Assembly: GCF_900635455.1 (NCBI RefSeq)
Contig: NZ_LR134116.1
Span: 3,410,001-3,474,000, forward strand
DNA from: Yersinia intermedia
GTDB lineage: Bacteria; Pseudomonadota; Gammaproteobacteria; Enterobacterales; Enterobacteriaceae
Direction: 5' to 3'
Length of the DNA: 64,000 nucleotides
This document shows positions 1 through 64,000 of the stretch, piece after piece (positions within the stretch are counted from its first letter, which is position 1; each line of letters begins with the position of its first letter). The notes beneath the pieces are model-generated. The model saw only the letters and a program-made list of their open reading frames with translations, was not told the DNA's origin and ran no database searches. The translations under genes were made by a program, and so were the position numbers.

Positions 1-206
1 AAGATCGCTTTGAGTGCATCCCTATTAAGAATATTTTCAACATAAAGCGTCGTTTTCTTACCAGCTAGAGCCTCGACACGACACAAAGACTCTCTCAGCG
101 AGTTAGATAAATTGTCTATCACAATAACATCATCGCCTCGTTCTAAAAGAGCCAGTACGACATGAGAACCTATGTAACCAGCACCACCAGTAACCAGAAT
201 AGCCAT
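1..206 (-). CDS. NAD-dependent UDP-sugar 4-epimerase, N-terminal part only (GalE/Gne)
   Basis: The gene starts at 206 and leaves the window at base 1, so only 68 residues are visible. They open with the Rossmann dinucleotide motif GGAGYIGSH at residues 7-15, followed by VIDNLSNS near residue 30, as in UDP-glucose/UDP-GlcNAc 4-epimerases of the extended SDR family. A clear ribosome-binding sequence (GGAGATGG) lies just before the ATG. At the end of an O-antigen cluster such a gene would supply UDP-galactose (GalE) or UDP-GalNAc (Gne) for the repeat unit. The specificity residues are outside the window, so the two cannot be told apart. The gene is separated from the upstream glycosyltransferase by about 450 gene-free bases and may have its own promoter. 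Confidence 0.9.
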   Translation of the reverse strand, partial: MAILVTGGAGYIGSHVVLALLERGDDVIVIDNLSNSLRESLCRVEALAGKKTTLYVENILNRDALKAI

Positions 207-655
207 TCCATCTCCAGAATTTTAGATCAACTTTATTTACAACTCGTTTAGTTGCACAATAAATTCAGGCTTCTATTATTCGTTTAAAAAGAAGTCCAGC
301 CTCGAGTAATTTACTCTATTCACCCAATATATTTAACCAAGAGAAAATGACGAAATTTATTATTTCACGCTCTCCATAATATCTATAACTACAATCACAC
401 CATTCATATACAATATTTTATATTACTATAAGCAAATTATCTTTTTAATAAAAAAAAGCAATACCTCATTGGGAGAAAGTAAAACACCCACATTAGCAGC
501 GGCCGCCAAGTCAATTTAATTATACGTCAAGAGAATTTATAATAACAATATATTCTCACTACCGACTTCATGAATGGTTTGTCTATGCCACATAGCGATA
601 TTGTGATAAAAATAGAGTTTTCATAATAGTTTATTGTTTTAATATATTGTCATGA
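207..655. other. gene-free AT-rich spacer inside the O-antigen cluster
   Basis: About 450 bases separate the last glycosyltransferase from the epimerase, unlike the overlapping or near-contiguous genes upstream. No open frame of useful length, hairpin terminator or insertion-sequence end was seen. It could hold a promoter for the epimerase or be a scar of past cluster rearrangement; the sequence does not decide this. Confidence 0.6.
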
Positions 656-1789
656 CTATTCTTTAAAATCTGCAGAAATAATTTCAATTAACCTCTCAGT
701 GGCTTTATTTTCATCAAATTTCTCTACTGCAATCTTACGGCTTGCTTTTCCCATAGAAATAATGCGATTAGGGTTTTCAATATAAACAACCATTGCATTC
801 ACTAAAGCAGCCACATCCCATGGTGGGATTAAATATCCATTGTAACCATCAATAACTGTTTCCCGGCAACCAGGAACATCAGTAGTTATCACTGCTCTTC
901 CTATCGACATTGCTTCTTGAGTACTTCTTGGAACTCCTTCTCTGTATGAAGGTAAGACAAAAACACTAACCTCCTCTAAAAAATGTTTAATTTCAACAAG
1001 TTGCCCTAAAAAACTAACATTACCTTCATTTTCCCATTCATCAACTTGAGCTTGATTTATTCCTCCTGGGTTATTATCAACAGAGCCTGCTATACTAAAA
1101 CGTACCAATGGATATTTTGATTTTACTATTTTTGCAGCCTGAACAAATTCTCTTACACCTTTTTCAACAAGAAGCCGTGAAACCATTCCAAAATGAATAC
1201 TCTTAACCTTGGGCTCAGTGTAAGCATATCCATCAAGATCAACTCCAATCCCACCGATAATGTCATAATCCTTAACTTTAATATTGCTGTGCAATATGAG
1301 ATCACTATAATCATCTTTATTTAAAAATAAGACTTTATTTGCTAATGGAAGCGAAATTTTATATAACCAAGTTTGTACTTTCCTCAATACTTTTTTACGC
1401 CATGACTCCTCATGCGAATGTGAGGTGAAACAGAAACCTAACCCTTCCAGAAGTAAGTAAATATCATTTACACCTGCAACCTTAGCAGCAATTGAGCCAA
1501 AGATAACGGGTTTTGGAAAGAAACATAGGACAACATCAGGTTTTATTTTTTTTATTTTCTTCGACAATCTATATGTGTTTACAAAATCGGATAATGGATT
1601 CATTCCTGAACGTGAAAACTGATAAAAACTAGGTTTTGCTCCCATCTTTTTTATTTTATCAAAATTCTCTTGATCATTATCTATTGTCAATGTTTCAACA
1701 CTTATACCACGCCCAGCAAGAACCTGAATAATTTTTTTCCTGAATAAAACTATCGTACTAGACTGATTTCCAATTAGTAGCACCTTCAT
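656..1789 (-). CDS. glycosyltransferase family 4 (O-antigen)
   Basis: A 377-residue GT-B fold protein. The N-terminal half starts MKVLLIGNQ and contains KIKPDVVLCFFPKP near residues 82-95. The C-terminal half has the retaining GT4 signature: FGMVSRLLVEKGV near residue 200, then VFVLPSYREGVPRSTQEAMSIGRAVI near residues 278-303, which includes the conserved Glu pair that contacts the sugar nucleotide. It should act at the cytoplasmic face, adding one sugar of the O-unit to undecaprenyl diphosphate. Only 3 bases separate it from the upstream glycosyltransferase, so the two are cotranscribed. The overall look is close to PglA-type N-acetylhexosaminyl transferases, but the donor and acceptor cannot be read from sequence. 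Confidence 0.88.
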   Translation of the reverse strand: MKVLLIGNQSSTIVLFRKKIIQVLAGRGISVETLTIDNDQENFDKIKKMGAKPSFYQFSRSGMNPLSDFVNTYRLSKKIKKIKPDVVLCFFPKPVIFGSIAAKVAGVNDIYLLLEGLGFCFTSHSHEESWRKKVLRKVQTWLYKISLPLANKVLFLNKDDYSDLILHSNIKVKDYDIIGGIGVDLDGYAYTEPKVKSIHFGMVSRLLVEKGVREFVQAAKIVKSKYPLVRFSIAGSVDNNPGGINQAQVDEWENEGNVSFLGQLVEIKHFLEEVSVFVLPSYREGVPRSTQEAMSIGRAVITTDVPGCRETVIDGYNGYLIPPWDVAALVNAMVVYIENPNRIISMGKASRKIAVEKFDENKATERLIEIISADFKE

Positions 1790-1792
1790 ATA

Positions 1793-2878
1793 TTAAACCT
1801 TATAAATCTTCAGCCACTGTTGCACTATATTTTTTATAGAAAAATTATCAATAACTCTCTGTCTATTTCTTGATAAGATCGAACTAATTTCTTCGTCAGA
1901 ATAATTAAGTACTTCAGTTATTTTTTCCGCCAGTGCTTTACTATCTGAAATAGGAACAACAAGTTGCGAGTTTCCCACAACTTCTGCAACACCTCCAGCA
2001 TCAGTGACGACCAATGGTCTCTCACAAGACATAGCTTCCGCAACAACTAAGCCAAAGCCCTCCCAACGAGAGGAAAGTACAAATAAATCGCAGGCTGAAT
2101 ACCACTCTTCTACATTTTTCTGCATTCCAAGCCAATGGACACGTTCGTCGCAGTTTAAATTTATAGCCAATTTTTTTAACTGATCATCCAACTCCCCCGA
2201 ACCGATTATTGCCAATTGAGCTTTTGGTACCATATCTAAACATGCAAATGCTCTAAGTAGGTTAGGATAATCTTTTGCTTCAGTTAATCGCCCAATAGCT
2301 AGTAACAGTGGCGTTGAATTTCCTACGCCTAGTTCGTTTCTTTTTATTTCGCGCCATTCAGAATTAAATATGAATTTTTTGTGGTCTATACCATTATGAA
2401 GTGCAACTATTTTGTCTTTCCTAGTAGCGCCTTTAGCGATGAACTCTTCCACTGCCTCCTGACTCACGTTCGTTGAGACATCGGCCAAAAAGTCAGTTAA
2501 GCGATATGCTAGCATTCGAATACGCCCCCCCTCATTTTTACTATGAGCGGTGCTTATCAAAATTGGAATATATGTAGTTAAACGTAATAAACGTGAAAAA
2601 ATATTCGCATGAACCATATGGCTATGTATAATATCAGGAGAGAAACTTTTTATTATTTGACGGGCCTTCAGGTAGGACTTTACCACCCCCAGAAAAGTTC
2701 TTTTCATATTTAAATTAACTACTTTAATTTTCAAATTTTTAGGCTTACAAATCACCTCACCAGACAAACAAATAATCATGATATTATGCCCTTGGAAAGA
2801 TAGCTCATCCGAAAGGTCACATAATTGCCTTTCAGCACCACCGAGACCAAGACCTGTAATTGTGAATAAAATATTCAT
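1793..2878 (-). CDS. glycosyltransferase family 4 (O-antigen)
   Basis: A 361-residue GT4 enzyme. It opens with the acceptor-side glycine-rich loop ITGLGLGGAERQLCDL (residues 7-22), carries HSHMVHANIFSRL near residue 85, and has the donor-side block LLAIGRLTEAKDYPNLLRAF near residue 190 followed by LFVLSSRWEGFGLVVAEAM near residue 265 with the usual two glutamates. Length and layout are full for the family. It lies 9 bases after wzy and 3 bases before the next glycosyltransferase. Inferred role: one linkage of the O-repeat unit on the lipid carrier. The exact sugar is unknown. Confidence 0.9.
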   Translation of the reverse strand: MNILFTITGLGLGGAERQLCDLSDELSFQGHNIMIICLSGEVICKPKNLKIKVVNLNMKRTFLGVVKSYLKARQIIKSFSPDIIHSHMVHANIFSRLLRLTTYIPILISTAHSKNEGGRIRMLAYRLTDFLADVSTNVSQEAVEEFIAKGATRKDKIVALHNGIDHKKFIFNSEWREIKRNELGVGNSTPLLLAIGRLTEAKDYPNLLRAFACLDMVPKAQLAIIGSGELDDQLKKLAINLNCDERVHWLGMQKNVEEWYSACDLFVLSSRWEGFGLVVAEAMSCERPLVVTDAGGVAEVVGNSQLVVPISDSKALAEKITEVLNYSDEEISSILSRNRQRVIDNFSIKNIVQQWLKIYKV

Positions 2879-2887
2879 AGTTCGTCA

Positions 2888-4025
2888 TTACCTCGAACCT
2901 TTATCTTCTATTGAAGAAAGCCACTTTTCGTGTGCCAAATCATGAAGTCCATTATTATCATAGAATATATAAGAAGAATTCACTTCTAATTGATAAAATG
3001 ATATAGGTGCATTTGGATTTCTAAAATAAGAAGCTAGATTAAAAACGATAAAAAGGGCAAATAAACAATATGCTCTAAATAGTTTGAGGCTTAACAATCT
3101 AGAAAACACATTACCTTGTAAAGAAAAGTATAATACAACAACAAAATAGAAGTAGTAAGAAATCCTGACCAAGAAAGGTATCGAGGAACTAAAAAGATGT
3201 ATAATGGCACCAAGATAGATTAGTCTAACCAACAAGTCATCTTTATATTTTATATTTCTATGTTTTATATTAAAAAAACAAACTAGTATAAAAATAAAAT
3301 CCAATATATTCAGAAAACCAAACTTCAATAAGACGCCATAAGACGATAAATAATAATTTATTTTTTCAAAAACAAAATTAAAACCCGCAAGAGAACTGAA
3401 TAGATGACCAGATAAAAAAATCAAACAAAATAAGACTATAGCTAGCAGCAAAGAAATTAAAAAAAATGATTTATCATTTTTTATTTTCATGAGAAAGAAT
3501 ATAGGTATTATTGCTATAGCTGACGCATGAAAACATGATGCAACAATGACCCAGCGAAAATATCCTTTTTGTAAAAACACAAAACACAGGAACGAGTAAA
3601 ACACTATAATACAAGCAATATACTGCCTAAGCTGTTCTAGAATCAAAGAGTAGCCAAAAACTAAAACTATAAAAGCAAAAAAATAAGGTTGATTACAGTT
3701 AACTTTGAAAAGAATAAAGGATAAAAGAAAAAAACAGATTAGATAGAATAGTAAAATTGAAGTTCCAAAATCTCCAAATGATAAATATAATAACAACTTG
3801 AAAAAATAAACAAAACCAAATTCAAAAATAGAAAATGGAGTACCTCCTTCAATGAAGGATAAAAAAATATATACTCCAATCATTTCCATTTAAATAGAAT
3901 ATAGAAAATGCCACAGATAACCATAGCACAGATAAAAATGAGATTACCACTTTAAGTCTAAAATTAACCTTATTCCATAGAGTAGAAAGAAGTAGTAAAG
4001 GAAACGAGACAAAAAGTATATACAT
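2888..4025 (-). pseudogene. wzy: O-antigen polymerase Wzy (EpsG-like), reading frame split by a 1-base shift
   Basis: Two adjoining frames together make one polytopic membrane protein. The first (3849-4025, 58 residues, starting MYILFVSFP) begins 2 bases after the upstream glycosyltransferase stop, has a GGGA ribosome site, and reaches NGNDWSIYFF before a stop. The second (2888-3889, 333 residues) carries on with LSFIEGGTPFSIFEFGF and about nine more hydrophobic segments. The join falls on a run of seven A (plus strand 3861-3867). Removing one base gives a continuous 378-residue protein with GNDW..Y and E.GF spaced as in EpsG-family polymerases. Wzy joins O-units in the periplasm. As written, translation from the true start ends early, so the cell would make single-unit (semi-rough) O-antigen unless slippage restores the frame. 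A sequencing error at the homopolymer is also possible. Confidence 0.82.
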
Positions 4026-4027
4026 TT

Positions 4028-4921
4028 TTATCGTCCCATTCGATCGAGTATATAGATCATTATATGCAGTGGATCAAAAAACTTTAACCACCGAGAATAT
4101 TTAGGGAAACGAGAATTTAAATAAAAATAAAATTTATGATGTAAATAAGCTAAATAATGTTTTTTTTCCAATCTAAAATCATTTAGTCTAAATAAATCAG
4201 ATAAAAGTTTTTTGTTAATTCCTAAACCACTTTGTGTGGTTACTTGATTAGAGTGTATTCTGTACTCTACAGTTATTACATCCAAGAAAACAACATCCCT
4301 CTTTTCACATATAAGCTTAAGCCAAAGGGGGAGGTCCTCTAATAATTCATACCTCTCATTAAAGATGACACCTTCATCTCTAAAAAGAGAGTTGTTAATA
4401 AATGCAGCTGGGGCAAGGTTATTCAGATGTAACATTGCTAAAAATTCTTTACACCAACTGGCTTTTAATTTTATTACATACTTTGTCCATCCTAATGGAT
4501 AGATATTGCCAACTTCCACTCCGGAACCAAAAGTCTCAAATAAAGAAAAAATAACTATTGGCCGAATTTTAAACATATCGGAATACTTTACTAATTGGAC
4601 AATTGCATCTGGTTTCATTATATCATCAGAACCAATAAATTTAACCCAATCTCCTTGGCAGTATGGAATAGCTTTATTCAAGTTTTTCGGTATACCTTCA
4701 TTTTTACCACTGGTAATTAATATAATACGAACATTATTATTTGATTTTTTTTTATTTATCCACTCATTGCATATGTTTACAGTAGCATCGCTAGAATAAT
4801 CATCAGTTATTATTATTTCAATATTTTTATATAGCTGATTGATACAACTATCCAACGTTTCTTCGATAAAATGCTCCGCATTATACGATGCAACTACTAT
4901 TGATACTAATGGATTATACAT
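4028..4921 (-). CDS. glycosyltransferase family 2 (O-antigen)
   Basis: A 297-residue GT-A enzyme. It begins VSIVVASYNAEHFIEETLDS (residues 6-25), then has IEIIITDDYSSDAT near residue 35 (nucleotide-binding Asp pair) and WVKFIGSDDIMKPDAI near residue 93, where the SDD is the metal-binding DXD equivalent. The C-terminal part contains LLEDLPLWLKL, in which the ED is the probable catalytic base region of inverting GT2 enzymes. The gene starts 6 bases after the preceding GT2 stop, and its own stop is 2 bases before the wzy start. Donor and acceptor sugars are unknown. Confidence 0.9.
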   Translation of the reverse strand: MYNPLVSIVVASYNAEHFIEETLDSCINQLYKNIEIIITDDYSSDATVNICNEWINKKKSNNNVRIILITSGKNEGIPKNLNKAIPYCQGDWVKFIGSDDIMKPDAIVQLVKYSDMFKIRPIVIFSLFETFGSGVEVGNIYPLGWTKYVIKLKASWCKEFLAMLHLNNLAPAAFINNSLFRDEGVIFNERYELLEDLPLWLKLICEKRDVVFLDVITVEYRIHSNQVTTQSGLGINKKLLSDLFRLNDFRLEKKHYLAYLHHKFYFYLNSRFPKYSRWLKFFDPLHIMIYILDRMGR

Positions 4922-4927
4922 AAAAAT

Positions 4928-5923
4928 CTATTTCCAAAAAATAATCATACTGGTTAAAAATATTTGTGTCATTCCTTTAAAAGATATACTACGAATGTTA
5001 TTAAAGATATTTTTTCGGTAACATTTCAAACCATATTGAATACCATTAGACCACGCATCTCTATCTATGCCTACATTTTTCCATTGATAGTATCTTGATG
5101 CTACTCCCCATAAAGTACCAGCTTGTAGCTTAAGAGCTTTTTTTATTAAGTGATTAGAGGAATCAAATTCAAAACAAATATATTTAAATAATATTTCAGA
5201 ATTATAAATAACTTTAAAATAATTATCATTTATTCTGCGAACTGTAGAGTTAGGATTATTTACAAAAAAATATACTCCATCGCAATTAGTTACTACCAAG
5301 TTAGCCTTTGAATAACATATCCTAGCTATTACCTCATCATTATTTAAATAATTTACATTCTTAGTGTTCAACTTTTCGTAAGAAGCATAACTTTCTAATA
5401 GATTTTTTTTCCTGTATATTCCGAAACCATGCAACCCCCAAGAGTCTATACAAGCGTAAAATGCTTCTGCTCCTGAAACTAATGTTCTATCAGTATATAA
5501 CTGAAAAGGTTTACCATTTTCAACTCTATCTGAATTACTTACATGTAATAACTTAAACAAAACAATATCAACCATAACTCCATTTTTTGAAAAAAAATAA
5601 CTCATCGCGGAACTAATAGCATCTTGTGATAACGAGTCATCACAATCTACAAAAGCAATATAGTTACCATTTGCATTTTTAACTCCAGTTTTTCGTGCTT
5701 CGGCAGCACCCATATTATTTTGTTTAATATAGCGAACTTTATTGTCGTTTCTTTTTAAAGCTATTTTTTTTATTATATCCAGAGTATGATCTGTTGAACC
5801 ATCATCAATAAATAAAATCTCAATAAATTTGTAACTCTGACTCAGTAGGACAGAACATATATGTTGTAAATTTTTCTCTTCATTAAACGTAGGAACAACA
5901 ATAGTACATAACATATTACTCAT
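4928..5923 (-). CDS. glycosyltransferase family 2 (O-antigen)
   Basis: A 331-residue GT2 enzyme with CTIVVPTFNEEKNLQHI (residues 6-22), IEILFIDDGSTDHTLDII (about 34-51) and YIAFVDCDDSLSQDAI near residue 88; the DCDD is the metal-binding motif. A conserved NNDEVIARIC stretch near residue 190 is the likely catalytic acid/base region. Its start lies inside the end of wzx (8-base overlap), pointing to translational coupling. It is expected to transfer one sugar to the lipid-linked O-unit in the cytoplasm. The specificity cannot be inferred. Confidence 0.9.
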   Translation of the reverse strand: MSNMLCTIVVPTFNEEKNLQHICSVLLSQSYKFIEILFIDDGSTDHTLDIIKKIALKRNDNKVRYIKQNNMGAAEARKTGVKNANGNYIAFVDCDDSLSQDAISSAMSYFFSKNGVMVDIVLFKLLHVSNSDRVENGKPFQLYTDRTLVSGAEAFYACIDSWGLHGFGIYRKKNLLESYASYEKLNTKNVNYLNNDEVIARICYSKANLVVTNCDGVYFFVNNPNSTVRRINDNYFKVIYNSEILFKYICFEFDSSNHLIKKALKLQAGTLWGVASRYYQWKNVGIDRDAWSNGIQYGLKCYRKNIFNNIRSISFKGMTQIFLTSMIIFWK

Positions 5924-7184
5924 TTGATATCTTTCCTAAATGAGCCATATAAACAAACACAACCACAATTAAATATAGTCCATAATTTAACATATAGGCT
6001 AAACTCACAGCTATCAAACCAGAAGAACTAATAAGTAGATATGTCAAAAGCGGAAACAGAGCACTGAATACTATTTCTAGAATTGCATTTATTTTAAAAT
6101 AGCCTTTGGCAAGTAATATTGTCGCGAACAACCAACTGGTAATTCTTAGTACATCACCAATATTTTGATAGAAAAACAGAACATTTGCTCGATAAAAATC
6201 TTTTGAAAACAATAAATAAATAATAAAATCTCTCAAAAAATAAATAGTTAGAGACATTAAAACGGCCATTGGGATAACAACTAAAGCACCCTTTTTGAGA
6301 ATACTTAGGTAGTCAGATCTTAATTTTGCGGCTGCTGTTTTTGGAAAATAGTACACAGTAAGGGCAGTTGTCAACACTGCCAGGTAAGCTTCAGATATTT
6401 TTGAAACAGCCTGCCAATAGCCAGCATCCGTTAATGATAAATGACTTGATAGTATAGAGCGAACTATAATTAGAGATATTGGCCCTGTAAATGCACCGAT
6501 TACACCCATGAAAAAATAATTTCTCATTTCGAGTAATTTTTTTCGTTCTGTAGGCCCAAACCAATATTTAGCACTAAACCAATATTGTCGATACAGTAAT
6601 AGCACTAACCAAAAACCTGCGATTGCATTATTTAACGCAGCAGATATAAGTGCACCAGTCAAACCATAAAAATAAACTAAAAAAGACATTGAAACGAGTG
6701 ATGACAATATTGCGAGAACATTGGCAATAAAGTAACGCTTATAATCTGACAGCCCGTTTAATACACCTAGAAATAAGCTATTAGCCACATTCAGTGGTAT
6801 AACTAGCAGAGCTAAAATAACTAACCAATAAAACTTCTCATTATGAAAAAGCCATATGGCTAATTTTTCTGATAATAAGACACCTATTATTATTATGACT
6901 GTACTTGCAGCAATCGATAACTTAAGAGCTGCACGCCAGAATAATGCGGCAGCACTATAGTCATGACTATTCTCAGCTGTATACCTATTTACACCTTGAG
7001 AAACTTGAGATGCAATAAATCCATTAATAAATGTAACAAAATTCTGTAACTGCCCCAAAGCAGCTAACCCCGAGGGCCCTGTATATACAGCTACTACCTT
7101 AGAAATAAAGAAACCACAAACAAGCCTTAACAAAGTCACAATCCCACTTAGGATAGTGACTTGCGTAAAATTCAATTTGGCCAC
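5916..7184 (-). CDS. wzx: O-antigen flippase Wzx
   Basis: A 422-residue, almost wholly hydrophobic protein with about 12 predicted membrane spans. The N-terminus resembles polysaccharide transporters of the MATE/MOP group: [36 protein letters not shown] in residues 6-41, with the GP..LA.LGQ motif shared by Wzx proteins that move ECA or O-units. It would flip the undecaprenyl-linked repeat unit to the periplasmic face, where Wzy polymerises it. It overlaps the aminotransferase gene by 13 bases and the next glycosyltransferase by 8, so the block is one transcription unit. The family call is firm; the substrate is inferred from context only. Confidence 0.9.
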
Positions 7185-8290
7185 CGGTTAATTACATTAA
7201 TTACATGTTGAACATCAGATGAACACATACTTGGATCCATCGGAATAGATAGAACGCTTGCATGTAGTTTTTCTGAAATAGGATATGATAATGTCGCTAG
7301 CTCTTTATATGCGGCCTGCTTGTGTGGAGGGATCGGATAATGAACTAGAGTTTGAATATTATTGTCTGCTAGATACGCTTGAAAACTTTCGCGATTACTG
7401 ACCTGAATAACAAACAAATGCCATACATGTGATAGCACCCCTCCATTCACGCTTGGTAGTATTATGCTATCAGAGATAATTTCGTTTAAGTAGCGTTTTG
7501 CAATTTCCATACGCTTTTTATTATTCAAATCTAGGTACTTAAGCTTAACACTAAGTACTGCTGCCTGAAGCTCATCTAACCGACTATTAACCCCTTGATA
7601 TTTATTTTGATATTTTACGTGTGAACCATAATTTCTCAATGCATATAAAACCTGTGCTAAATCATCATTATTTGTAGTGATCGCTCCAGCATCGCCTAGT
7701 GCACCTAGATTTTTCCCTGGATAGAAGCTAAATGCACCAGCATCTCCCCATGCACCAACCTTCACTCCATCAACTACTGCGCCATGAGCTTGGGCACAAT
7801 CTTCTAGAACCAGAAGACTATTTTCTTTAGCTATCAGAGTTAAATCAGCAATAGAACAAGCTTGCCCATACAAATGAACTGGCAATAATACTTTTGTCTT
7901 TTTAGTTATTAGTCGACGAATACAATTTGCATCAATATTGAATGTTTCAGGATTAGGTTCAACTAGTACTGGGATTAAATTATTTTGTGAGATAGCTAAT
8001 ATAGATGCAATATAAGTATTTGATGGCACCAAAACCTCATCGCCATCTTGCAAGAAACCGAGTTCTTTCCAAGCCCGCAATACAAGAATTAATGCATCCA
8101 ATCCATTAGCCACGCCAATACAATATTTCACACCACAATAACTAGCAAATTCATGCTCAAATTTTTTAAGTCTCTCGCCCATTATATACCAACCAGAATC
8201 AAACACATCCTTCATAGCTAAGAGTATTTCATCTGACTGAGCCATGTTTATTCTTTTTAAATCTAAAAACTTTACCATTTCATTTACCAT
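7172..8290 (-). CDS. fdtB: dTDP-3-oxo-6-deoxyhexose aminotransferase (FdtB/QdtB type)
   Basis: A 372-residue PLP enzyme of the DegT/DnrJ/EryC1 sugar aminotransferase family. Lys193 in [14 protein letters not shown] is the Schiff-base lysine; Asp164 in [10 protein letters not shown] contacts the PLP ring nitrogen; the GLDAL loop near residue 63 and LPVHLYGQ near residue 136 are also typical. It follows an FdtA-like ketoisomerase and an acyltransferase, so it should aminate C3 of dTDP-3-oxo-6-deoxyhexose to dTDP-3-amino-3,6-dideoxyhexose (Fuc3N or Qui3N). The start overlaps the acyltransferase by 11 bases; an in-frame ATG four codons in (8278) is an alternative that removes the overlap. Confidence 0.88.
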
Positions 8291-8816
8291 TAATTAAACG
8301 ATTAAATTTTAATTTAAATTTTTCGTAACATGTACGTGTGAATTCGTAATTATTATTAATATCATCTTCACCGCAAAAAACCGCACCGGTTTTTTCGTGA
8401 AATGAAACAACTGTTTTATTTTTTTTATCCACTTGAAAATATGCGGAGTCAAATCCAATATGCTCGAAAGCGTACTGGTAAACTAAATATGCACTTTCTA
8501 TTGCTGCTGTTCTAGTTTTGTTATTGTTTAATATCCAACTTCCCCAACAAAAACTTTTCCGACCTAAAAAATCATAGAGTCGCACTGTTCCAATGGAAAG
8601 TTCAGAGTCAAGCAACTCAATTATAAAATAAAATTCCTCGCCATTTTTTTCTCTATTTTTATATTTTTTCAACCATTCTCTTTGCTGTAATTCTGTACCA
8701 GTTACTTTTGATATATGCTCATTTAATTTCTCATCTATACGTAGTGAGTATATGAAGCTAGCATCATCAGGGCTTGCTAATCGAAGCTGAATAGTTTTGC
8801 CTTTTATCTTATCCAT
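8280..8816 (-). CDS. GNAT-family sugar N-acyltransferase
   Basis: A 178-residue protein that looks like the RimJ/RimL-type GNAT fold: [16 protein letters not shown] (residues 12-27), [24 protein letters not shown] near residues 60-83, and [19 protein letters not shown] near residues 128-146, the last matching the usual N..S...YEK.GF block. Between the ketoisomerase and aminotransferase it most likely puts the acyl group on the 3-amino sugar, the step called FdtC/QdtC elsewhere. The well-studied QdtC is a hexapeptide-repeat acetyltransferase, whereas this is a GNAT, so the acyl donor (acetyl or other) is open. It overlaps fdtA by 8 bases. Confidence 0.78.
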
Positions 8817-9213
8817 TCTTTTCAGCCTCTCTTATAAACTCGTCGTAATTTCGAATATAATCAGCCTCATCATAAAAATCATCAGCAAGAACCATCAAAA
8901 CACAATCATCTGAAAAATCATACATCTCATGCCATATCATAGGCTCAATAGCAAGTCCTTGCGCCGGATTATCAAGGTAGACTTCTATTTTCTCGAACCC
9001 ATCATCTAAAATTATTCTACATGCCCCACGAACAGGAATGGCCAATTGCTGAAGCTTATAATGAGCATGAAATCCACGGTGTACATCATTAATAGTTTCA
9101 AACATATAATACACGCGCTTGATAGAGAAAGGGATGTTTTTAGTTTCCTCAAGTGCGATAAGCTGACCTCTTTCATCACCATGCTTCTGTAATTGAATTA
9201 ATTTGACGTCCAT
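8809..9213 (-). CDS. fdtA: dTDP-4-oxo-6-deoxyglucose 3,4-ketoisomerase (FdtA/QdtA type)
   Basis: A 134-residue cupin. Key features are DERGQLIALEETKNIPF at residues 13-29, RVYYMFET near residue 33, the catalytic HAH at 49-51 (RGFHAHYK), and WHEMYDFS near residue 93. These belong to the WxcM-like/FdtA family, which moves the keto group of dTDP-4-oxo-6-deoxyglucose from C4 to C3. Whether the product has the galacto (FdtA) or gluco (QdtA) configuration cannot be settled by eye. It is the first gene of the operon and has a good AAGGAA ribosome site. Its substrate must come from RmlA/RmlB-type enzymes, which are not in this window. Confidence 0.88.
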   Translation of the reverse strand: MDVKLIQLQKHGDERGQLIALEETKNIPFSIKRVYYMFETINDVHRGFHAHYKLQQLAIPVRGACRIILDDGFEKIEVYLDNPAQGLAIEPMIWHEMYDFSDDCVLMVLADDFYDEADYIRNYDEFIREAEKNG

Positions 9214-10090
9214 TATGTTCCTTAGAAATTAAACGTTTCAGGAAGAGACTACAAAAACCTCATAACAAGGACTGGTAGAAGATACTATTCATCTCTAGTC
9301 AAATCGACTTAAAAGTCCCTTTCCTGTAGCATATATACTGTTATGTAATGTACACCAGATTATAATATCAATTATATCACCAATTCTTATGCGACAATCT
9401 TCCTCACTCAAATACATCGCTATTATTTTTATAAAGCTCTTTCACTATTTTACTTTCAGTAATCTATAAAACAACGCAATTACTCTAATATACTTTATTT
9501 TTATTTCTAAGAGAAATAAAAATTATACAAAGTTCATTCAAAATAAACCATTAACATTTAAAATAGATAAGCTAATTTGGACATCAGCACCACAATTAAT
9601 AGAGATTCCTCCCTCATTAATCTAATCTCTTTTATCGAAAAACGTTCAGAGACAGTCATTAGTTTTAGTTTAATTCTGCACCAGTTAACTAGCATTAATT
9701 ATTATGTTAGATTTAGAATTTGAGCAATTAGTAAATATAAATCCATTGTAAACATTCTTATTAGTTATGACGCCATGTTGATTTTATTCTACTTCACCTG
9801 CAATTAATTTCTCCTACAAAAGAAAAAAGTACAGCATTCACAACTATATCCGATACTAATATCGTTACTGACACAGCATTGTTAAATTCAATTCCTAATA
9901 ACTAAAATGTTAATTTAAAAATAGCATAAATTCAAACTCAGCTAATTTATATAAAAGGGGCATTAATATTTTGACTTTTCACACCAATAATATCGATATG
10001 CATGTCGAGTATAAAACTTTATTTAATTTCTAAAAGAAGAGATTATTCAATTAAAATCATGCAATTACGCCAAAAACATTGAATTATAGA
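9214..10090 (-). other. long untranslated leader between JUMPStart and fdtA
   Basis: Almost 0.9 kb of very AT-rich sequence lies between the ops element and the first O-antigen gene. Stop codons are dense in every frame, and no gene remnant, IS end or strong terminator was recognised. If transcription starts before JUMPStart, this whole stretch is leader RNA that RNA polymerase must cross, a setting in which RfaH antitermination would matter. It may also be what is left after deletion of genes from the cluster. Confidence 0.55.
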
Positions 10091-10128
10091 TATGCTACCG
10101 CCCTTGGCTTACAGCAACCAATGCGCTG
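10091..10128 (-). promoter_or_regulatory. JUMPStart element with ops site (RfaH recruitment)
   Basis: Read on the minus strand, the segment starts CAGCGCATTGGTTGCTG, continues TAAGCCAAGG and ends in the ops octamer GGCGGTAG followed by CATA. This matches the 39-bp JUMPStart consensus found ahead of O-antigen, capsule and LPS-core operons. RfaH binds the ops hairpin in the paused transcription complex and suppresses termination through long operons. Its position between hemH and fdtA, reading into the cluster, is what is expected. Confidence 0.92.
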
Positions 10129-10485
10129 ATTTAAAAAAATATTGTAATCCAATGCCTTACCTAGAATCATATCACTGGTTCAGTTGACAAGACTGCTAAA
10201 CGGCACTTTCTGAAAACATCAAAATTTGTGAAATTATAATATAGCCTTTAATTTTCTTACATATAACCCATTATTACAAGAAAAATCTGAAATATATCAT
10301 TTTTGGATATTTCACTGTACTGGATAATTGACATCACGAAAATATGAAAATATCAATTCGGTTTATTCTGATTTAAAAATAAAAAACACTCAGTTAACTT
10401 TATTGAGTCTGAAAAATTTACTTCCACATGTAACTATTTCAACAAATATGAATATAGTCGTCATAACACCATTTTGCCACTAACA
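10129..10485 (-). promoter_or_regulatory. hemH to JUMPStart interval, presumed O-antigen promoter region
   Basis: About 360 AT-rich bases upstream of JUMPStart. The promoter for the cluster should lie here. A TATAAT-like hexamer is present near 10237 on the minus strand, but without a convincing -35 partner, so no exact promoter is called. No strong hemH terminator was seen. Confidence 0.4.
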
Positions 10486-11445
10486 CTACAAATGATCTCT
10501 AACTAGCTGTTCTAAAAGGTCTATATGCCCCTCATCGTCATTCAATGCTGGGATATACTCAAATTTCTCGCCACCAGCGTGCATGAAAATCTCCCTGTTC
10601 TGCTCCTTGATCTCCTCCAGTGTTTCAAGACAATCGGCAGAAAAACCGGGGCAGATAAGCTGAATATGCTTAATACCTTGAGCTGGAAGACTTTTTAGTG
10701 TCTCGTCTGTATAAGGGGTTAACCAAGGTTCGCGGCCAAAGCGAGACTGATATGTCATCATGATGTGTTCGGCTGGTAACGCCAACTTGCCACGTAAAGC
10801 ACGGCTGGTATCTTCACAGCGTTGTGGATAATCATCCCCCAGTCGGGCATAGCGCTTAGGAATACCATGGAAGGAAAGGATTAATCTGTCAGGTTTACCA
10901 TGCTGCACAAAAGTCCGTTCAACACTTTGTTGTAACGCCGAAATATAGGCGGGATGTTCTGCATAATCACGGATAAAAGAGACTGACGGCAACCGACGGT
11001 ACCCTTTCAGAATACGGGCAACAGCGTCCCACACAGCCGCACTGGTTGAACAGGAATATTGCGGATAAAGCGGCAAAACCACCAGCTTAGTCACCCCTTG
11101 GGCTAACAACTTATCAATAGCATCTGGCAGATTTGGTGAACCATAACTCATGCCTAACTCAACGGGGATCTCTGGCATACGTGCCGCCAATGCTTTCTGT
11201 TGCCGCCGACTATAGACCAATAACGGTGACCCCTCTTCCATCCAGACTGATTGGTATAATTTAGCCACGCGAGGAGATCGAATAGGCAAAATGACGCCAC
11301 GCAACAAAGGCCACCACAGCCATGGGGAAGTATCAACCACCCGGCGGTCACTCAGGAACTCAGCCAGATAGCGTTTTACTGCTTGCGGTGTTGGGGCGTC
11401 CGGTGTCCCCAAGTTGACCATTAATACGCCGAGCTTGCTTTGCAT
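10486..11445 (-). CDS. hemH: ferrochelatase
   Basis: A 319-residue protein, the usual length for the enterobacterial enzyme, which inserts Fe2+ into protoporphyrin IX as the last step of haem synthesis. It contains [19 protein letters not shown] at the N-terminus, [17 protein letters not shown] near residue 122, [12 protein letters not shown] near residue 188 with the metal-binding His, and [14 protein letters not shown] near residue 273 with the partner Glu. It follows adk with a gap of about 120 bases. In Yersinia the O-antigen cluster is inserted downstream of this gene, as here. Confidence 0.97.
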
Positions 11446-11525
11446 GATGCAAAATCCTTGTGGAGGATACTACGCCTATTATTCGAACTTACGAATAAGC
11501 CCGCAACCAGAACCGTAAAATGAGA

Positions 11526-11546
11526 AAGGCGACCTTAGGCCGCCTT
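11526..11546 (-). terminator. probable adk terminator
   Basis: On the minus strand a stem of AAGGCG and CGCCTT encloses an 8-9 base loop and is followed by TCTCATTTT. It sits about 20 bases after the adk stop and before hemH. The T-run is interrupted, so termination may be partial. Confidence 0.5.
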
Positions 11547-11566
11547 AGCTATCTTACCATCCAGAA

Positions 11567-12586
<1,020 letters not shown>

Positions 12587-14461
12587 TTAAGCCGTTAATA
12601 ACTGATTCATTCTGCGAATGAACTGATTAGGATCATCTAATGTTCCCCGTTCAGCTAATAGCGCTTGATCCAGTAATAACTCGACCCATTCAGCAAACTG
12701 TGTTTCGTCCGCCACATCAGCAGCGCGTTTAACCAAGCCATGTTCAGGGTTTAATTCAAAGATGTACTTCACTTCCGGTGCCTGTTGGCCGGCAGCAGCA
12801 AACAATTTCGCCATCTGTGTGCTCATTTCATCAGCATCAGTTGTCACTATCGCTGGAGTATCCGTCAAACGATGCGTCAGGCGGACATCTTTCACACGTT
12901 CACCCAGCAGGGTTTTAACGCGCTCAACGAATGGCTCCAACGCTTTGTCGGCCTCTTGCTGATCTGGACGCTCTTCATCTGCCAACTTATTCAGTGAATC
13001 ATCTGCTTTGCTGACTGACTGGAAGACTTTACCGTCAAATTCGGTCAAGTAGCTCATCATCCATTCATCAATACGGTCAGATAACAGCAAGACTTCAATG
13101 CCTTTCTTGCGGAACAGTTCCAGATGAGGGCTGTTCTTCGCCGCAGCATAGCTGTCAGCAGTGATGTAATAAATCTTCTCCTGCCCTTCAGTCATACGGC
13201 TGACATAGTCTTCCAAGGACACAGTTTGCGCTGAGCTGTCGGTATGGGTTGAAGCAAAGCGCAGTAACTTGGCGATAGTTTCTTTATTGCTACCGTCTTC
13301 TGCTGGGCCTTCCTTAAGCGCCATACCAAACTGTTGCCAGAACTGCTGATATTTCTCAGCATCGTCTTTAGCCAGCTTTTCCAACATTTGCAGCACACGT
13401 TTAGTCAGTGCACTACGTAGATTCTGAGTAATGCGACTGTCTTGCAGAATCTCACGCGAGACGTTCAGCGGCAGATCATTAGAATCTATTAAACCACGAA
13501 CAAAACGCAGGTAATTCGGCATGAACTGTTCAGCATCATCCATAATGAACACGCGCTGCACGTAAAGTTTCAAACCATGCTTATGATCGCGATTCCACAT
13601 GTCCCACGGGGCCTGTGCCGGAATATACAGCAAGCTGGTGTATTCCTGCTTACCTTCAACGCGGTTATGGCTCCAACTCATCGGGTCGGTGAAATCGTGC
13701 GCGATATGCTTATAAAATGCTTTATATTCGTCGTCAGTTATCTCTGCTTTGCCGCGCGTCCATAATGCCTGAGCTTTATTGATTTTCTCCCAGGTGACCG
13801 TGCCGTCTTCTTCGTTTTTGCTTTGAATTTCAACTGGCAAGGCAATATGGTCTGAATATTTGCTGATGACTGAGCGCAAGCGCCAATCATCCAGATATTC
13901 GTCTTCACCTTCACGCAGATGCAGGGTTATCTCAGTACCACGCTCTTCTTTAGTGATATCAGCAATGGTATAGTCACCCTCGCCTGCTGATTCCCAAAAT
14001 ACGCCAGCATCAGCAGGCGCACCGGCAGCACGGGTACGGACGGTGACTTTATCTGCCACGATAAATGCGGAGTAGAAACCGACACCAAACTGGCCGATTA
14101 ATTGGCTATCTTTGGCTTGATCTGAACCAATAGACTCAAGGAATGATTTAGTCCCTGACTTCGCGATGGTACCAAGGTTATCAATAACTTCATCACGGCT
14201 CATACCGATGCCGTTATCGCTTAGAGTCAAAGTACGCTTTTCTTTATCACAGGATAAACGCACTCTCAGCTCACCGTCGCCCTCAAATAATTCAGGATTA
14301 GACAGCGCGCGGAAACGCAGTTTGTCTGCCGCATCAGAGGCATTAGAGATCAGCTCGCGCAAGAAAATTTCTTTATTGGAATAAAGCGAGTGAATCATCA
14401 AATGGAGGAGTTGTTTTACTTCAGACTGGAATCCACGGGTTTCTTGACCTTTCATACTCAT
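12587..14461 (-). CDS. htpG: Hsp90 chaperone HtpG
   Basis: A 624-residue ATP-driven chaperone dimer, full length for the bacterial family. The GHKL ATPase domain has [14 protein letters not shown] (residues 36-49), [13 protein letters not shown] near residue 79 and [17 protein letters not shown] near residues 122-138. The middle domain has the catalytic-loop SREILQDSR near residue 328. It stands alone between recR and adk. A sigma-32-type promoter is visible upstream, which fits heat induction. Confidence 0.98.
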
Positions 14462-14515
14462 TAATTACCTCAATCCAAATTACCGACAGGTACATAAAAT
14501 CGAACAATGAGTATC

Positions 14516-14544
14516 AGATGGGGCCAATAGGTGAAAGTTTCAAG
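14516..14544 (-). promoter_or_regulatory. sigma-32 promoter of htpG
   Basis: On the minus strand, CTTGAAA (14544-14538), a 14-base spacer and CCCCATCT (14523-14516) match the RpoH consensus. It lies about 55 bases before the htpG start. Confidence 0.85.
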
Positions 14545-14654
14545 TATGAGGGCAGAAAAAAACAGAGAATTGAGGGCGATTGACTTATTATCCCTAACGA
14601 ATTTATTCGTAAGATAATCAATAACAAGACTGTCGCCCACAGTAAAGAATGGGA

Positions 14655-15259
14655 TCAATACTTAATAGGATTACGCCCGGCCAGTGAATGCGATAATGTC
14701 GTACCATCAACCATTTCCAGTTCACCGCCTACCGGTACACCATGAGCGATACGGCTGGCTAATACGCCATACTGACCACACATCTGGCCGATATAGTTGG
14801 CAGTGGCGTCCCCTTCGACGGTCGGATTAGTTGCCAAAATGACTTCAGTGATGGTTTCAGTTTCAAGCCGTTTTTCAAGTAAATCCAAGCCAATATCGCC
14901 AGGACCAATGCCATCCATGGGGGATAAATGCCCCATCAGCACAAAGTAACGCCCGCCGAACTGGCCAGTTTGTTCAATAGCATGGATATCTGCCGGGCTT
15001 TCGACCACGCAGATCTGACCATTCTGCTGCCGGCGCGGGTTGGAGCAGATGGTGCAACGGTCTTGCTCGGTAAATGTACGGCAATCCGCACAGTGACCGA
15101 TTTCAGACATCGCACGGGTCAATGACTGCGCCAGCCGCATTCCACCACTACGATCACGCTGTAGCAGTTGGAATGCCATGCGTTGCGCTGATTTCGGGCC
15201 AACGCCCGGCAGGCAACGCAACGCCTCCATTAATGATTCAAGGAGTGGACTGGTTTGCA

Positions 15260-15260
<1 letters not shown>
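14655..15260 (-). CDS. recR: recombination mediator RecR
   Basis: A 201-residue protein that works with RecF and RecO to load RecA on gapped DNA. It has the helix-hairpin-helix [17 protein letters not shown] near residues 14-30, a four-cysteine zinc finger (CADC and CTIC) near residues 57-72, and a Toprim domain ([10 protein letters not shown] near residue 82). The ATG overlaps the ybaB stop by one base (TGATG), so it is translationally coupled in the dnaX-ybaB-recR operon. Confidence 0.97.
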
Positions 15261-15601
<341 letters not shown>

Positions 15602-15647
15602 TCATAGCAAGGGGCCGCGTCAGTACACCATGCACTTATCGCAGCGG

Positions 15648-17624
15648 TTAAACCGGCCGGATACTCTCTTCATCCAATTCTGCATCGAAGAAACGACGCA
15701 GTGTCTGAATATTATTATCCGCAATAATCGACTGGCGTGCTTGTGCCAGTTTTTCTTCATAAATGGCCTGCCGCCATTCCAGCGGAGTACGTTCCGCCGG
15801 GTTGTCATCTTCGATAACGCTAAGTGTGACAGCATTACCGTGTAATTCACTCAATGCATCGCCCAGCGTTTTTTGTGCCGAGGGCGAATTTAAATGGCGC
15901 TGGCTAGAACGCAGGTGAAGGCAGATATTACCCGGTTCTATTACTTCTTTAAATGCATTCAGCGCAAGTTGCTGTACCAATTTCGGAATATGCAACTTAT
16001 CTATCTCTGCCGCCCAAGGATCCCGCACCATAGCCTCTTCAGCCAACTTAGCAGAAAGCTCCGGTGTTTTTTCATGCTCTAACGCAGAGCGCAATGCCTT
16101 AGGCGTGGTAACTGGCTCAGCCACCGTTTCAGGCTGATTCTGCGCGGTCCAGCGATAAGCTTCTTTCTTGGCCGGTTTCTTTTCTTCGGTTGATTTAGCG
16201 GCCAGACGCTGCTGGCTGCGCTCAGTCACCGAAGCGAGACGCTCCAGTGCCGAGGTTGCCGGCCGCGCTTTTCCTGGCGCTGCCGGCTCATTCTTTTTTG
16301 GTGTGGTTGCCCCGGATTGCCGCAACAACTGGGTTCGCGCCTGAAGAAGCTGCGCAGTCGAATCGGGTAGTTGAGTACCCACGTCAGCGGCAAGCCCTAG
16401 CGGCGGTGCATCTTGCGATGGCACGGCTGAGTGAGTCGATACAGGTTGTTGGGTATTTTGGGCGTACTGAGGTGCGTTATTACCTGCAATGGCTGCTGGC
16501 GCACTGACAGGAACAATCTGCGGTTCAGCGATTATTGCTTTAGGATGAAAAGCCAGCGCACGCAATAAGGTCATTTCGACCCCCATGCGGCGATCTGGCG
16601 CATAAGCCAGCTCTTTACGGCCCATCAACAGTATTTGATAATATAGCTGGATATCTGTAGGCGGCAATGTGCGAGCCAGTTCGCGTAACCGAGGCTCAAC
16701 CGTCGCATAATGGTTATCCAACATTGATGGCAGCAGTTGTACCATCGCAATCCGGTGCAGCAAGCTTAGGGTTTCAACCAATAAGTTTTCCCAATCAACA
16801 CCACGAGATGCCGCTTGTTCTACCTGCGCCATCACTCGCGCACCATCAGCACTGACCAGCGCCTCGATAATCGCCAAGGGTTGCTCGTCATCCAGCGTTC
16901 CCAGCATTTGGCTAACAGTGGCTGTAGTCACATGCCCATCGCCCATCGCAACGGCCTGATCTGTCAGGCTGAGCGCATCGCGCATACTACCATCGGCCGC
17001 CCGTGCCAGTAACTGCAATGCACGAGCATCACTACTGATTTGCTCTGCCAGCAATATTTTTTCAAGCTGCCCACGGATAACCTCAACATCGATCACTTTG
17101 AGATGGAATTGCAAACAGCGGGAAAGGATAGTCACCGGCAGTTTCTGTGGATCCGTGGTCGCCAGCAAGAATTTCACATGAGCTGGCGGCTCTTCAAGCG
17201 TTTTTAGTAGCGCATTGAAACTGTGGCGCGACAGCATATGCACTTCATCAATTAAGTACACTTTGAAGCGGCCACGGGCTGGCGCATATTGAACGTTATC
17301 CAGCAGTTCTCGGGTATCTTCTACTTTCGTGCGCGAGGCGGCGTCTATCTCGATCAGATCAACAAAACGGCCTTGCTCAATCTCCAGACAGTTAGCACAG
17401 GTACCGCAAGGCGTCGCGGTAATGCCCGTTTCGCAGTTAAGACCTTTGGCTAACAGCCGGGCAATAGACGTTTTACCAACGCCACGGGTACCGGAGAATA
17501 GATAGGCGTGATGGATACGCCCTAATGAAAGGCCATTGGCCAGCGCCGTCAGGACATGTTCCTGACCAACGACGTCTGCGAACGTTTGGGGGCGCCACTT
17601 ACGGGCAAGGACCTGATAGCTCAT
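15648..17624 (-). CDS. dnaX: DNA polymerase III subunit tau (with gamma by frameshift)
   Basis: A 658-residue clamp-loader ATPase. Walker A is GTRGVGKTS at residues 45-53; zinc-binding cysteines lie in CETGITATPCGTCANC near 64-79; Walker B is YLIDEVHML near 123; the SRC sensor motif is in ILSRCLQF near 168. Residues 370-530 are a low-complexity linker, and the C-terminal domain binds DnaB and the polymerase core. An A AAA AAG slippery heptamer with an in-phase -1 stop allows a 445-residue gamma product. The gene heads the dnaX-ybaB-recR operon. Confidence 0.97.
   Translation of the reverse strand: MSYQVLARKWRPQTFADVVGQEHVLTALANGLSLGRIHHAYLFSGTRGVGKTSIARLLAKGLNCETGITATPCGTCANCLEIEQGRFVDLIEIDAASRTKVEDTRELLDNVQYAPARGRFKVYLIDEVHMLSRHSFNALLKTLEEPPAHVKFLLATTDPQKLPVTILSRCLQFHLKVIDVEVIRGQLEKILLAEQISSDARALQLLARAADGSMRDALSLTDQAVAMGDGHVTTATVSQMLGTLDDEQPLAIIEALVSADGARVMAQVEQAASRGVDWENLLVETLSLLHRIAMVQLLPSMLDNHYATVEPRLRELARTLPPTDIQLYYQILLMGRKELAYAPDRRMGVEMTLLRALAFHPKAIIAEPQIVPVSAPAAIAGNNAPQYAQNTQQPVSTHSAVPSQDAPPLGLAADVGTQLPDSTAQLLQARTQLLRQSGATTPKKNEPAAPGKARPATSALERLASVTERSQQRLAAKSTEEKKPAKKEAYRWTAQNQPETVAEPVTTPKALRSALEHEKTPELSAKLAEEAMVRDPWAAEIDKLHIPKLVQQLALNAFKEVIEPGNICLHLRSSQRHLNSPSAQKTLGDALSELHGNAVTLSVIEDDNPAERTPLEWRQAIYEEKLAQARQSIIADNNIQTLRRFFDAELDEESIRPV
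16288..16299 (-). promoter_or_regulatory. programmed -1 frameshift site of dnaX
   Basis: In the tau frame the codons read CCA AAA AAG AAT GAG. The heptamer A AAA AAG occupies 16299-16293. After a -1 slip the next codons are GAA then TGA (16290-16288), giving the same Lys-Lys-Glu-stop ending as E. coli gamma. A purine-rich GGGGCAA lies about 8 bases before, and a GC-rich segment able to fold follows. Gamma would have 445 residues. Confidence 0.85.
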
Positions 17625-18182
17625 TAATACTTCATCATTGATTTATAAATAATATTTTAATCGCCAATAAAAAAACCACAATTTAACCTACATATATTGA
17701 GCGGTCTGTTTTTGAACACATTAACCCTGATAGCTACAGGCTGAATCTTAGTGTACCAGTACGCCCATCGTCATTCCCACAAATTTACTTTGTGGAAGTA
17801 GACTTGTCGATTCTTTGTGCCCTGCGATGCAGTAATAAATCATTCTTAGTTTCTGCAACAGAGAAAAAGGCATCCAAATCTATCGGCAAGATTTTAGTTG
17901 AGATCGAACAGCAGTAGCGTGTCATCACACTCTTGAATACCTGAAAGTACAGGCCAGAATGAACCGAGCGACCTGAGTATCAGACATTTAAAGCAAGGTG
18001 TGTGATGCTCAAACATTGGGTGAACGCTACGGTGCCCCTATCTGACCCGCAGATTGTAATGTTACGTCCCTGAACGCTGGATTTTGTACGGCATTTTAAT
18101 GGATGCTGAAACAGGGCTACCAAGACGTTATAGTTAATAATCAGTAGTATCCAGTTTGGGTCAATTAACAATGGATGGATTT
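17625..18182. other. gene-free interval upstream of dnaX
   Basis: About 550 bases with no supported gene. The dnaX promoter should be near the left end. The rest has mixed composition with short open frames on both strands that show no family features. It borders two accessory-looking genes, so it may be a decayed insertion, but no IS ends or target duplications were recognised. Confidence 0.4.
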
Positions 18183-18575
18183 ATGACAAGTAAAAAAAGA
18201 GGGATGGGCTACATTGCTATCGTAGTTGATGATTACGATAAAGCCATTGAATTTTATACCGAAAAACTGGGCTTTTTTCTGCGAGAAGATGAGATACAAC
18301 CAGGGAAGCGTTGGGTGTCGGTCTCGCCGACAGAAGACAGTGAGTGTCGTTTATTGCTGGCTCGAGCATCCAATGACCAGCAAGCTGCGTTTATTGGTAA
18401 TCAATGCGGTGGTCGAGTATTCCTTTTTCTTGAGACGGATAACTTCTGGCGTGATTATGAGTTGATGAAGTCAAAAGGAGTGACATTCTGCGAAGAACCT
18501 CGCAAAGAGGAATATGGCATGGTGGTTGTGTTCGAAGATATTTACGGTAATCGCTGGGATCTTTACCAAAAATAG
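18183..18575 (+). CDS. VOC-superfamily (glyoxalase/bleomycin resistance-like) protein
   Basis: A 130-residue single-domain VOC protein: MGYIAIVVDDYDKAIEFYTEKLGF at residues 8-31, then RVFLFLETDNFWRDYELMKSKGV near 78-100 and MVVVFEDIYGNRWDLYQK at the C-terminus. The first metal ligand of glyoxalases, usually a His in this first strand, is replaced by Tyr (GYIAIV), and the last Glu is Asp (WDLYQ), so metal-dependent catalysis is doubtful. An upstream in-frame start at 18156 is possible. It is absent from the E. coli dnaX-apt interval, so it is an accessory gene here. Function unknown. Confidence 0.82.
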   Translation: MTSKKRGMGYIAIVVDDYDKAIEFYTEKLGFFLREDEIQPGKRWVSVSPTEDSECRLLLARASNDQQAAFIGNQCGGRVFLFLETDNFWRDYELMKSKGVTFCEEPRKEEYGMVVVFEDIYGNRWDLYQK

Positions 18576-18606
18576 TAAGCATAATTAGTATGTTAGGAAC
18601 ACAATA

Positions 18607-19062
18607 ATGATAAAAATCATCTCAGTGAGAAGCCACCCTGAGTATAAAGATGAATCTATACGCTATTTTCAGAATAAGTGGGCCACGGAAGAGACTAAAA
18701 TGCTTTATCAGGATTGCATCAGTCATTGTATTGAAGCTAAAAATCCTTTACCTCAATGGTATTTGATGGAGATGAATAATGAAGTTATTGGTTGCGCGGG
18801 GTTAATCACCAATGACTTTATTAGCCGTATGGATCTGTATCCTTGGTTATGTGCACTTTATATTGAAGAGCAACACCGGGGGCATGCTTATGGTCAATTA
18901 CTGATCAAGCATATTGCTAAAGAAACCAAACAATTAGGTTTTGATACACTACATTTATGTACTGACCATATCGGGTTTTACGAAAAGTATGGTTTTACTT
19001 TTACTGGATTGGGTTATCACCCATGGGGCGAATCTTCACGTATTTATTCGCTGCCACTCTAA
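18607..19062 (+). CDS. GNAT-family N-acetyltransferase
   Basis: A 151-residue GNAT protein. Motif A with the acetyl-CoA pyrophosphate loop reads LYIEEQHRGHAYGQLLIKHI near residues 84-103 (R-G-H-A-Y-G), and the C-terminal block FYEKYGFTFTGLGYH is near residues 122-136. Substrate unknown. It lies 31 bases after the VOC gene on the same strand and is probably cotranscribed. Together they form a two-gene insertion relative to the E. coli gene order. Confidence 0.88.
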   Translation: MIKIISVRSHPEYKDESIRYFQNKWATEETKMLYQDCISHCIEAKNPLPQWYLMEMNNEVIGCAGLITNDFISRMDLYPWLCALYIEEQHRGHAYGQLLIKHIAKETKQLGFDTLHLCTDHIGFYEKYGFTFTGLGYHPWGESSRIYSLPL

Positions 19063-19147
19063 TAAGTGAATAGCAGTTTGCATTGATAATATTTTTCCGA
19101 TATTCATCGAATAATCTGGCGGTCACCGTTGATGACCACCAGATTGT

Positions 19148-19262
19148 TATACCTGGCATCTTTCAGTCCAGAGTGCTGTTGGCTGCATTCATTTACCAAA
19201 ATCAACTACCTGGCGGGATATATTCACTTGCAGCCCACCTGCAACTCCACGTTCTTGGGAGG
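19148..19262 (+). repeat. ERIC-like repeat (degenerate)
   Basis: The left end ATACCTGGCATCTTTCAG, the centre GTTGGCTGCATTCATTTACC and the right end CACCTGCAACTCCACGTTCT match the order of conserved blocks in the 127-bp enterobacterial ERIC element; about 10 central bases are missing. It ends a few bases beyond the 3' end of apt, so it can be transcribed with apt in reverse sense. Confidence 0.75.
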
Positions 19263-19268
19263 ATAAAA

Positions 19269-19832
19269 TCAATGCCCGCTGAACGAGACCAAACTATAGC
19301 AAGTGATCCCTTGCTGAGTTAGACGCGCTTCGCCGCCCAGTTCAGGTAAATCAATCACAAATGCGGCGTCAGTCACTTTACCACCCAGCCGACGGATAAG
19401 CTTAACCGTCGCCTCGATTGTGCCGCCAGTTGCCAGCAAATCATCAATCACCAAGACGTTATCGCCCGGTTTAATGCTATCGGTATGGATCTCAAGTTCG
19501 TCAGTGCCATACTCCAACTCATAGCTTTCGCTGATAGTTTCCCGAGGCAATTTACCGGGTTTACGCACCGGAACAAAACCGACACCCAGCGACAGGGCTA
19601 CCGGCGCACCAAAGAGAAAACCGCGAGCTTCAGTACCCACTACTTTGGTCACGCCTTTATCCAGATAGCGCTCTACCAGCAATTCGATGCTGGCGGCATA
19701 GGCTAATGGATCTTCTAGCAAGCTGGTCACATCACGAAACAGTATTCCCGCTTTTGGATAATCGGGGATGGTTTTGATACTGTCTTTAATATATTGAAAC
19801 TGTTGTGCTGTCTTAGGTGCAGTAGCGGTCAT
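19269..19832 (-). CDS. apt: adenine phosphoribosyltransferase
   Basis: A 187-residue purine-salvage enzyme converting adenine and PRPP to AMP. The PRPP-binding signature [20 protein letters not shown] is near residues 125-144, [16 protein letters not shown] near residues 64-79 and [20 protein letters not shown] near residues 89-108. The stop codon lies right beside an ERIC-like repeat. Upstream in E. coli is ybaN, as here. Confidence 0.97.
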
Positions 19833-20045
19833 AATTTGTGCCTGATAAAACTGCTGTACATACTTAAGCGCGGTCAGTCGATGTTAAATGGCATCGGCTG
19901 AGTAACTTAGTCCCACTATCGATAATACTCCGATAGTCTACGTCACCGCATCCTTAACATTAAGGAGGCAACGAAGGATTACCCCGCGCACGAAAACGCT
20001 CAAATCTATGCAAACTGGCACTAAAATGCAACTGGTGTGAATTGC

Positions 20046-20426
20046 TCAGCGCCGTTTTTGTTGCGATAGGTCAATAACTGGCATTCGCCACATAAAGGCC
20101 AACAGTAGGGTTAACATGATAAGTAATATGCCTCTCACCCACCAGATTTTCACCAACCAAAGTGAAACAGCAAATGTAAGTATGGTAATGAATATTGCTT
20201 TCGACTTAGTGCCCGCAGGCAATGCTCGATGTTGTTGCCAGGTACGTATATAGCTGCCAAACCATGAACGATAGAGCAACCAGTGATGAAATCGAGGGGA
20301 GGATCGTGCAAAACACCAGGCAGCCAACAGCAAAAACGGCGTAGTAGGTAACAAAGGAAGCACGACACCTAACGTTGCCAATATCACTGCCAGCCAACCC
20401 ACCGTTATTAAAAACCAACGAGACAT
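20046..20426 (-). CDS. ybaN: DUF454 inner-membrane protein YbaN
   Basis: A 126-residue membrane protein. The N-terminal spans read WFLITVGWLAVILATLGVVLPLLPTTPFLLLAAWCFARSSPRFHHWL, containing the family's LP.TPF..LA..CF..SSPR core, and a second hydrophobic region lies near residues 78-112. Function is not established. It is divergent from priC, as in E. coli. Confidence 0.93.
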   Translation of the reverse strand: MSRWFLITVGWLAVILATLGVVLPLLPTTPFLLLAAWCFARSSPRFHHWLLYRSWFGSYIRTWQQHRALPAGTKSKAIFITILTFAVSLWLVKIWWVRGILLIMLTLLLAFMWRMPVIDLSQQKRR

Positions 20427-20607
20427 AAGCTCCCTTTATTAGCACTTTAATGAGACGTTATCATTAACCCATGCGTTGACCATCATCAACAGATATTCTT
20501 GCCATAACTTACACGATACATCGGTATCTATTGTATTTCCCCTCCCTCGTGCTTGTATCTGCCACCATTCGAAGGCAAGCTGGCGGGAAATGCCCAGGAG
20601 AAGCGCC

Positions 20608-21144
20608 ATGAGTACGGAAAAATTATTGCAGGTGCTTGAAAGCCAAATTGAAGCGCTGTCGGCACAAGTTGGCCCTCAGGCAAACACGCCGTCTCAGCAA
20701 GCCCGTTTTGATCTCAACCTGTTTGGTAATCATGGTAATCGGTTTCGCGATTATCTACAGGAAGTACGGAAAAATATGGCACAACTGAAGCAAGTAGTTG
20801 CAGAAAATCGCACACAACAGGTCGCTTTTCTGGCTGAAAAGCTGGTTGCTCAGATTTCTGCATTACAAAGAGAATTAGCCACTCAAAAATTAAGAAAATC
20901 AAATCCTGAGCCCAGGGATAACAAATTGGACCCTTACCATAAGCTGGCTGAGCATCAGGATTATGAGCGGCGGATACTGGCAATGATTCACGATAGAGAG
21001 AGCCAACTGGGTAAGCAAAGTTTGTTATCCGAGCAGCAGAAAATACAGAAGGAGCTCGCAGCACTTGAGGGGCGTCTAATGCGCTGCCGGCAGGCGTTGA
21101 TAAGAATAGAGCGCAGTATTGAGAAAAAAGAGAACGGTTTTTGA
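20608..21144 (+). CDS. priC: primosomal replication protein N'' (PriC)
   Basis: A 178-residue replication-restart protein that reloads DnaB at stalled forks. It is rich in Gln, Arg and Lys and largely helical: LLQVLESQIEALSAQV at residues 5-20, FDLNLFG near residue 34, FRDYLQEVRKNMAQLKQVV near 46-64 and LAEHQDYERRILAMIHDRESQL near 112-133. The ATG at 20608 is chosen because a CAGGAGAA ribosome site precedes it and the length matches the family; the frame is open further upstream without support. Confidence 0.93.
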   Translation: MSTEKLLQVLESQIEALSAQVGPQANTPSQQARFDLNLFGNHGNRFRDYLQEVRKNMAQLKQVVAENRTQQVAFLAEKLVAQISALQRELATQKLRKSNPEPRDNKLDPYHKLAEHQDYERRILAMIHDRESQLGKQSLLSEQQKIQKELAALEGRLMRCRQALIRIERSIEKKENGF

Positions 21145-21433
21145 ATATTTGTCACATTTTTTGAATCATTGAGGTTCCGACAACAAATAGTTCTCTATAA
21201 TGTTTTATGCCCGCCCTGTTTCAAGTGCAGATGTTGACGGCTTGCGCTCCCCCGAATTACTGACTGGAGTCAGCTCATCGGTGTTGCCTCGCTTATCACC
21301 TTCCAGCATGTTGAAATCTATTGGGTATGTTGAAATCTATTAGATATATAGTTTGAATCAGGTCAGGTGGAACCCGAGCAAGATATTCACACCTGACTTC
21401 CCGATTAACTGCAAATCAAATGTTGGTTAGATT

Positions 21434-21589
21434 ATGTCAGTTGAAAAAGCACCACCAGAACTGCAACTGGCAGTAGATCTTATCTATCTGCTGGAATGCA
21501 ATGAGATAGCGCCCGAGACAGCACTGGCGGCGTTAGCGATAGTGCAACTTGATTATCAGCGTAAGCTCCGCCACCAAAACTCAGATTGA
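21434..21589 (+). CDS. rsmS: RsmS (YbaM) small protein
   Basis: A 51-residue protein too short for most gene finders: MSVEKAPPELQLAVDLIYLL then ECNEIAPETALAALAIVQLD and a basic tail YQRKLRHQNSD. It matches the YbaM/RsmS family in length, in the LAVDLI.LLE.N.I motif and in its place between priC and mscK. RsmS is named as a regulator of secondary metabolism in Pectobacterium; in Yersinia its role is untested. Confidence 0.9.
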   Translation: MSVEKAPPELQLAVDLIYLLECNEIAPETALAALAIVQLDYQRKLRHQNSD

Positions 21590-21718
21590 AGATATCACTT
21601 CTGAGGTTCAACCAAGGCGATACACCAGAGTGTCGCCTCAGTGATACTCACTATATGAACCTACCCATAGCGACTCCATCAAGAATGGTGCGCTACTCTG
21701 TCTGTACAGACAAATACC

Positions 21719-24700
21719 TTAAGCAAGCGGCTTATTGATATCCGGTAAGTCAGGCTTGGTATCCCCCAAATCCGATTGCTCAGCCGGTAAGCCTTGTTTA
21801 TCAAGCGGCCGACTGACTTCCTGAACCTCGGTACCATCCGGTTTGTGCAGATATACTTCCAACTGGTTAAAGGCGATATTAATGTCATTTTCACGACATA
21901 ACTTATCAATAGCCCTGTTCAATTCATCCACCGTATAGCTGCGATCCCTGAGTTCACGGACATACAACCGTAACTCGTGATCAAGAGTGCTGGAGCCGAA
22001 GTTTAGGAAGAAAACTTGTGGTTCAGGATCAACCATAACGCGCGGATTCTCATGAGCGGCTTGCAACAGCACATCTTTTACTTTCGCCAGATCGGAACCA
22101 TAGGCAACACCAACTTTAATGATGATACGCGTAATGGTATCTGACAGTGACCAGTTGATCAGGCGTTCGGTAACAAATGCTTTGTTTGGAATAATGACTT
22201 CTTTACGGTCAAAATCGGTAATTGTCGTCGCGCGGATGCGTATCTTGCTGACATTCCCAGAAAAAGTACCGATAGTAATGGTATCGCCGATACGAACAGG
22301 CCGTTCAAACAGAATAATCAAACCTGATACAAAGTTGGCGAAAATTTCCTGCAAGCCAAAACCCAAACCAACAGACAAGGCCGCTACTAGCCATTGCAAT
22401 TTATCCCACGAAACACCGAGTGAGCTGAGCGCGGTTATCCCCCCGACAGCCGTAATAAAATAAGTCAGAATAGTAGTGATGGCATAAGAAGTCCCTTGGC
22501 GTAGTTGCAGGCGCGACAGCACCACGACTTCCAGTAAGCCTGGCAAGTTACGTGTCAGAACATAGGCAACCACCAATGCCATCCAAGCCACCAGCATATT
22601 CCCCAAAGTCACAGCCTGCGTTACGCTGGCACCGGCGACCGTCGAGGTGTAATGCCACAGAGATATACTGTCCAGATAGGAGATAACCGTTATCAGGTCC
22701 GCCCAAATCCAATAGAAACAAGTCGCAAAAATCAGGAAGAGCGCCATCGTTGTCAGGCGCAATGATTGTTGGTTAATTTGGTCCAAGGCCAATGGCGGCT
22801 CTTCAACCGGTTCACCACCTTCAGCCCCCTCTTTCACCAAACTTTGCCGCCGGGCAATTGCCCTACGATAGGCCAAACGCCGCGCAGCAACCCCTAAACC
22901 TCGAATTGCCGTCAGGTAAACGATATTCCACAGGAATAATAAATACAGACTATCTATCCAGCGGCCAGCCAGTTGCAACGTTGTATAGAAATACCCTGCC
23001 ACCATTAATCCAATCAAAATGATGGGGGTTACCGCAACCGCAGTCACAATCACCAATCGCACCGCATGGGAATCTTTTTCACGCCAGCTATCACGACAGA
23101 ATGGATAGACAAACAAGGCCAGCAGTGCCAGAGCAATAACAATAACAATTTGTCCAATGACATCATCGACCAATCGAAGCGGACTTTTCTCACCCAATTC
23201 TGACCAGAATATCACCGGCAACAATGCGCCCCCTAATCGCACCATTTGGCGGCGATAATGTGCACACCGGTCAGCCGCAATCATAAAGTGTCGCTCGGTA
23301 ATTCCCCCTGGCGAGAGCATCCGATACGTCAGGTCAAATATCAGCCAGAACAGTGCCAAACGTTGGAAGAAGCTCCAGAGGAAGTCACTGAGATTAAAGT
23401 CTGAACGCAGACACCAGTAACCAAAACCTAGAATGATTAAGGCCCCTGGCAAGACTTTCAGTAAAGTCAGCATAATGGCATTTGGCGTATGCATTTGACT
23501 GTCGTGCTTAAGTTGCCCGACGTCAGCCGCCAGCCGATCCAAATGTTTATTGATAATGCTATAGCGTGACCGTATCACCCCCACCACAATCAACATAGGC
23601 AGTAGGAACATCACTGATTTGATCAACCCCGACAACACATCACCCGGTGACAGGCTAAAGTGAAAATTACTCAGTTCAGCTTTAAGCGCCCCCGGTAAGG
23701 CTTTTAGCCAAGACCAATCCATCGGTTTATTACTGCTAACCCAAAAAATCTGCTGTGTCAGGGTATGTTGCAGCGATTCATTGACGCTGAGTAACTGCTG
23801 TTGGTTTATTTGCAGATTGATAGCCAGTGTCAGTTGGTTACCCAACTGCTTATTCAACTGATCCAGTAGCTCACGGCGGATATCAACAATTTGCCCCAGA
23901 GCGTCTTCTACATCAGGGCTGATTTTCTCTTTACTGTCATTCATCAGGGTTTGGATATAGTCATCCCCCTGGAATAGCTGGTCACGTTGCTGGTTTATTT
24001 CAAATTGCTCCAAGCGCAAGTCAGCGATACGTGGCCCCATATTGGTTATCAAGCCAGCCGTGGGTAAATTGAGTTGCTGCTGGTACAGAATACGTGAAAG
24101 CAACAAACTACCGCGCAGTACGGTAATTTGTTCTTTTAAATTACGCTCCGATTGCAGTGCGCGATCCAGCCAGTTTTTAACTCTGATATTCTGTTGTACT
24201 AGAGTATTGCCTTCTTTCGTGGCATTAATCAGCCGCTGACTTAATTCTTTGTTAATCGACAGTTCTCGGCTAACTAACGGATCATTTTGGATGTCAGTGG
24301 CATCATTAGGTGCTTGTGCTTCTTTGGCTGTTTTTTCTGACAGGATTAACCGTTTACCGCTGACCACCTCTTGCAGTAGCTGAACATAACGCTCCAGTTG
24401 GTTTATGTGCGCAGTGGTGTAATCCCGTTGTTTTTGCAGCAAATCCTGTAGGGTCGTATTCGCTTCCAGATTTTTTCGCTGTAAATCCAACTGCGCATTT
24501 AACATCACTTGCTCAGTCAATAACTCTTGTTGCTGGGTTGGTCGCAAAACCTCTTGAGTTGGCGCTAATCCATTGAGTTGATTGCGAATTTGCATTAAAC
24601 GCATTGATGCGTTATACATCGCACTCTGTACCCGCTCGGGCTGAGTTTGTAAGGAGATTAACTGGCTGTTATAAGCGGAGAGATCTTCCTGCGCTGATTG

Positions 24701-25171
24701 TAAATCATCCAGCGTTTCATTTAGCCGTGATTCCAATTGGCGCAATGAGTAACTTACCAAGGACTCACGGGTCAGCGTATCCGCAGTACTATTCTTAAGC
24801 GCATCCAGCCCCTCTGTTGCCTGACGTAATTTCACTGGTGCTTGTGCCAGTTGTTGTTTAAGTTGGCTGGCCTCTTGCTTAGTGCGCTCAATAGTATCGA
24901 GGTATTCCAACGTTTTCGTCAGATCTTGCTGTGCTAACTTTTCCGCGGGCGACAATATCTTTTGTTTTGATAATGCATCCAGTTGGCTTAATACCTCTGT
25001 GCGGGTCGGCACATCAATATTGATTCCCGATGCAAAAGTCGATGGCGAACATATAAAGGCAATTATAAGCAGGATAAGCATTACCTGAAGGCGCGATAAA
25101 AATGCACCCACTGGCGTCATAGCTGGTATGGATAAAGGTGATGAATATTGATTGTGGGATCTGCCGCTCAT
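21719..25171 (-). CDS. mscK: potassium-dependent mechanosensitive channel MscK (KefA)
   Basis: A 1150-residue channel, full length for the family. A signal peptide (LILLIIAFICSPSTFASG, about residues 32-49) is followed by a long periplasmic coiled-coil region (about 60-480, rich in Gln and Leu), about eleven membrane spans (about 500-935) and a C-terminal MscS core with VGLGFGLQEIFANFVSGLIILFERP near residues 945-969 and GTFSGNVSKIRIRATTITDFD near 978-998. It releases solutes on hypo-osmotic shock. Several in-frame start codons exist near the N-terminus. Confidence 0.95.
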   Translation of the reverse strand: MSGRSHNQYSSPLSIPAMTPVGAFLSRLQVMLILLIIAFICSPSTFASGINIDVPTRTEVLSQLDALSKQKILSPAEKLAQQDLTKTLEYLDTIERTKQEASQLKQQLAQAPVKLRQATEGLDALKNSTADTLTRESLVSYSLRQLESRLNETLDDLQSAQEDLSAYNSQLISLQTQPERVQSAMYNASMRLMQIRNQLNGLAPTQEVLRPTQQQELLTEQVMLNAQLDLQRKNLEANTTLQDLLQKQRDYTTAHINQLERYVQLLQEVVSGKRLILSEKTAKEAQAPNDATDIQNDPLVSRELSINKELSQRLINATKEGNTLVQQNIRVKNWLDRALQSERNLKEQITVLRGSLLLSRILYQQQLNLPTAGLITNMGPRIADLRLEQFEINQQRDQLFQGDDYIQTLMNDSKEKISPDVEDALGQIVDIRRELLDQLNKQLGNQLTLAINLQINQQQLLSVNESLQHTLTQQIFWVSSNKPMDWSWLKALPGALKAELSNFHFSLSPGDVLSGLIKSVMFLLPMLIVVGVIRSRYSIINKHLDRLAADVGQLKHDSQMHTPNAIMLTLLKVLPGALIILGFGYWCLRSDFNLSDFLWSFFQRLALFWLIFDLTYRMLSPGGITERHFMIAADRCAHYRRQMVRLGGALLPVIFWSELGEKSPLRLVDDVIGQIVIVIALALLALFVYPFCRDSWREKDSHAVRLVIVTAVAVTPIILIGLMVAGYFYTTLQLAGRWIDSLYLLFLWNIVYLTAIRGLGVAARRLAYRRAIARRQSLVKEGAEGGEPVEEPPLALDQINQQSLRLTTMALFLIFATCFYWIWADLITVISYLDSISLWHYTSTVAGASVTQAVTLGNMLVAWMALVVAYVLTRNLPGLLEVVVLSRLQLRQGTSYAITTILTYFITAVGGITALSSLGVSWDKLQWLVAALSVGLGFGLQEIFANFVSGLIILFERPVRIGDTITIGTFSGNVSKIRIRATTITDFDRKEVIIPNKAFVTERLINWSLSDTITRIIIKVGVAYGSDLAKVKDVLLQAAHENPRVMVDPEPQVFFLNFGSSTLDHELRLYVRELRDRSYTVDELNRAIDKLCRENDINIAFNQLEVYLHKPDGTEVQEVSRPLDKQGLPAEQSDLGDTKPDLPDINKPLA

Positions 25172-25359
25172 ATTTGAACTTCATTTCAACAGAGAGACTG
25201 AAATCCTATCACGTTCAGTCCCGAGTCATAATAAGAAAAATCTTTCAGAGCGTTAATAGCTGTAATAATGCGGGCTGTTACGCAGTTGTTGCTGAATAGG
25301 ATGTAACAGCCTGCAATATCGGTTGATTCGGGAATCATAGAGCAATCCCCCCACATTAA

Positions 25360-25716
25360 TTAAAATGTGAGAACTTTATCCGCAGCTAACGTCCATTGAG
25401 CCAACTCAACCAACGTGCCAATTTCGACACCATCAACCAGCGTTAACCCACTCACCCCCCAGGCATCGGCGCAAGTTTTACATAACTTCACCGCAACATT
25501 TTGTGCTGTAAGAATCTCAAGCATTTGCTGTAAATTATAACCTTCGCGAGGCTGTTGCCCGTTAAGGCCAGCAATGACGGCGTCAGACATTAAAAACAGG
25601 CGTAAATCGAGATCGGCTTGTTGTTCTTTCAACGCAATAGATAAACGCAGTGCATTAAATAATGACTCATGGCCATAAGCGGCCCCATTGGCAATCACAA
25701 CCAGTGAACGACTCAT
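25360..25716 (-). CDS. ychN: DsrE-family protein, YchN-like
   Basis: A 118-residue protein close to E. coli YchN throughout: VVIANGAAYGHESLFNALRLSIAL near residues 6-29, LRLFLMSDAV near 38-47, YNLQQMLEILTAQNVAVKLCKTCAD near 60-84 and GVEIGTLVELAQWTLAADKVLTF at the end. The LCKTC cysteines are the conserved, possibly sulfur-handling residues of the family; YchN forms a ring hexamer of unknown role. In E. coli ychN lies elsewhere, so its place between acrR and mscK is a Yersinia arrangement. Confidence 0.9.
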   Translation of the reverse strand: MSRSLVVIANGAAYGHESLFNALRLSIALKEQQADLDLRLFLMSDAVIAGLNGQQPREGYNLQQMLEILTAQNVAVKLCKTCADAWGVSGLTLVDGVEIGTLVELAQWTLAADKVLTF

Positions 25717-25728
25717 ATAAACCTCCAG

Positions 25729-26385
25729 TTAATCTGATACCTTGCTATTTAGCCCTTTGCGCAACGCGCGGCTATGTCCTAGCATCTCCAGATAGGCATC
25801 AATTAATACCGGTGCCTCTTGTTTTATATCAAAACTTTCTGGCATAAAGAGCCAGTTTTCCATCAAACCTGTAATATAAGCTCTCATGATTATTGCAGCC
25901 TGGCGAGTATCAAGATTGACGGGCAATTGATTCGCATTAATACAACCTTGCAAAACCGACTCAATTCGCTCATAACTAGCTAAATCAAGAACTTTACGCG
26001 CGTCATGAACTGAGGTCATCTCACCGACAAACTCACATTTATGGAATACAATTTCCATTAGTGCGCGGCGTCGGCAATCCTCACGCGTAGAAACAAGAAC
26101 ATAGATAAGAATTTCACGCAGGATGCGGAGTGGATTATCAGGATATTTTGCCTGATACTCTAATTCGAGCTGATCAATTTTAGATTCTGATAGCTCCCAA
26201 ACTTCGTTGAACAGGTCTACCTTATTCTTGAAGTGCCAGTAAATTGCGCCTCGGGTTACTCCTGCGGCGGCGGCAATATCGGTAAGAGAAGTGCCGGAAA
26301 CGCCATGCGCAGAAAATTCCCGCACTGCGGCATCAAGAATTTGTTGCCGGGTCTCTTCGGCTTGCTGTTTGGTTTTTCGTGCCAT
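25729..26385 (-). CDS. acrR: TetR-family repressor AcrR
   Basis: A 218-residue TetR regulator. The N-terminal helix-turn-helix reads [51 protein letters not shown] (about residues 12-62); the rest is the helical ligand-binding domain, with [16 protein letters not shown] near 63-78. It is divergent from acrAB, and the operator between them matches the known AcrR palindrome. In the family it lifts repression when drugs or bile-type compounds bind. Confidence 0.95.
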
Positions 26386-26413
26386 AGCGTTGTTTTTTCG
26401 AGGGGGTGCGATT

Positions 26414-26437
26414 TACATACATTCACGAATGTATGTA
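26414..26437. promoter_or_regulatory. AcrR operator (inverted repeat)
   Basis: A 24-bp inverted repeat with arms TACATACATTC and GAATGTATGTA around a 2-base centre, nearly the same as the E. coli AcrR operator. It lies 29-52 bases from the acrR start and about 95 bases before acrA, so it can control both. Confidence 0.93.
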
Positions 26438-26529
26438 CCATAGCACGCACATATAATTTACGCAGCAATGGGTTTTAAAGCTTGTGATCCATTGGATTAA
26501 ATTAAAAATCGGACACTTGAGGTTTATCT

Positions 26530-27717
26530 ATGAGCAAAAACAGAGGGGTAATGCCTCTGGCTGCAATTCTGGTACTTTCAGGCAGCTTAGTACTTATAGG
26601 ATGTAATGATAAAGATGCGGCGCAAGCCCATGCTCAACAGGCACCTGAAGTCGGTATTGTGACATTAAAAGCCGCACCACTGAATATCACAACCGATCTA
26701 CCGGGTCGCACGTCCGCATTCCGTGTTGCAGAAGTTCGCCCACAAGTTAGCGGGATCATTCTTAAACGTAACTATGTTGAAGGCAGTGATGTCACCGCCG
26801 GAACATCACTTTATCAAATTGATCCAGCCACATATCAAGCCGCTTATGACAGCGCCAAAGGTGATTTAGCTAAAGCACAAGCTGCCGCTGAAATTGCCCG
26901 CTTGACGGTAAATCGCTACAAACCATTGCTAGGTACCAATTACATTAGTAAGCAAGAATATGACCAAGCCGTGTCTAGCTCGATGCAGGCTAATGCAAGT
27001 GTTCTGGCAGCAAAAGCTGCTGTAGAAACTGCACGTATCAACCTGGCATATACTCAGGTTACTTCGCCAATCAGTGGTCGTACCGGTAAATCTTCAGTCA
27101 CTGAAGGTGCGTTGGTAACCAGTGGTCAGGCAACGGCAATGACGACAGTTCAGCAGCTTGACCCGATGTATGTCGATGTTACTCAATCAAGCGACGAATT
27201 CTTGCGCCTGAAAAAAGAGCTGGCTGATGGCACGTTGAAGCAAGAAAATGGCAAGGCCAAGGTTCGCTTGTTACTGGAAAACGGCGTTGAATACGCACAA
27301 ACCGGTACATTGGAATTCTCAGGTGTCACCGTTGATGAAACTACCGGTTCAATCACCATCCGTGCCATCTTCCCTAACCCGAACGAGGCATTACTGCCTG
27401 GCATGTTTGTTCGTGCCCGTTTAGATGAAGGTGTCAGACCTGATGCGCTGCTGGTGCCTCAACAGGGAGTGACACGTAACCCGCGTGGCGAAGCAACTGC
27501 CATGGTTGTTGGCGCAGATGACAAAGTTGAAATGCGCACACTGGTTGCTAATCAAGCGATTGGGAATAAATGGTTGGTTACTGAAGGATTGAAAGCAGGT
27601 GATCGTCTTATTGTTTCCGGCTTGCAGAAAATCAGACCGGGCGTGCAGGTAAAAGTGCAGGAAGTTACTGACCCGGCGCAAAAAGCAGCTCCGGCTGATA
27701 CAGCGAAGAAGTCTTAA
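26530..27717 (+). CDS. acrA: multidrug efflux periplasmic adaptor AcrA
   Basis: A 395-residue membrane-fusion lipoprotein. The lipobox LIGC puts the acylated Cys at 25. The lipoyl/hairpin region includes VRPQVSGIILKRNYVEGSDV near residues 70-89 and a coiled coil (AKAQAAAEIARLTVNRY, about 111-127); the beta-barrel has ITSPISGRTG-type sequence near 176-186. It bridges AcrB and an outer-membrane TolC channel, which is encoded elsewhere. It lies 16 bases before acrB in one operon. Confidence 0.97.
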   Translation: MSKNRGVMPLAAILVLSGSLVLIGCNDKDAAQAHAQQAPEVGIVTLKAAPLNITTDLPGRTSAFRVAEVRPQVSGIILKRNYVEGSDVTAGTSLYQIDPATYQAAYDSAKGDLAKAQAAAEIARLTVNRYKPLLGTNYISKQEYDQAVSSSMQANASVLAAKAAVETARINLAYTQVTSPISGRTGKSSVTEGALVTSGQATAMTTVQQLDPMYVDVTQSSDEFLRLKKELADGTLKQENGKAKVRLLLENGVEYAQTGTLEFSGVTVDETTGSITIRAIFPNPNEALLPGMFVRARLDEGVRPDALLVPQQGVTRNPRGEATAMVVGADDKVEMRTLVANQAIGNKWLVTEGLKAGDRLIVSGLQKIRPGVQVKVQEVTDPAQKAAPADTAKKS

Positions 27718-27733
27718 AAGGAGCCGGTAATTC

Positions 27734-30700
27734 ATGGCTAAGTTCTTTATAGATCGCCCTATTTTCGCTTGGGTTCTCGCCATCATTTTGATGTTGGCTG
27801 GTGCCCTTGCGATTATGAAATTACCCGTTGCGCAATATCCAACCATTGCGCCGCCGGCAATTACAATCTCCGCCAACTATCCTGGCGCCGATGCGACTAC
27901 TGTTCAGAATACAGTAACGCAGGTTATCGAACAGAACATGAACGGTATCGATAACCTGCTGTACATGTCTTCCAGCAGTGATTCATCCGGTAACGTTCAG
28001 TTGACGTTGACCTTTAACTCAGGCACTGACCCGGATATCGCTCAGGTTCAGGTCCAGAACAAACTGCAATTAGCCATGCCATTACTGCCGCAAGAAGTGC
28101 AGCAGCAAGGTGTGAGCGTTGAAAAGTCCAGTAGTAGCTTCCTGATGGTTGCCGGCTTTATTTCTGAAGACGGCACCATGCAACAAGAAGATATTGCGGA
28201 CTATGTGGGTTCTAACGTTAAAGATCCCATTAGCCGTACCCTCGGTGTGGGGGATGTTCAGTTGTTTGGTTCCCAATACGCAATGCGTATCTGGATGGAT
28301 CCGCACAAACTGAATAACTTCAAACTGACACCGGTTGATGTTATTAACGCCATTAAAGTACAGAACAACCAAGTGGCGGCAGGTCAGTTAGGGGGGACAC
28401 CACCTGTACCCGGTCAAGAACTGAACTCATCAATCATTGCGCAGACCCGCTTAACCAATGCAGAAGAGTTCAGTCAGATCTTGTTGAAAGTGAATACTGA
28501 CGGTTCTCAGGTTCGACTAAAAGATGTGGCTATCGTTAAACTGGGGGCTGAAAGCTATAACATCATCGCCCGTTATAACGGTAAACCTGCGGCAGGGATC
28601 GGTATTAAACTGGCAACCGGTGCTAACGCCCTGGACACCTCTGCGGCAGTAAAAGCTGAACTGGCGAAATTACAACCCTTCTTCCCTAATGGGTTAAAAG
28701 TGGTTTATCCGTACGACACCACGCCATTCGTTAAAATCTCCATTAACGAAGTGGTTAAAACACTGATTGAAGCCATCATCTTGGTGTTCCTGGTCATGTA
28801 TCTGTTCTTGCAGAACTTCCGGGCAACGTTGATTCCAACGATTGCAGTACCGGTCGTATTGCTGGGTACTTTCGCTATTCTCTCCGCCTTTGGCTATTCG
28901 ATAAACACCCTAACGATGTTCGGGATGGTGTTGGCGATAGGTCTATTGGTCGATGACGCCATCGTGGTGGTAGAGAACGTCGAACGTGTGATGCAAGAGG
29001 AAGGGTTACCACCGAAAGAAGCCACCAAAAAGTCTATGGAGCAAATCCAGGGCGCATTGGTGGGGATCGCGATGGTACTGTCGGCGGTATTTATCCCGAT
29101 GGCCTTCTTTGGCGGCGCAACTGGGGCAATCTATCGTCAGTTCTCTATCACCATCGTTTCTGCCATGGTGCTTTCGGTTCTGGTGGCATTGATTCTGACA
29201 CCCGCACTGTGCGCAACAATGCTGAAACCGATTACCAAAGGTGAACATGGCCCGAGTACCGGCTTCTTCGGCTGGTTTAACCGCATGTTTGAGAAAAGCA
29301 CCCATCATTACACTGACAGCGTTGCCAATATTTTGCGCAGCACTGGCCGTTATTTGGTGATCTATCTGGTGATTGTGATTGGTATGGGTGTGTTGTTCCT
29401 GCGCTTACCGACATCATTCTTACCAGAAGAAGATCAGGGTGTGTTCCTGACCATGGTGCAAATGCCTGCAGGGGCGACGCAAGAACGTACTCAGAAAGTG
29501 CTTAATCAGGTTACTGACTATTATCTCGACAAAGAAAAAGACGTGGTTAACTCAGTATTTACCGTTAACGGCTTCGGTTTCAGTGGTCAGGGTCAGAACA
29601 CCGGTCTGGCATTCGTCAGTCTGAAAAACTGGGATGAGCGCCCAGGTGACCAGAACAAAGTTCCGGCAATCGTCGGCCGCGCATCTGCTGCCTTCTCGCA
29701 AATCAAAGACGGTTTGGTATTCGCCTTTAACTTGCCAGCGATTGTGGAGCTGGGTACCGCTACCGGCTTTGACTTCCAGTTAATTGATCAAGGTAACCTT
29801 GGGCATCAAAAATTAACTGAAGCGCGTAACCAACTGCTCGGCATGGCGGCGCAACACGCAGATATGCTGGTCGGAATGCGGCCGAACGGACTGGAAGATA
29901 CACCTCAGTTCAAAGTGGAAGTTGATCAGGAAAAAGCACAAGCTCTTGGTGTTTCTATTTCCGATATCAATACCACGCTCGGTTCAGCAATGGGCGGCAG
30001 TTACGTAAACGACTTTATCGACCGTGGTCGTGTGAAGAAAGTTTATGTACAGGCTGATGCGCCTTTCCGTATGTTACCGGATGATATTGATAAGTGGTAT
30101 GTCCGTAACAGCACGGGTCAAATGGTGTCGTTTAATAACTTCTCCACCGCGAAATGGGAATACGGCTCACCTCGACTTGAACGTTACAACGGTCTGCCAT
30201 CCATGGAAATTCTGGGACAAGCAGCGCCGGGTAAGAGTACCGGTGAGGCAATGGACCTGATGCAAGAGCTGGCGGCTAAATTGCCAAGCGGCATTGGTTA
30301 TGATTGGACAGGCATGTCTTATCAAGAACGTCTGTCAGGTAACCAGGCTCCAGCGTTGTATGCCATCTCACTGATTGTGGTGTTCTTATGTCTGGCTGCG
30401 CTGTATGAAAGCTGGTCGATTCCATTCTCAGTTATGTTGGTAGTGCCACTGGGTGTCGTGGGTGCGTTACTGGCGGCCTCGTTGCGTGGCCTCAATAACG
30501 ACGTTTACTTCCAGGTCGGCTTATTGACCACTATCGGGCTATCGGCTAAGAACGCCATCTTGATTGTTGAGTTTGCTAAAGACTTAATGGACAAAGAAGG
30601 TAAAGGCTTGGTGGAATCAACGTTGGAAGCAGTACGTATGCGTCTGCGCCCAATTCTGATGACATCACTGGCCTTTATCCTAGGGGTTCTGCCACTGGTT

Positions 30701-30886
30701 ATCAGTAGTGGCGCAGGTTCTGGTGCACAGAATGCGGTAGGTACCGGTGTGATGGGCGGGATGATAACCGCAACTGTACTGGCTATCTTCTTTGTTCCGG
30801 TATTCTTCGTGGTAGTTCGCCGTCGCTTTAGTCGAAAAAGCGAAGATGTAGAGCACTCACATGCGGTTGACCATAAGGCCAAGTAA
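27734..30886 (+). CDS. acrB: RND multidrug efflux pump AcrB
   Basis: A 1050-residue RND transporter with 12 membrane spans and two large periplasmic loops. It opens [20 protein letters not shown] (residues 4-23). The proton-relay Asp pair lies in [17 protein letters not shown] near 402-418, and the partner Lys in [17 protein letters not shown] near 936-952. Porter-domain motifs such as [14 protein letters not shown] are near 558-571. It exports detergents, bile salts and many antibiotics using proton motive force. Confidence 0.98.
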
Positions 30887-30924
30887 ACCTTACGTCACCA
30901 CAATTGATGCAATACATCATTAAG

Positions 30925-30957
30925 AAAACCCGCAGACTTAGGTTTGCGGGTTTTTTA
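30925..30957 (+). terminator. acrAB terminator
   Basis: A 10-bp stem (AAAACCCGCA with TGCGGGTTTT) and a 10-base loop, followed by a T-run, 38 bases after the acrB stop. Confidence 0.9.
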
Positions 30958-30999
30958 TTTTCTGTACTTGAAACTCAAAAGTGAATAGCGCATAATTAT

Positions 31000-31018
31000 T
31001 GTTATAGTATAACATAAC
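31000..31018. promoter_or_regulatory. Zur-type operator upstream of rpmE2
   Basis: The palindrome TGTTATAGTATAACA (31000-31014) matches the core of the Zur consensus (TGTTATAWTATAACA). It lies 18-32 bases before the L31B start, a position that would block the promoter when zinc is sufficient. A near-identical site (34282-34296) precedes the metal transporter operon. Confidence 0.87.
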
Positions 31019-31031
31019 AATTGGAGCTTTT

Positions 31032-31304
31032 ATGAAACCCGCCATCCACCCTAACTACCGGACAGTGGTTTTCCACGACACTAGCGCAGATACCTATTTC
31101 ACCGTGGGTTCCACCATTGCCACAGCACGCACGATTGAGCGCGATGGGCAGACCTATCCTTATGTCACACTGGATATCTCCTCAGCCTCACATCCGTACT
31201 ACACCGGTAAACAAAAAGAGTTCTCCAAGGAAGGCAGTACTGCGCGCTTCAATCAGCGTTTTGGTCGCTTCCTGACTAAAAAACCAGCCAATTCTGAGAG
31301 TTAA
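31032..31304 (+). CDS. rpmE2: ribosomal protein L31 type B (zinc-free)
   Basis: A 90-residue L31 paralogue: [20 protein letters not shown] at the start, FTVGSTIAT near residue 23, and [13 protein letters not shown] with a Ser/Arg-rich tail. It has no cysteine at all, so it lacks the zinc ribbon of the standard L31. In Zur-controlled form such proteins replace the zinc-binding L31 on ribosomes and free zinc. A TTGGAGC ribosome site precedes the ATG. The stop is 2 bases before the L36B start. Confidence 0.95.
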
Positions 31305-31306
31305 TC

Positions 31307-31450
31307 ATGCAAGTACTGAGTTCATTACGTTCAGCTAAAAACCGTCATCCCGATTGTAAAATCGTTCGTCGCCGTGGTCGGGTATACGTTATTTGTAAAA
31401 GTAATCCACGTTTTAAAGCAGTTCAGGGAGGAACTCATAAGAAACGTTGA
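31307..31450 (+). CDS. rpmJ2: ribosomal protein L36 type B
   Basis: A 47-residue basic protein: [20 protein letters not shown] then [20 protein letters not shown] and GGTHKKR. It has two Cys instead of the full Cys/His set of the zinc-type L36, so it is the zinc-independent form (YkgO). It overlaps nothing but follows L31B by 2 bases, so both are read from the Zur-controlled promoter. Its length kept it below common gene-finding limits. Confidence 0.93.
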
Positions 31451-31479
31451 TTTCCAGCCCGTCAGTGGATGGTTTTGAT

Positions 31480-31510
31480 AAGCCCCGTTGCTGCCCAACG
31501 GGGCTTTTTT
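31480..31510 (+). terminator. rpmE2-rpmJ2 terminator
   Basis: A 10-bp stem AAGCCCCGTT with AACGGGGCTT, 7-base loop, then a run of T, about 30 bases after the L36B stop. Confidence 0.9.
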
Positions 31511-31616
31511 CAGTTAAAGAAGAGGCGCATCAAAAACGATTAAACGCCCAGCCTCTGAATACAATCAAAAGCTGAGCGGTAGCCGCTTGGTTTATGGTAA
31601 AAAATATCTTCTACGG

Positions 31617-32495
31617 CTACTTCATACTGCCCACAATGGTATCGACATTGTGTTTAAATGCTTCAGCATAAGTTGCTGCCGGGCCTCCGGCAGGTGATAA
31701 GGCTTCAGGATACAGTTCCCCCCCTGCTTTAGCACCACTGGCTGTGGCAATCTGTTTGACTAAACGTGGGTCGGTCTGATTTTCAATAAAATACGTTTTT
31801 ATTTTCTCTTGTTTGATCTGTTTAATCAGCGCGGCTACATCGCTGGCACTGGCTTCTGCTTCAGTTGAGAACCCGACTGGCGACAAGAAGCTAACCCCAT
31901 ACTCTTGGCTAAAATAGCCGAAAGCATCATGACTGGTCAGGACTTTACGCTTATCCAGCGGGATCGCAGCAAACTGCGCTTTTGCATAAGCATCCAGTTT
32001 TTCCAATTGCTGGATATATTCTCCACCACGTTTACGGAAATAATCCGCATCCTCGGGATCGGCAACAATCAATGCATTCATTACATTGTTGGCATATTTG
32101 ATACCATTCGCCATGCTGTTCCATGCATGCGGGTCCGTCACCATTTTGCCCTCTTCATCCATTTTACGCGTATCGACTCCCGTTGAGGCGACCACAACCT
32201 GCCCTTTATAGCCGGAAGCGCTAATCAGCCGCTCCAACCACCCTTCCAGCCCTAACCCACTGACAAACACCACATCAGCATTAGACAACTGTTTGCTGTT
32301 TTTCGGCATCGGTGCAAAACCATGTGGATCCCCATCCGGCCCAACCAATGTCACCACATTGACATGCTCGCCCCCCACCTGCTGGACGATATCGCCTAAA
32401 ATAGAAAAACTGGCAACAGCTTCAACAGTTTTTGCCATCGCCAATGGGCTTGACAGCAGGGCAGCTACCGCCAGGCTAATAGGTAAACGCTTCAT
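31617..32495 (-). CDS. metal ABC transporter substrate-binding protein (cluster A-I, Zn/Mn type)
   Basis: A 292-residue periplasmic protein with a signal peptide (residues 1-21, ending AMA). The probable metal ligands are His58 (GDPHGF), His123 (TDPHAW), His189 (TSHDAFGYF) and an acidic residue near 255-260. This is the TroA/ZnuA fold. The His/Asp-rich loop typical of ZnuA is absent, so the metal cannot be read directly, but the Zur-type operator at the operon head argues for zinc. It is the last of four genes on this strand, 28 bases after the permease. Confidence 0.92.
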   Translation of the reverse strand: MKRLPISLAVAALLSSPLAMAKTVEAVASFSILGDIVQQVGGEHVNVVTLVGPDGDPHGFAPMPKNSKQLSNADVVFVSGLGLEGWLERLISASGYKGQVVVASTGVDTRKMDEEGKMVTDPHAWNSMANGIKYANNVMNALIVADPEDADYFRKRGGEYIQQLEKLDAYAKAQFAAIPLDKRKVLTSHDAFGYFSQEYGVSFLSPVGFSTEAEASASDVAALIKQIKQEKIKTYFIENQTDPRLVKQIATASGAKAGGELYPEALSPAGGPAATYAEAFKHNVDTIVGSMK

Positions 32496-32523
32496 TTAAC
32501 TCTCCTTTAATGACAGATACTTC

Positions 32524-33381
32524 TTAACGGCGCGCGGTTGCAAAAACACCACCACGCGTTCCAAATAGAATAGAAATAAAGAAAATCAGGCTGGCGGTAA
32601 GAACAATGGCTGGCCCGGCAGGTAAGGAGGCGTAATAAGACCACAACAAGCCAACAAAACTGGCAACCATGCCGATAACCATGGCAATACCCAGGGTATG
32701 AGGGAGATTTTTGGCCCAAAAACGGGCACTGGTGGCCGGCAACATCATTAGCCCTACCGACATCAGGGTGCCAAGGATCTGAAACCCAGCAACCAGATTG
32801 ATAACCACCAGCGATAAAAACAGAGCGTGAACCACCATCAGCCAACGGCCCATACTGACCCGGAGAAAGACAGGATCGAACGATTCAATCACCAGTGCGC
32901 GATAAATCGCCGCTAAAGCCAACATCGACGCAGTCGTGATAACACCAACCATGGTCATGGCGCTGCTATCAATAGCTAAAATAGAACCAAATAACACATG
33001 GAGCAGATCCATACTTGAGCCACGCAGAGAGACCAACGTGACCCCCAAAGCCAGAGAACCAAGATAGAAACCGGCAAAGCTGGCATCTTCTTTTAATAGT
33101 GTTCGGCGACTGACCCAACCGGATAACATGGCGACAGCTAATCCGGCAATAAACCCACCAACCCCCATGGCAACTAATGACATACCCGAAATAAGGTAAC
33201 CGATAGCCGCTCCTGGTAATACCGCGTGAGACAGGGCATCCCCCACCAGGCTCATGCGCCGTAATAACAAGAAAACGCCCAAAGGGGCTGAACTGAGTGA
33301 CAAAGCCAGACAGGCGACCAATGCCCGTCGCATAAAGCCAAAATCCAAAAAAGGATCAGTAAGTAAATAAAGCAATGTCAT
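32524..33381 (-). CDS. metal ABC transporter permease (ABC-3 family)
   Basis: A 285-residue membrane protein with about 8-9 spans. PLGVFLLLRRMSLVGDALSHAVLPGAAIGYLI (about residues 33-64) is the ABC-3 family signature that meets the ATPase. The start at 33381 is chosen because its ATG overlaps the ATPase stop as ATGA; the frame is open further upstream but would run into the ATPase gene. It forms the inner-membrane channel of the Zur-controlled importer. Confidence 0.92.
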   Translation of the reverse strand: MTLLYLLTDPFLDFGFMRRALVACLALSLSSAPLGVFLLLRRMSLVGDALSHAVLPGAAIGYLISGMSLVAMGVGGFIAGLAVAMLSGWVSRRTLLKEDASFAGFYLGSLALGVTLVSLRGSSMDLLHVLFGSILAIDSSAMTMVGVITTASMLALAAIYRALVIESFDPVFLRVSMGRWLMVVHALFLSLVVINLVAGFQILGTLMSVGLMMLPATSARFWAKNLPHTLGIAMVIGMVASFVGLLWSYYASLPAGPAIVLTASLIFFISILFGTRGGVFATARR

Positions 33382-34115
33382 AGATTGATAACCCTTTGCT
33401 GTTCGGGTTGCGGAACCAGAGAAGAGAGTGCACAAGATGAGCTGTGGCAGTGATGCCATTGTGCCAAAACCTGTTCAGATTGCTGCCAGCAGTAGGCTTG
33501 AGGCGTCAACCACAAAGCGCGGGGGAAATGCTCAGCAACCATCGCCATGTCGTGTAAAACAGCAATAATTGTGCGCCCCTCATCATGTAACTGACGAATA
33601 ACGTCGAGCAGAAGTTGTACTGTTTGGCTATCAATGCCGGTAAAAGGCTCATCCAGTAAGATCAGTGGTGCCTGTTGAACCAAAAGACGGGCAAACAGCA
33701 CTCGTTGCAACTGCCCCCCAGAAAGCTCACCTACAGGTTGGTGCGCCATATCCTGCATACTGACCGTACTTAATGCCTGTTTGATTCGTTGTCGCGATTG
33801 ATAATTAATGCCACCCAGCAACCCACTTTGTGGCCAGCATCCCATCGCCACCACATCTTGCACGACGATGGGAAACTGCTTATCCAACTCAGCCTGCTGA
33901 GGGAGGTAAGCTATTTGAGGCCGAGTTTCTCCGCTAAAGGTTATTTTCCCCGCGACTGCGGGTTGTAAATCGGCCAATGTCTTGAGCAAAGTTGACTTAC
34001 CTGCCCCATTTGCGCCGATGATGGCGGTTAGAGAGCCCGCAGCAAAACAACCATCAATTGGCGGAGTAAGTGCTTGCCGATCATATCCGATCTCAATATT
34101 TCTCATATTTATCAT
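33378..34115 (-). CDS. metal ABC transporter ATP-binding protein
   Basis: A 245-residue ATPase. Walker A is GANGAGKST at residues 34-42, Q-loop in IAYLPQQAELDK near 76, signature LSGGQLQRVLFARLL near 131, Walker B LILLDEPFTGID near 151 and the switch His in VLHDMAMV near 185. The start at 34115 is supported by an ATGA overlap with the stop of the 48-residue upstream gene; a GTG/ATG further upstream would lie inside that gene. It is coupled to the permease by a second ATGA overlap. Confidence 0.92.
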   Translation of the reverse strand: MINMRNIEIGYDRQALTPPIDGCFAAGSLTAIIGANGAGKSTLLKTLADLQPAVAGKITFSGETRPQIAYLPQQAELDKQFPIVVQDVVAMGCWPQSGLLGGINYQSRQRIKQALSTVSMQDMAHQPVGELSGGQLQRVLFARLLVQQAPLILLDEPFTGIDSQTVQLLLDVIRQLHDEGRTIIAVLHDMAMVAEHFPRALWLTPQAYCWQQSEQVLAQWHHCHSSSCALSSLVPQPEQQRVINL

Positions 34116-34258
34116 GGCAATATATTCGCCCAATAAATAGCGCCCCACAGCAGCAAGCAAAGTAAGGCGACGCCAAAGATGCGCTGTAGTGAAGAGAGTG
34201 AAAACAATGTCCAATAAGAAAGAGGGTTTACCCGAGTAAAAAAAGCGTATTTATTCAT
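34112..34258 (-). CDS. 48-residue single-span membrane protein, first gene of the Zur-controlled operon
   Basis: An open frame from 34258 encodes MNKYAFFTRVNPLSYWTLFS, then LSSLQRIFG, a hydrophobic stretch VALLCLLLWGAIYW (residues 30-43) and ends ANILP. A cytoplasmic basic/aromatic N-terminus and one membrane span are predicted. Its TGA overlaps the ATPase ATG (ATGA), the same coupling seen between the next two genes, and its start is 24 bases after the Zur palindrome, so it is very likely translated. The ribosome site is weak. I do not recognise a family. It could assist the transporter, but no function is shown by sequence. Confidence 0.72.
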   Translation of the reverse strand: MNKYAFFTRVNPLSYWTLFSLSSLQRIFGVALLCLLLWGAIYWANILP

Positions 34259-34281
34259 GATAGAACAGATCGCGTGTGTTT

Positions 34282-34296
34282 TGTTATATTATAACA
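34282..34296. promoter_or_regulatory. Zur-type operator of the metal transporter operon
   Basis: TGTTATATTATAACA is a palindrome except at its central base and agrees with the Zur consensus core. A TATAAT sequence is embedded in it on the minus strand, so repressor binding would cover the promoter -10 region. It lies 24 bases before the 48-residue gene. Confidence 0.88.
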
Positions 34297-34873
34297 TCAC
34301 ATAAAATGAGTAAGTTCAAGAAAACATCAATAATTGGCGGGTTTAAAAAGTAACAAGCTTTAACGCTATAGCCAGGCCTTCCCCGGTGAACGGAAGCAAA
34401 CCTGCCGCTGGTGACAAAACAGGCAATATAAACATGCTTAGTAACAGTAAATTAAACTATTTTTACTGTTACCTTACTGGTGCGGTCAGACATGGTTTTG
34501 GTATTCTAACCTTTACATTGTTCGATAACGCTCGCAAAATGATAAATTAAACAATCGAAAACGCGCAATGTCGCCCCCTTCTCTTGACCAAACCCGCTGA
34601 GCATTCTAGGTTAATAAGGAGTGGTTGAATTAATCGAGAGTAATAACTCTAAATATGAAAAACCCTATTTAGGTGGCGTTATTTTATTGGAAGAGGCTGT
34701 TATTGCGAGAAAGTGCACTAAATAACATCACAACACGTAACTGACAGTATTAGTTGCAAAATCGCCTTAAACTTGATTTTTTTGATTCAAATCATGCTCG
34801 TAGTTGTTGAAAAACAAATGCCAACGCACTTTTTGTTACAATAACCATGCAGGAATGAATTAATCTTACCACC
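34297..34873. other. gene-free interval between the Zur operon and the unrecognised 122-residue gene
   Basis: About 580 bases without a supported coding frame on either strand. The right end should contain the promoter of the gene at 34874. No repeat or RNA family was recognised. Confidence 0.4.
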
Positions 34874-35242
34874 ATGAGCGGACAATTAATGAACAATGAA
34901 ATAGCTGGGGACTTCACCTCAGGGTGTTACGCGATTTCATTACTCAAGAGTGTTATCAGTAATAATATCGGTGAAATTGAAGGAAGTTTAGTTTCCGGTT
35001 TAATGTATTATTCAGAAAATGCCAGGTACACGGAGGGTTCATTAGAAATTCTTGATATTTCTCACTTAGAAGAGAACTATTATTCAATGACTTACTGTTA
35101 TCAATGGCATATCTTTAACCCCTGTTTAGATATCAATACTGAAGAATCCTTAACAGGTGCTGTAACATTTATTGTACATCCAGAAAAAATCACTTTTGAT
35201 ATAATTAACAATGATAGGCCTTCAACCGCCGATGAATTGTAA
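34874..35242 (+). CDS. hypothetical protein, 122 residues
   Basis: I do not recognise this protein. It starts MSGQLMNNEIAGDFTSGCYA; an internal ATG (34889, MNNEIAGDF) is an equally good start. It is acidic (clusters such as SLEILDISHLEENYYSM near residues 53-69), has two Cys in YCYQWHIFNPCLD near residues 72-84, and has no signal peptide or membrane span. It lies about 160 bases upstream of tomB on the same strand but with its own interval. Codon use looks like the neighbours, so it is probably a real gene. It is not present at this place in E. coli. Confidence 0.65.
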   Translation: MSGQLMNNEIAGDFTSGCYAISLLKSVISNNIGEIEGSLVSGLMYYSENARYTEGSLEILDISHLEENYYSMTYCYQWHIFNPCLDINTEESLTGAVTFIVHPEKITFDIINNDRPSTADEL

Positions 35243-35400
35243 GATTAAGTAATAAAGTTGCGCGGTGAGCGAAGAAATGATTTATATTCATATCAAGACA
35301 AGTTTATTTGCGTTAACGATAAACTTATACAATTATATGATTATCTATCTACTCACATTGTGTTATCAACACCGAATTAAGACTTTACGGAGGGGATGAT

Positions 35401-35769
35401 ATGGATGAGTACTCGCCTAAACGGCATGACATTGCCCAGTTGAAGTTTCTATGTGAGAGCCTGTATGATGAAGGCATTGCTACCCTTGGTGACAGCCATC
35501 ATGGCTGGGTAAATGACCCAACATCTGCCGTAAATCTGCAACTCAATGATTTGATCGAGCATATAGCTTCATTTGTGATGAGTTTTAAAATAAAATACCC
35601 GGATGACGGCGACCTTTCAGAGTTAGTGGAAGAATATTTAGACGATACATATACTCTGTTTAGTAGTTACGGAATCAATGATCCTGAATTGAGGCGCTGG
35701 CAAAAAACCAAAGAGCGCTTATTCAGACTTTTCTCAGGGGAATACACCTGTACCCTGATGAAAACTTAA
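35401..35769 (+). CDS. tomB: TomB/YbaJ, partner of Hha/YmoA
   Basis: A 122-residue acidic protein matching YbaJ/Tom[31 protein letters not shown] at the start, [24 protein letters not shown] near residues 35-58 and [22 protein letters not shown] near 70-91. TomB counteracts Hha in E. coli and has been described as the antitoxin of a Hha-TomB pair. It lies 47 bases before ymoA in the usual order. Confidence 0.95.
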
Positions 35770-35816
35770 GGGATAGCTACCCTATATTAATTTGTATATC
35801 GAGAAGAAAAATTACC

Positions 35817-36020
35817 ATGACAAAAACTGACTACCTGATGCGTTTAAGAAAATGTACGACTATTGATACATTAGAACGTGTAATTGAAAAGAATAAGTAC
35901 GAGCTTTCCGATGATGAGCTGGAATTGTTTTACTCAGCAGCAGACCATCGCCTGGCTGAACTCACAATGAATAAGCTTTACGATAAAATTCCTCCTACGG
36001 TTTGGCAACATGTGAAATAG
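35817..36020 (+). CDS. ymoA: YmoA (Hha-family H-NS partner)
   Basis: A 67-residue protein, [20 protein letters not shown] at the start, ending [10 protein letters not shown], that reads as the Yersinia YmoA sequence. Hha/YmoA proteins bind H-NS and help silence horizontally acquired and virulence genes; in pathogenic Yersinia YmoA represses the type III secretion regulon at low temperature and is degraded by Lon and ClpP, both encoded further along this window. It follows tomB. Confidence 0.97.
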
Positions 36021-36507
36021 TCCGCTTAACGCTGGTTAAGACACACAACGTTGAGCCGATAAACGTTATCGGCTTCAATGAACCAGGTGATTTGATCGTG
36101 TTTTAATTTGAGATAAATGCGTTGATAGGCCCACGGTATTGAAGGTTAACTTGAATCCCGCGATTTTGCATGCGGGTACTTAGGTAAAATCCGGTGAGTT
36201 ATCAGACTAATGGAAGGGTATTTAAGTGAAATGCTTCGTCGATCTAATTTATTAAAACTCACCCTTATTGCTAATAATTGCACGATATTATTAGTCACTT
36301 GCTAGATCTCAAATGTAAATAGAAAGCCAACCCAATAAATAAAATAAGAAAATTCTTATCTTACCCTTCGCTAGTTCATTTGTATGACAATTACAACTAA
36401 GTAGTATAAGAAACTTAAGGTAGGGAGCCATCAACAAAAGCCGGCACTTTAGGTAAGCAAATAAAAGAAATAAACAGGAGAAAAAAGATAACGTCAGGAG
36501 CAGAAAT
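36021..36507. other. ymoA-ffs interval
   Basis: About 490 bases with no gene. A hairpin at 36052-36079 (arms TTGAGCCGATAA and TTATCGGCTTCAA) may end the tomB-ymoA transcript but lacks a T-run. The right end carries the 3' flank of ffs, with a T-rich stretch on the minus strand (CTTTTTTCTCC near 36478-36488) that may serve in termination. Confidence 0.45.
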
Positions 36508-36621
36508 GGTGGAGGCCCTGCCAGCTACATCCCGGCACACACCTCGCCTGCTACGGCTGCTTCCTTCCGGATCTGACCGAGTTCACAAGTTAGTGTTGCG
36601 AGAGAACCAACAGGACCTCCA
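36508..36621 (-). ncRNA. ffs: 4.5S RNA of the signal recognition particle
   Basis: On the minus strand, GGAGGTCCTGTTGGTTCTC at one end pairs with GCTGGCAGGGCCTCC at the other, and the apical domain has GATCCGGAAGGAAGCAGC, which contains the GGAA tetraloop and asymmetric loop bound by Ffh. Size (about 114 nt) and position between hha and ybaZ match enterobacteria. It works with Ffh/FtsY in cotranslational membrane targeting. The exact ends are estimated. Confidence 0.96.
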
Positions 36622-36864
36622 TTGACGTTAACGGCCCCTTGTACTCTGGAGCGGTGGGCATTATCGACCATGGCCCACCAAATAGCAAGACAACACGCGC
36701 TAACCGCTGGTTTCTTGCCCACTCGCCCTCAGGTTAGGGCTAAATCTATTTTCTGCTGGCACAAAAAGCATTGATGATGTTATTTATTCATCTCATTCTA
36801 TTTATTCACCCTATTTTTCTATAGCGTCGCACTATCCGCCCATGCAGATAAAAAAGAGAATGCT

Positions 36865-37254
36865 GTGACATCATCAAAAATAGACAACCAAAGCCAGCAT
36901 GAGCCTGAAGTATCAGATTCGCCCACTGAACCGAGTAACCCAACGTTCATCGACAGCTTTCGCCAACGGGTATTCCATGTGGTTGCCGCTATCCCTTATG
37001 GGCAGGTGACCACTTATGGCGACATCGCTCGGTTGATTGGTTCCCCCAGAGCCGCACGCCAAGTCGGTGGGGTGCTCAAGCGCTTACCGGAAGGTTCTGC
37101 CTTACCCTGGTATAGGGTGATTAATCGCCATGGCGAAATATCATTAATTGGTGATGATTATCTCAGACAAAAAAAGGCACTACTTGCTGAAGGTATTGAT
37201 ATTGATGGTTCGGGCCGGATTGATTTACAACGATATCGCTGGCAATACCGCTAA
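36865..37254 (+). CDS. ybaZ: alkyltransferase-like protein YbaZ (Atl1)
   Basis: A 129-residue protein with the DNA-binding fold of O6-alkylguanine alkyltransferases: VVAAIPYGQVTTYGDIARLIG (about residues 39-59) is the recognition helix region with the Tyr/Arg that flip the base, and the active-site PCHRV is replaced by PWYRV near residue 96. It therefore binds alkylated guanine but cannot remove the group, and instead marks it for nucleotide excision repair. The GTG start follows an AGAGAA; the first 25 residues are a low-complexity polar tail. Confidence 0.94.
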   Translation: MTSSKIDNQSQHEPEVSDSPTEPSNPTFIDSFRQRVFHVVAAIPYGQVTTYGDIARLIGSPRAARQVGGVLKRLPEGSALPWYRVINRHGEISLIGDDYLRQKKALLAEGIDIDGSGRIDLQRYRWQYR

Positions 37255-37255
37255 T

Positions 37256-37289
37256 GAAAACGCCACAGAATAATGGCTATCCTGTGGCG
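37256..37289 (-). terminator. ybaY terminator (convergent with ybaZ)
   Basis: Stem CGCCACAG with CTGTGGCG around a 13-base loop, followed on the minus strand by TTTTCATT. It lies between the convergent ybaZ and ybaY genes and may act on both. Confidence 0.7.
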
Positions 37290-37344
37290 CTATTGCCAAA
37301 TTAATGGGCAATGACTGATCAACCAACTCATGGTCGGTTAAACA

Positions 37345-37899
37345 TTACTGTATGGTTGCAGAACCCGTTATGGCAGGCGCGCCCTGTATTGTCGCAGGCC
37401 CCCCTGGGGTTGTTTCTATAGCAACAGAGGTTGCTGGAACCAGCAGCAGATTAGCCTGAGTCCCCGCACCACGGTTAATCACTTCCGCAATAGTATCGGT
37501 GATAAACAGTAACTGACCATTACGCGTGATCGCTGCACTTACAATAATACGTGCGTTTGGCTGAATGTCGGCTGGGTTAAACGGCAAAGCAAAAGTAAAC
37601 GGTGCCTGTTTACCCTCAGTACGAATCGCCTTCTGGGCAATAACCCGTGATGGGGCATCAGCCAGTGAGGCATCCGACAGCGTAACCGTGACTACCGCAT
37701 CCGGTGGTAAGGCAATGCGCTCGCGGATATTCACTGTCCCCTGTACAGCAGGCTGTGCAATGGGGGCGGCGGCAGCCGTAACACCTGCTGGCGCGGGAAC
37801 TGGAACATCAGCACCTTTATGAGCACACCCGGCCAAACTCACCACTAATGCTGCCCCACCCGCGATCTGCCAGAATTTTATTGATTGCCAAGGTTTCAT
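37345..37899 (-). CDS. ybaY: YbaY outer-membrane lipoprotein
   Basis: A 184-residue lipoprotein with the lipobox LAGC near residue 25 (VSLAGCAHKG). A Pro/Ala-rich linker follows, then the YbaY/YscW-like beta domain: VNIRERIALPPDAVVTVTLSDASLADAP near residues 56-83 and PFTFALPFNPADIQPNARIIVSA near 99-121. The start at 37899 is preferred because AAGGAG lies 9 bases before it, whereas the GTG nine bases upstream is too close. The C-terminus ends in a repetitive Ala/Thr/Gly tail. Function is not defined. Confidence 0.9.
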   Translation of the reverse strand: MKPWQSIKFWQIAGGAALVVSLAGCAHKGADVPVPAPAGVTAAAAPIAQPAVQGTVNIRERIALPPDAVVTVTLSDASLADAPSRVIAQKAIRTEGKQAPFTFALPFNPADIQPNARIIVSAAITRNGQLLFITDTIAEVINRGAGTQANLLLVPATSVAIETTPGGPATIQGAPAITGSATIQ

Positions 37900-38157
37900 A
37901 GGTCGCACTCCTTCTTATTATTAAGATGCGGGCTATCTACCAAAAAGCCCGCGTTTAATAAGTGGCTTCAACCACCTAGCAAGACAATTATAGCACAATA
38001 TTCTACTCCCCGCCGGTTTTTACCCAATAGAGGCATTTATCAGACTATTCCTTATCTGCTAATCCCTCAATTGAACAGCGCTTTCACAGCAATATATTGA
38101 CGACCACCCAACTGATTCAGCACACTGTGTATGAACTCAAACATCAGGGGCCACAAC

Positions 38158-39018
38158 ATGAGTCAAGCATTAAAAAAACTACTCGATCTGCTCTTCCTTG
38201 AGAAAATTGAAGAAGGGATCTTTCGTGGCCAAAGTGAGGATCTGGGCTTGCGCCAGGTATTTGGTGGTCAGGTAGTGGGTCAGGCTATCTATGCAGCAAA
38301 ACAAACCGTACTGGCGGAGCGGGCAGTACATTCATTCCACAGCTACTTTTTGCGGCCAGGGGACAGCAGCAAGCCCATTATCTACGACGTAGAAACGCTA
38401 CGCGATGGTAACAGCTTCAGCGCCCGCCGGGTCAGTGCGATTCAGAATGGTAAACCCATCTTCTATATGACGGCGTCGTTCCAGAGCCCAGAGGAGGGAT
38501 TTGAGCACCAAAATACCATGCCAGACGCCCCCCCACCGGAAGGATTAATGTCCGAAACAGACATTGCTCGCCAATTCGCACATATGATCCCCGAAAAAGT
38601 ACGGGAAAAGTTTATCGGCCATCAACCAATTGAAATGCGCCCGGTGAAATTCCACAACCCATTACAAGGCTCGGTAGAAGAACCCAATCGCTATGTCTGG
38701 TTCCGCGCCAACGGCACAATGCCAGATGACCTGCAGGTTCATCAGTATTTACTGGGTTATGCCTCTGATTTTAATTTCCTGCCAACGGCCTTGCAGCCAC
38801 ATGGGATTGGTTTCCTTGAGCCAGGAGTGCAGATTGCCACGATAGATCATTCTATGTGGTTCCATCGGCCATTCCGCCTGGACGATTGGCTGCTGTATGC
38901 AGTAGAAAGTACTTCCGCTTCCGGCGCGCGCGGCTTTGTCCGTGGTCAGATCTACGACCGGGAAGGGATATTAGTGGCTTCTACCGTGCAGGAAGGTGTG
39001 ATTCGTATGCATCGATAG
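38158..39018 (+). CDS. tesB: acyl-CoA thioesterase II
   Basis: A 286-residue double hot-dog enzyme that hydrolyses medium- and long-chain acyl-CoA. It starts [20 protein letters not shown]; the N-terminal hot dog includes [14 protein letters not shown] near 36-49 and [12 protein letters not shown] near 60-71; the C-terminal half has [18 protein letters not shown] near 198-215 (catalytic Asp) and [16 protein letters not shown] near 231-246, with Thr/Gln partners further on (VQEGVIR). The start at 38158 follows CAGGGG. Length agrees with E. coli. Confidence 0.96.
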
Positions 39019-39036
39019 CCGTTCTCAAAATAGAAC

Positions 39037-39059
39037 AGGGGCGATGTTATATCGCCCCT
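39037..39059 (+). terminator. tesB terminator, possibly bidirectional
   Basis: A 9-bp stem AGGGGCGAT with ATCGCCCCT, 5-base loop, followed by ATTGTTATCATTATTATTTT on the plus strand. It separates the convergent tesB and amtB genes. Confidence 0.6.
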
Positions 39060-39097
39060 ATTGTTATCATCATTATTATTTTACTGCTATTTCTAGC

Positions 39098-40390
39098 TTA
39101 CTGGTTGTATGCATTTTCACCGTGGCTATTAACATCCAGACCTTCACGTTCTTGCTCTTCGGGTACCCGCAGACCAACCAACAGGTCAGCAATTTTAAAG
39201 GCAACGAAGGCAACAACCCCAGACCAGACTAAACACACACCTACACTGAACAGCTGAACCCCCACCTGATGGCCCATAGTGACGCCAGCAGCGTAACCTG
39301 TACCACCCAGTGACGCAGAGGTAAAGACACCCGTCAGGATACAACCGATAATCCCACACACGCCATGTACACCGAATACGTCACAGGTATCGTCCACCCG
39401 CAGCCATTTCTTCAGCAGGACTACCCCCCACAGACCGGCAACACCACCTATTAGACCAATAATCAATGCACCACCAACACCGACTGTACCTGCCGCTGGC
39501 GTAATCGCAACCAAACCTGCGATACAACCAGAACACGCACCCAGCAATGAAGGCTTGCCACGTAAAACCCACTCGGCAAATACCCAAGACAAGATAGCAC
39601 CCGCAGTTGCGACTACTGTGTTCAAGAAGGCTAGTGCAGCTATTTCGTTAGCGGCGCTGGCTGAGCCGGCATTGAAGCCAAACCAACCGATATACAGAAT
39701 CGCAGTACCGGTAAATACCATAGGTAAGTTATGAGGCTTGAACGCTTCTTTACCAAATCCAGCGCGTTTACCCAGTAAGTAAGCACCCACCAAACCAGCA
39801 ATCGCGGCGTTGATATGCACAACGGTACCACCGGCGAAGTCTAGCGCGCCATCCATTGCCAGGAAGCCACCACCCCACACCATATGTGCCATTGGCAGGT
39901 ATGAGAAGGTGAACCACAGGACGGCGAAAATTAATACCGCAGAGAAACGAATACGTTCGGCGAATGATCCCACCACCAGTGCAACCGTGATACAGGCAAA
40001 TGAAGCCTGAAACACCACATGGATATATTGATAGAAGGTGCCGCTCAGGCTGGTCAAACCAATACCTTTTAGCATCGCCATATCGAAACTACCGAAGAAC
40101 GCATTACCGGTGCCAAAAGCCAGGCTATAACCGTAGAGTACCCACAGCACACAGATCAGAGCAAAGCTCACCATAACCTGAGTCATCATCGATAATACGT
40201 TTTTGGAACGCAGCAGGCCGCCGTAGAACAGGGCAATACCGGGAACAGTCATAAACAGCACCAGAGCGGTGCAAATCATCATAAAGGCATTATCAGCTTT
40301 GTCAGCTACAGCCGGCGCTGCGGCCATTGCCAAAGAAGGCAGCATCGCTACCGAACTCAGGCCCAACACGGATAAAAGTTTTTTCATCAT
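39098..40390 (-). CDS. amtB: ammonium channel AmtB
   Basis: A protein of about 430 residues with a signal peptide (MMKKLLSVLGLSSVAMLPSLAMA) and 11 membrane spans. The mature protein opens APAVADKADNAFMM. The twin pore histidines are in GGTVVHINAAIAG and FGVHGVCGIIG, and GIALFYGGLLRSKNVLS is the family signature. The C-terminal cytoplasmic tail (GLRVPEEQEREGLDVNSHG) is the GlnK-docking region. Two adjacent ATG codons (40390, 40387) could serve as start. It follows glnK closely in the conserved glnK-amtB operon. Confidence 0.96.
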   Translation of the reverse strand: MMKKLLSVLGLSSVAMLPSLAMAAAPAVADKADNAFMMICTALVLFMTVPGIALFYGGLLRSKNVLSMMTQVMVSFALICVLWVLYGYSLAFGTGNAFFGSFDMAMLKGIGLTSLSGTFYQYIHVVFQASFACITVALVVGSFAERIRFSAVLIFAVLWFTFSYLPMAHMVWGGGFLAMDGALDFAGGTVVHINAAIAGLVGAYLLGKRAGFGKEAFKPHNLPMVFTGTAILYIGWFGFNAGSASAANEIAALAFLNTVVATAGAILSWVFAEWVLRGKPSLLGACSGCIAGLVAITPAAGTVGVGGALIIGLIGGVAGLWGVVLLKKWLRVDDTCDVFGVHGVCGIIGCILTGVFTSASLGGTGYAAGVTMGHQVGVQLFSVGVCLVWSGVVAFVAFKIADLLVGLRVPEEQEREGLDVNSHGENAYNQ

Positions 40391-40426
40391 CAACCCATCC
40401 CTATTCACTAAATTTGAGCCTGCAAA

Positions 40427-40765
40427 TTACAGTGCTGCTTCGTCGGTTTCGCCGGTACGGATGCGAATAACACGTTGCAATTCAGCAACGAAAATTTTGC
40501 CATCACCAATTTTGCCGGTATAGGCCGCCTTACTGATCACGTCAATCACTTCATCCAATTGATCATCGGCAATTGCAATGTCAATTTTCACTTTGGGTAA
40601 AAAATTGACACTGTATTCAGCTCCCCGATAGAGCTCTGCGTGCCCTTTCTGGCGACCAAATCCTTTCACTTCGGTTACGGTCAGCCCCTGAATACCCACA
40701 GAGGACAAGGCTTCACGCACATCCTCCAGCTTAAATGGTTTGATAACCACGGTAACCAGCTTCAT
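40427..40765 (-). CDS. glnK: nitrogen regulatory PII protein GlnK
   Basis: A 112-residue PII protein starting MKLVTVVIKPFKLEDVREAL. The T-loop carries the uridylylation site Tyr51 in YRGAEYSVNFLP; the B-loop is KAAYTGKIGDGKIF near residues 79-92 and the C-loop RIRTGETDEAAL. It senses 2-oxoglutarate, ATP/ADP and glutamine status and blocks AmtB when nitrogen is plentiful. The start at 40765 gives the standard family length; the frame is open upstream. Confidence 0.97.
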   Translation of the reverse strand: MKLVTVVIKPFKLEDVREALSSVGIQGLTVTEVKGFGRQKGHAELYRGAEYSVNFLPKVKIDIAIADDQLDEVIDVISKAAYTGKIGDGKIFVAELQRVIRIRTGETDEAAL

Positions 40766-41080
40766 ATTTGCCCCTTCTCGAATTAAGTCGAATTCATGTC
40801 TGCCACAAATGAAGTAAAGCAAAGGCTATGCCATAAGTAATGATAGATATAATTTAATGCGGAAATGGCGACGCTAGGGCAGTTAAGATACATGAGCCAG
40901 CCGTGTTGCGGCTGGATTCATGGCGTTGAATGATTTTTGTGCACCAAAATAGTGCGAGGCGCGTCACAGAAGTGCACAGCAGCATCAACGACCTATTGCA
41001 CTGCCAGATTATGGTGCAGTATGGCAGCGGAATGGGCATTAACAGGGCCATTCATTGGCGATTTGGCTTAGGGAAACACT
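40766..41080 (-). promoter_or_regulatory. glnK-amtB sigma-54 promoter and NtrC-like sites
   Basis: On the minus strand, TGGCATAGCCTTTGCTT (40833-40817) has the -24 GG and -12 GC with exactly 10 bases between, as needed by RpoN. Farther upstream, TGCACCAAAATAGTGCG (40956-40940) resembles the NtrC consensus and lies about 140 bases before the expected start of transcription. A looser repeat, TGCACT and TGGTGCA arms, lies at 40997-41018. The layout is the one known for nitrogen-limited glnK expression. Confidence 0.85.
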
Positions 41081-41081
41081 G

Positions 41082-41110
41082 AAAATAATGCGGGGCCGTG
41101 TAGCCCCACA
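41082..41110 (-). terminator. mdlB terminator
   Basis: On the minus strand TGTGGGGC pairs with GCCCCGCA (one mismatch) around a 6-base loop, followed by TTATTTTC. It lies 10 bases after the mdlB stop. Confidence 0.65.
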
Positions 41111-41119
41111 GTTTATTAA

Positions 41120-42898
41120 TTAACTCACCGCCGTTTCCACCTGATCAATGGCGGCTAAATCTTCGCTAACTAATTGCAACTGATACATTTGATAATAACG
41201 CCCATGGGCGGCCAGCAACTCTTGATGCTTACCCTGCTCCACTGCCACACCACGGTGCAACACCAATATGGTATCTGCATCAACAATGGTTGAAAGGCGG
41301 TGAGCAATCACCACCAGCGTGGTATTTTTTCGGATTAACTGCAATGCCCGCTGAATGGCTTGCTCAGTACCAGAGTCAATATTGGCAGTCGCTTCATCTA
41401 AAATCAGGATTTGCGGTGCCTGTACCAACACTCGCGCCATCGCTAGCAACTGTTTTTGCCCAACTGATAAGGTATTCCCCTGCTCACCAAGCAGGCTGTG
41501 CAGTCCATCGGGTAGTGCATGGACTAAGGGGGCCAGTTGCACCGTTTCCAGCGCTTCCCACACTTGCTGTTCAGAGATATCGCGGCCTAAAGTCACATTG
41601 GCAAAAAAGGAATCAGCCAAAACGACTGGGTCCTGTTGCACCATGGCCACCCCTTGGCGCAAGGTCTGATGGGATAATGCTGACAGAGGACGACCATCCA
41701 ACAGAATCTCACCATGTTGCACCGGGTAGTAGCCCATCAGCAGGTTAGCCAGCGTGCTCTTTCCGCTGCCGGTATGGCCGACCAGAGCAACAAACCCATG
41801 CGAAGGCACATCAAGGGAGATATTTTGCAGCACCATTTTATCGCTACGATAAGCAAAGCTGACATTATCCACCTGGATACGGCCACTGGTCAGAGGGCGA
41901 TCATCGGTACCATATCCTTGCTGGGCGCGGTCCATCAGATCAAAAATACGTTCTCCGGCCACCACCGCTTGCTGCATGATTGACTGCTGTGATGTAAGCT
42001 CAATCAAGGGTTCATTCAAGCGCCCCAGATAATTAATGAACGCATACAGTACACCCACCCCCACTGAACCCTCTGGACTGAAACCGAACAACAGTAACAA
42101 GCCGCACAGCACCAAAGCAGAAAATAGGCTCAGCAGTGGGCGCAACAAAAACCCTTCTAAGCGCAAAGTTTGCATACGCGCCATATAGTGCGCACGGCTG
42201 GCAGACTCCATACGCTCGCCAAAACGTGCTTGCTGGCGAAACTGCTGAATGACGCCCATACCGCTGATAACTTCATTAAAACCGTCGTTAATATCAGCCA
42301 AATAAGCCCGGACTCGCCGAACCACGGGGGTGCTGTAACGTTGATAAATAGCCATAACCACCAGTACTGCTGGGAAGATGCAAATAGAGATCAGCGCCAT
42401 ACGCCAATCCAGACTGAACATCGCCACCAACATCGCACCAATTAATGCCGCGCTTTTCAACACGGTTGATACCACCATTACATACAAATCTTTAATGACT
42501 TCGGTATCATTTGTGACGCGAGAAATCAATTGCCCGACCGGTTGGGTATCAAACGCACTGAGAGGTTGACGCAAAGCGGCATCCATCACTTCAATACGTA
42601 GGCGCTGCACCACACCTACGGCAGCTCGGTTAAAAAGCAATGCCTGAAAATAGTGCAATGCGGCTGCCAACAATTGCAACAGCAGGTAAGCCAATGCCAA
42701 CCCACTGACCAAGCCAAGAGGTAAGGTACCTTTTGCGACCACATGGTCAATAAAATAGCTTATCAAGAGTGGGCCACTGACCTCAGCGGCGGCGGCAATC
42801 CATAACATCAATACCGCCAGTCCCAACGGCTTACGATAAGGAGAGCCATAGGAGAGCAAGCGCTTAAGTGTCGGCCAAAGTTGCTGAACTTTACTCAT
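41120..42898 (-). CDS. mdlB: ABC exporter half-transporter MdlB
   Basis: A 592-residue ABC exporter subunit with six membrane spans (about residues 20-310) and a C-terminal ATPase: Walker [10 protein letters not shown] near 373, signature [15 protein letters not shown] near 477, and Walker [12 protein letters not shown] with the catalytic Glu near 498. The signature is LSVGQ, not LSGGQ. The start at 42898 ([12 protein letters not shown]) overlaps the mdlA stop by 8 bases. MdlA and MdlB are expected to act as a heterodimer; the substrate is unknown. Confidence 0.95.
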
Positions 42899-44657
42899 CG
42901 GTTTTGGCCTCCGACTCACCATCATCCAATGCGGCTTCAAGTTGTTGATAACGGTACATCTCCCGATACCAACCAGATTGACTGACTAATACGTTATGTG
43001 TTCCGCGCTGCATTATGCCGCCATGTTGCATCACTAAAATTTCGCTGGCTTCGGTCAACGCAGAAAGACGGTGCGCACTGATAATCACAGTACGATGCTC
43101 ACCCCATTCACGCAGATTTTTTAGAATTTCATATTCAGTCTGACCATCCACTGCGGACAATGCATCATCAAGAATCAGGATTTCAGTATCCAGCAACAGT
43201 GCGCGGGCGATGGAAATCCGCTGTTTCTGCCCACCAGATAGCATAACGCCGCGCTCCCCCACCTCAGTGTCATACCCTTGAGGAAGACGTAAAATATCTT
43301 CATGCACGCTAGCTAAACGAGCAGCCCGTTCAATTTGTGCCTGCGTGGCATCGGGTTTACCCAGTGCAATATTACCCGTAACCGAAGCAGAAAAGAGGAA
43401 GGGCGTTTGGCTGACTACGGATAAACGGCCACGCCAGTCATGCAACCTAATATCAGCCAGCGCATGCCCTTGATAACAAATCTCACCATCATCAATATCA
43501 AATTGCCGCTGAATTAATGCCAACAAGGTGCTTTTACCAGACCCGGTAGGCCCGCATAGCCCCAGCATCTGCCCTGGCGCTAATTTCAGTGCTACATCAT
43601 GTAACGCAGGCTGTTCGCTACCCGGATAATAGAAATGGCGAATATTCACCGCGAGCGTGCCGCGCCCATCGGTTAACTCAATATCACCATCTTTAACAAC
43701 GGGTGCTTCTTCCAGCAAACTGCGAATACGGCTGTAGGCAGCACTGCCACGTTCAACGATATTGAACATCCATGCCAAAGCCAGCATTGGCCAAATCATC
43801 AACCCCAGATACATAACAAAACTGGTAAGTTGGCCCAAGGTAATGCTGTGATTAACCACCATCCAACTGCCGCCACCAATCGCCAATAAATTCGCAATCC
43901 CGATAGCAATATAGATAGTGGGATCAAACCGGGCGTCGATACGTGCGACATACATATTCTTGGCACCGGCTTCTGCTGCTACTTGAGCAAACTGGCGTGA
44001 TTGATGATCTTCCAGGCCAAAAGCTTTAATCATGCGAATACTGGTCAGGCTTTCTTGTGCCTGATTATTCAGCGTAGAAAATGCCCCTTGGGCCGATTTG
44101 AAACGTTGATGCAGTTGGTCACCGTAATATTTGATCACCACCGCCATGACGGGCATAGGTAACAATGACAACAATGTTAATTGCCAGCTAATTTGGGTGC
44201 TCATCACAATCAGTACAGCACAACCCATCACCAGCGAATCCACCAGCGTCAGCACCCCCTCACCGGCGGCAAAGACCACGCGATCGACATCATTCGTCGC
44301 ACGGGCCATTAAATCGCCGGTACGGTGACGTAAATAGAAACCAGGGGCCTGGCGGCTGAGTTGACGATAAAAGTTTGACCGCAATTCCACAGCCAATTGA
44401 TAAGAGGCACCAAATAATAAAACACGCCAGACATAACGCAGCAGGTAAACCACAATAGCGGTTACCAGCATCACACCAATCCATAGCAGTAACATATTGG
44501 TAGACATCTGTTTTGTGCTGATGCCATCCACAATTACCCCTACCAGCTTAGGCGGCAACAATTGTAGGATAGCGATAATAATCAGCAGCAACACCGCTCC
44601 TACGTAGCGGCGCCATTCACGGCGGAAATACCAGCCTAGTTGTACAAACAATCTCAC
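42891..44657 (-). CDS. mdlA: ABC exporter half-transporter MdlA
   Basis: A 588-residue partner of MdlB: six spans (about residues 15-300) and an ATPase with Walker [10 protein letters not shown] near 367, a standard signature [17 protein letters not shown] near 475 and Walker [12 protein letters not shown] near 497. The residue after Walker B is Asp in place of the catalytic Glu, the mark of the degenerate site in heterodimeric exporters. It lies between decR and mdlB, as in E. coli. Confidence 0.95.
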
Positions 44658-44758
44658 TCAGTTTTATTCCTGGTCTGACACCGAATTACATCGGTATTTC
44701 TCGCTACACGCGATAAGGGGGTAGAATTCCCCAGTAAAGTGGTTTTTAATCCAAGTAT

Positions 44759-45220
44759 TCACTCAGGAACAGGTAACATGGTTGTATATTTAATTTTTTC
44801 CATCGCAAAGCTCGATGTCACATCAATCAGCCCCGGAACGCCATTAACCATGCGTTTGTAAAAATTGTCGTAACTTTTCATATCGGCAACTTCAACCTGC
44901 ATCAGATAGTCATATTCTCCCGCCATCCGATAGAACGCCAATACCTCAGGCATTTGCTTAGTAAATTCAACGAATTTCTGATACCAGTCACTATTATGCT
45001 GCTGAGTTTTAATCAGTACAAATGCCGTAAGCCCCAAACCTAACTTTTCGCTATCCAGCAATGCCACTCGGCCACGAATAAACCCTTCATCCTCAAGGCG
45101 TTTTAAACGTTTCCAGCAAGGTGTGGAGGTAAGATTGACGGCTTCCGCCAGTACTTGCAGTGATTGAGTACAGTCTTCTTGCAACATACAGAGGAGTTTA
45201 CGGTCAGTTTTATCTAACAT
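44759..45220 (-). CDS. decR: Lrp/AsnC-family regulator DecR
   Basis: A 153-residue Lrp-type protein: helix-turn-helix in [54 protein letters not shown] (about residues 2-55) and an AsnC effector domain ([20 protein letters not shown], then [13 protein letters not shown] near 98-110). E. coli DecR activates cysteine-detoxifying genes when cysteine is in excess. Here it is divergent from a Cds1-like enzyme with about 125 bases between them, which is the likely control region. Confidence 0.93.
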
Positions 45221-45346
45221 ATCGATAAACCATAGAATAAATTTCTACCATTTGGCGATAAAGAAGGAAAAATGGCAACGTTTTTTTTCTTTAATAACCG
45301 TTAATCTAGTCATCATTAGTTTACTACCTACATCGCAGGCCATGAA

Positions 45347-46387
45347 ATGACCAACACTTGGGTAAAAAATGCTATCAGTGAAATAGAAGCTGACTTCCAA
45401 CGCTCCGCTGATACTCACCTGATCCGCCTCAACCTGCCGGCTTTCCCCGGCATTTATCTCTATTTAAAAGATGAGAGTACCCATCCAACCGGTAGCCTAA
45501 AGCACCGTTTAGCCCGTTCACTGTTTCTTTATGGCTTATGTAATGGCTGGATTACAGAAGGAACAACGATAATCGAGGCATCCTCAGGAAGCACGGCAGT
45601 GTCCGAAGCCTACTTTGCCCGCCTGATTGGCCTGCCCTTTATTGCAGTTATGCCAAGTTGCACCGCCCGACGGAAAGTCGAACAGATCACATTCTACGGT
45701 GGCCGCTGCCATTTTGTTGAAAGCGCAGGGCAAATTTATGCAGCATCAGAACAACTGGCTCGTGAGCTGAATGGCCACTATATGGATCAGTTCACTTATG
45801 CTGAGCGCGCAACCGACTGGCGCGGCAATAACAACATTGCTGATAGCATCTTCCGCCAAATGGCGCGTGAGCCTTTCCCGGTACCTGACTATATCGTCAT
45901 GAGTGCTGGTACTGGTGGCACATCGGCGACCTTAGGCCGCTATATCCGCTACCAAGGGCATGATACCCAACTGATGGTAGTCGACCCAGAGAACTCGGTA
46001 TTTTATGACTGCTTCTGTAACCGCGACCGTACCGTTACCGGCAGTTGTGGCAGTCGCATTGAAGGGATAGGCCGCCCACGGGCTGAACCTTCGTTTATTC
46101 CAGAAGTGATCGACAGTATGTTGCGCGTACCCGATGCTGCCAGTGTTGCAACGATTCATTGGTTAGAGGGTATTTTGGGGCGCAAAGTTGGGGCATCAAC
46201 CGGCACTAACGTCTGGGGCGCATTACAATTAGCCAAACAGATGCGTGAGCAAGGTAAAACAGGTGCGATTGTGACGTTGCTCTGCGACAGCGGCGAACGC
46301 TATCTTGATACCTATTACAATACCGAATGGGTCAGCAATAATATTGGTGACTTAGCGCCATTTAGTAATGAACTAAATAACCTGTAA
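45347..46387 (+). CDS. PLP-dependent cysteine desulfhydrase-like enzyme (Cds1 family)
   Basis: A 346-residue enzyme of the fold-type II cysteine synthase/cystathionine beta-synthase superfamily. Lys52 in [10 protein letters not shown] is the PLP lysine; [12 protein letters not shown] near residues 83-94 binds the substrate carboxylate; [12 protein letters not shown] near 186-197 holds the PLP phosphate; [15 protein letters not shown] is near 311-325. The length and motifs agree with mycobacterial Cds1, which degrades L-cysteine to pyruvate, ammonia and sulfide. DecR, a cysteine-responsive regulator, is divergent, supporting the assignment. A cysteine synthase activity cannot be excluded. Confidence 0.82.
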
Positions 46388-46398
46388 TTATCTGATAA

Positions 46399-46444
46399 AA
46401 TTCGGTTTTCCCATCATGAATGACACAGGAAAACCGAATTTTGG
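46399..46444 (+). terminator. terminator of the Cds1-like gene
   Basis: A perfect 13-bp stem AATTCGGTTTTCC with GGAAAACCGAATT around a 16-base loop, then TTTTGG; 12 bases after the stop codon. Confidence 0.8.
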
Positions 46445-46445
46445 A

Positions 46446-46472
46446 AGAAAAAAACCGGATGGTTATCCGGTT
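46446..46472 (-). terminator. cof terminator
   Basis: On the minus strand AACCGGAT pairs with ATCCGGTT around AACC, followed by TTTTTCTTCC. It lies beyond the ERIC element that follows cof, so that element is inside the cof transcript. Confidence 0.85.
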
Positions 46473-46482
46473 GGCTAATAGC

Positions 46483-46609
46483 TATCCTCAAGTCATCAGA
46501 GGGTGCAGTTAGGCAGCAAGCGAGTGATCGCACTGAGCTGATGCCAATCAGTGATTCAGGTGAGGGAACACCGTCAACACTGCTACAACTCCAAGTACCA
46601 AGGGGATAA
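46483..46609 (-). repeat. ERIC-like repeat after cof
   Basis: Read on the minus strand it starts TATCCCCTTGGTACTTGGAG, has a central CTCACCTGAATCACTGATTG and ends TGACTTGAGGATA, in the order of ERIC blocks, with terminal inverted repeats and full length near 127 bp. It lies 3 bases after the cof stop and before the cof terminator, so it is transcribed with cof. Confidence 0.82.
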
Positions 46610-46612
46610 ACC

Positions 46613-47434
46613 TCAGAATTCGGGGGAATAGGTGAGGTGTGGTGAACTTAGCCAATGTTGCAAATAGTGAGCGACGCCTTGTTGTTCACAGCGCCCGATA
46701 ACCTGTAACTGGGGTAACTCTTGCTTCAATTGCGGTAATGCATTTCCCATCACTAACCCAAGCCCAACCCGCGATAGCATCTCTTTATCATTCATTGCAT
46801 CACCAAATGCCATGCAATCGGCCAGCGTTAAATTGAGACGATGGCTTAATCGTTCTAAAGCCGCCCCTTTGTTACATCCACGGGGTAACACTTCAAGGCA
46901 ATCAACCGCTGAAAAACAAAAATCGGCTTCGCCGCCCATTTGCTGCTCAAGCTGGGTTTTAAGCTCGATTAACTCCTGATGTGAGGCAATAAAACAAATT
47001 TTATGGTTGCCGGTTAGAGGCAATGCACTCAGTGCCGTGAGTTGAAACTGGAAGCCACTGGTTTTATGCGCAGTCAGCAGCGCAGGGTCATTACAATCAG
47101 TAAACCAGCCATCATCACGGAAAATATGGATACTGGCGCGAGTCTGCCATGGGGTTCGTAACACAAACTCCACCAGTTCTGCCGGCAAATCCATACCGTA
47201 TAATGCTTCACCCTCAACATCACAGACACGGGTACCATTGCCGGTAATCAAATAACCATTAATACCCGAATGGGATAAAATCCCTTTCATATCAAGATAA
47301 TGTCGACCAGTAGCAAAGGTTAGGATCATCCCGTTTTCCACTAACTGATGTAACACATTCAATGTAGCACCACCAATTTTATGGTCGCGCATCAGTAAGG
47401 TTCCATCCATATCAAAAGCGGCTAAACGGTACAT
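46613..47434 (-). CDS. cof: HMP-PP phosphatase Cof (HAD family IIB)
   Basis: A 273-residue HAD phosphatase. The nucleophile motif is FDMDGTLL at residues 7-14; motif II Thr in TFATGRH near 39-45; the C-terminal [10 protein letters not shown] near 218-227 holds the metal-binding aspartates. E. coli Cof hydrolyses 4-amino-2-methyl-5-hydroxymethylpyrimidine diphosphate, a thiamine precursor, and other phosphates. Position beside ybaE and decR agrees with E. coli. Confidence 0.94.
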
Positions 47435-47748
47435 TTAAAACCTCGGAGAGAGTAAAACTGGTGGTATGAATAAAATTATGACGTACTATTTACGGAACTA
47501 ATAGTGAACAATTAAATTAAACTATTCCGTATTTATAAACAGCCCGAATAGGCGTAATGGATGCTATCAGTTTGAACATGCACTGCACTGAGAGTGCCGG
47601 ATCACGTTGTAACTCATCGCCACATGAGAATGAACCGTGCGGTCCCCTAGGTCCGTTAAAAATACAGGCACTTGATGAGCTCGTCCAAGAGTTAAAATAG
47701 CCAATAAAATAGCCAATAAAATAGCCTTAATGGGATAACATCTTAATT
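47435..47748. promoter_or_regulatory. cof/ybaE divergent intergenic region with a 12-bp tandem repeat
   Basis: About 310 bases shared by two divergent genes. The unit AAAATAGCCAAT is repeated at 47694-47705 and 47706-47717, and an imperfect third copy (AAAATAGCCTTA) is at 47718-47729, ending 20 bases before the ybaE-like start. Promoters for both genes should lie here; no exact hexamers are called. Confidence 0.6.
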
Positions 47749-49452
47749 ATGCGCATTATTCACCGACTAACCCAATATCAGCGCTTGTACCAAAAGTTCG
47801 GCGATCAACCGGCGGCTACCACCGTCAGTGAACTGGCAAGCCTACTATTTTGCAGTGAGCGACATGCCCGCACTCTGATTCAACAGCTACAAGCGAATGA
47901 CTGGCTCAGTTGGCATTCACAAGTTGGCCGAGGAAAACGAGCACAACTGCAATGCCTGAAAAAACCTGATGCACTGCGCGCAACCTACCTGCAATTATTC
48001 CTTGAGCAAGGTGACCATCAGGCCGCTCTCGCACTCGCCCAACTGGAACCTGAACGCCTTCAAGCCTTACTAAACCCTCACATGGGTGGGCAATGGCAGG
48101 CAGATAGCCCAATACTGCGAATCCCTTATTACCGGGAGCTTGAGCCGTTAAACCCGATGACTGTTAGTGGCCGGGCAGAGCAGCATCTGATTTATACTTT
48201 ACACGCAGGCCTGACCCGATTTAACACTGGGGACCCACTACCAAAACCGGATCTGGCTCATCACTGGCAAGTCAGCGATGATGGTTTAACCTGGCAATTC
48301 TTCTTGCGCAGCCAATTACGTTGGCATAACGGGGAACATATTCGCAGCGAACAGTTGTTGCAAACGCTGGCACTGTTGCGGGCAAATCCGCGCAACCAAC
48401 CAAGTTTTGCTAATATCACCACAATTACCCTGCCCCATGCTTTATGCCTGCAATTTACGCTGCTGCATCCTGATTACTGGCTGGCACATCGGCTGGCAGA
48501 TTTACCCTGCAAGTTGTTTCACCCCGACGCCCCGCTTCTGGGGGCAGGCCCATTTAAGTTAGCGACGTTCAACCCACATCTGGTTCGGCTGGTGCAGCAC
48601 GAATTTTATCATTTGCAGCATCCTTATCTGGAAATCATCGAATACTGGATAACCCCAAGCCTTGTCGTGCAGTCCGCCGACGGGAGCTGCCAACATCCGG
48701 TACGTATCACGATTGGACAGGAGGATGAGTTTCCTTTAGCCCGCCCCGTTCAGCGCAGTATGAGCCTCGGTTTTTGCTATCTGGCTATTAATCGACATCT
48801 CAATAATCTTACTCCCCAGCAAATAGCCAAATTGCTGATGCTAGTGCAAACTTCCGGGATATTAGAAGAGCTGTCAATTCGCCGTGGTGTGATAACCCCC
48901 AGCCATGAAATGCTGCCTGGCTGGCCTATCCCCCAGTTTACATCCGATGAAAATCCACCATTGCCTGCCCATCTGATACTGACCTATCAACCGCCGATGG
49001 AGCTTGAGAGCGTTGCCGAACAACTAAAAACAGTATTGGCAACCCATGGTTGCACATTAGAAATCCGCGCCAGTCGCAATAAGCAGTGGAAAGATACTCA
49101 TCAAATTGAAGAGGCAGACTTATTATTAGCAGACCATTTAGTCGGGGAATCACCTGAAGCTGCGATGGAAAGCTGGCTCCAACTTGATCCGCTGTGGCGA
49201 GGAATTCTTTCCCCAGAACAATTGGAACAGCAACAAAAAACACTGATCCAAATTCAGCAAACTGAACTTGCTGCTGAACGTTTCCGCCAATTACGGGAAT
49301 ATTACAATGATCTGATGCTGACAGGGCTGATTCTCCCGTTATTCAATTATCAATATCAGGTCAATGCCCCGCCACGGATTAAAGGTGTTACCCTAACCGC
49401 ATACGGCTGGTTTGACTTCAATCAGGCATGGCTACCACCGGCGACCAATTGA
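47749..49452 (+). CDS. ybaE: SgrR-family regulator/solute-binding fusion (YbaE-like)
   Basis: A 567-residue protein with an N-terminal winged helix (RLTQYQRLYQKFGDQPAATTVSELASLLFCSERHARTLIQQLQANDWLSW, about residues 6-55) joined to a DppA/OppA-type solute-binding domain: YYRELEPLNPMTVSGRAEQHLIYTLHAGLTRF near 128-159 and LAHHWQVSDDGLTWQFFLRSQLRWHNGE near 168-195. No signal peptide, so it is cytoplasmic. This is the SgrR architecture, with the binding domain acting as sensor. Targets and ligand are unknown for the YbaE branch. Confidence 0.9.
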   Translation: MRIIHRLTQYQRLYQKFGDQPAATTVSELASLLFCSERHARTLIQQLQANDWLSWHSQVGRGKRAQLQCLKKPDALRATYLQLFLEQGDHQAALALAQLEPERLQALLNPHMGGQWQADSPILRIPYYRELEPLNPMTVSGRAEQHLIYTLHAGLTRFNTGDPLPKPDLAHHWQVSDDGLTWQFFLRSQLRWHNGEHIRSEQLLQTLALLRANPRNQPSFANITTITLPHALCLQFTLLHPDYWLAHRLADLPCKLFHPDAPLLGAGPFKLATFNPHLVRLVQHEFYHLQHPYLEIIEYWITPSLVVQSADGSCQHPVRITIGQEDEFPLARPVQRSMSLGFCYLAINRHLNNLTPQQIAKLLMLVQTSGILEELSIRRGVITPSHEMLPGWPIPQFTSDENPPLPAHLILTYQPPMELESVAEQLKTVLATHGCTLEIRASRNKQWKDTHQIEEADLLLADHLVGESPEAAMESWLQLDPLWRGILSPEQLEQQQKTLIQIQQTELAAERFRQLREYYNDLMLTGLILPLFNYQYQVNAPPRIKGVTLTAYGWFDFNQAWLPPATN

Positions 49453-49565
49453 CAACCAAACGCAGGTTACTACCCTTTCGTCCGTGAACTGAGTAACATA
49501 CTGCCAGTTCTTAATTTTGCTGTGGGCTGGCTCTTTCAACGCCCACTGCCGTACGAGGTCACAGC

Positions 49566-50264
49566 ATGAAACGCGCCGTCGTTGTCTTTAGTGGTGGACA
49601 AGACTCCACTACCTGTTTAATTCAAGCATTACAACAATATGATGAAGTCCACTGCATTACATTCGATTACGGACAGCGCCACCGCGCAGAAATAGATGTT
49701 GCTCGCGCCCTTGCCACGCAGCTTGGTGCTAAAGCGCACAAAGTGCTGGATGTTGGCATGCTCAATGAGTTAGCGGTGAGCAGCCTGACCAGAGACAGTA
49801 TCCCTATTCCTTCTTTTGATGAAGAAGATGCCAATACGGTTCCCAGTACGTTTGTCCCCGGCCGTAATATTCTATTCCTGACCTTAGCCGCAATTTATGC
49901 TTATCAGGTGCAAGCTCAGACGGTTATCACCGGTGTTTGTGAAACCGACTTCTCCGGCTACCCTGATTGCCGCGATGAGTTCGTAAAGGCACTTAATCAT
50001 GCAATCGACTTAGGTATTGGCCGAGATATCGCTTTCGTTACCCCTTTAATGTGGCTGGATAAAGCAGAAACCTGGGCACTGGCAGATTATTATCAGCAAT
50101 TGGAGCGTGTTCGCCATGACACCCTAACTTGCTACAATGGGATTCAAGGCGATGGTTGTGGCCAATGTGCTGCCTGCCATTTACGAGCCAAAGGGTTGGC
50201 GCTCTATCTTGCTAATAAACCAAAAGTGTTATTAAGCTTGAAACAAAAAACCGGGCTAATTTGA
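49566..50264 (+). CDS. queC: 7-cyano-7-deazaguanine synthase QueC
   Basis: A 232-residue ATP-dependent enzyme of queuosine synthesis, converting 7-carboxy-7-deazaguanine to preQ0. The PP-loop SGGQDSTTC is at residues 9-17, [10 protein letters not shown] near 34-43, and the zinc site in [19 protein letters not shown] near 189-207 (four Cys). Length is normal. It is alone between ybaE and fadM, as in E. coli. Confidence 0.97.
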
Positions 50265-50408
50265 TTATTGTTCACTCCGATAGCTACCATAATCGATTCA
50301 TTGCCCCGTTCTTATAATGGCCTCGCTCATCAGAGCGAGGTATATCGTTACCACTGGATGTTTTACCAAAAATACTGACGAGGTATACCTCCTCAGCAAC
50401 TGTTCCGG

Positions 50409-50822
50409 CTATTCTGTAATACCTCGATTGACAAACTCTTCCAGTTTTTCGCGCAGTTCACCCTCAATGGGCAATGCCCTCTGACTACGCAGATCTATAC
50501 AGGCAAACGTCAGTTCCGCATCCGCCACCAGAATGGATTCGGGCTCTAGCTTGACAGTCTGTTTCATCACACCACTTTTGCCGTTTAGCTTTAATAACTG
50601 GCTATCAATTCGTAGCAAATCACCCAATACCGCAGGCCGACGGTAATTAATATTGATATTAACTACGATAAAAGCAATTTGGTTTTCAGCCATCCATTGT
50701 GCTGCTGGCTCCCCATCAAGCCATTCCCAACGCGCTTCTTCGAGAAACTCTAAGTAGCGGGCATTATTAACATGTTGGAAAACATCAATATGGAAACCCC
50801 GGACTTTAATATGAGTATGCAT
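50409..50822 (-). CDS. fadM: long-chain acyl-CoA thioesterase FadM (YbaW)
   Basis: A 137-residue hot-dog thioesterase. The 4HBT signature reads HIDVFQHVNNARYLEFLEEARWEWL (about residues 11-35), and VNININYRRPAVLGDLLRIDSQL follows near residue 55. The start at 50822 (MHTHIKVRGF) gives the usual family length; the open frame upstream has no support. FadM hydrolyses oleate-derived dienoyl-CoA intermediates in E. coli. Confidence 0.93.
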   Translation of the reverse strand: MHTHIKVRGFHIDVFQHVNNARYLEFLEEARWEWLDGEPAAQWMAENQIAFIVVNININYRRPAVLGDLLRIDSQLLKLNGKSGVMKQTVKLEPESILVADAELTFACIDLRSQRALPIEGELREKLEEFVNRGITE

Positions 50823-51105
50823 GACAGCGAGCTTCTCCAGACAGTGAATAAAAGTTATGTACCTTCGGCAGTCGAATGGTGTTGGCAAGAGGGTACCAAC
50901 ACAACTGGTACGACCTCACAGCAAGATTAGCAGAGGAAAATTACTTCATCGTATGCTTGCTATGTAATCTAGAGCGAAATCACAGTTTCCTACTACTGTA
51001 GGGGCTTACATTATGAAAAGATGGTTATTGTTTGTGGTAAAAATAGCCAGACAAATACCCACAGATATCTGCCTGACCACAGTGCTTATCCATCACAAAC
51101 TAAAG

Positions 51106-51549
51106 TTACATTTTAAGCTTGGTATTGTTCCTCTCTAAGAATGAAGGGCCAATACCTGGGACTTCGAGTAACTGTTCAGTATCAGTGAAAGGGCCGAACT
51201 GCTCGCGATAACTAACGATGGCCTCTGCCTTCTTCCTGCCAATTCCGCTCAGGAACTGCGCCAACTGCTCAGCAGTAGCACTATTTATATTAATCTGGCT
51301 TGCGCTGCCTGTTGGGGTGCCAGCAGCGGTTGCCGCCGCCGTACTCACCTGCCCTTGATTCTTCTCTGCCACTTTGGCTGGCGGAGAGCCTGCTTTTACC
51401 TGACTATTTATCGGGGTATGACTTCGGGAGTTGAGGGTTTTATCCTGAGTGTTACTGGTGGGGCTTCCTGGAGCCGCAAAGGCTATCTGCTGGATAGACA
51501 GACCTGCGAATAATGCTGTTATAACAAATAATTTTCCTATGAATTTCAT
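51106..51549 (-). CDS. ybaV: ComEA-type helix-hairpin-helix protein YbaV
   Basis: A 147-residue protein with a signal peptide (LFVITALFAGLSIQQIAFA, about residues 7-25), a polar low-complexity linker (about 26-85) and a C-terminal double helix-hairpin-helix: ININSATAEQLAQFLSGIGRKKAEAIVSYREQFGPF near 86-121 and LLEVPGIGPSFLERN near 127-141. It resembles the DNA-binding part of ComEA. Exported DNA binding is plausible, but a role in DNA uptake here is unproven. It lies downstream of ppiD. Confidence 0.92.
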   Translation of the reverse strand: MKFIGKLFVITALFAGLSIQQIAFAAPGSPTSNTQDKTLNSRSHTPINSQVKAGSPPAKVAEKNQGQVSTAAATAAGTPTGSASQININSATAEQLAQFLSGIGRKKAEAIVSYREQFGPFTDTEQLLEVPGIGPSFLERNNTKLKM

Positions 51550-51706
51550 GCTGTATCCTCCTTGTGTTTGACAGCATGGCTACCTTGCCGCAACCTCCGA
51601 TTCATCGCAAAGGGCAGATTTCAGATATGCGAAAGGCCGCCAAAGCGACCTTTCGTTGTTACATCGAGTTGCAGATGTATGCGAGGCTAATTGCGATTAT
51701 GGGGCG

Positions 51707-53593
51707 TTATTGCGGCTGCTGTTGCTCCGCCGGCCCCATCTTAATGGTCGCCTGTTTGTGCAGGTTCGCCATCAATGCATCAAAAGTCACACCGCTAGCT
51801 CCTTCCAGCATTTTAGCGGTAAAGACCTTCATTTCGCCTTCCGGCAATTTACCCGGAGTGACTGATAACAGTTCGATCAGTACGATGTTGTCCTGGCGAT
51901 CCTGAGATAAGCCATAAACTGGCTGTTCTTTTTGCGGGTGAGCCAAGGCAAAGATAGTCTGGACTAATTGATCGTCATCTGGTGCACGCGACACCGCTTT
52001 CTTCTCACCAAAAGTGATACCAGCAGCCTTCATTGCGTCTTCGCCTTTGCCCTGCTTCAGTGCAGTCAGCAGCTTTTCACCATCAACACGTGCCAATTGT
52101 TCTGCTTTCTGACGTTTCACCAATTCAGCAACCTGATCACGTACTTGGTCAAATGGCTGAATACCTTCTGGTTTATGAGCATCGATACGGATAACGAAAG
52201 CACGGTCACCATCAACTGTGATTACATCTGAATTGCTACCCGGTGCGCCATTCTCACCGACCAGGCCACCATCAAAGATTGCCTGTACAACTGGTTTGAA
52301 GTTAACCTCGGCAGGTACGGCATCACGAGTAAACCAACCGGTTTGCTTAGCTTTAGCGCCTGCGGCTTCTTCTGCGGAGGCCAGGGATTCGTTATCACTG
52401 GTAGCCGCTTCACTGACCTTTTGCTGTAACGCGTAATAAGCGTCAACGGCTTTTCCCTGCTTAACTTGTTTTGCCAGCGCATCATGCACTTCAGACAAAG
52501 GTTTAACCTGGGCAGGTTTGATGTCATTTAAGCGAACAATCAAATAACCTACCGAGGATTTAACCACATCAGACAGTTGGCCTTTTTCGTTCAGATTTGC
52601 TTGTTTCAGTTCATCAGCCGTGGTGTCTGGTTCCAACCAACCCAGTTCACCACCATTTTTGCGGGAAATGATATCGGTAGATTTCTCTTTTGCCATCGCG
52701 GCAAAATCGGCACCTTTTTTCAACTCATCCAACGCTGTTTTGGCTTCAGCTTCAGTCTTGAACTGAATCACACTGTAGTTACGTTGTTCCGGCTGGGTAT
52801 AGCTGCTTTTATGCAGTTCATAGTACGCAGCAATATCTTCCTCGGTGAGCGTGATTTTGTCCTGCATCGCGGCAGCATCCATCACGATGAAACTGACTTT
52901 CATCTGTTCCGGTGCAATGAAGCTATTTTTATTCTGGTCGTAGTACGCTTTCAGCTCTTCATCAGTCACTTTTTGCTGTGCCTGAAGGGCTTTGAGGTCA
53001 ATGGTCGCCAGGCGAACTTCACGCTGCTGCAAAATCAGCTCTGACATCGCCTGTGCTTCGACAGGCAGAACAAAGCCTGTATCACCGAATGCTTGCAGCA
53101 ATTGTTGATTAATGAGTTGCTGACGCTGTAATTGCGCGAATTGGTCAGGGGTGTAGCCCATCCGGTTAACCAGTTCGAGATATTTGTTGTTATCAAACTT
53201 ATTATCAGTCTGGAAATAAGGTGCCTGACGGATGGCATCTTTAACTTGTTCGTCACTGGCAGTCAGGCCCAGTTTTTTGGCGTACTGGTCAAGTAACATG
53301 TTGTTGACCAACTGCCCCAACACCTGCTGACGTAATTGCAGCATATAGCCTTCATTTGCGGCCAGTGCTGAGAATTGTTCACCTAATTGCTGCTGCAAGC
53401 GGCCACGCTCACTCTGTACAGCCTGTTCTAACTGAGCACGACTAATTTCTTGGCCATTAACTTTGGCTGCAAAGTCGTTGGAACCGCCAATCAGATAGCT
53501 GCCAACCCCGGTCAGGATAAAGGACAACATGATCAAGGCCAGAATGATTTTGAGCACGACGTTATTAGCAGCCGCGCGTAAATTGTCCATCAT
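51707..53593 (-). CDS. ppiD: periplasmic chaperone PpiD
   Basis: A 628-residue protein anchored by one N-terminal span (VVLKIILALIMLSFILTGVGSYLIGG, about residues 12-37). A SurA-like N domain follows, then a parvulin domain near 265-360 (SVIQFKTEAEAKTALDELKKGADFAAMAKEKSTD and GELGWLEPD), and a C-terminal helical region. PpiD associates with SecYEG and helps newly exported proteins fold; in E. coli it is induced by heat and envelope stress. Length and position after hupB agree with E. coli. Confidence 0.96.
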   Translation of the reverse strand: MMDNLRAAANNVVLKIILALIMLSFILTGVGSYLIGGSNDFAAKVNGQEISRAQLEQAVQSERGRLQQQLGEQFSALAANEGYMLQLRQQVLGQLVNNMLLDQYAKKLGLTASDEQVKDAIRQAPYFQTDNKFDNNKYLELVNRMGYTPDQFAQLQRQQLINQQLLQAFGDTGFVLPVEAQAMSELILQQREVRLATIDLKALQAQQKVTDEELKAYYDQNKNSFIAPEQMKVSFIVMDAAAMQDKITLTEEDIAAYYELHKSSYTQPEQRNYSVIQFKTEAEAKTALDELKKGADFAAMAKEKSTDIISRKNGGELGWLEPDTTADELKQANLNEKGQLSDVVKSSVGYLIVRLNDIKPAQVKPLSEVHDALAKQVKQGKAVDAYYALQQKVSEAATSDNESLASAEEAAGAKAKQTGWFTRDAVPAEVNFKPVVQAIFDGGLVGENGAPGSNSDVITVDGDRAFVIRIDAHKPEGIQPFDQVRDQVAELVKRQKAEQLARVDGEKLLTALKQGKGEDAMKAAGITFGEKKAVSRAPDDDQLVQTIFALAHPQKEQPVYGLSQDRQDNIVLIELLSVTPGKLPEGEMKVFTAKMLEGASGVTFDALMANLHKQATIKMGPAEQQQPQ

Positions 53594-53825
53594 AATGTGA
53601 CAATACTCCGCTGTAATATGGATTAAAACTGTTGCGCAGGTCTAAATAAACCCAGCATTCCTTGCGACAGCCCTTCGTGCTGCTGCGCGTTAAACTGCTT
53701 ACTCTGTTTGCTACTAACCAATATTGGTTACTGCCTATTTTTGCTCTAAACGGGCCGCTGATATTCTCTCATCAGACTAACATTTTACACCCGTTCAGCG
53801 CTCAGTCAGTTCAACTGCCTAAGCG

Positions 53826-53853
53826 AAAAAAAAGCGCATCATTAACGATGCGC
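53826..53853 (-). terminator. hupB terminator
   Basis: On the minus strand GCGCATC pairs with GATGCGC around a 6-base loop and is followed by eight T. It lies beyond the ERIC element that follows hupB. Confidence 0.9.
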
Positions 53854-53908
53854 CTTGTATCTTACCTTACCAGCTCAACTGCGTCAGGTTATTGTTTAAC
53901 ACAAACAA

Positions 53909-54036
53909 TATATCCCCTTGGTACTTGAAGTTGCAGAGGTGTTCGCTACTCTCACTAACCCGAATCACTTACCTGAGTAAACTCATCGGTATTCGTTCGC
54001 TTACAACCTGACTGCTACTTCAATCTCTTTGGGTTT
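53909..54036 (+). repeat. ERIC-like repeat between hupB and ppiD
   Basis: Full-length element: left end TATCCCCTTGGTACTTGAAG, centre CCCGAATCACTTACCTGAGT, right end CTTCAATCTCTTTGGGTTTA, with terminal inverted repeats. It lies 25 bases after the hupB stop and before the hupB terminator, so it is in the hupB transcript. Confidence 0.85.
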
Positions 54037-54061
54037 AGCGCAATGAGAATTGACGCGGTAA

Positions 54062-54334
54062 TCAGTTTACTGCGTCTTTCAGGCCTTTACCGGCACGGAA
54101 GCCTGGTACTTTAGCCGCAGGAATACTGATTTCTTTGCCTGTCTGAGGGTTACGGCCAGTACGTGCAGAACGCTCACGTACTGCAAAAGTACCAAAACCA
54201 ACCAGAGCTACGTCATCCCCTTCTTTCAAAGATTCAGTAACAGAAGCAATAATTGCATCTAACGCGCGCCCAGCGGCCGCTTTGGAAATATCTGCACCTG
54301 CGGCAATTTTGTCGATCAGTTGTGACTTATTCAC
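54062..54334 (-). CDS. hupB: DNA-binding protein HU-beta
   Basis: A 90-residue nucleoid protein starting [20 protein letters not shown]. The DNA-wrapping arm contains [24 protein letters not shown] (about residues 61-84), with the Pro that intercalates into DNA. It forms HU heterodimers with HU-alpha, encoded elsewhere. It lies downstream of lon with its own terminator, as in E. coli. Confidence 0.98.
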
Positions 54335-54481
54335 TCTTTCATCCCCTTTAGAATTCTATCGTCGCGCCGAAAATCCCTACGGACAACACGACAGCGCAGC
54401 TGTTATATCAATCCTGTCCAACCTTGGCAAGCAGCCCAAAGGCAGAAACTTTTGTCAGACAGCCGAACTAACTTAGCGGCA

Positions 54482-54518
54482 CAAAAAATAGCTGGCAAGT
54501 AGCATTTCACTTACCAGC
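54482..54518 (-). terminator. lon terminator
   Basis: On the minus strand GCTGGTAAGT pairs with ACTTGCCAGC (one G-T pair) around an 8-base loop, followed by a TATTTTTTG tract. It lies about 35 bases after the lon stop. Confidence 0.85.
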
Positions 54519-54551
54519 ATCAGTTTTATCAATACTTCTTGCGATCCGTCA

Positions 54552-56906
54552 CTATTTTGACGCTACCGGCTGTGCCCCGAAGGCTGGATTTTGCAACGCG
54601 ATGGCTAAAACATCATCAATTAGTTTAACCGGATGAATCTCCAGATCAGCGATAACATTGTCTGGAATCTCTTCCAAATCACGTTTGTTATCTTCTGGAA
54701 TCAGCACAATTTTGATCCCACCACGGTGAGCTGCCAGCAATTTCTCTTTCAAACCACCGATTGGCAATACTAAACCACGCAAGGTGATTTCGCCGGTCAT
54801 CGCCACATCTGCGCGCACCGGGTTACCGGTCAGACAAGAAACCAGCGCGGTACACATAGCAATACCTGCACTCGGACCATCTTTTGGCGTCGCACCTTCA
54901 GGCACATGCACATGGATATCGCGTTTTTCGTAGAAATCTGGATTAATACCTAATTTATCTGCGCGCGCACGCACCACAGTCAACGCTGCCTGAATTGATT
55001 CTTGCATCACTTCACCCAGCGAGCCGGTGTAAGTCAGCTTGCCTTTGCCCGGAACGCATGCCGTCTCAATGGTCAGTAAATCGCCACCCACTTCAGTCCA
55101 CGCCAGCCCGGTCACTTGACCCACGCGATTCTCAGTATCAGCTCGGCCATAATCGACCTTCTGCACACCCAAGAAGTCTTTAAGGTTGTCACCGTTGATT
55201 TCAATGTGCTTAACCGTTTTATCCATAAGCAGATTTTTTACTGCTTTACGGCACAGTTTGGAGATTTCACGCTCCAGACTACGCACCCCAGCTTCACGGG
55301 TGTAATAACGGATAATGCTCATAATGGCACTGTCATCGATGGTCAGTTCGCCTTTCTTAATGGCGTTGCGCTCAAACTGTTTCGGCAACAGATGCTGCTT
55401 GGCAATATTGAGTTTCTCATCTTCGGTATAACCGGACAGGCGAATAACTTCCATACGATCCAGCAACGGTGCTGGAATATTCATGGAGTTAGAGGTGGCA
55501 ACGAACATGACATCCGACAGATCATAATCCACTTCCAGATAGTGATCGTTGAATGCAACGTTTTGTTCTGGGTCCAAAACCTCCAGCAGTGCAGACGCAG
55601 GATCACCGCGCATATCGGACGCCATCTTATCAATCTCATCCAACAAGAAGAGTGGGTTCTTCACCCCAACTTTCGCCATCTTCTGGATCAATTTACCCGG
55701 CATAGAACCGATATAGGTGCGGCGATGACCACGGATTTCCGCTTCATCACGTACCCCACCCAGCGCCATACGGACATACTGGCGGCCAGTAGCACGAGCA
55801 ATAGATTGGCCCAGAGAGGTTTTACCCACCCCAGGAGGCCCAACCAGGCACAGGATTGGCCCTTTAATCTTGCTAACGCGGCTCTGTACTGCGAGGTATT
55901 CTAAAATACGATCTTTAACTCGTTCCAAACCGTAGTGATCGGTATCCAGAACTTCCTGCGCTTTTACTAAGTCTTTTTTAACTTTACTGCGGCTGTTCCA
56001 AGGCACCTGCAACATCCAATCGATATAACCACGTACTACGGTTGCTTCCGCAGACATCGGTGACATCATTTTCAGTTTTTGCAGCTCGGCTTCGGTTTTT
56101 TCGCGTGCATCTTTCGGCATTTTGGCCGCTTCGATTTTACGCTTCAGCGCTTCGTGTTCATCAGGCGTATCGTCCATCTCGCCCAGTTCTTTCTGAATGG
56201 CCTTCATTTGCTCATTCAGATAGTACTCGCGCTGGCTCTTTTCCATCTGTTTTTTGACGCGATTGCGAATCCGTTTTTCGACCTGTAACAGATCGATTTC
56301 TGACTCCATCATTGCCATCAGGTATTCCAGACGTTCGGTCACATCGAACATTTCCAGAACAGCCTGTTTATCATTTAATTTCAACGGCATATGTGCCGCG
56401 ATAGTATCCGCAAGACGCGCTGCATCATCAATGCTGTGCAGTGAAGCCAGCACTTCTGGTGGGATCTTTTTATTCAGTTTGATATAGCCTTCAAACTGAT
56501 TAATCGCCGTGCGAACCAAGACTTCTTGTTCACGATCGTCCATCACTGGCGATTCAAGATATTCTGCCTGAGCAGCAAAATGCTCACCGCTGTCGGAAAG
56601 CGTGGTGATACGCGCACGCTGTAGCCCTTCAACCAGCACTTTAACTGTGCCATCAGGCAACTTCAGCATTTGTAAAATCGAGGCTACAGTGCCTACTGAA
56701 AACAAATCGTTGATACCAGGCTCATCAGTCGAGGCTTCTTTCTGCGCAACCAGCATGATTTTTTTATCATGGTCCATTGCAGCTTCCAGGCACCGAATCG
56801 ACTTTTCCCGGCCAACAAACAGTGGGATCACCATATGCGGATAAACCACCACATCGCGCAGAGGCAATACGGGGATTTCTATGCGTTCGGAACGCTCAGG
56901 GTTCAT
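54552..56906 (-). CDS. lon: ATP-dependent protease Lon
   Basis: A 784-residue protease from the ATG at 56906 ([20 protein letters not shown]), the same length as E. coli Lon; the open frame extends 18 codons upstream without support. The N domain covers about residues 1-300; Walker A is GPPGVGKTS near 356-364; the proteolytic Ser lies in DGPSAGIAM near 679 and the Lys in [13 protein letters not shown] near 722. It degrades misfolded and regulatory proteins, including, in Yersinia, YmoA. A sigma-32 promoter is upstream. Confidence 0.98.
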
Positions 56907-56996
56907 AGAGCTCTCTCTTAGTTTAGCTTCCGCCAGATTACTGGGAATCTCGTGAAACACGAGTCATCACGAGTTTCACTAAATAGGTTATTGAGT

Positions 56997-57025
56997 ATAT
57001 GGGGACGAATGTCTTACATTCAACG
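56997..57025 (-). promoter_or_regulatory. sigma-32 promoter of lon
   Basis: On the minus strand, GTTGAATG (57024-57017) and CCCCATAT (57004-56997) match the E. coli lon heat-shock promoter in sequence and layout, and the leader just before the gene (CTAAGAGAGAGCTCTATG) is also conserved. Confidence 0.88.
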
Positions 57026-57040
57026 ATTACAATGCGAGGA

Positions 57041-57069
57041 AAAAGAAATGGGGGATAAAATCCCCCATT
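57041..57069 (-). terminator. clpX terminator
   Basis: A perfect 9-bp stem AATGGGGGA with TCCCCCATT, 4-base loop, followed on the minus strand by TCTTTTTCC; about 30 bases after clpX and before the lon promoter. Confidence 0.88.
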
Positions 57070-57100
57070 GTCATACTAACCATCTGGATTATTTGGCTAA

Positions 57101-58372
57101 TTATTCGCCAGAAGCTTGGGCTTCCGGTTGGCCATAAATCAGCATTGGTGCAGATTGGCCAGCAATAACTGACTCATCTACCACCACTTTTTCCACACTG
57201 TCCATTGACGGTAAATCGTACATGGTATCCAGCAATGCGCCCTCTACGATAGAACGCAGGCCACGAGCACCTGTTTTACGTGCCATCGCTTTTTTGGCAA
57301 TTGCAGTCAACGCTTCATCACGGAACTCAAGCTCCACACCTTCAAGATTGAACAACGCCTGATATTGTTTAGTCAGCGCGTTTTTCGGTTCTTTCAGGAT
57401 CTGAATCAGTGCGTCTTCACTCAATTCACTCAGCGTTGCAACCACAGGTAAACGACCGATAAATTCAGGGATCAAACCGAATTTAATTAAATCTTCTGGC
57501 TCAGCCTGACTCAACAACTCACCTTCGGTTGCTTTTTCTGACTTGCCTTTTACCGTGGCACCGAAACCGATACCCGTTCCGGTGTTAATGCGCTGCCCGA
57601 TAACTTTGTCCAGGCCAGCAAAAGCACCACCGCAGATAAACAGAATTTTAGAGGTATCAACCTGCAAAAACTCCTGCTGCGGATGCTTACGACCACCTTG
57701 TGGTGGCACGGCAGCAATCGTCCCTTCAATCAATTTCAGCAGGGCTTGCTGCACACCTTCACCTGAGACGTCACGCGTGATCGACGGGTTATCAGACTTA
57801 CGTGAAATTTTATCAATTTCATCAATATAGACGATACCGCGTTGTGCTTTCTGCACGTCGTAATCGCATTTCTGCAAAAGCTTCTGAATGATGTTTTCAA
57901 CATCTTCACCCACATAACCGGCTTCAGTCAGCGTGGTAGCATCTGCCATGGTAAATGGCACATCCAGGAAGCGAGCCAATGTCTCAGCCAACAGTGTTTT
58001 ACCACTACCGGTTGGGCCAATCAGCAGAATATTACTTTTGCCCAGTTCGATACCATTACTGGTATCACCATTGCGCAAACGCTTGTAGTGATTGTATACC
58101 GCAACGGCCAACACTTTTTTCGCCGGTTCCTGCCCGATGACATAATCATCCAGGTGATGGCGGATTTCATGCGGCGTAGGCAGCGAACTGCGCTCCCTAT
58201 GGGGGGCGACTTCTTTGATCTCTTCGCGAATAATGTCGTTACACAAATCGACACATTCATCGCAGATATACACTGACGGCCCGGCAATTAGCTTACGCAC
58301 TTCATGCTGGCTTTTGCCGCAGAAAGAGCAATACAGCAGCTTTCCAGAACCGTCTTTGCGCTTATCTGTCAT
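57101..58372 (-). CDS. clpX: ClpX unfoldase subunit
   Basis: A 423-residue AAA+ protein. The zinc domain carries CSFC near residues 15-18 and CDEC near 36-39; Walker A is GPTGSGKT near 119; the pore loop GYVGEDVE near 150; Walker [10 protein letters not shown] near 181. The ClpP-contact IGF loop is visible as TGIGFGA near 267-273. It unfolds tagged substrates for ClpP. clpP lies about 205 bases upstream on the same strand. Confidence 0.98.
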
Positions 58373-58576
58373 CAGTAAACCTCTTCTTCAGTATCTGCCA
58401 CACCCGAAACTATGGTAGCAGGGAGACTATTCTCGCTATTGCTGGACGCCACGCTAATCTTCAGCGGACAGCCGATATATCGGGTAGTTAGTGAACAATG
58501 TGCAATGCAACTGTTCGATTACACGATTTGTTCTATTTACATACACTATAGTATATCGGCTCACAGAAATAAGTCG

Positions 58577-59200
58577 CTAGTCACGACGGGTGAACACGGA
58601 ATCAACTAATCCGTATCCTACAGCCTCTTCGGCTGACAAGAAACGGTCACGTTCAGTGTCTCTCTCTATTTCTTCAAGAGGTTTTCCCGTGTGAAGAGCC
58701 ATCAGTTCATTCATGCGCGATTTTACTTTTAAAATCTCTCTGGCATGAATTTCAATATCTGTCGCCTGCCCCTGGAAACCGCCCAACGGTTGGTGAATCA
58801 TTACCCGCGAATTCGGTAAGCAGAAACGTTTACCCTTAGCACCCGCAGTCAACAGGAACGCACCCATTGAGCATGCCTGGCCCATACAGATAGTACTGAC
58901 ATCAGGCTTAATGAATTGCATGGTGTCATAAATTGACATCCCAGCAGTGATCACCCCACCTGGAGAGTTAATATACAAAAAGATATCTTTTTCTGGATTT
59001 TCTGCTTCCAGGAATAGCATCTGTGCCGTAATCAGGTTGGCCATATGGTCTTCAACCTGGCCGGTCAGGAAAATAATGCGCTCTTTTAACAGACGGGAGA
59101 AGATATCGTAAGAACGTTCCCCACGTGAAGTCTGCTCAACCACCATTGGCACCAGAGCCATGTTAGGTGCAAATTGATCTCGTTCGCCACTGTATGACAT
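58577..59200 (-). CDS. clpP: ClpP protease subunit
   Basis: A 207-residue serine protease. A 14-residue propeptide ends before ALVPMVVEQ; the catalytic Ser lies in [14 protein letters not shown] near 111, His in [10 protein letters not shown] near 136 and Asp in [11 protein letters not shown] near 185. It forms the double-ring chamber used with ClpX and ClpA. A sigma-32 type promoter is upstream. Confidence 0.98.
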
Positions 59201-59379
59201 TACCGTCTCCTAATAGAATTTACTTTGGCGCCATTCATAACCGATTCTACTTGAGATAAGTAATGATGACTATGTTCATGCATCAAGGTCGCGTGCAAAC
59301 CGCCTGGTTATCCAGACACATTCGACGGTGGTAATCAGCCAGTGTTTCATCAACATCTTATATGAACGTCTGTTAGGTT

Positions 59380-59407
59380 AATTGGGGGATTAGTCGTCTT
59401 TTTCAAG
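59380..59407 (-). promoter_or_regulatory. sigma-32-type promoter of clpP
   Basis: On the minus strand CTTGAAA (59407-59401) and CCCCAATT (59387-59380) are separated by 13 bases, near the RpoH consensus. The site lies about 180 bases upstream of clpP. Confidence 0.7.
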
Positions 59408-59574
59408 CCCCAAGGTACTTTTTTTTAACCGGACATACCCGCTCATTATCTTTGCCGTAATCCTGACGCTCTATTGATTGTTTATCTGTTAAGTATTGCA
59501 TTTCACTTTTCAAATATAGCGCAGATTACAGTGAAACATGCCAGATTAATCATACTATTGAACGATTATTGTTA

Positions 59575-59610
59575 TAAAAGAAAAGCCCGTAACCAAAGGC
59601 TACGGGCTTA
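59575..59610 (-). terminator. tig terminator
   Basis: On the minus strand AAGCCCGTA pairs with TTACGGGCTT around an 8-9 base loop, followed by TTCTTTTA. It separates tig from the clpP promoter region and lies beyond the ERIC element. Confidence 0.85.
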
Positions 59611-59629
59611 ATCAGTCAAAAAACCGGAT

Positions 59630-59812
59630 ATACCCTTCGTATTCGACGTTGCAGGGGCCAGCTACAGGCTCTCACCCGAATCACTGACCTGAGTCAACTC
59701 ATCAGGATTAATGACCCCATGCTTGAGGCCCACCCGTTGAGTCAGCATACATGCTGTTCAAATCGGTTCACGACCGATTTGCCCTTCACTTGCTACTTCC
59801 TGCAACACCCAC
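59630..59812 (+). repeat. ERIC-like repeat with an internal insertion, after tig
   Basis: The left part (ATACCCTTCGTATTCGACGT, then CTCACCCGAATCACTGACCT) and the right part (CTTCACTTGCTACTTCCTGC, then AACACCCA) are ERIC blocks, but about 60-70 extra bases lie between them (about 59711-59780). The insert contains a hairpin AAATCGGT/ACCGATTT at 59760-59780. The whole is transcribed after tig. Confidence 0.72.
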
Positions 59813-59853
59813 TTTCAGCGAAAGATGACATCCCGTTTGATGTGCGAAAAACA

Positions 59854-61158
59854 TTACGCAGCAGTGGTCTGATTCATCAGTTCACTGAAGGTAGTTGGTT
59901 TTTCAGTTACTTTGGCTTTAGCCAGCAGCGTTTCTACTGCTTGTTCTTCCAGAGCAACGTTACGCATATTGTTCATCAGCTCTTTGTTTTTGCTGTAGAA
60001 CTCAACAACTTCTTGTGGATCTTCGTAAGCAGATGCCATTTCTTCGATCAGTGCTTTAACACGATCTTCGTCCGCTTTCAGCTCGTGCTGGCTGATAACT
60101 TCACCCAGCAACAAACCAACAACGACGCGACGCTTAGCTTGTTCTTCGAACAATTCACGTGGCAGTTCAGCAGCTTGTTTCTCGTTACCACCGAAACGCT
60201 GTGCAGCCTGACGGCGCAGAACGTCGATTTCACCTTCAACCAGTGCCGCTGGAACGTCAATTGCGTTCGCGCTAACCAGACCGTCGATTGCCTGAGTTTT
60301 AACACGGTTACGTACTGCGCCTTTCAGCTCACGCTCCATGTTTTTGCGCACTTCAGCACGCAGACCCGCGACAGAACCATCAGCAACGCCGAAACGCTTG
60401 ATGAATTCTTCGGTCAGTTCTGGCAGCTCACGCACTTCAACTTTCTTCAACACGATGTCGAATTTAGCTGATTTACCTTTCAGGTTTTCTGCATGGTAAT
60501 CTTCTGGGAAGTTTACGTCGATGGTGAATTCTTCACCGGCTTTATGGCCGATAACACCTTCTTCGAAACCTGGGATCATACGACCCTGGCCCATTGCCAG
60601 CACGAAATCAGACGCTTTACCACCTTCAAACTCTTCACCGTCGATAGAGCCGGTGAAATCCAGAGTTGCGCGATCTTCAGCAGTCGCTGCCGCATCAGTG
60701 TCTTTCCAGGTTGCTTGTTGCTTACGCAGAGTTTCCAGCATGGTATCAACGTCAGCGTCGTTTACTTCAACAACTGGCTTTTCTACTTCAATGCTTTCCA
60801 GATCTTTCAGCTCAACTTCTGGGTACACTTCGAACTCAACGGAATAAGTAAAATCTTCACCCTGCTTGTATTCACCCGGTACATAGTTTGGTGCGCCGGC
60901 TGGGTTGATTTTTTCCTTAATGATCGCATCAACGAAATTACGTTGCATCAGGTCACCCAGAACATCCTGGCGAACAGATGCGCCGTAACGCTGTTCAACG
61001 ATGTTCATCGGCACATGGCCTTTACGGAAACCGTCGATACGAACACTTTTAGCGGCTTTCACTAATTCGCTTTTTACTGCTTTCTCAATGCTGTCAGCAG
61101 CAACAGTAATTGTTACACGGCGGCCAAGGCCTTGAGTGGTTTCAACAGAAACTTGCAT
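59854..61158 (-). CDS. tig: trigger factor
   Basis: A 434-residue ribosome-bound chaperone. The ribosome-binding loop is [12 protein letters not shown] near residues 43-54; the FKBP-type prolyl isomerase domain covers about 150-245 ([26 protein letters not shown] and [15 protein letters not shown]); the C-terminal arms are helical. The length differs by only two residues from E. coli. It stands between bolA and clpP as in other enterobacteria. Confidence 0.98.
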
Positions 61159-61588
61159 CTTGTTACCTCAAAAAAATCACAGTGCTCGGTCAACTCCAGA
61201 AGCTGCAAACAAAGCAGTACCATTACCCTTTCAGGAATGATGCCAACTCTGAAAACACCCTCTAAGAACCGGGACGGCCGCATTATACAGAACCGAGTAT
61301 CCCAGATGTCAGAAGCGTCCCGAAACCATTCCGGAAAAATAAGACGCGACATTATAGCGGCGCACAGGTTATGAGTCGAGGAAAGCAAGCGAATGTTGTC
61401 GCGGTAAAATTCACGCGTGAATCGTTCCCTCGGCTAAAACTCCTGTGGCGCACTAAGTAAATAGAGGTGTCGCCTACACAGAAACACAAACGGCCTAAGG
61501 GCCGTTTGCTAAATTCTCACTTACTAATACCCTAAATCAGGCCGGAATTACTACTGTTATCCGGCCTGTTTTGGATTAATTCTGTCAC
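61159..61588 (-). terminator. bolA-tig interval with two inverted repeats
   Basis: About 430 bases. Two hairpins follow bolA: CAGGCCGGA/TCCGGCCTG at 61538-61568, and CAAACGGCC/GGCCGTTTG at 61487-61508. The second is followed on the minus strand by TGTTTCTGTG. Either could end the bolA transcript; neither has a strong T-run. The tig promoter should lie in the left part, not resolved. Confidence 0.5.
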
Positions 61589-61912
61589 TTAAGCTAATGT
61601 GCCTGCGCCGCGACAAGGTGGTGAGTTCGGTACGGTGTCTTGCAAACCTGCCCACTCTTTCAGCGTATAAGTGTGCAAGGCAAGCGCATGAACACTGCCC
61701 GCCAGCTCATCAGCCAACACACTATAAATCGCGCGGTGGCGACTCAGAAAGCGCTGATCTTGAAATTTATTGCTGACGATCACAATTTTAAAATGACTTT
61801 CAGAACCGGCTGGAACATTGTGGCGATAACTTTCATTAATCACCTCCAAATGATCCGGTTCAAATGCCACTTTTAGTTTTTCTTCAATTTGTTCCCGAAT
61901 CAAAATCATCAT
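61589..61912 (-). CDS. bolA: BolA transcriptional/iron-sulfur-linked regulator
   Basis: A 107-residue protein with the BolA class II-KH-like fold: [25 protein letters not shown] near residues 24-48, [16 protein letters not shown] near 55-70 and [14 protein letters not shown] near 74-87 with the conserved His used with glutaredoxins. It ends CRGAGTLA. BolA affects cell shape and stationary-phase gene expression in E. coli. The start at 61912 has a perfect AAGGAG site; a second ATG follows at once. Confidence 0.96.
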
Positions 61913-62304
61913 GCTCTCCTTACCGCTGAGGCAGAAAGCTGCCCACTACCTATCTATTCCAAACCCAATACCTATCTATTGCAAACCCACTACCTACTGC
62001 AATATTAGTTGATTTCCGCTGTTTTATAACATTTCAGATACAAAATATCCCGAATATCTCCCTTCTGCGCCTTTCGGGTATAAGGCGAATCTGATAGTCA
62101 GAGGAAAAGGTTACTTGTAAGGTCTTTAAGCAAAATGAAAGGTCACTGGGGGGAAAATCACTTTTTTTGCTGAATTTCTCTGCATCGGGATCTTCCACCA
62201 GCCAATCTCAGTGCTATGATGGCGCGACTGCAAATTCGCAAAATAACATGGCAGCTATCCCGCTCTGATTATTAAAGAATTCCATAACTATTGAGAAAGT
62301 GAAC
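61913..62304. promoter_or_regulatory. bolA-yajG divergent region with a 22-bp tandem repeat
   Basis: About 390 bases between divergent genes. A 22-base unit (starting CTACCTATCTATT and ending AAACCCA) occurs at 61946-61967 and, with two changes, at 61968-61989, followed by a partial third copy to 62002. It lies 34-90 bases before the bolA start, where promoters are expected. No gearbox consensus was seen. The yajG promoter should lie near 62200-62290. Confidence 0.6.
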
Positions 62305-62883
62305 ATGCTAAAGAAAATTCTTTTCCCGCTGTTGGCTGTTTTTATACTGGCGGGTTGTGCTGCCAGTAACAACACTCTGAATGTCACACCGAAGGTGGTA
62401 TTGCCACCACAAGATCCAACACTGATGGGGATTACTATCAGTATCAATGGCGCAGATCAGCGGCAAGATGCGGCACTGGCTAGAGTAAATCGTGATGGTC
62501 AACTGGTGGTATTAACCCCATCCCGTGACCTGCGTTTCCTGTTGCAGGAAGTGCTGGAAAAACAGATGACAGCTCGCGGCTATATGATTGGCACCGATGC
62601 TCCAGTTGATTTGCAAATTGTAGTAAACCAACTGTTTGCAGACGTACAAGAAGGTAACCTGCGCTACAACATCACCACTAAAGCGGATATCTCCATTACT
62701 GCGACCGCAAAAAATGGGAATAAACAGGTTAAAAACTACCGCGCCAGCTATAACGTTCAAGGCGCATTTACTGCGACTAACGAAAAAATCACTAATGCCG
62801 TTAATACTGTGTTGAGCGACGTTATTGCAGATATGGCGCAAGATACCAGCGTCAGCGGCTTTATTAAACAAAATGCCCGCTAA
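62305..62883 (+). CDS. yajG: YajG lipoprotein
   Basis: A 192-residue lipoprotein: MLKKILFPLLAVFILAGCAA with the lipobox LAGC and acylated Cys at 18. The mature part reads like E. coli YajG along its length, with SINGADQRQDAAL near 54-66, SRDLRFLLQEVLEKQMTARGY near 80-100 and ATKADISITATAKNGNK-type sequence near 130-145. Function unknown; it is beside ampG, a cell-wall recycling permease, in many enterobacteria. The start at 62305 matches the E. coli protein. Confidence 0.95.
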   Translation: MLKKILFPLLAVFILAGCAASNNTLNVTPKVVLPPQDPTLMGITISINGADQRQDAALARVNRDGQLVVLTPSRDLRFLLQEVLEKQMTARGYMIGTDAPVDLQIVVNQLFADVQEGNLRYNITTKADISITATAKNGNKQVKNYRASYNVQGAFTATNEKITNAVNTVLSDVIADMAQDTSVSGFIKQNAR

Positions 62884-62922
62884 TCAGTTGTTCGCTTAAC
62901 ATCATTATTACTGCTTAACAGA

Positions 62923-62952
62923 ATGCTCTGCTCCAACCTTGGGGCAGAGCAT
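62923..62952 (+). other. hairpin between yajG and ampG
   Basis: A perfect 9-bp stem ATGCTCTGC with GCAGAGCAT around a 12-base loop, without a T-run. It ends 11 bases before the ampG start, close to its ribosome site. It may stabilise the yajG message or affect ampG translation. Confidence 0.6.
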
Positions 62953-62963
62953 GTAGGTCTCAC

Positions 62964-64000
62964 ATGCCCAATCGTTATTCAAACCTTTTTACCCAACGTA
63001 ATTCTCTGATTCTTTTATTGTTGGGATTTGCTTCCGGGCTTCCCTTAGCCCTTACCGGTGGTACGCTGCAAGCATGGATGACGGTTGAAAACGTCGATCT
63101 GAGAACCATTGGTATCTTCTCTCTGGTTGGTCAGGCCTACGTTTTCAAGTTCCTCTGGTCCCCCTTGATGGACCGCTATACGCCCTCATTTCTTGGCCGT
63201 CGGCGCGGTTGGTTGGTGATAAGCCAACTATTATTAATTGCCGCTATTGTTGTCATGGGCTTTATGGAGCCGGCTAAGCATTTATGGTGGCTGGCGGCAA
63301 TCGCCGTGTTAGTGGCCTTCTGTTCTGCATCGCAAGATATTGTTTTTGATGCCTACAAAACCGACTTACTTACCGCAGAAGAACGTGGCACTGGTGCGGC
63401 AGTTTCAGTATTAGGTTATCGGTTGGCAATGCTGGTTTCAGGTGGGCTGGCACTGTGGATAGCTGATCGCTATCTTGGTTGGCAATCCACTTATTGGCTG
63501 ATGGCTGGGTTAATGCTCATTGGGGTATTTGCCACCTTATTGGCCCCCGAACCTGATATCCGTATCGCGCCACCAAAAACGTTGGAACAGGCGATCGTCG
63601 CCCCATTGCGTGATTTCTTTGGCCGCAACAATGCCTGGCTGATTCTGCTGTTAATTGTGCTGTATAAAATGGGCGATGCCTTTGCCGCAAGTTTGAGTAC
63701 CACCTTTCTGATCCGTGGTGTTGGGTTCGATGCCGGTGAAGTGGGGTTAGTGAATAAAACATTAGGACTGATTGCCACCATTATTGGCGCATTGTATGGC
63801 GGTCTGTTAATGCAGCGCCTCAGCTTGTTCCGTGCGTTGATGATATTCGGTATTTTACAAGCTATCTCGAATGTGGGTTATTGGCTGTTATCCATCACTG
63901 ACAAGAATATCTTCTCCATGGGCAGTGCCATCTTCCTGGAAAATCTGTGCGGTGGTATGGGAACTGCGGCGTTTGTCGCATTACTGATGACACTATGCAA
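62964..64000 (+). CDS. ampG: muropeptide permease AmpG, C-terminal end outside the window
   Basis: The first 345 residues of a major-facilitator permease that imports GlcNAc-anhydroMurNAc peptides for wall recycling and signals AmpC induction. It opens MPNRYSNLFTQRN, followed by GFASGLPLALTGGTLQAW near 22-39 and KFLWSPLMDRYTP near 62-74 (the first MFS loop), FCSASQDIVFDAYKTD near 119-134 and APLRDFFGRNNAWLILLLIVLYK near 212-234. It reads on past the right edge at ALLMTLC. It is probably cotranscribed with yajG. Confidence 0.96.
   Translation, partial: MPNRYSNLFTQRNSLILLLLGFASGLPLALTGGTLQAWMTVENVDLRTIGIFSLVGQAYVFKFLWSPLMDRYTPSFLGRRRGWLVISQLLLIAAIVVMGFMEPAKHLWWLAAIAVLVAFCSASQDIVFDAYKTDLLTAEERGTGAAVSVLGYRLAMLVSGGLALWIADRYLGWQSTYWLMAGLMLIGVFATLLAPEPDIRIAPPKTLEQAIVAPLRDFFGRNNAWLILLLIVLYKMGDAFAASLSTTFLIRGVGFDAGEVGLVNKTLGLIATIIGALYGGLLMQRLSLFRALMIFGILQAISNVGYWLLSITDKNIFSMGSAIFLENLCGGMGTAAFVALLMTLC

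What the first reader, a model, noticed from the sequence alone, without database searches (positions are those of the whole stretch)
3849..4025. wzy is split by a one-base shift at a seven-A run
The 58-residue frame 4025-3849 and the 333-residue frame 3889-2888 join into one EpsG-like polymerase of 378 residues if one base is removed from the A7 run at 3861-3867. The upstream frame begins 2 bases after the previous gene and has a ribosome site, so it is the real start. Homopolymer slippage could switch O-antigen polymerisation on and off (phase variation), or this strain may be semi-rough, or the base may be a sequencing error. Any annotation that starts wzy at 3889 would miss the first membrane segments.
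Basis: partly seen in the sequence, partly recalled or inferred. Interest (0 to 1): 0.75.

Follow-up and report, generated by a model that had tools for sequence, protein, structure and literature searches.

The report
Frameshifted O-antigen polymerase gene (wzy)
In this Yersinia genome the gene that chains sugar units into the cell's outer O-antigen coat is broken by a reading-frame shift at a run of seven identical bases, most likely a recent ordinary loss that would leave the cells with a short coat; there is no sign that the run is a built-in on/off switch.

Summary
Two overlapping minus-strand frames (58 aa, 4025-3849; 333 aa, 3889-2888) match consecutive parts of one EpsG-type O-antigen polymerase: residues 1-54 and 54-378 of an intact 378-aa Yersinia aldovae protein (81% and 86%). 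All 10 outside sequences found are single frames of 376-384 aa that begin in step with 4025; none begins at 3889. The break lies at the seven-base run 3861-3867.

The locus is a Yersinia-type hemH-gsk O-antigen cluster. Of 25 genus genomes only this one and Y. aldovae hold this polymerase. Both pieces still show purifying selection, so the break is recent. Of 59 ORFs of a near relative matched in the rest of the window, none is frame-broken there: a generally error-ridden assembly is unlikely, one miscalled run is not excluded. The run is not special: runs of 7 or more number 21 against 19.3 by codon permutation, and longer ones stay in frame.

Best reading: a recent loss-of-function frameshift, predicted semi-rough LPS. 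Phase variation is unproven. One hint for it: a near-identical glycosyltransferase from another assembly ends early at another run of this cluster.

The parts
3849..4025 (-). wzy 5' piece, 58 aa: true start of the polymerase gene; residues 1-54 are homologous to relatives, then a shifted tail to a stop
2888..3889 (-). wzy 3' piece, 333-aa frame; residues 9-333 homologous to residues 54-378 of Y. aldovae Wzy; EpsG PF14897
3861..3867 (.). seven-base run (A on +, T on the coding strand) at which homology passes from one frame to the other
4028..4921 (-). family-2 glycosyltransferase directly upstream, intact here (297 aa); split in Y. aldovae ATCC 35236; a near-identical protein of another assembly ends early
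4160..4167 (.). eight-base run in that glycosyltransferase, in frame here, at which the other assembly's protein P0009 departs
4928..5923 (-). family-2 glycosyltransferase of the same cluster
5916..7184 (-). Wzx-type flippase (Polysacc_synt), intact
7172..9213 (-). FdtB-, FdtC- and FdtA-like sugar genes (aminotransferase, acetyltransferase, ketoisomerase)
   Evidence: DegT_DnrJ_EryC1, Acetyltransf_3, FdtA; the Fdt names of the first two are by position and recalled
656..2878 (-). two family-4 glycosyltransferases downstream of wzy (656-1789 and 1793-2878), intact
   Evidence: Glycos_transf_1; 'family 4' by the N-terminal domains
10091..10128 (-). JUMPstart element of the O-antigen operon

Best explanation
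This is the O-antigen polymerase gene (EpsG-type wzy) of a Yersinia hemH-gsk O-antigen cluster, inactivated recently by a single replication-slip frameshift in an ordinary T7 run near codon 54. Translation from the true start at 4025 ends after 58 residues. An internal start at 3889 or 3883 has no good ribosome site, and any product would lack the first membrane segment(s) and an invariant Y-NG-DWS-Y stretch. Wzx, a wzz-like gene, the glycosyltransferases and ligase candidates are intact, so the cell is predicted to make O units, flip them and cap the lipid A core with one unit instead of a chain (semi-rough LPS). Shown here: the split, the homology, the true start, the intact neighbours and the recency. 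Inferred: that the base change is in the living strain, the loss of activity, and the LPS phenotype.
For: Pieces compared apart match consecutive parts of one protein. All 10 sequences found outside this genome (7 of the 8 proteins; the 3 loci, read) are one frame of 376-384 aa; their starts align with that of P0002, which the 58-aa piece matches from residue 1. Only the 3' piece hits EpsG, from profile position 30, whereas the four intact relatives scanned match from position 4-5. Y44, N46, G47, D49, W50, S51 and Y53, invariant in the 8 intact sequences of A2, lie in the 5' piece. dN/dS against Y. aldovae is 0.26 for the 3' piece, within the range of the other cluster genes (0.02-0.32), and 0.33 for the 5' piece (54 codons), just above it, with no further stop, so decay has barely begun. 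One EpsG match in the genome. Downstream a wzz-like 366-aa frame is open (named by eye). Three Wzy_C-family places, ligase candidates, have open frames of 414-563 aa. In the rest of the window 58 of 59 matched relative ORFs lie full length in one frame and the exception runs off the window end. Precedent: P. aeruginosa wzy lost mainly by single-base indels in homopolymer stretches under phage, with single-unit LPS (PMC10714927, passages). A non-functional wzy makes E. coli Nissle 1917 semi-rough (PMC7924626, passages).
Against: No reads and no second strain of this species could be examined at this run, so an error at one run is not excluded. Matched CDS outside the cluster hold only 6 runs of seven and none longer, so the error check has little power for long runs. 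The membrane loss rests on a simple hydropathy scan; structure prediction did not run to an end. Leaky decoding at such a run could leave some activity, as in V. cholerae wbeL* (PMC3441752, passages).
Confidence: 0.58

Rival explanations
1. Sequencing or assembly error: the run is miscalled and the living strain has an intact wzy.
For: Homopolymer miscalls are a usual error of some platforms; the authors of the 454 GS-20 Yersinia drafts call them rare but their commonest error (PMC2847712, passages). Both pieces look evolutionarily intact. The upstream glycosyltransferase is split in the 454 draft of Y. aldovae ATCC 35236. How this genome was sequenced is not known here.
Against: This genome is a single chromosome-sized contig. 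None of 59 matched relative ORFs is frame-broken in the rest of the window. The cluster's other 19 coding runs of seven or more lie inside ORFs that stay open.
Confidence: 0.24
2. Phase variation: the run slips reversibly and the population mixes chain-forming and single-unit cells, as a contingency locus.
For: V. cholerae O1 wbeL and manA vary at poly-A tracts of 8 and 9 (PMC3441752, passages). A glycosyltransferase of another assembly (278,601-bp contig) is identical to the window's for 253 residues and then ends early exactly where the window has an eight-base run, so run-length differences are recorded in this cluster among very close relatives. Against a first-order Markov null the cluster has twice the expected runs of 7 or more (20 against about 10).
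Against: Against codon permutation, which keeps the proteins, runs of 7 or more are 21 against 19.3, P=0.34. Longer runs (an 8 in wzy itself, a 9 and an 8 in the gene before it) stay in frame. No wzy of a second strain of this species could be read. [quoted passage not shown] no wbeL* revertant was recovered there, with only about 100 colonies tested.
Confidence: 0.1
3. Leaky decoding: RNA polymerase slippage or ribosomal frameshifting at the U7 run makes some full-length polymerase, so chains are short or sparse but not absent.
For: V. cholerae wbeL* with a broken-frame A7 tract still made shortened O antigen, and disrupting the tract abolished it (PMC3441752, passages).
Against: Ten of ten outside sequences encode the protein in one frame, so no relative seen uses frameshifting here. 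The Rfam gathering scan of the window found one frameshift element, that of dnaX; other shift signals were not searched for.
Confidence: 0.08

Closest known systems
Wzy of Yersinia aldovae (P0002; ATCC 35236 locus L004)
   Same: Same gene in the same gene order, 81-86% identical
   Different: One unbroken 378-aa frame there; in L004 the upstream glycosyltransferase is split instead
Homopolymer indels in Pseudomonas aeruginosa wzy selected by phage (PMC10714927, passages)
   Same: Frameshift in a wzy gene, mainly at homopolymer stretches there; such cells carry a single O unit
   Different: There seen as laboratory selection with LPS gels; here one genome, no phenotype
Semi-rough E. coli Nissle 1917 wzy (PMC7924626, passages)
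   Same: Non-functional wzy in an otherwise present O-antigen cluster
   Different: There a single nucleotide exchange (title of the paper cited there, not read), here a frameshift
Phase-variable V. cholerae O1 wbeL/manA poly-A tracts (PMC3441752, passages)
   Same: O-antigen pathway gene, run of identical bases early in the gene, short product after the shift
   Different: There repeated isolation of variants, manA reversion and leaky decoding are reported; here none can be tested

Membership tests
EpsG/Wzy O-antigen polymerase (PF14897) | Match over the curated cut-off | tested here: met
   3' piece 79.6 bits against 30.1; the 58-aa piece alone has no Pfam match
EpsG/Wzy O-antigen polymerase (PF14897) | Complete family domain in one frame | tested here: not met
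   3' piece starts at profile position 30; four intact relatives at 4-5
EpsG/Wzy O-antigen polymerase (PF14897) | Lies in an O-antigen cluster with wzx, glycosyltransferases and wzz | tested here: met
   (wzz named by eye)
Homopolymer phase-variable (contingency) locus | Run longer or commoner than composition explains | tested here: not met
   21 runs of 7 or more against 19.3 by codon permutation, P=0.34; a Markov null gives about 10; longer in-frame runs nearby
Homopolymer phase-variable (contingency) locus | On and off states both seen in strains or cells of one species | tested here: inconclusive
   No second wzy of this species read; a neighbour gene's variant P0009 is from another assembly
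Homopolymer phase-variable (contingency) locus | Reversible switching | not testable with these tools
   needs cultures or reads
Gene expressed by programmed frameshifting | Two-frame layout conserved in relatives | tested here: not met
   10 of 10 outside sequences are one frame
Semi-rough wzy mutant | Broken wzy with intact wzx, wzz and transferases | tested here: met
   by sequence only
Semi-rough wzy mutant | LPS core capped with one O unit | not testable with these tools
   needs an LPS gel

The most novel reading that the evidence does not exclude
The AT-rich O-antigen cluster shared by this species and Y. aldovae acts as a diffuse contingency region. Slips at ordinary A/T runs in adjacent genes (wzy here, the glycosyltransferase before it in another assembly and in Y. 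aldovae ATCC 35236) repeatedly toggle or shorten the O antigen, perhaps under phage pressure, without any single dedicated long tract.
Probability: 0.1. Interest if true: 0.5.

Novelty: new member of a known kind. Interest (0 to 1): 0.2.

Why it matters
A broken wzy in a reference genome changes how its serotype and LPS should be read, and the database protein hides it by starting late (331 aa, P0001). If run-length variation in this cluster proved real across strains, it would be a simple case of O-antigen variation by ordinary homopolymers in Yersinia. No title listed by the paper searches made (one search listed 12 of 24) reports this break; only passages of seven papers were seen.

Tried and rejected
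Rejected: the 333-aa frame as a gene of its own with a start at 3889 (0 of 10 outside sequences; no ribosome site seen by eye in the 25 bases before 3889 or 3883). Rejected: two separate genes. Rejected: a second EpsG polymerase elsewhere in the genome that could stand in (one match; other polymerase families were not searched except Wzy_C, three places not examined further). Rejected: old pseudogene. Rejected: programmed two-frame gene. Led nowhere: protein search with the 58-aa piece (no candidate shared three words); search for the cluster in E. coli genomes (no match); genome length as a search term to name the species (none of the 5 papers listed held it); solved structures (0 matches at E 1); promoter/terminator scan of 3700-4300 (promoter-like 1 against 3.5 in shuffles, terminator-like 1, at 3929-3908, against 0.2; not pursued). 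The inference that all 17 members of P0001's cluster are truncated was dropped: P0009 shows that the listed representative need not be the longest member.

Full report
What is there. The window carries a Yersinia-type O-antigen cluster on the minus strand: hemH (10486-11445, name by layout and recalled), a JUMPstart element (10091-10128), FdtA, acetyltransferase and aminotransferase sugar genes, a Wzx-type flippase, two family-2 glycosyltransferases, the split gene, two further glycosyltransferases and galE. Beyond the window follow a 366-aa wzz-like gene and gsk (L007; the names galE, wzz and gsk are read by eye from sequence and position, not from a family search). The hemH-gsk locus is where many Y. 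enterocolitica serotypes hold Wzx/Wzy-type clusters (PMC11380512, passages). Its closest polymerase relative is that of Y. aldovae.

The split. Compared apart, the 58-aa frame matches residues 1-54 and the 333-aa frame residues 54-378 of the intact Y. aldovae protein; a Hafnia relative gives the same picture for the 5' piece (56%). One search returned 8 proteins: the window's own P0001 and 7 others of 376-384 aa. One search returned 3 loci, all single open frames of 378, 381 and 384 aa. So 10 of 10 outside sequences are unbroken and start in step with 4025 (the 58-aa piece itself was compared with P0002 and P0003 only). P0002 and L004 are both Y. aldovae, so these are not 10 independent species.

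What is lost. The 3' piece matches EpsG from profile position 30, the four intact relatives scanned from position 4-5. Seven residues invariant in the 8 intact sequences of A2 (Y44, N46, G47, D49, W50, S51, Y53) lie in the 5' piece. A hydropathy scan puts a membrane segment at residues 20-46 of the 5' piece. No ribosome site is evident before 3889 or 3883.

How old. Against Y. aldovae, dN/dS is 0.33 for the 5' piece (54 codons, so imprecise) and 0.26 for the 3' piece; the other cluster genes compared range from 0.02 to 0.32. No stop interrupts either piece before its end. The gene was under purifying selection for most of the divergence and broke recently, or only in the sequence record.

Is it an error? 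The test was comparison with the nearest species, G008, over about 53 kb of aligned DNA. Its three stretches hold 64 mechanical ORFs of 100 aa or more; 60 hit the window, one of them at 74% and dropped by the 75% limit, leaving 59. Of these, 58 lie full length in one window frame; the other runs off the window end. Five of the 59 window matches hold in-frame stops: these are substitutions or frames that are not genes, not frame breaks. Seen from the window's side, 62 ORFs of 100 aa or more gave 54 with a match, 48 of them full length one to one; the other 6 differ in length, and their six counterparts each match in a single window frame. The DNA alignment shows 16 non-triplet indels inside CDS; added up by place they compensate one another. 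Matched CDS outside the cluster hold 6 runs of seven and none longer, so a platform that fails only at long runs would not show up. Error therefore stays possible.

Is it a switch? In the cluster, coding runs of 7 or more number 20, or 21 when the run shared by both pieces is counted twice; codon permutation within genes gives 19.3 (P=0.34), and for runs of 8 or more 8 against 5.6 (P=0.14). A first-order Markov null gives only about 10 of 7 or more against 20; I take this excess to reflect codon and residue content, since it goes away when the proteins are kept. In-frame runs of 8 (3459-3466 in wzy; 4160-4167) and 9 (4745-4753) are longer than the broken one. So nothing marks this run as a selected tract. 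Against my reading stands one hint: P0009, from a 278,601-bp contig that is not this genome's, is identical to the upstream glycosyltransferase for 253 residues and then ends after three other residues, at the window's eight-base run. Either that assembly errs or strains really differ there. In Y. aldovae ATCC 35236 the same glycosyltransferase is split into 129 and 135 aa; that genome is a 454 GS-20 draft whose authors name rare homopolymer miscalls as the commonest error (PMC2847712, passages; that the paper covers this very strain rests on its title, its Y. aldovae mentions and recall).

Where the cluster came from. This polymerase is found in 2 of 25 genus genomes, and a close Wzx in the same two; the other 23 match at 26-27% identity only. 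Cluster dS to Y. aldovae is 0.23-0.40, whereas htpG dS is 1.34. This suggests lateral exchange of the cluster after the species parted; it rests on one housekeeping gene, and the cluster is much richer in AT than the core, which may bias the comparison.

How it most likely works. With Wzx, transferases and a Wzz present and polymerase absent, single O units would be flipped and ligated, giving core-plus-one LPS, as in P. aeruginosa wzy mutants, where phage selection mainly yields single-base indels in homopolymeric stretches (PMC10714927, passages), and in E. coli Nissle (PMC7924626, passages). Some leak is possible, as V. cholerae wbeL* shows (PMC3441752, passages). These are analogies; nothing here measures LPS. 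Passages of PMC6712391 and PMC8538453 were also seen and held nothing on this gene.

Verdict. A correct and careful observation of a broken wzy, most likely real and recent, of a known kind. The switch idea is not supported by the sequence but is cheap to test with reads.

Noticed in passing
L004 4701-5598 (Y. aldovae ATCC 35236): The glycosyltransferase gene before wzy is split into 129-aa and 135-aa frames there, whereas the window's copy is intact; 454 GS-20 draft.
   Followed up: partly
4160-4167: P0009, from another assembly (278,601-bp contig), equals the window's glycosyltransferase for 253 residues and ends early at this eight-base run.
   Followed up: partly
4745-4753: In-frame nine-base A run in the glycosyltransferase, at the same place (offset 168) and length in Y. 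aldovae.
   Followed up: no
9214-10090: About 880 bases between JUMPstart and fdtA without any listed ORF of 50 aa or more on either strand; perhaps remnants of lost genes.
   Followed up: no
7172-9213: FdtA-type sugar genes are present, but none of the ten cluster frames scanned is an RmlA or RmlB; supply from the enterobacterial common antigen genes is a recalled possibility.
   Followed up: no
L007 18609-19075 (about 0.9-1.4 kb beyond window base 1): Between galE and wzz lie overlapping frames that look by eye like an insertion-sequence transposase remnant (not checked by a family search).
   Followed up: no
656-9213: Cluster shared with Y. aldovae at far lower synonymous divergence than htpG; its wzy and wzx are in 2 of 25 genus genomes: probable lateral transfer.
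   Followed up: partly
20341-21141 and 27352-27876: Two frames that are longer in the near relative G008 (267 and 175 aa) carry in-frame stops in the window (one and two).
   Followed up: no
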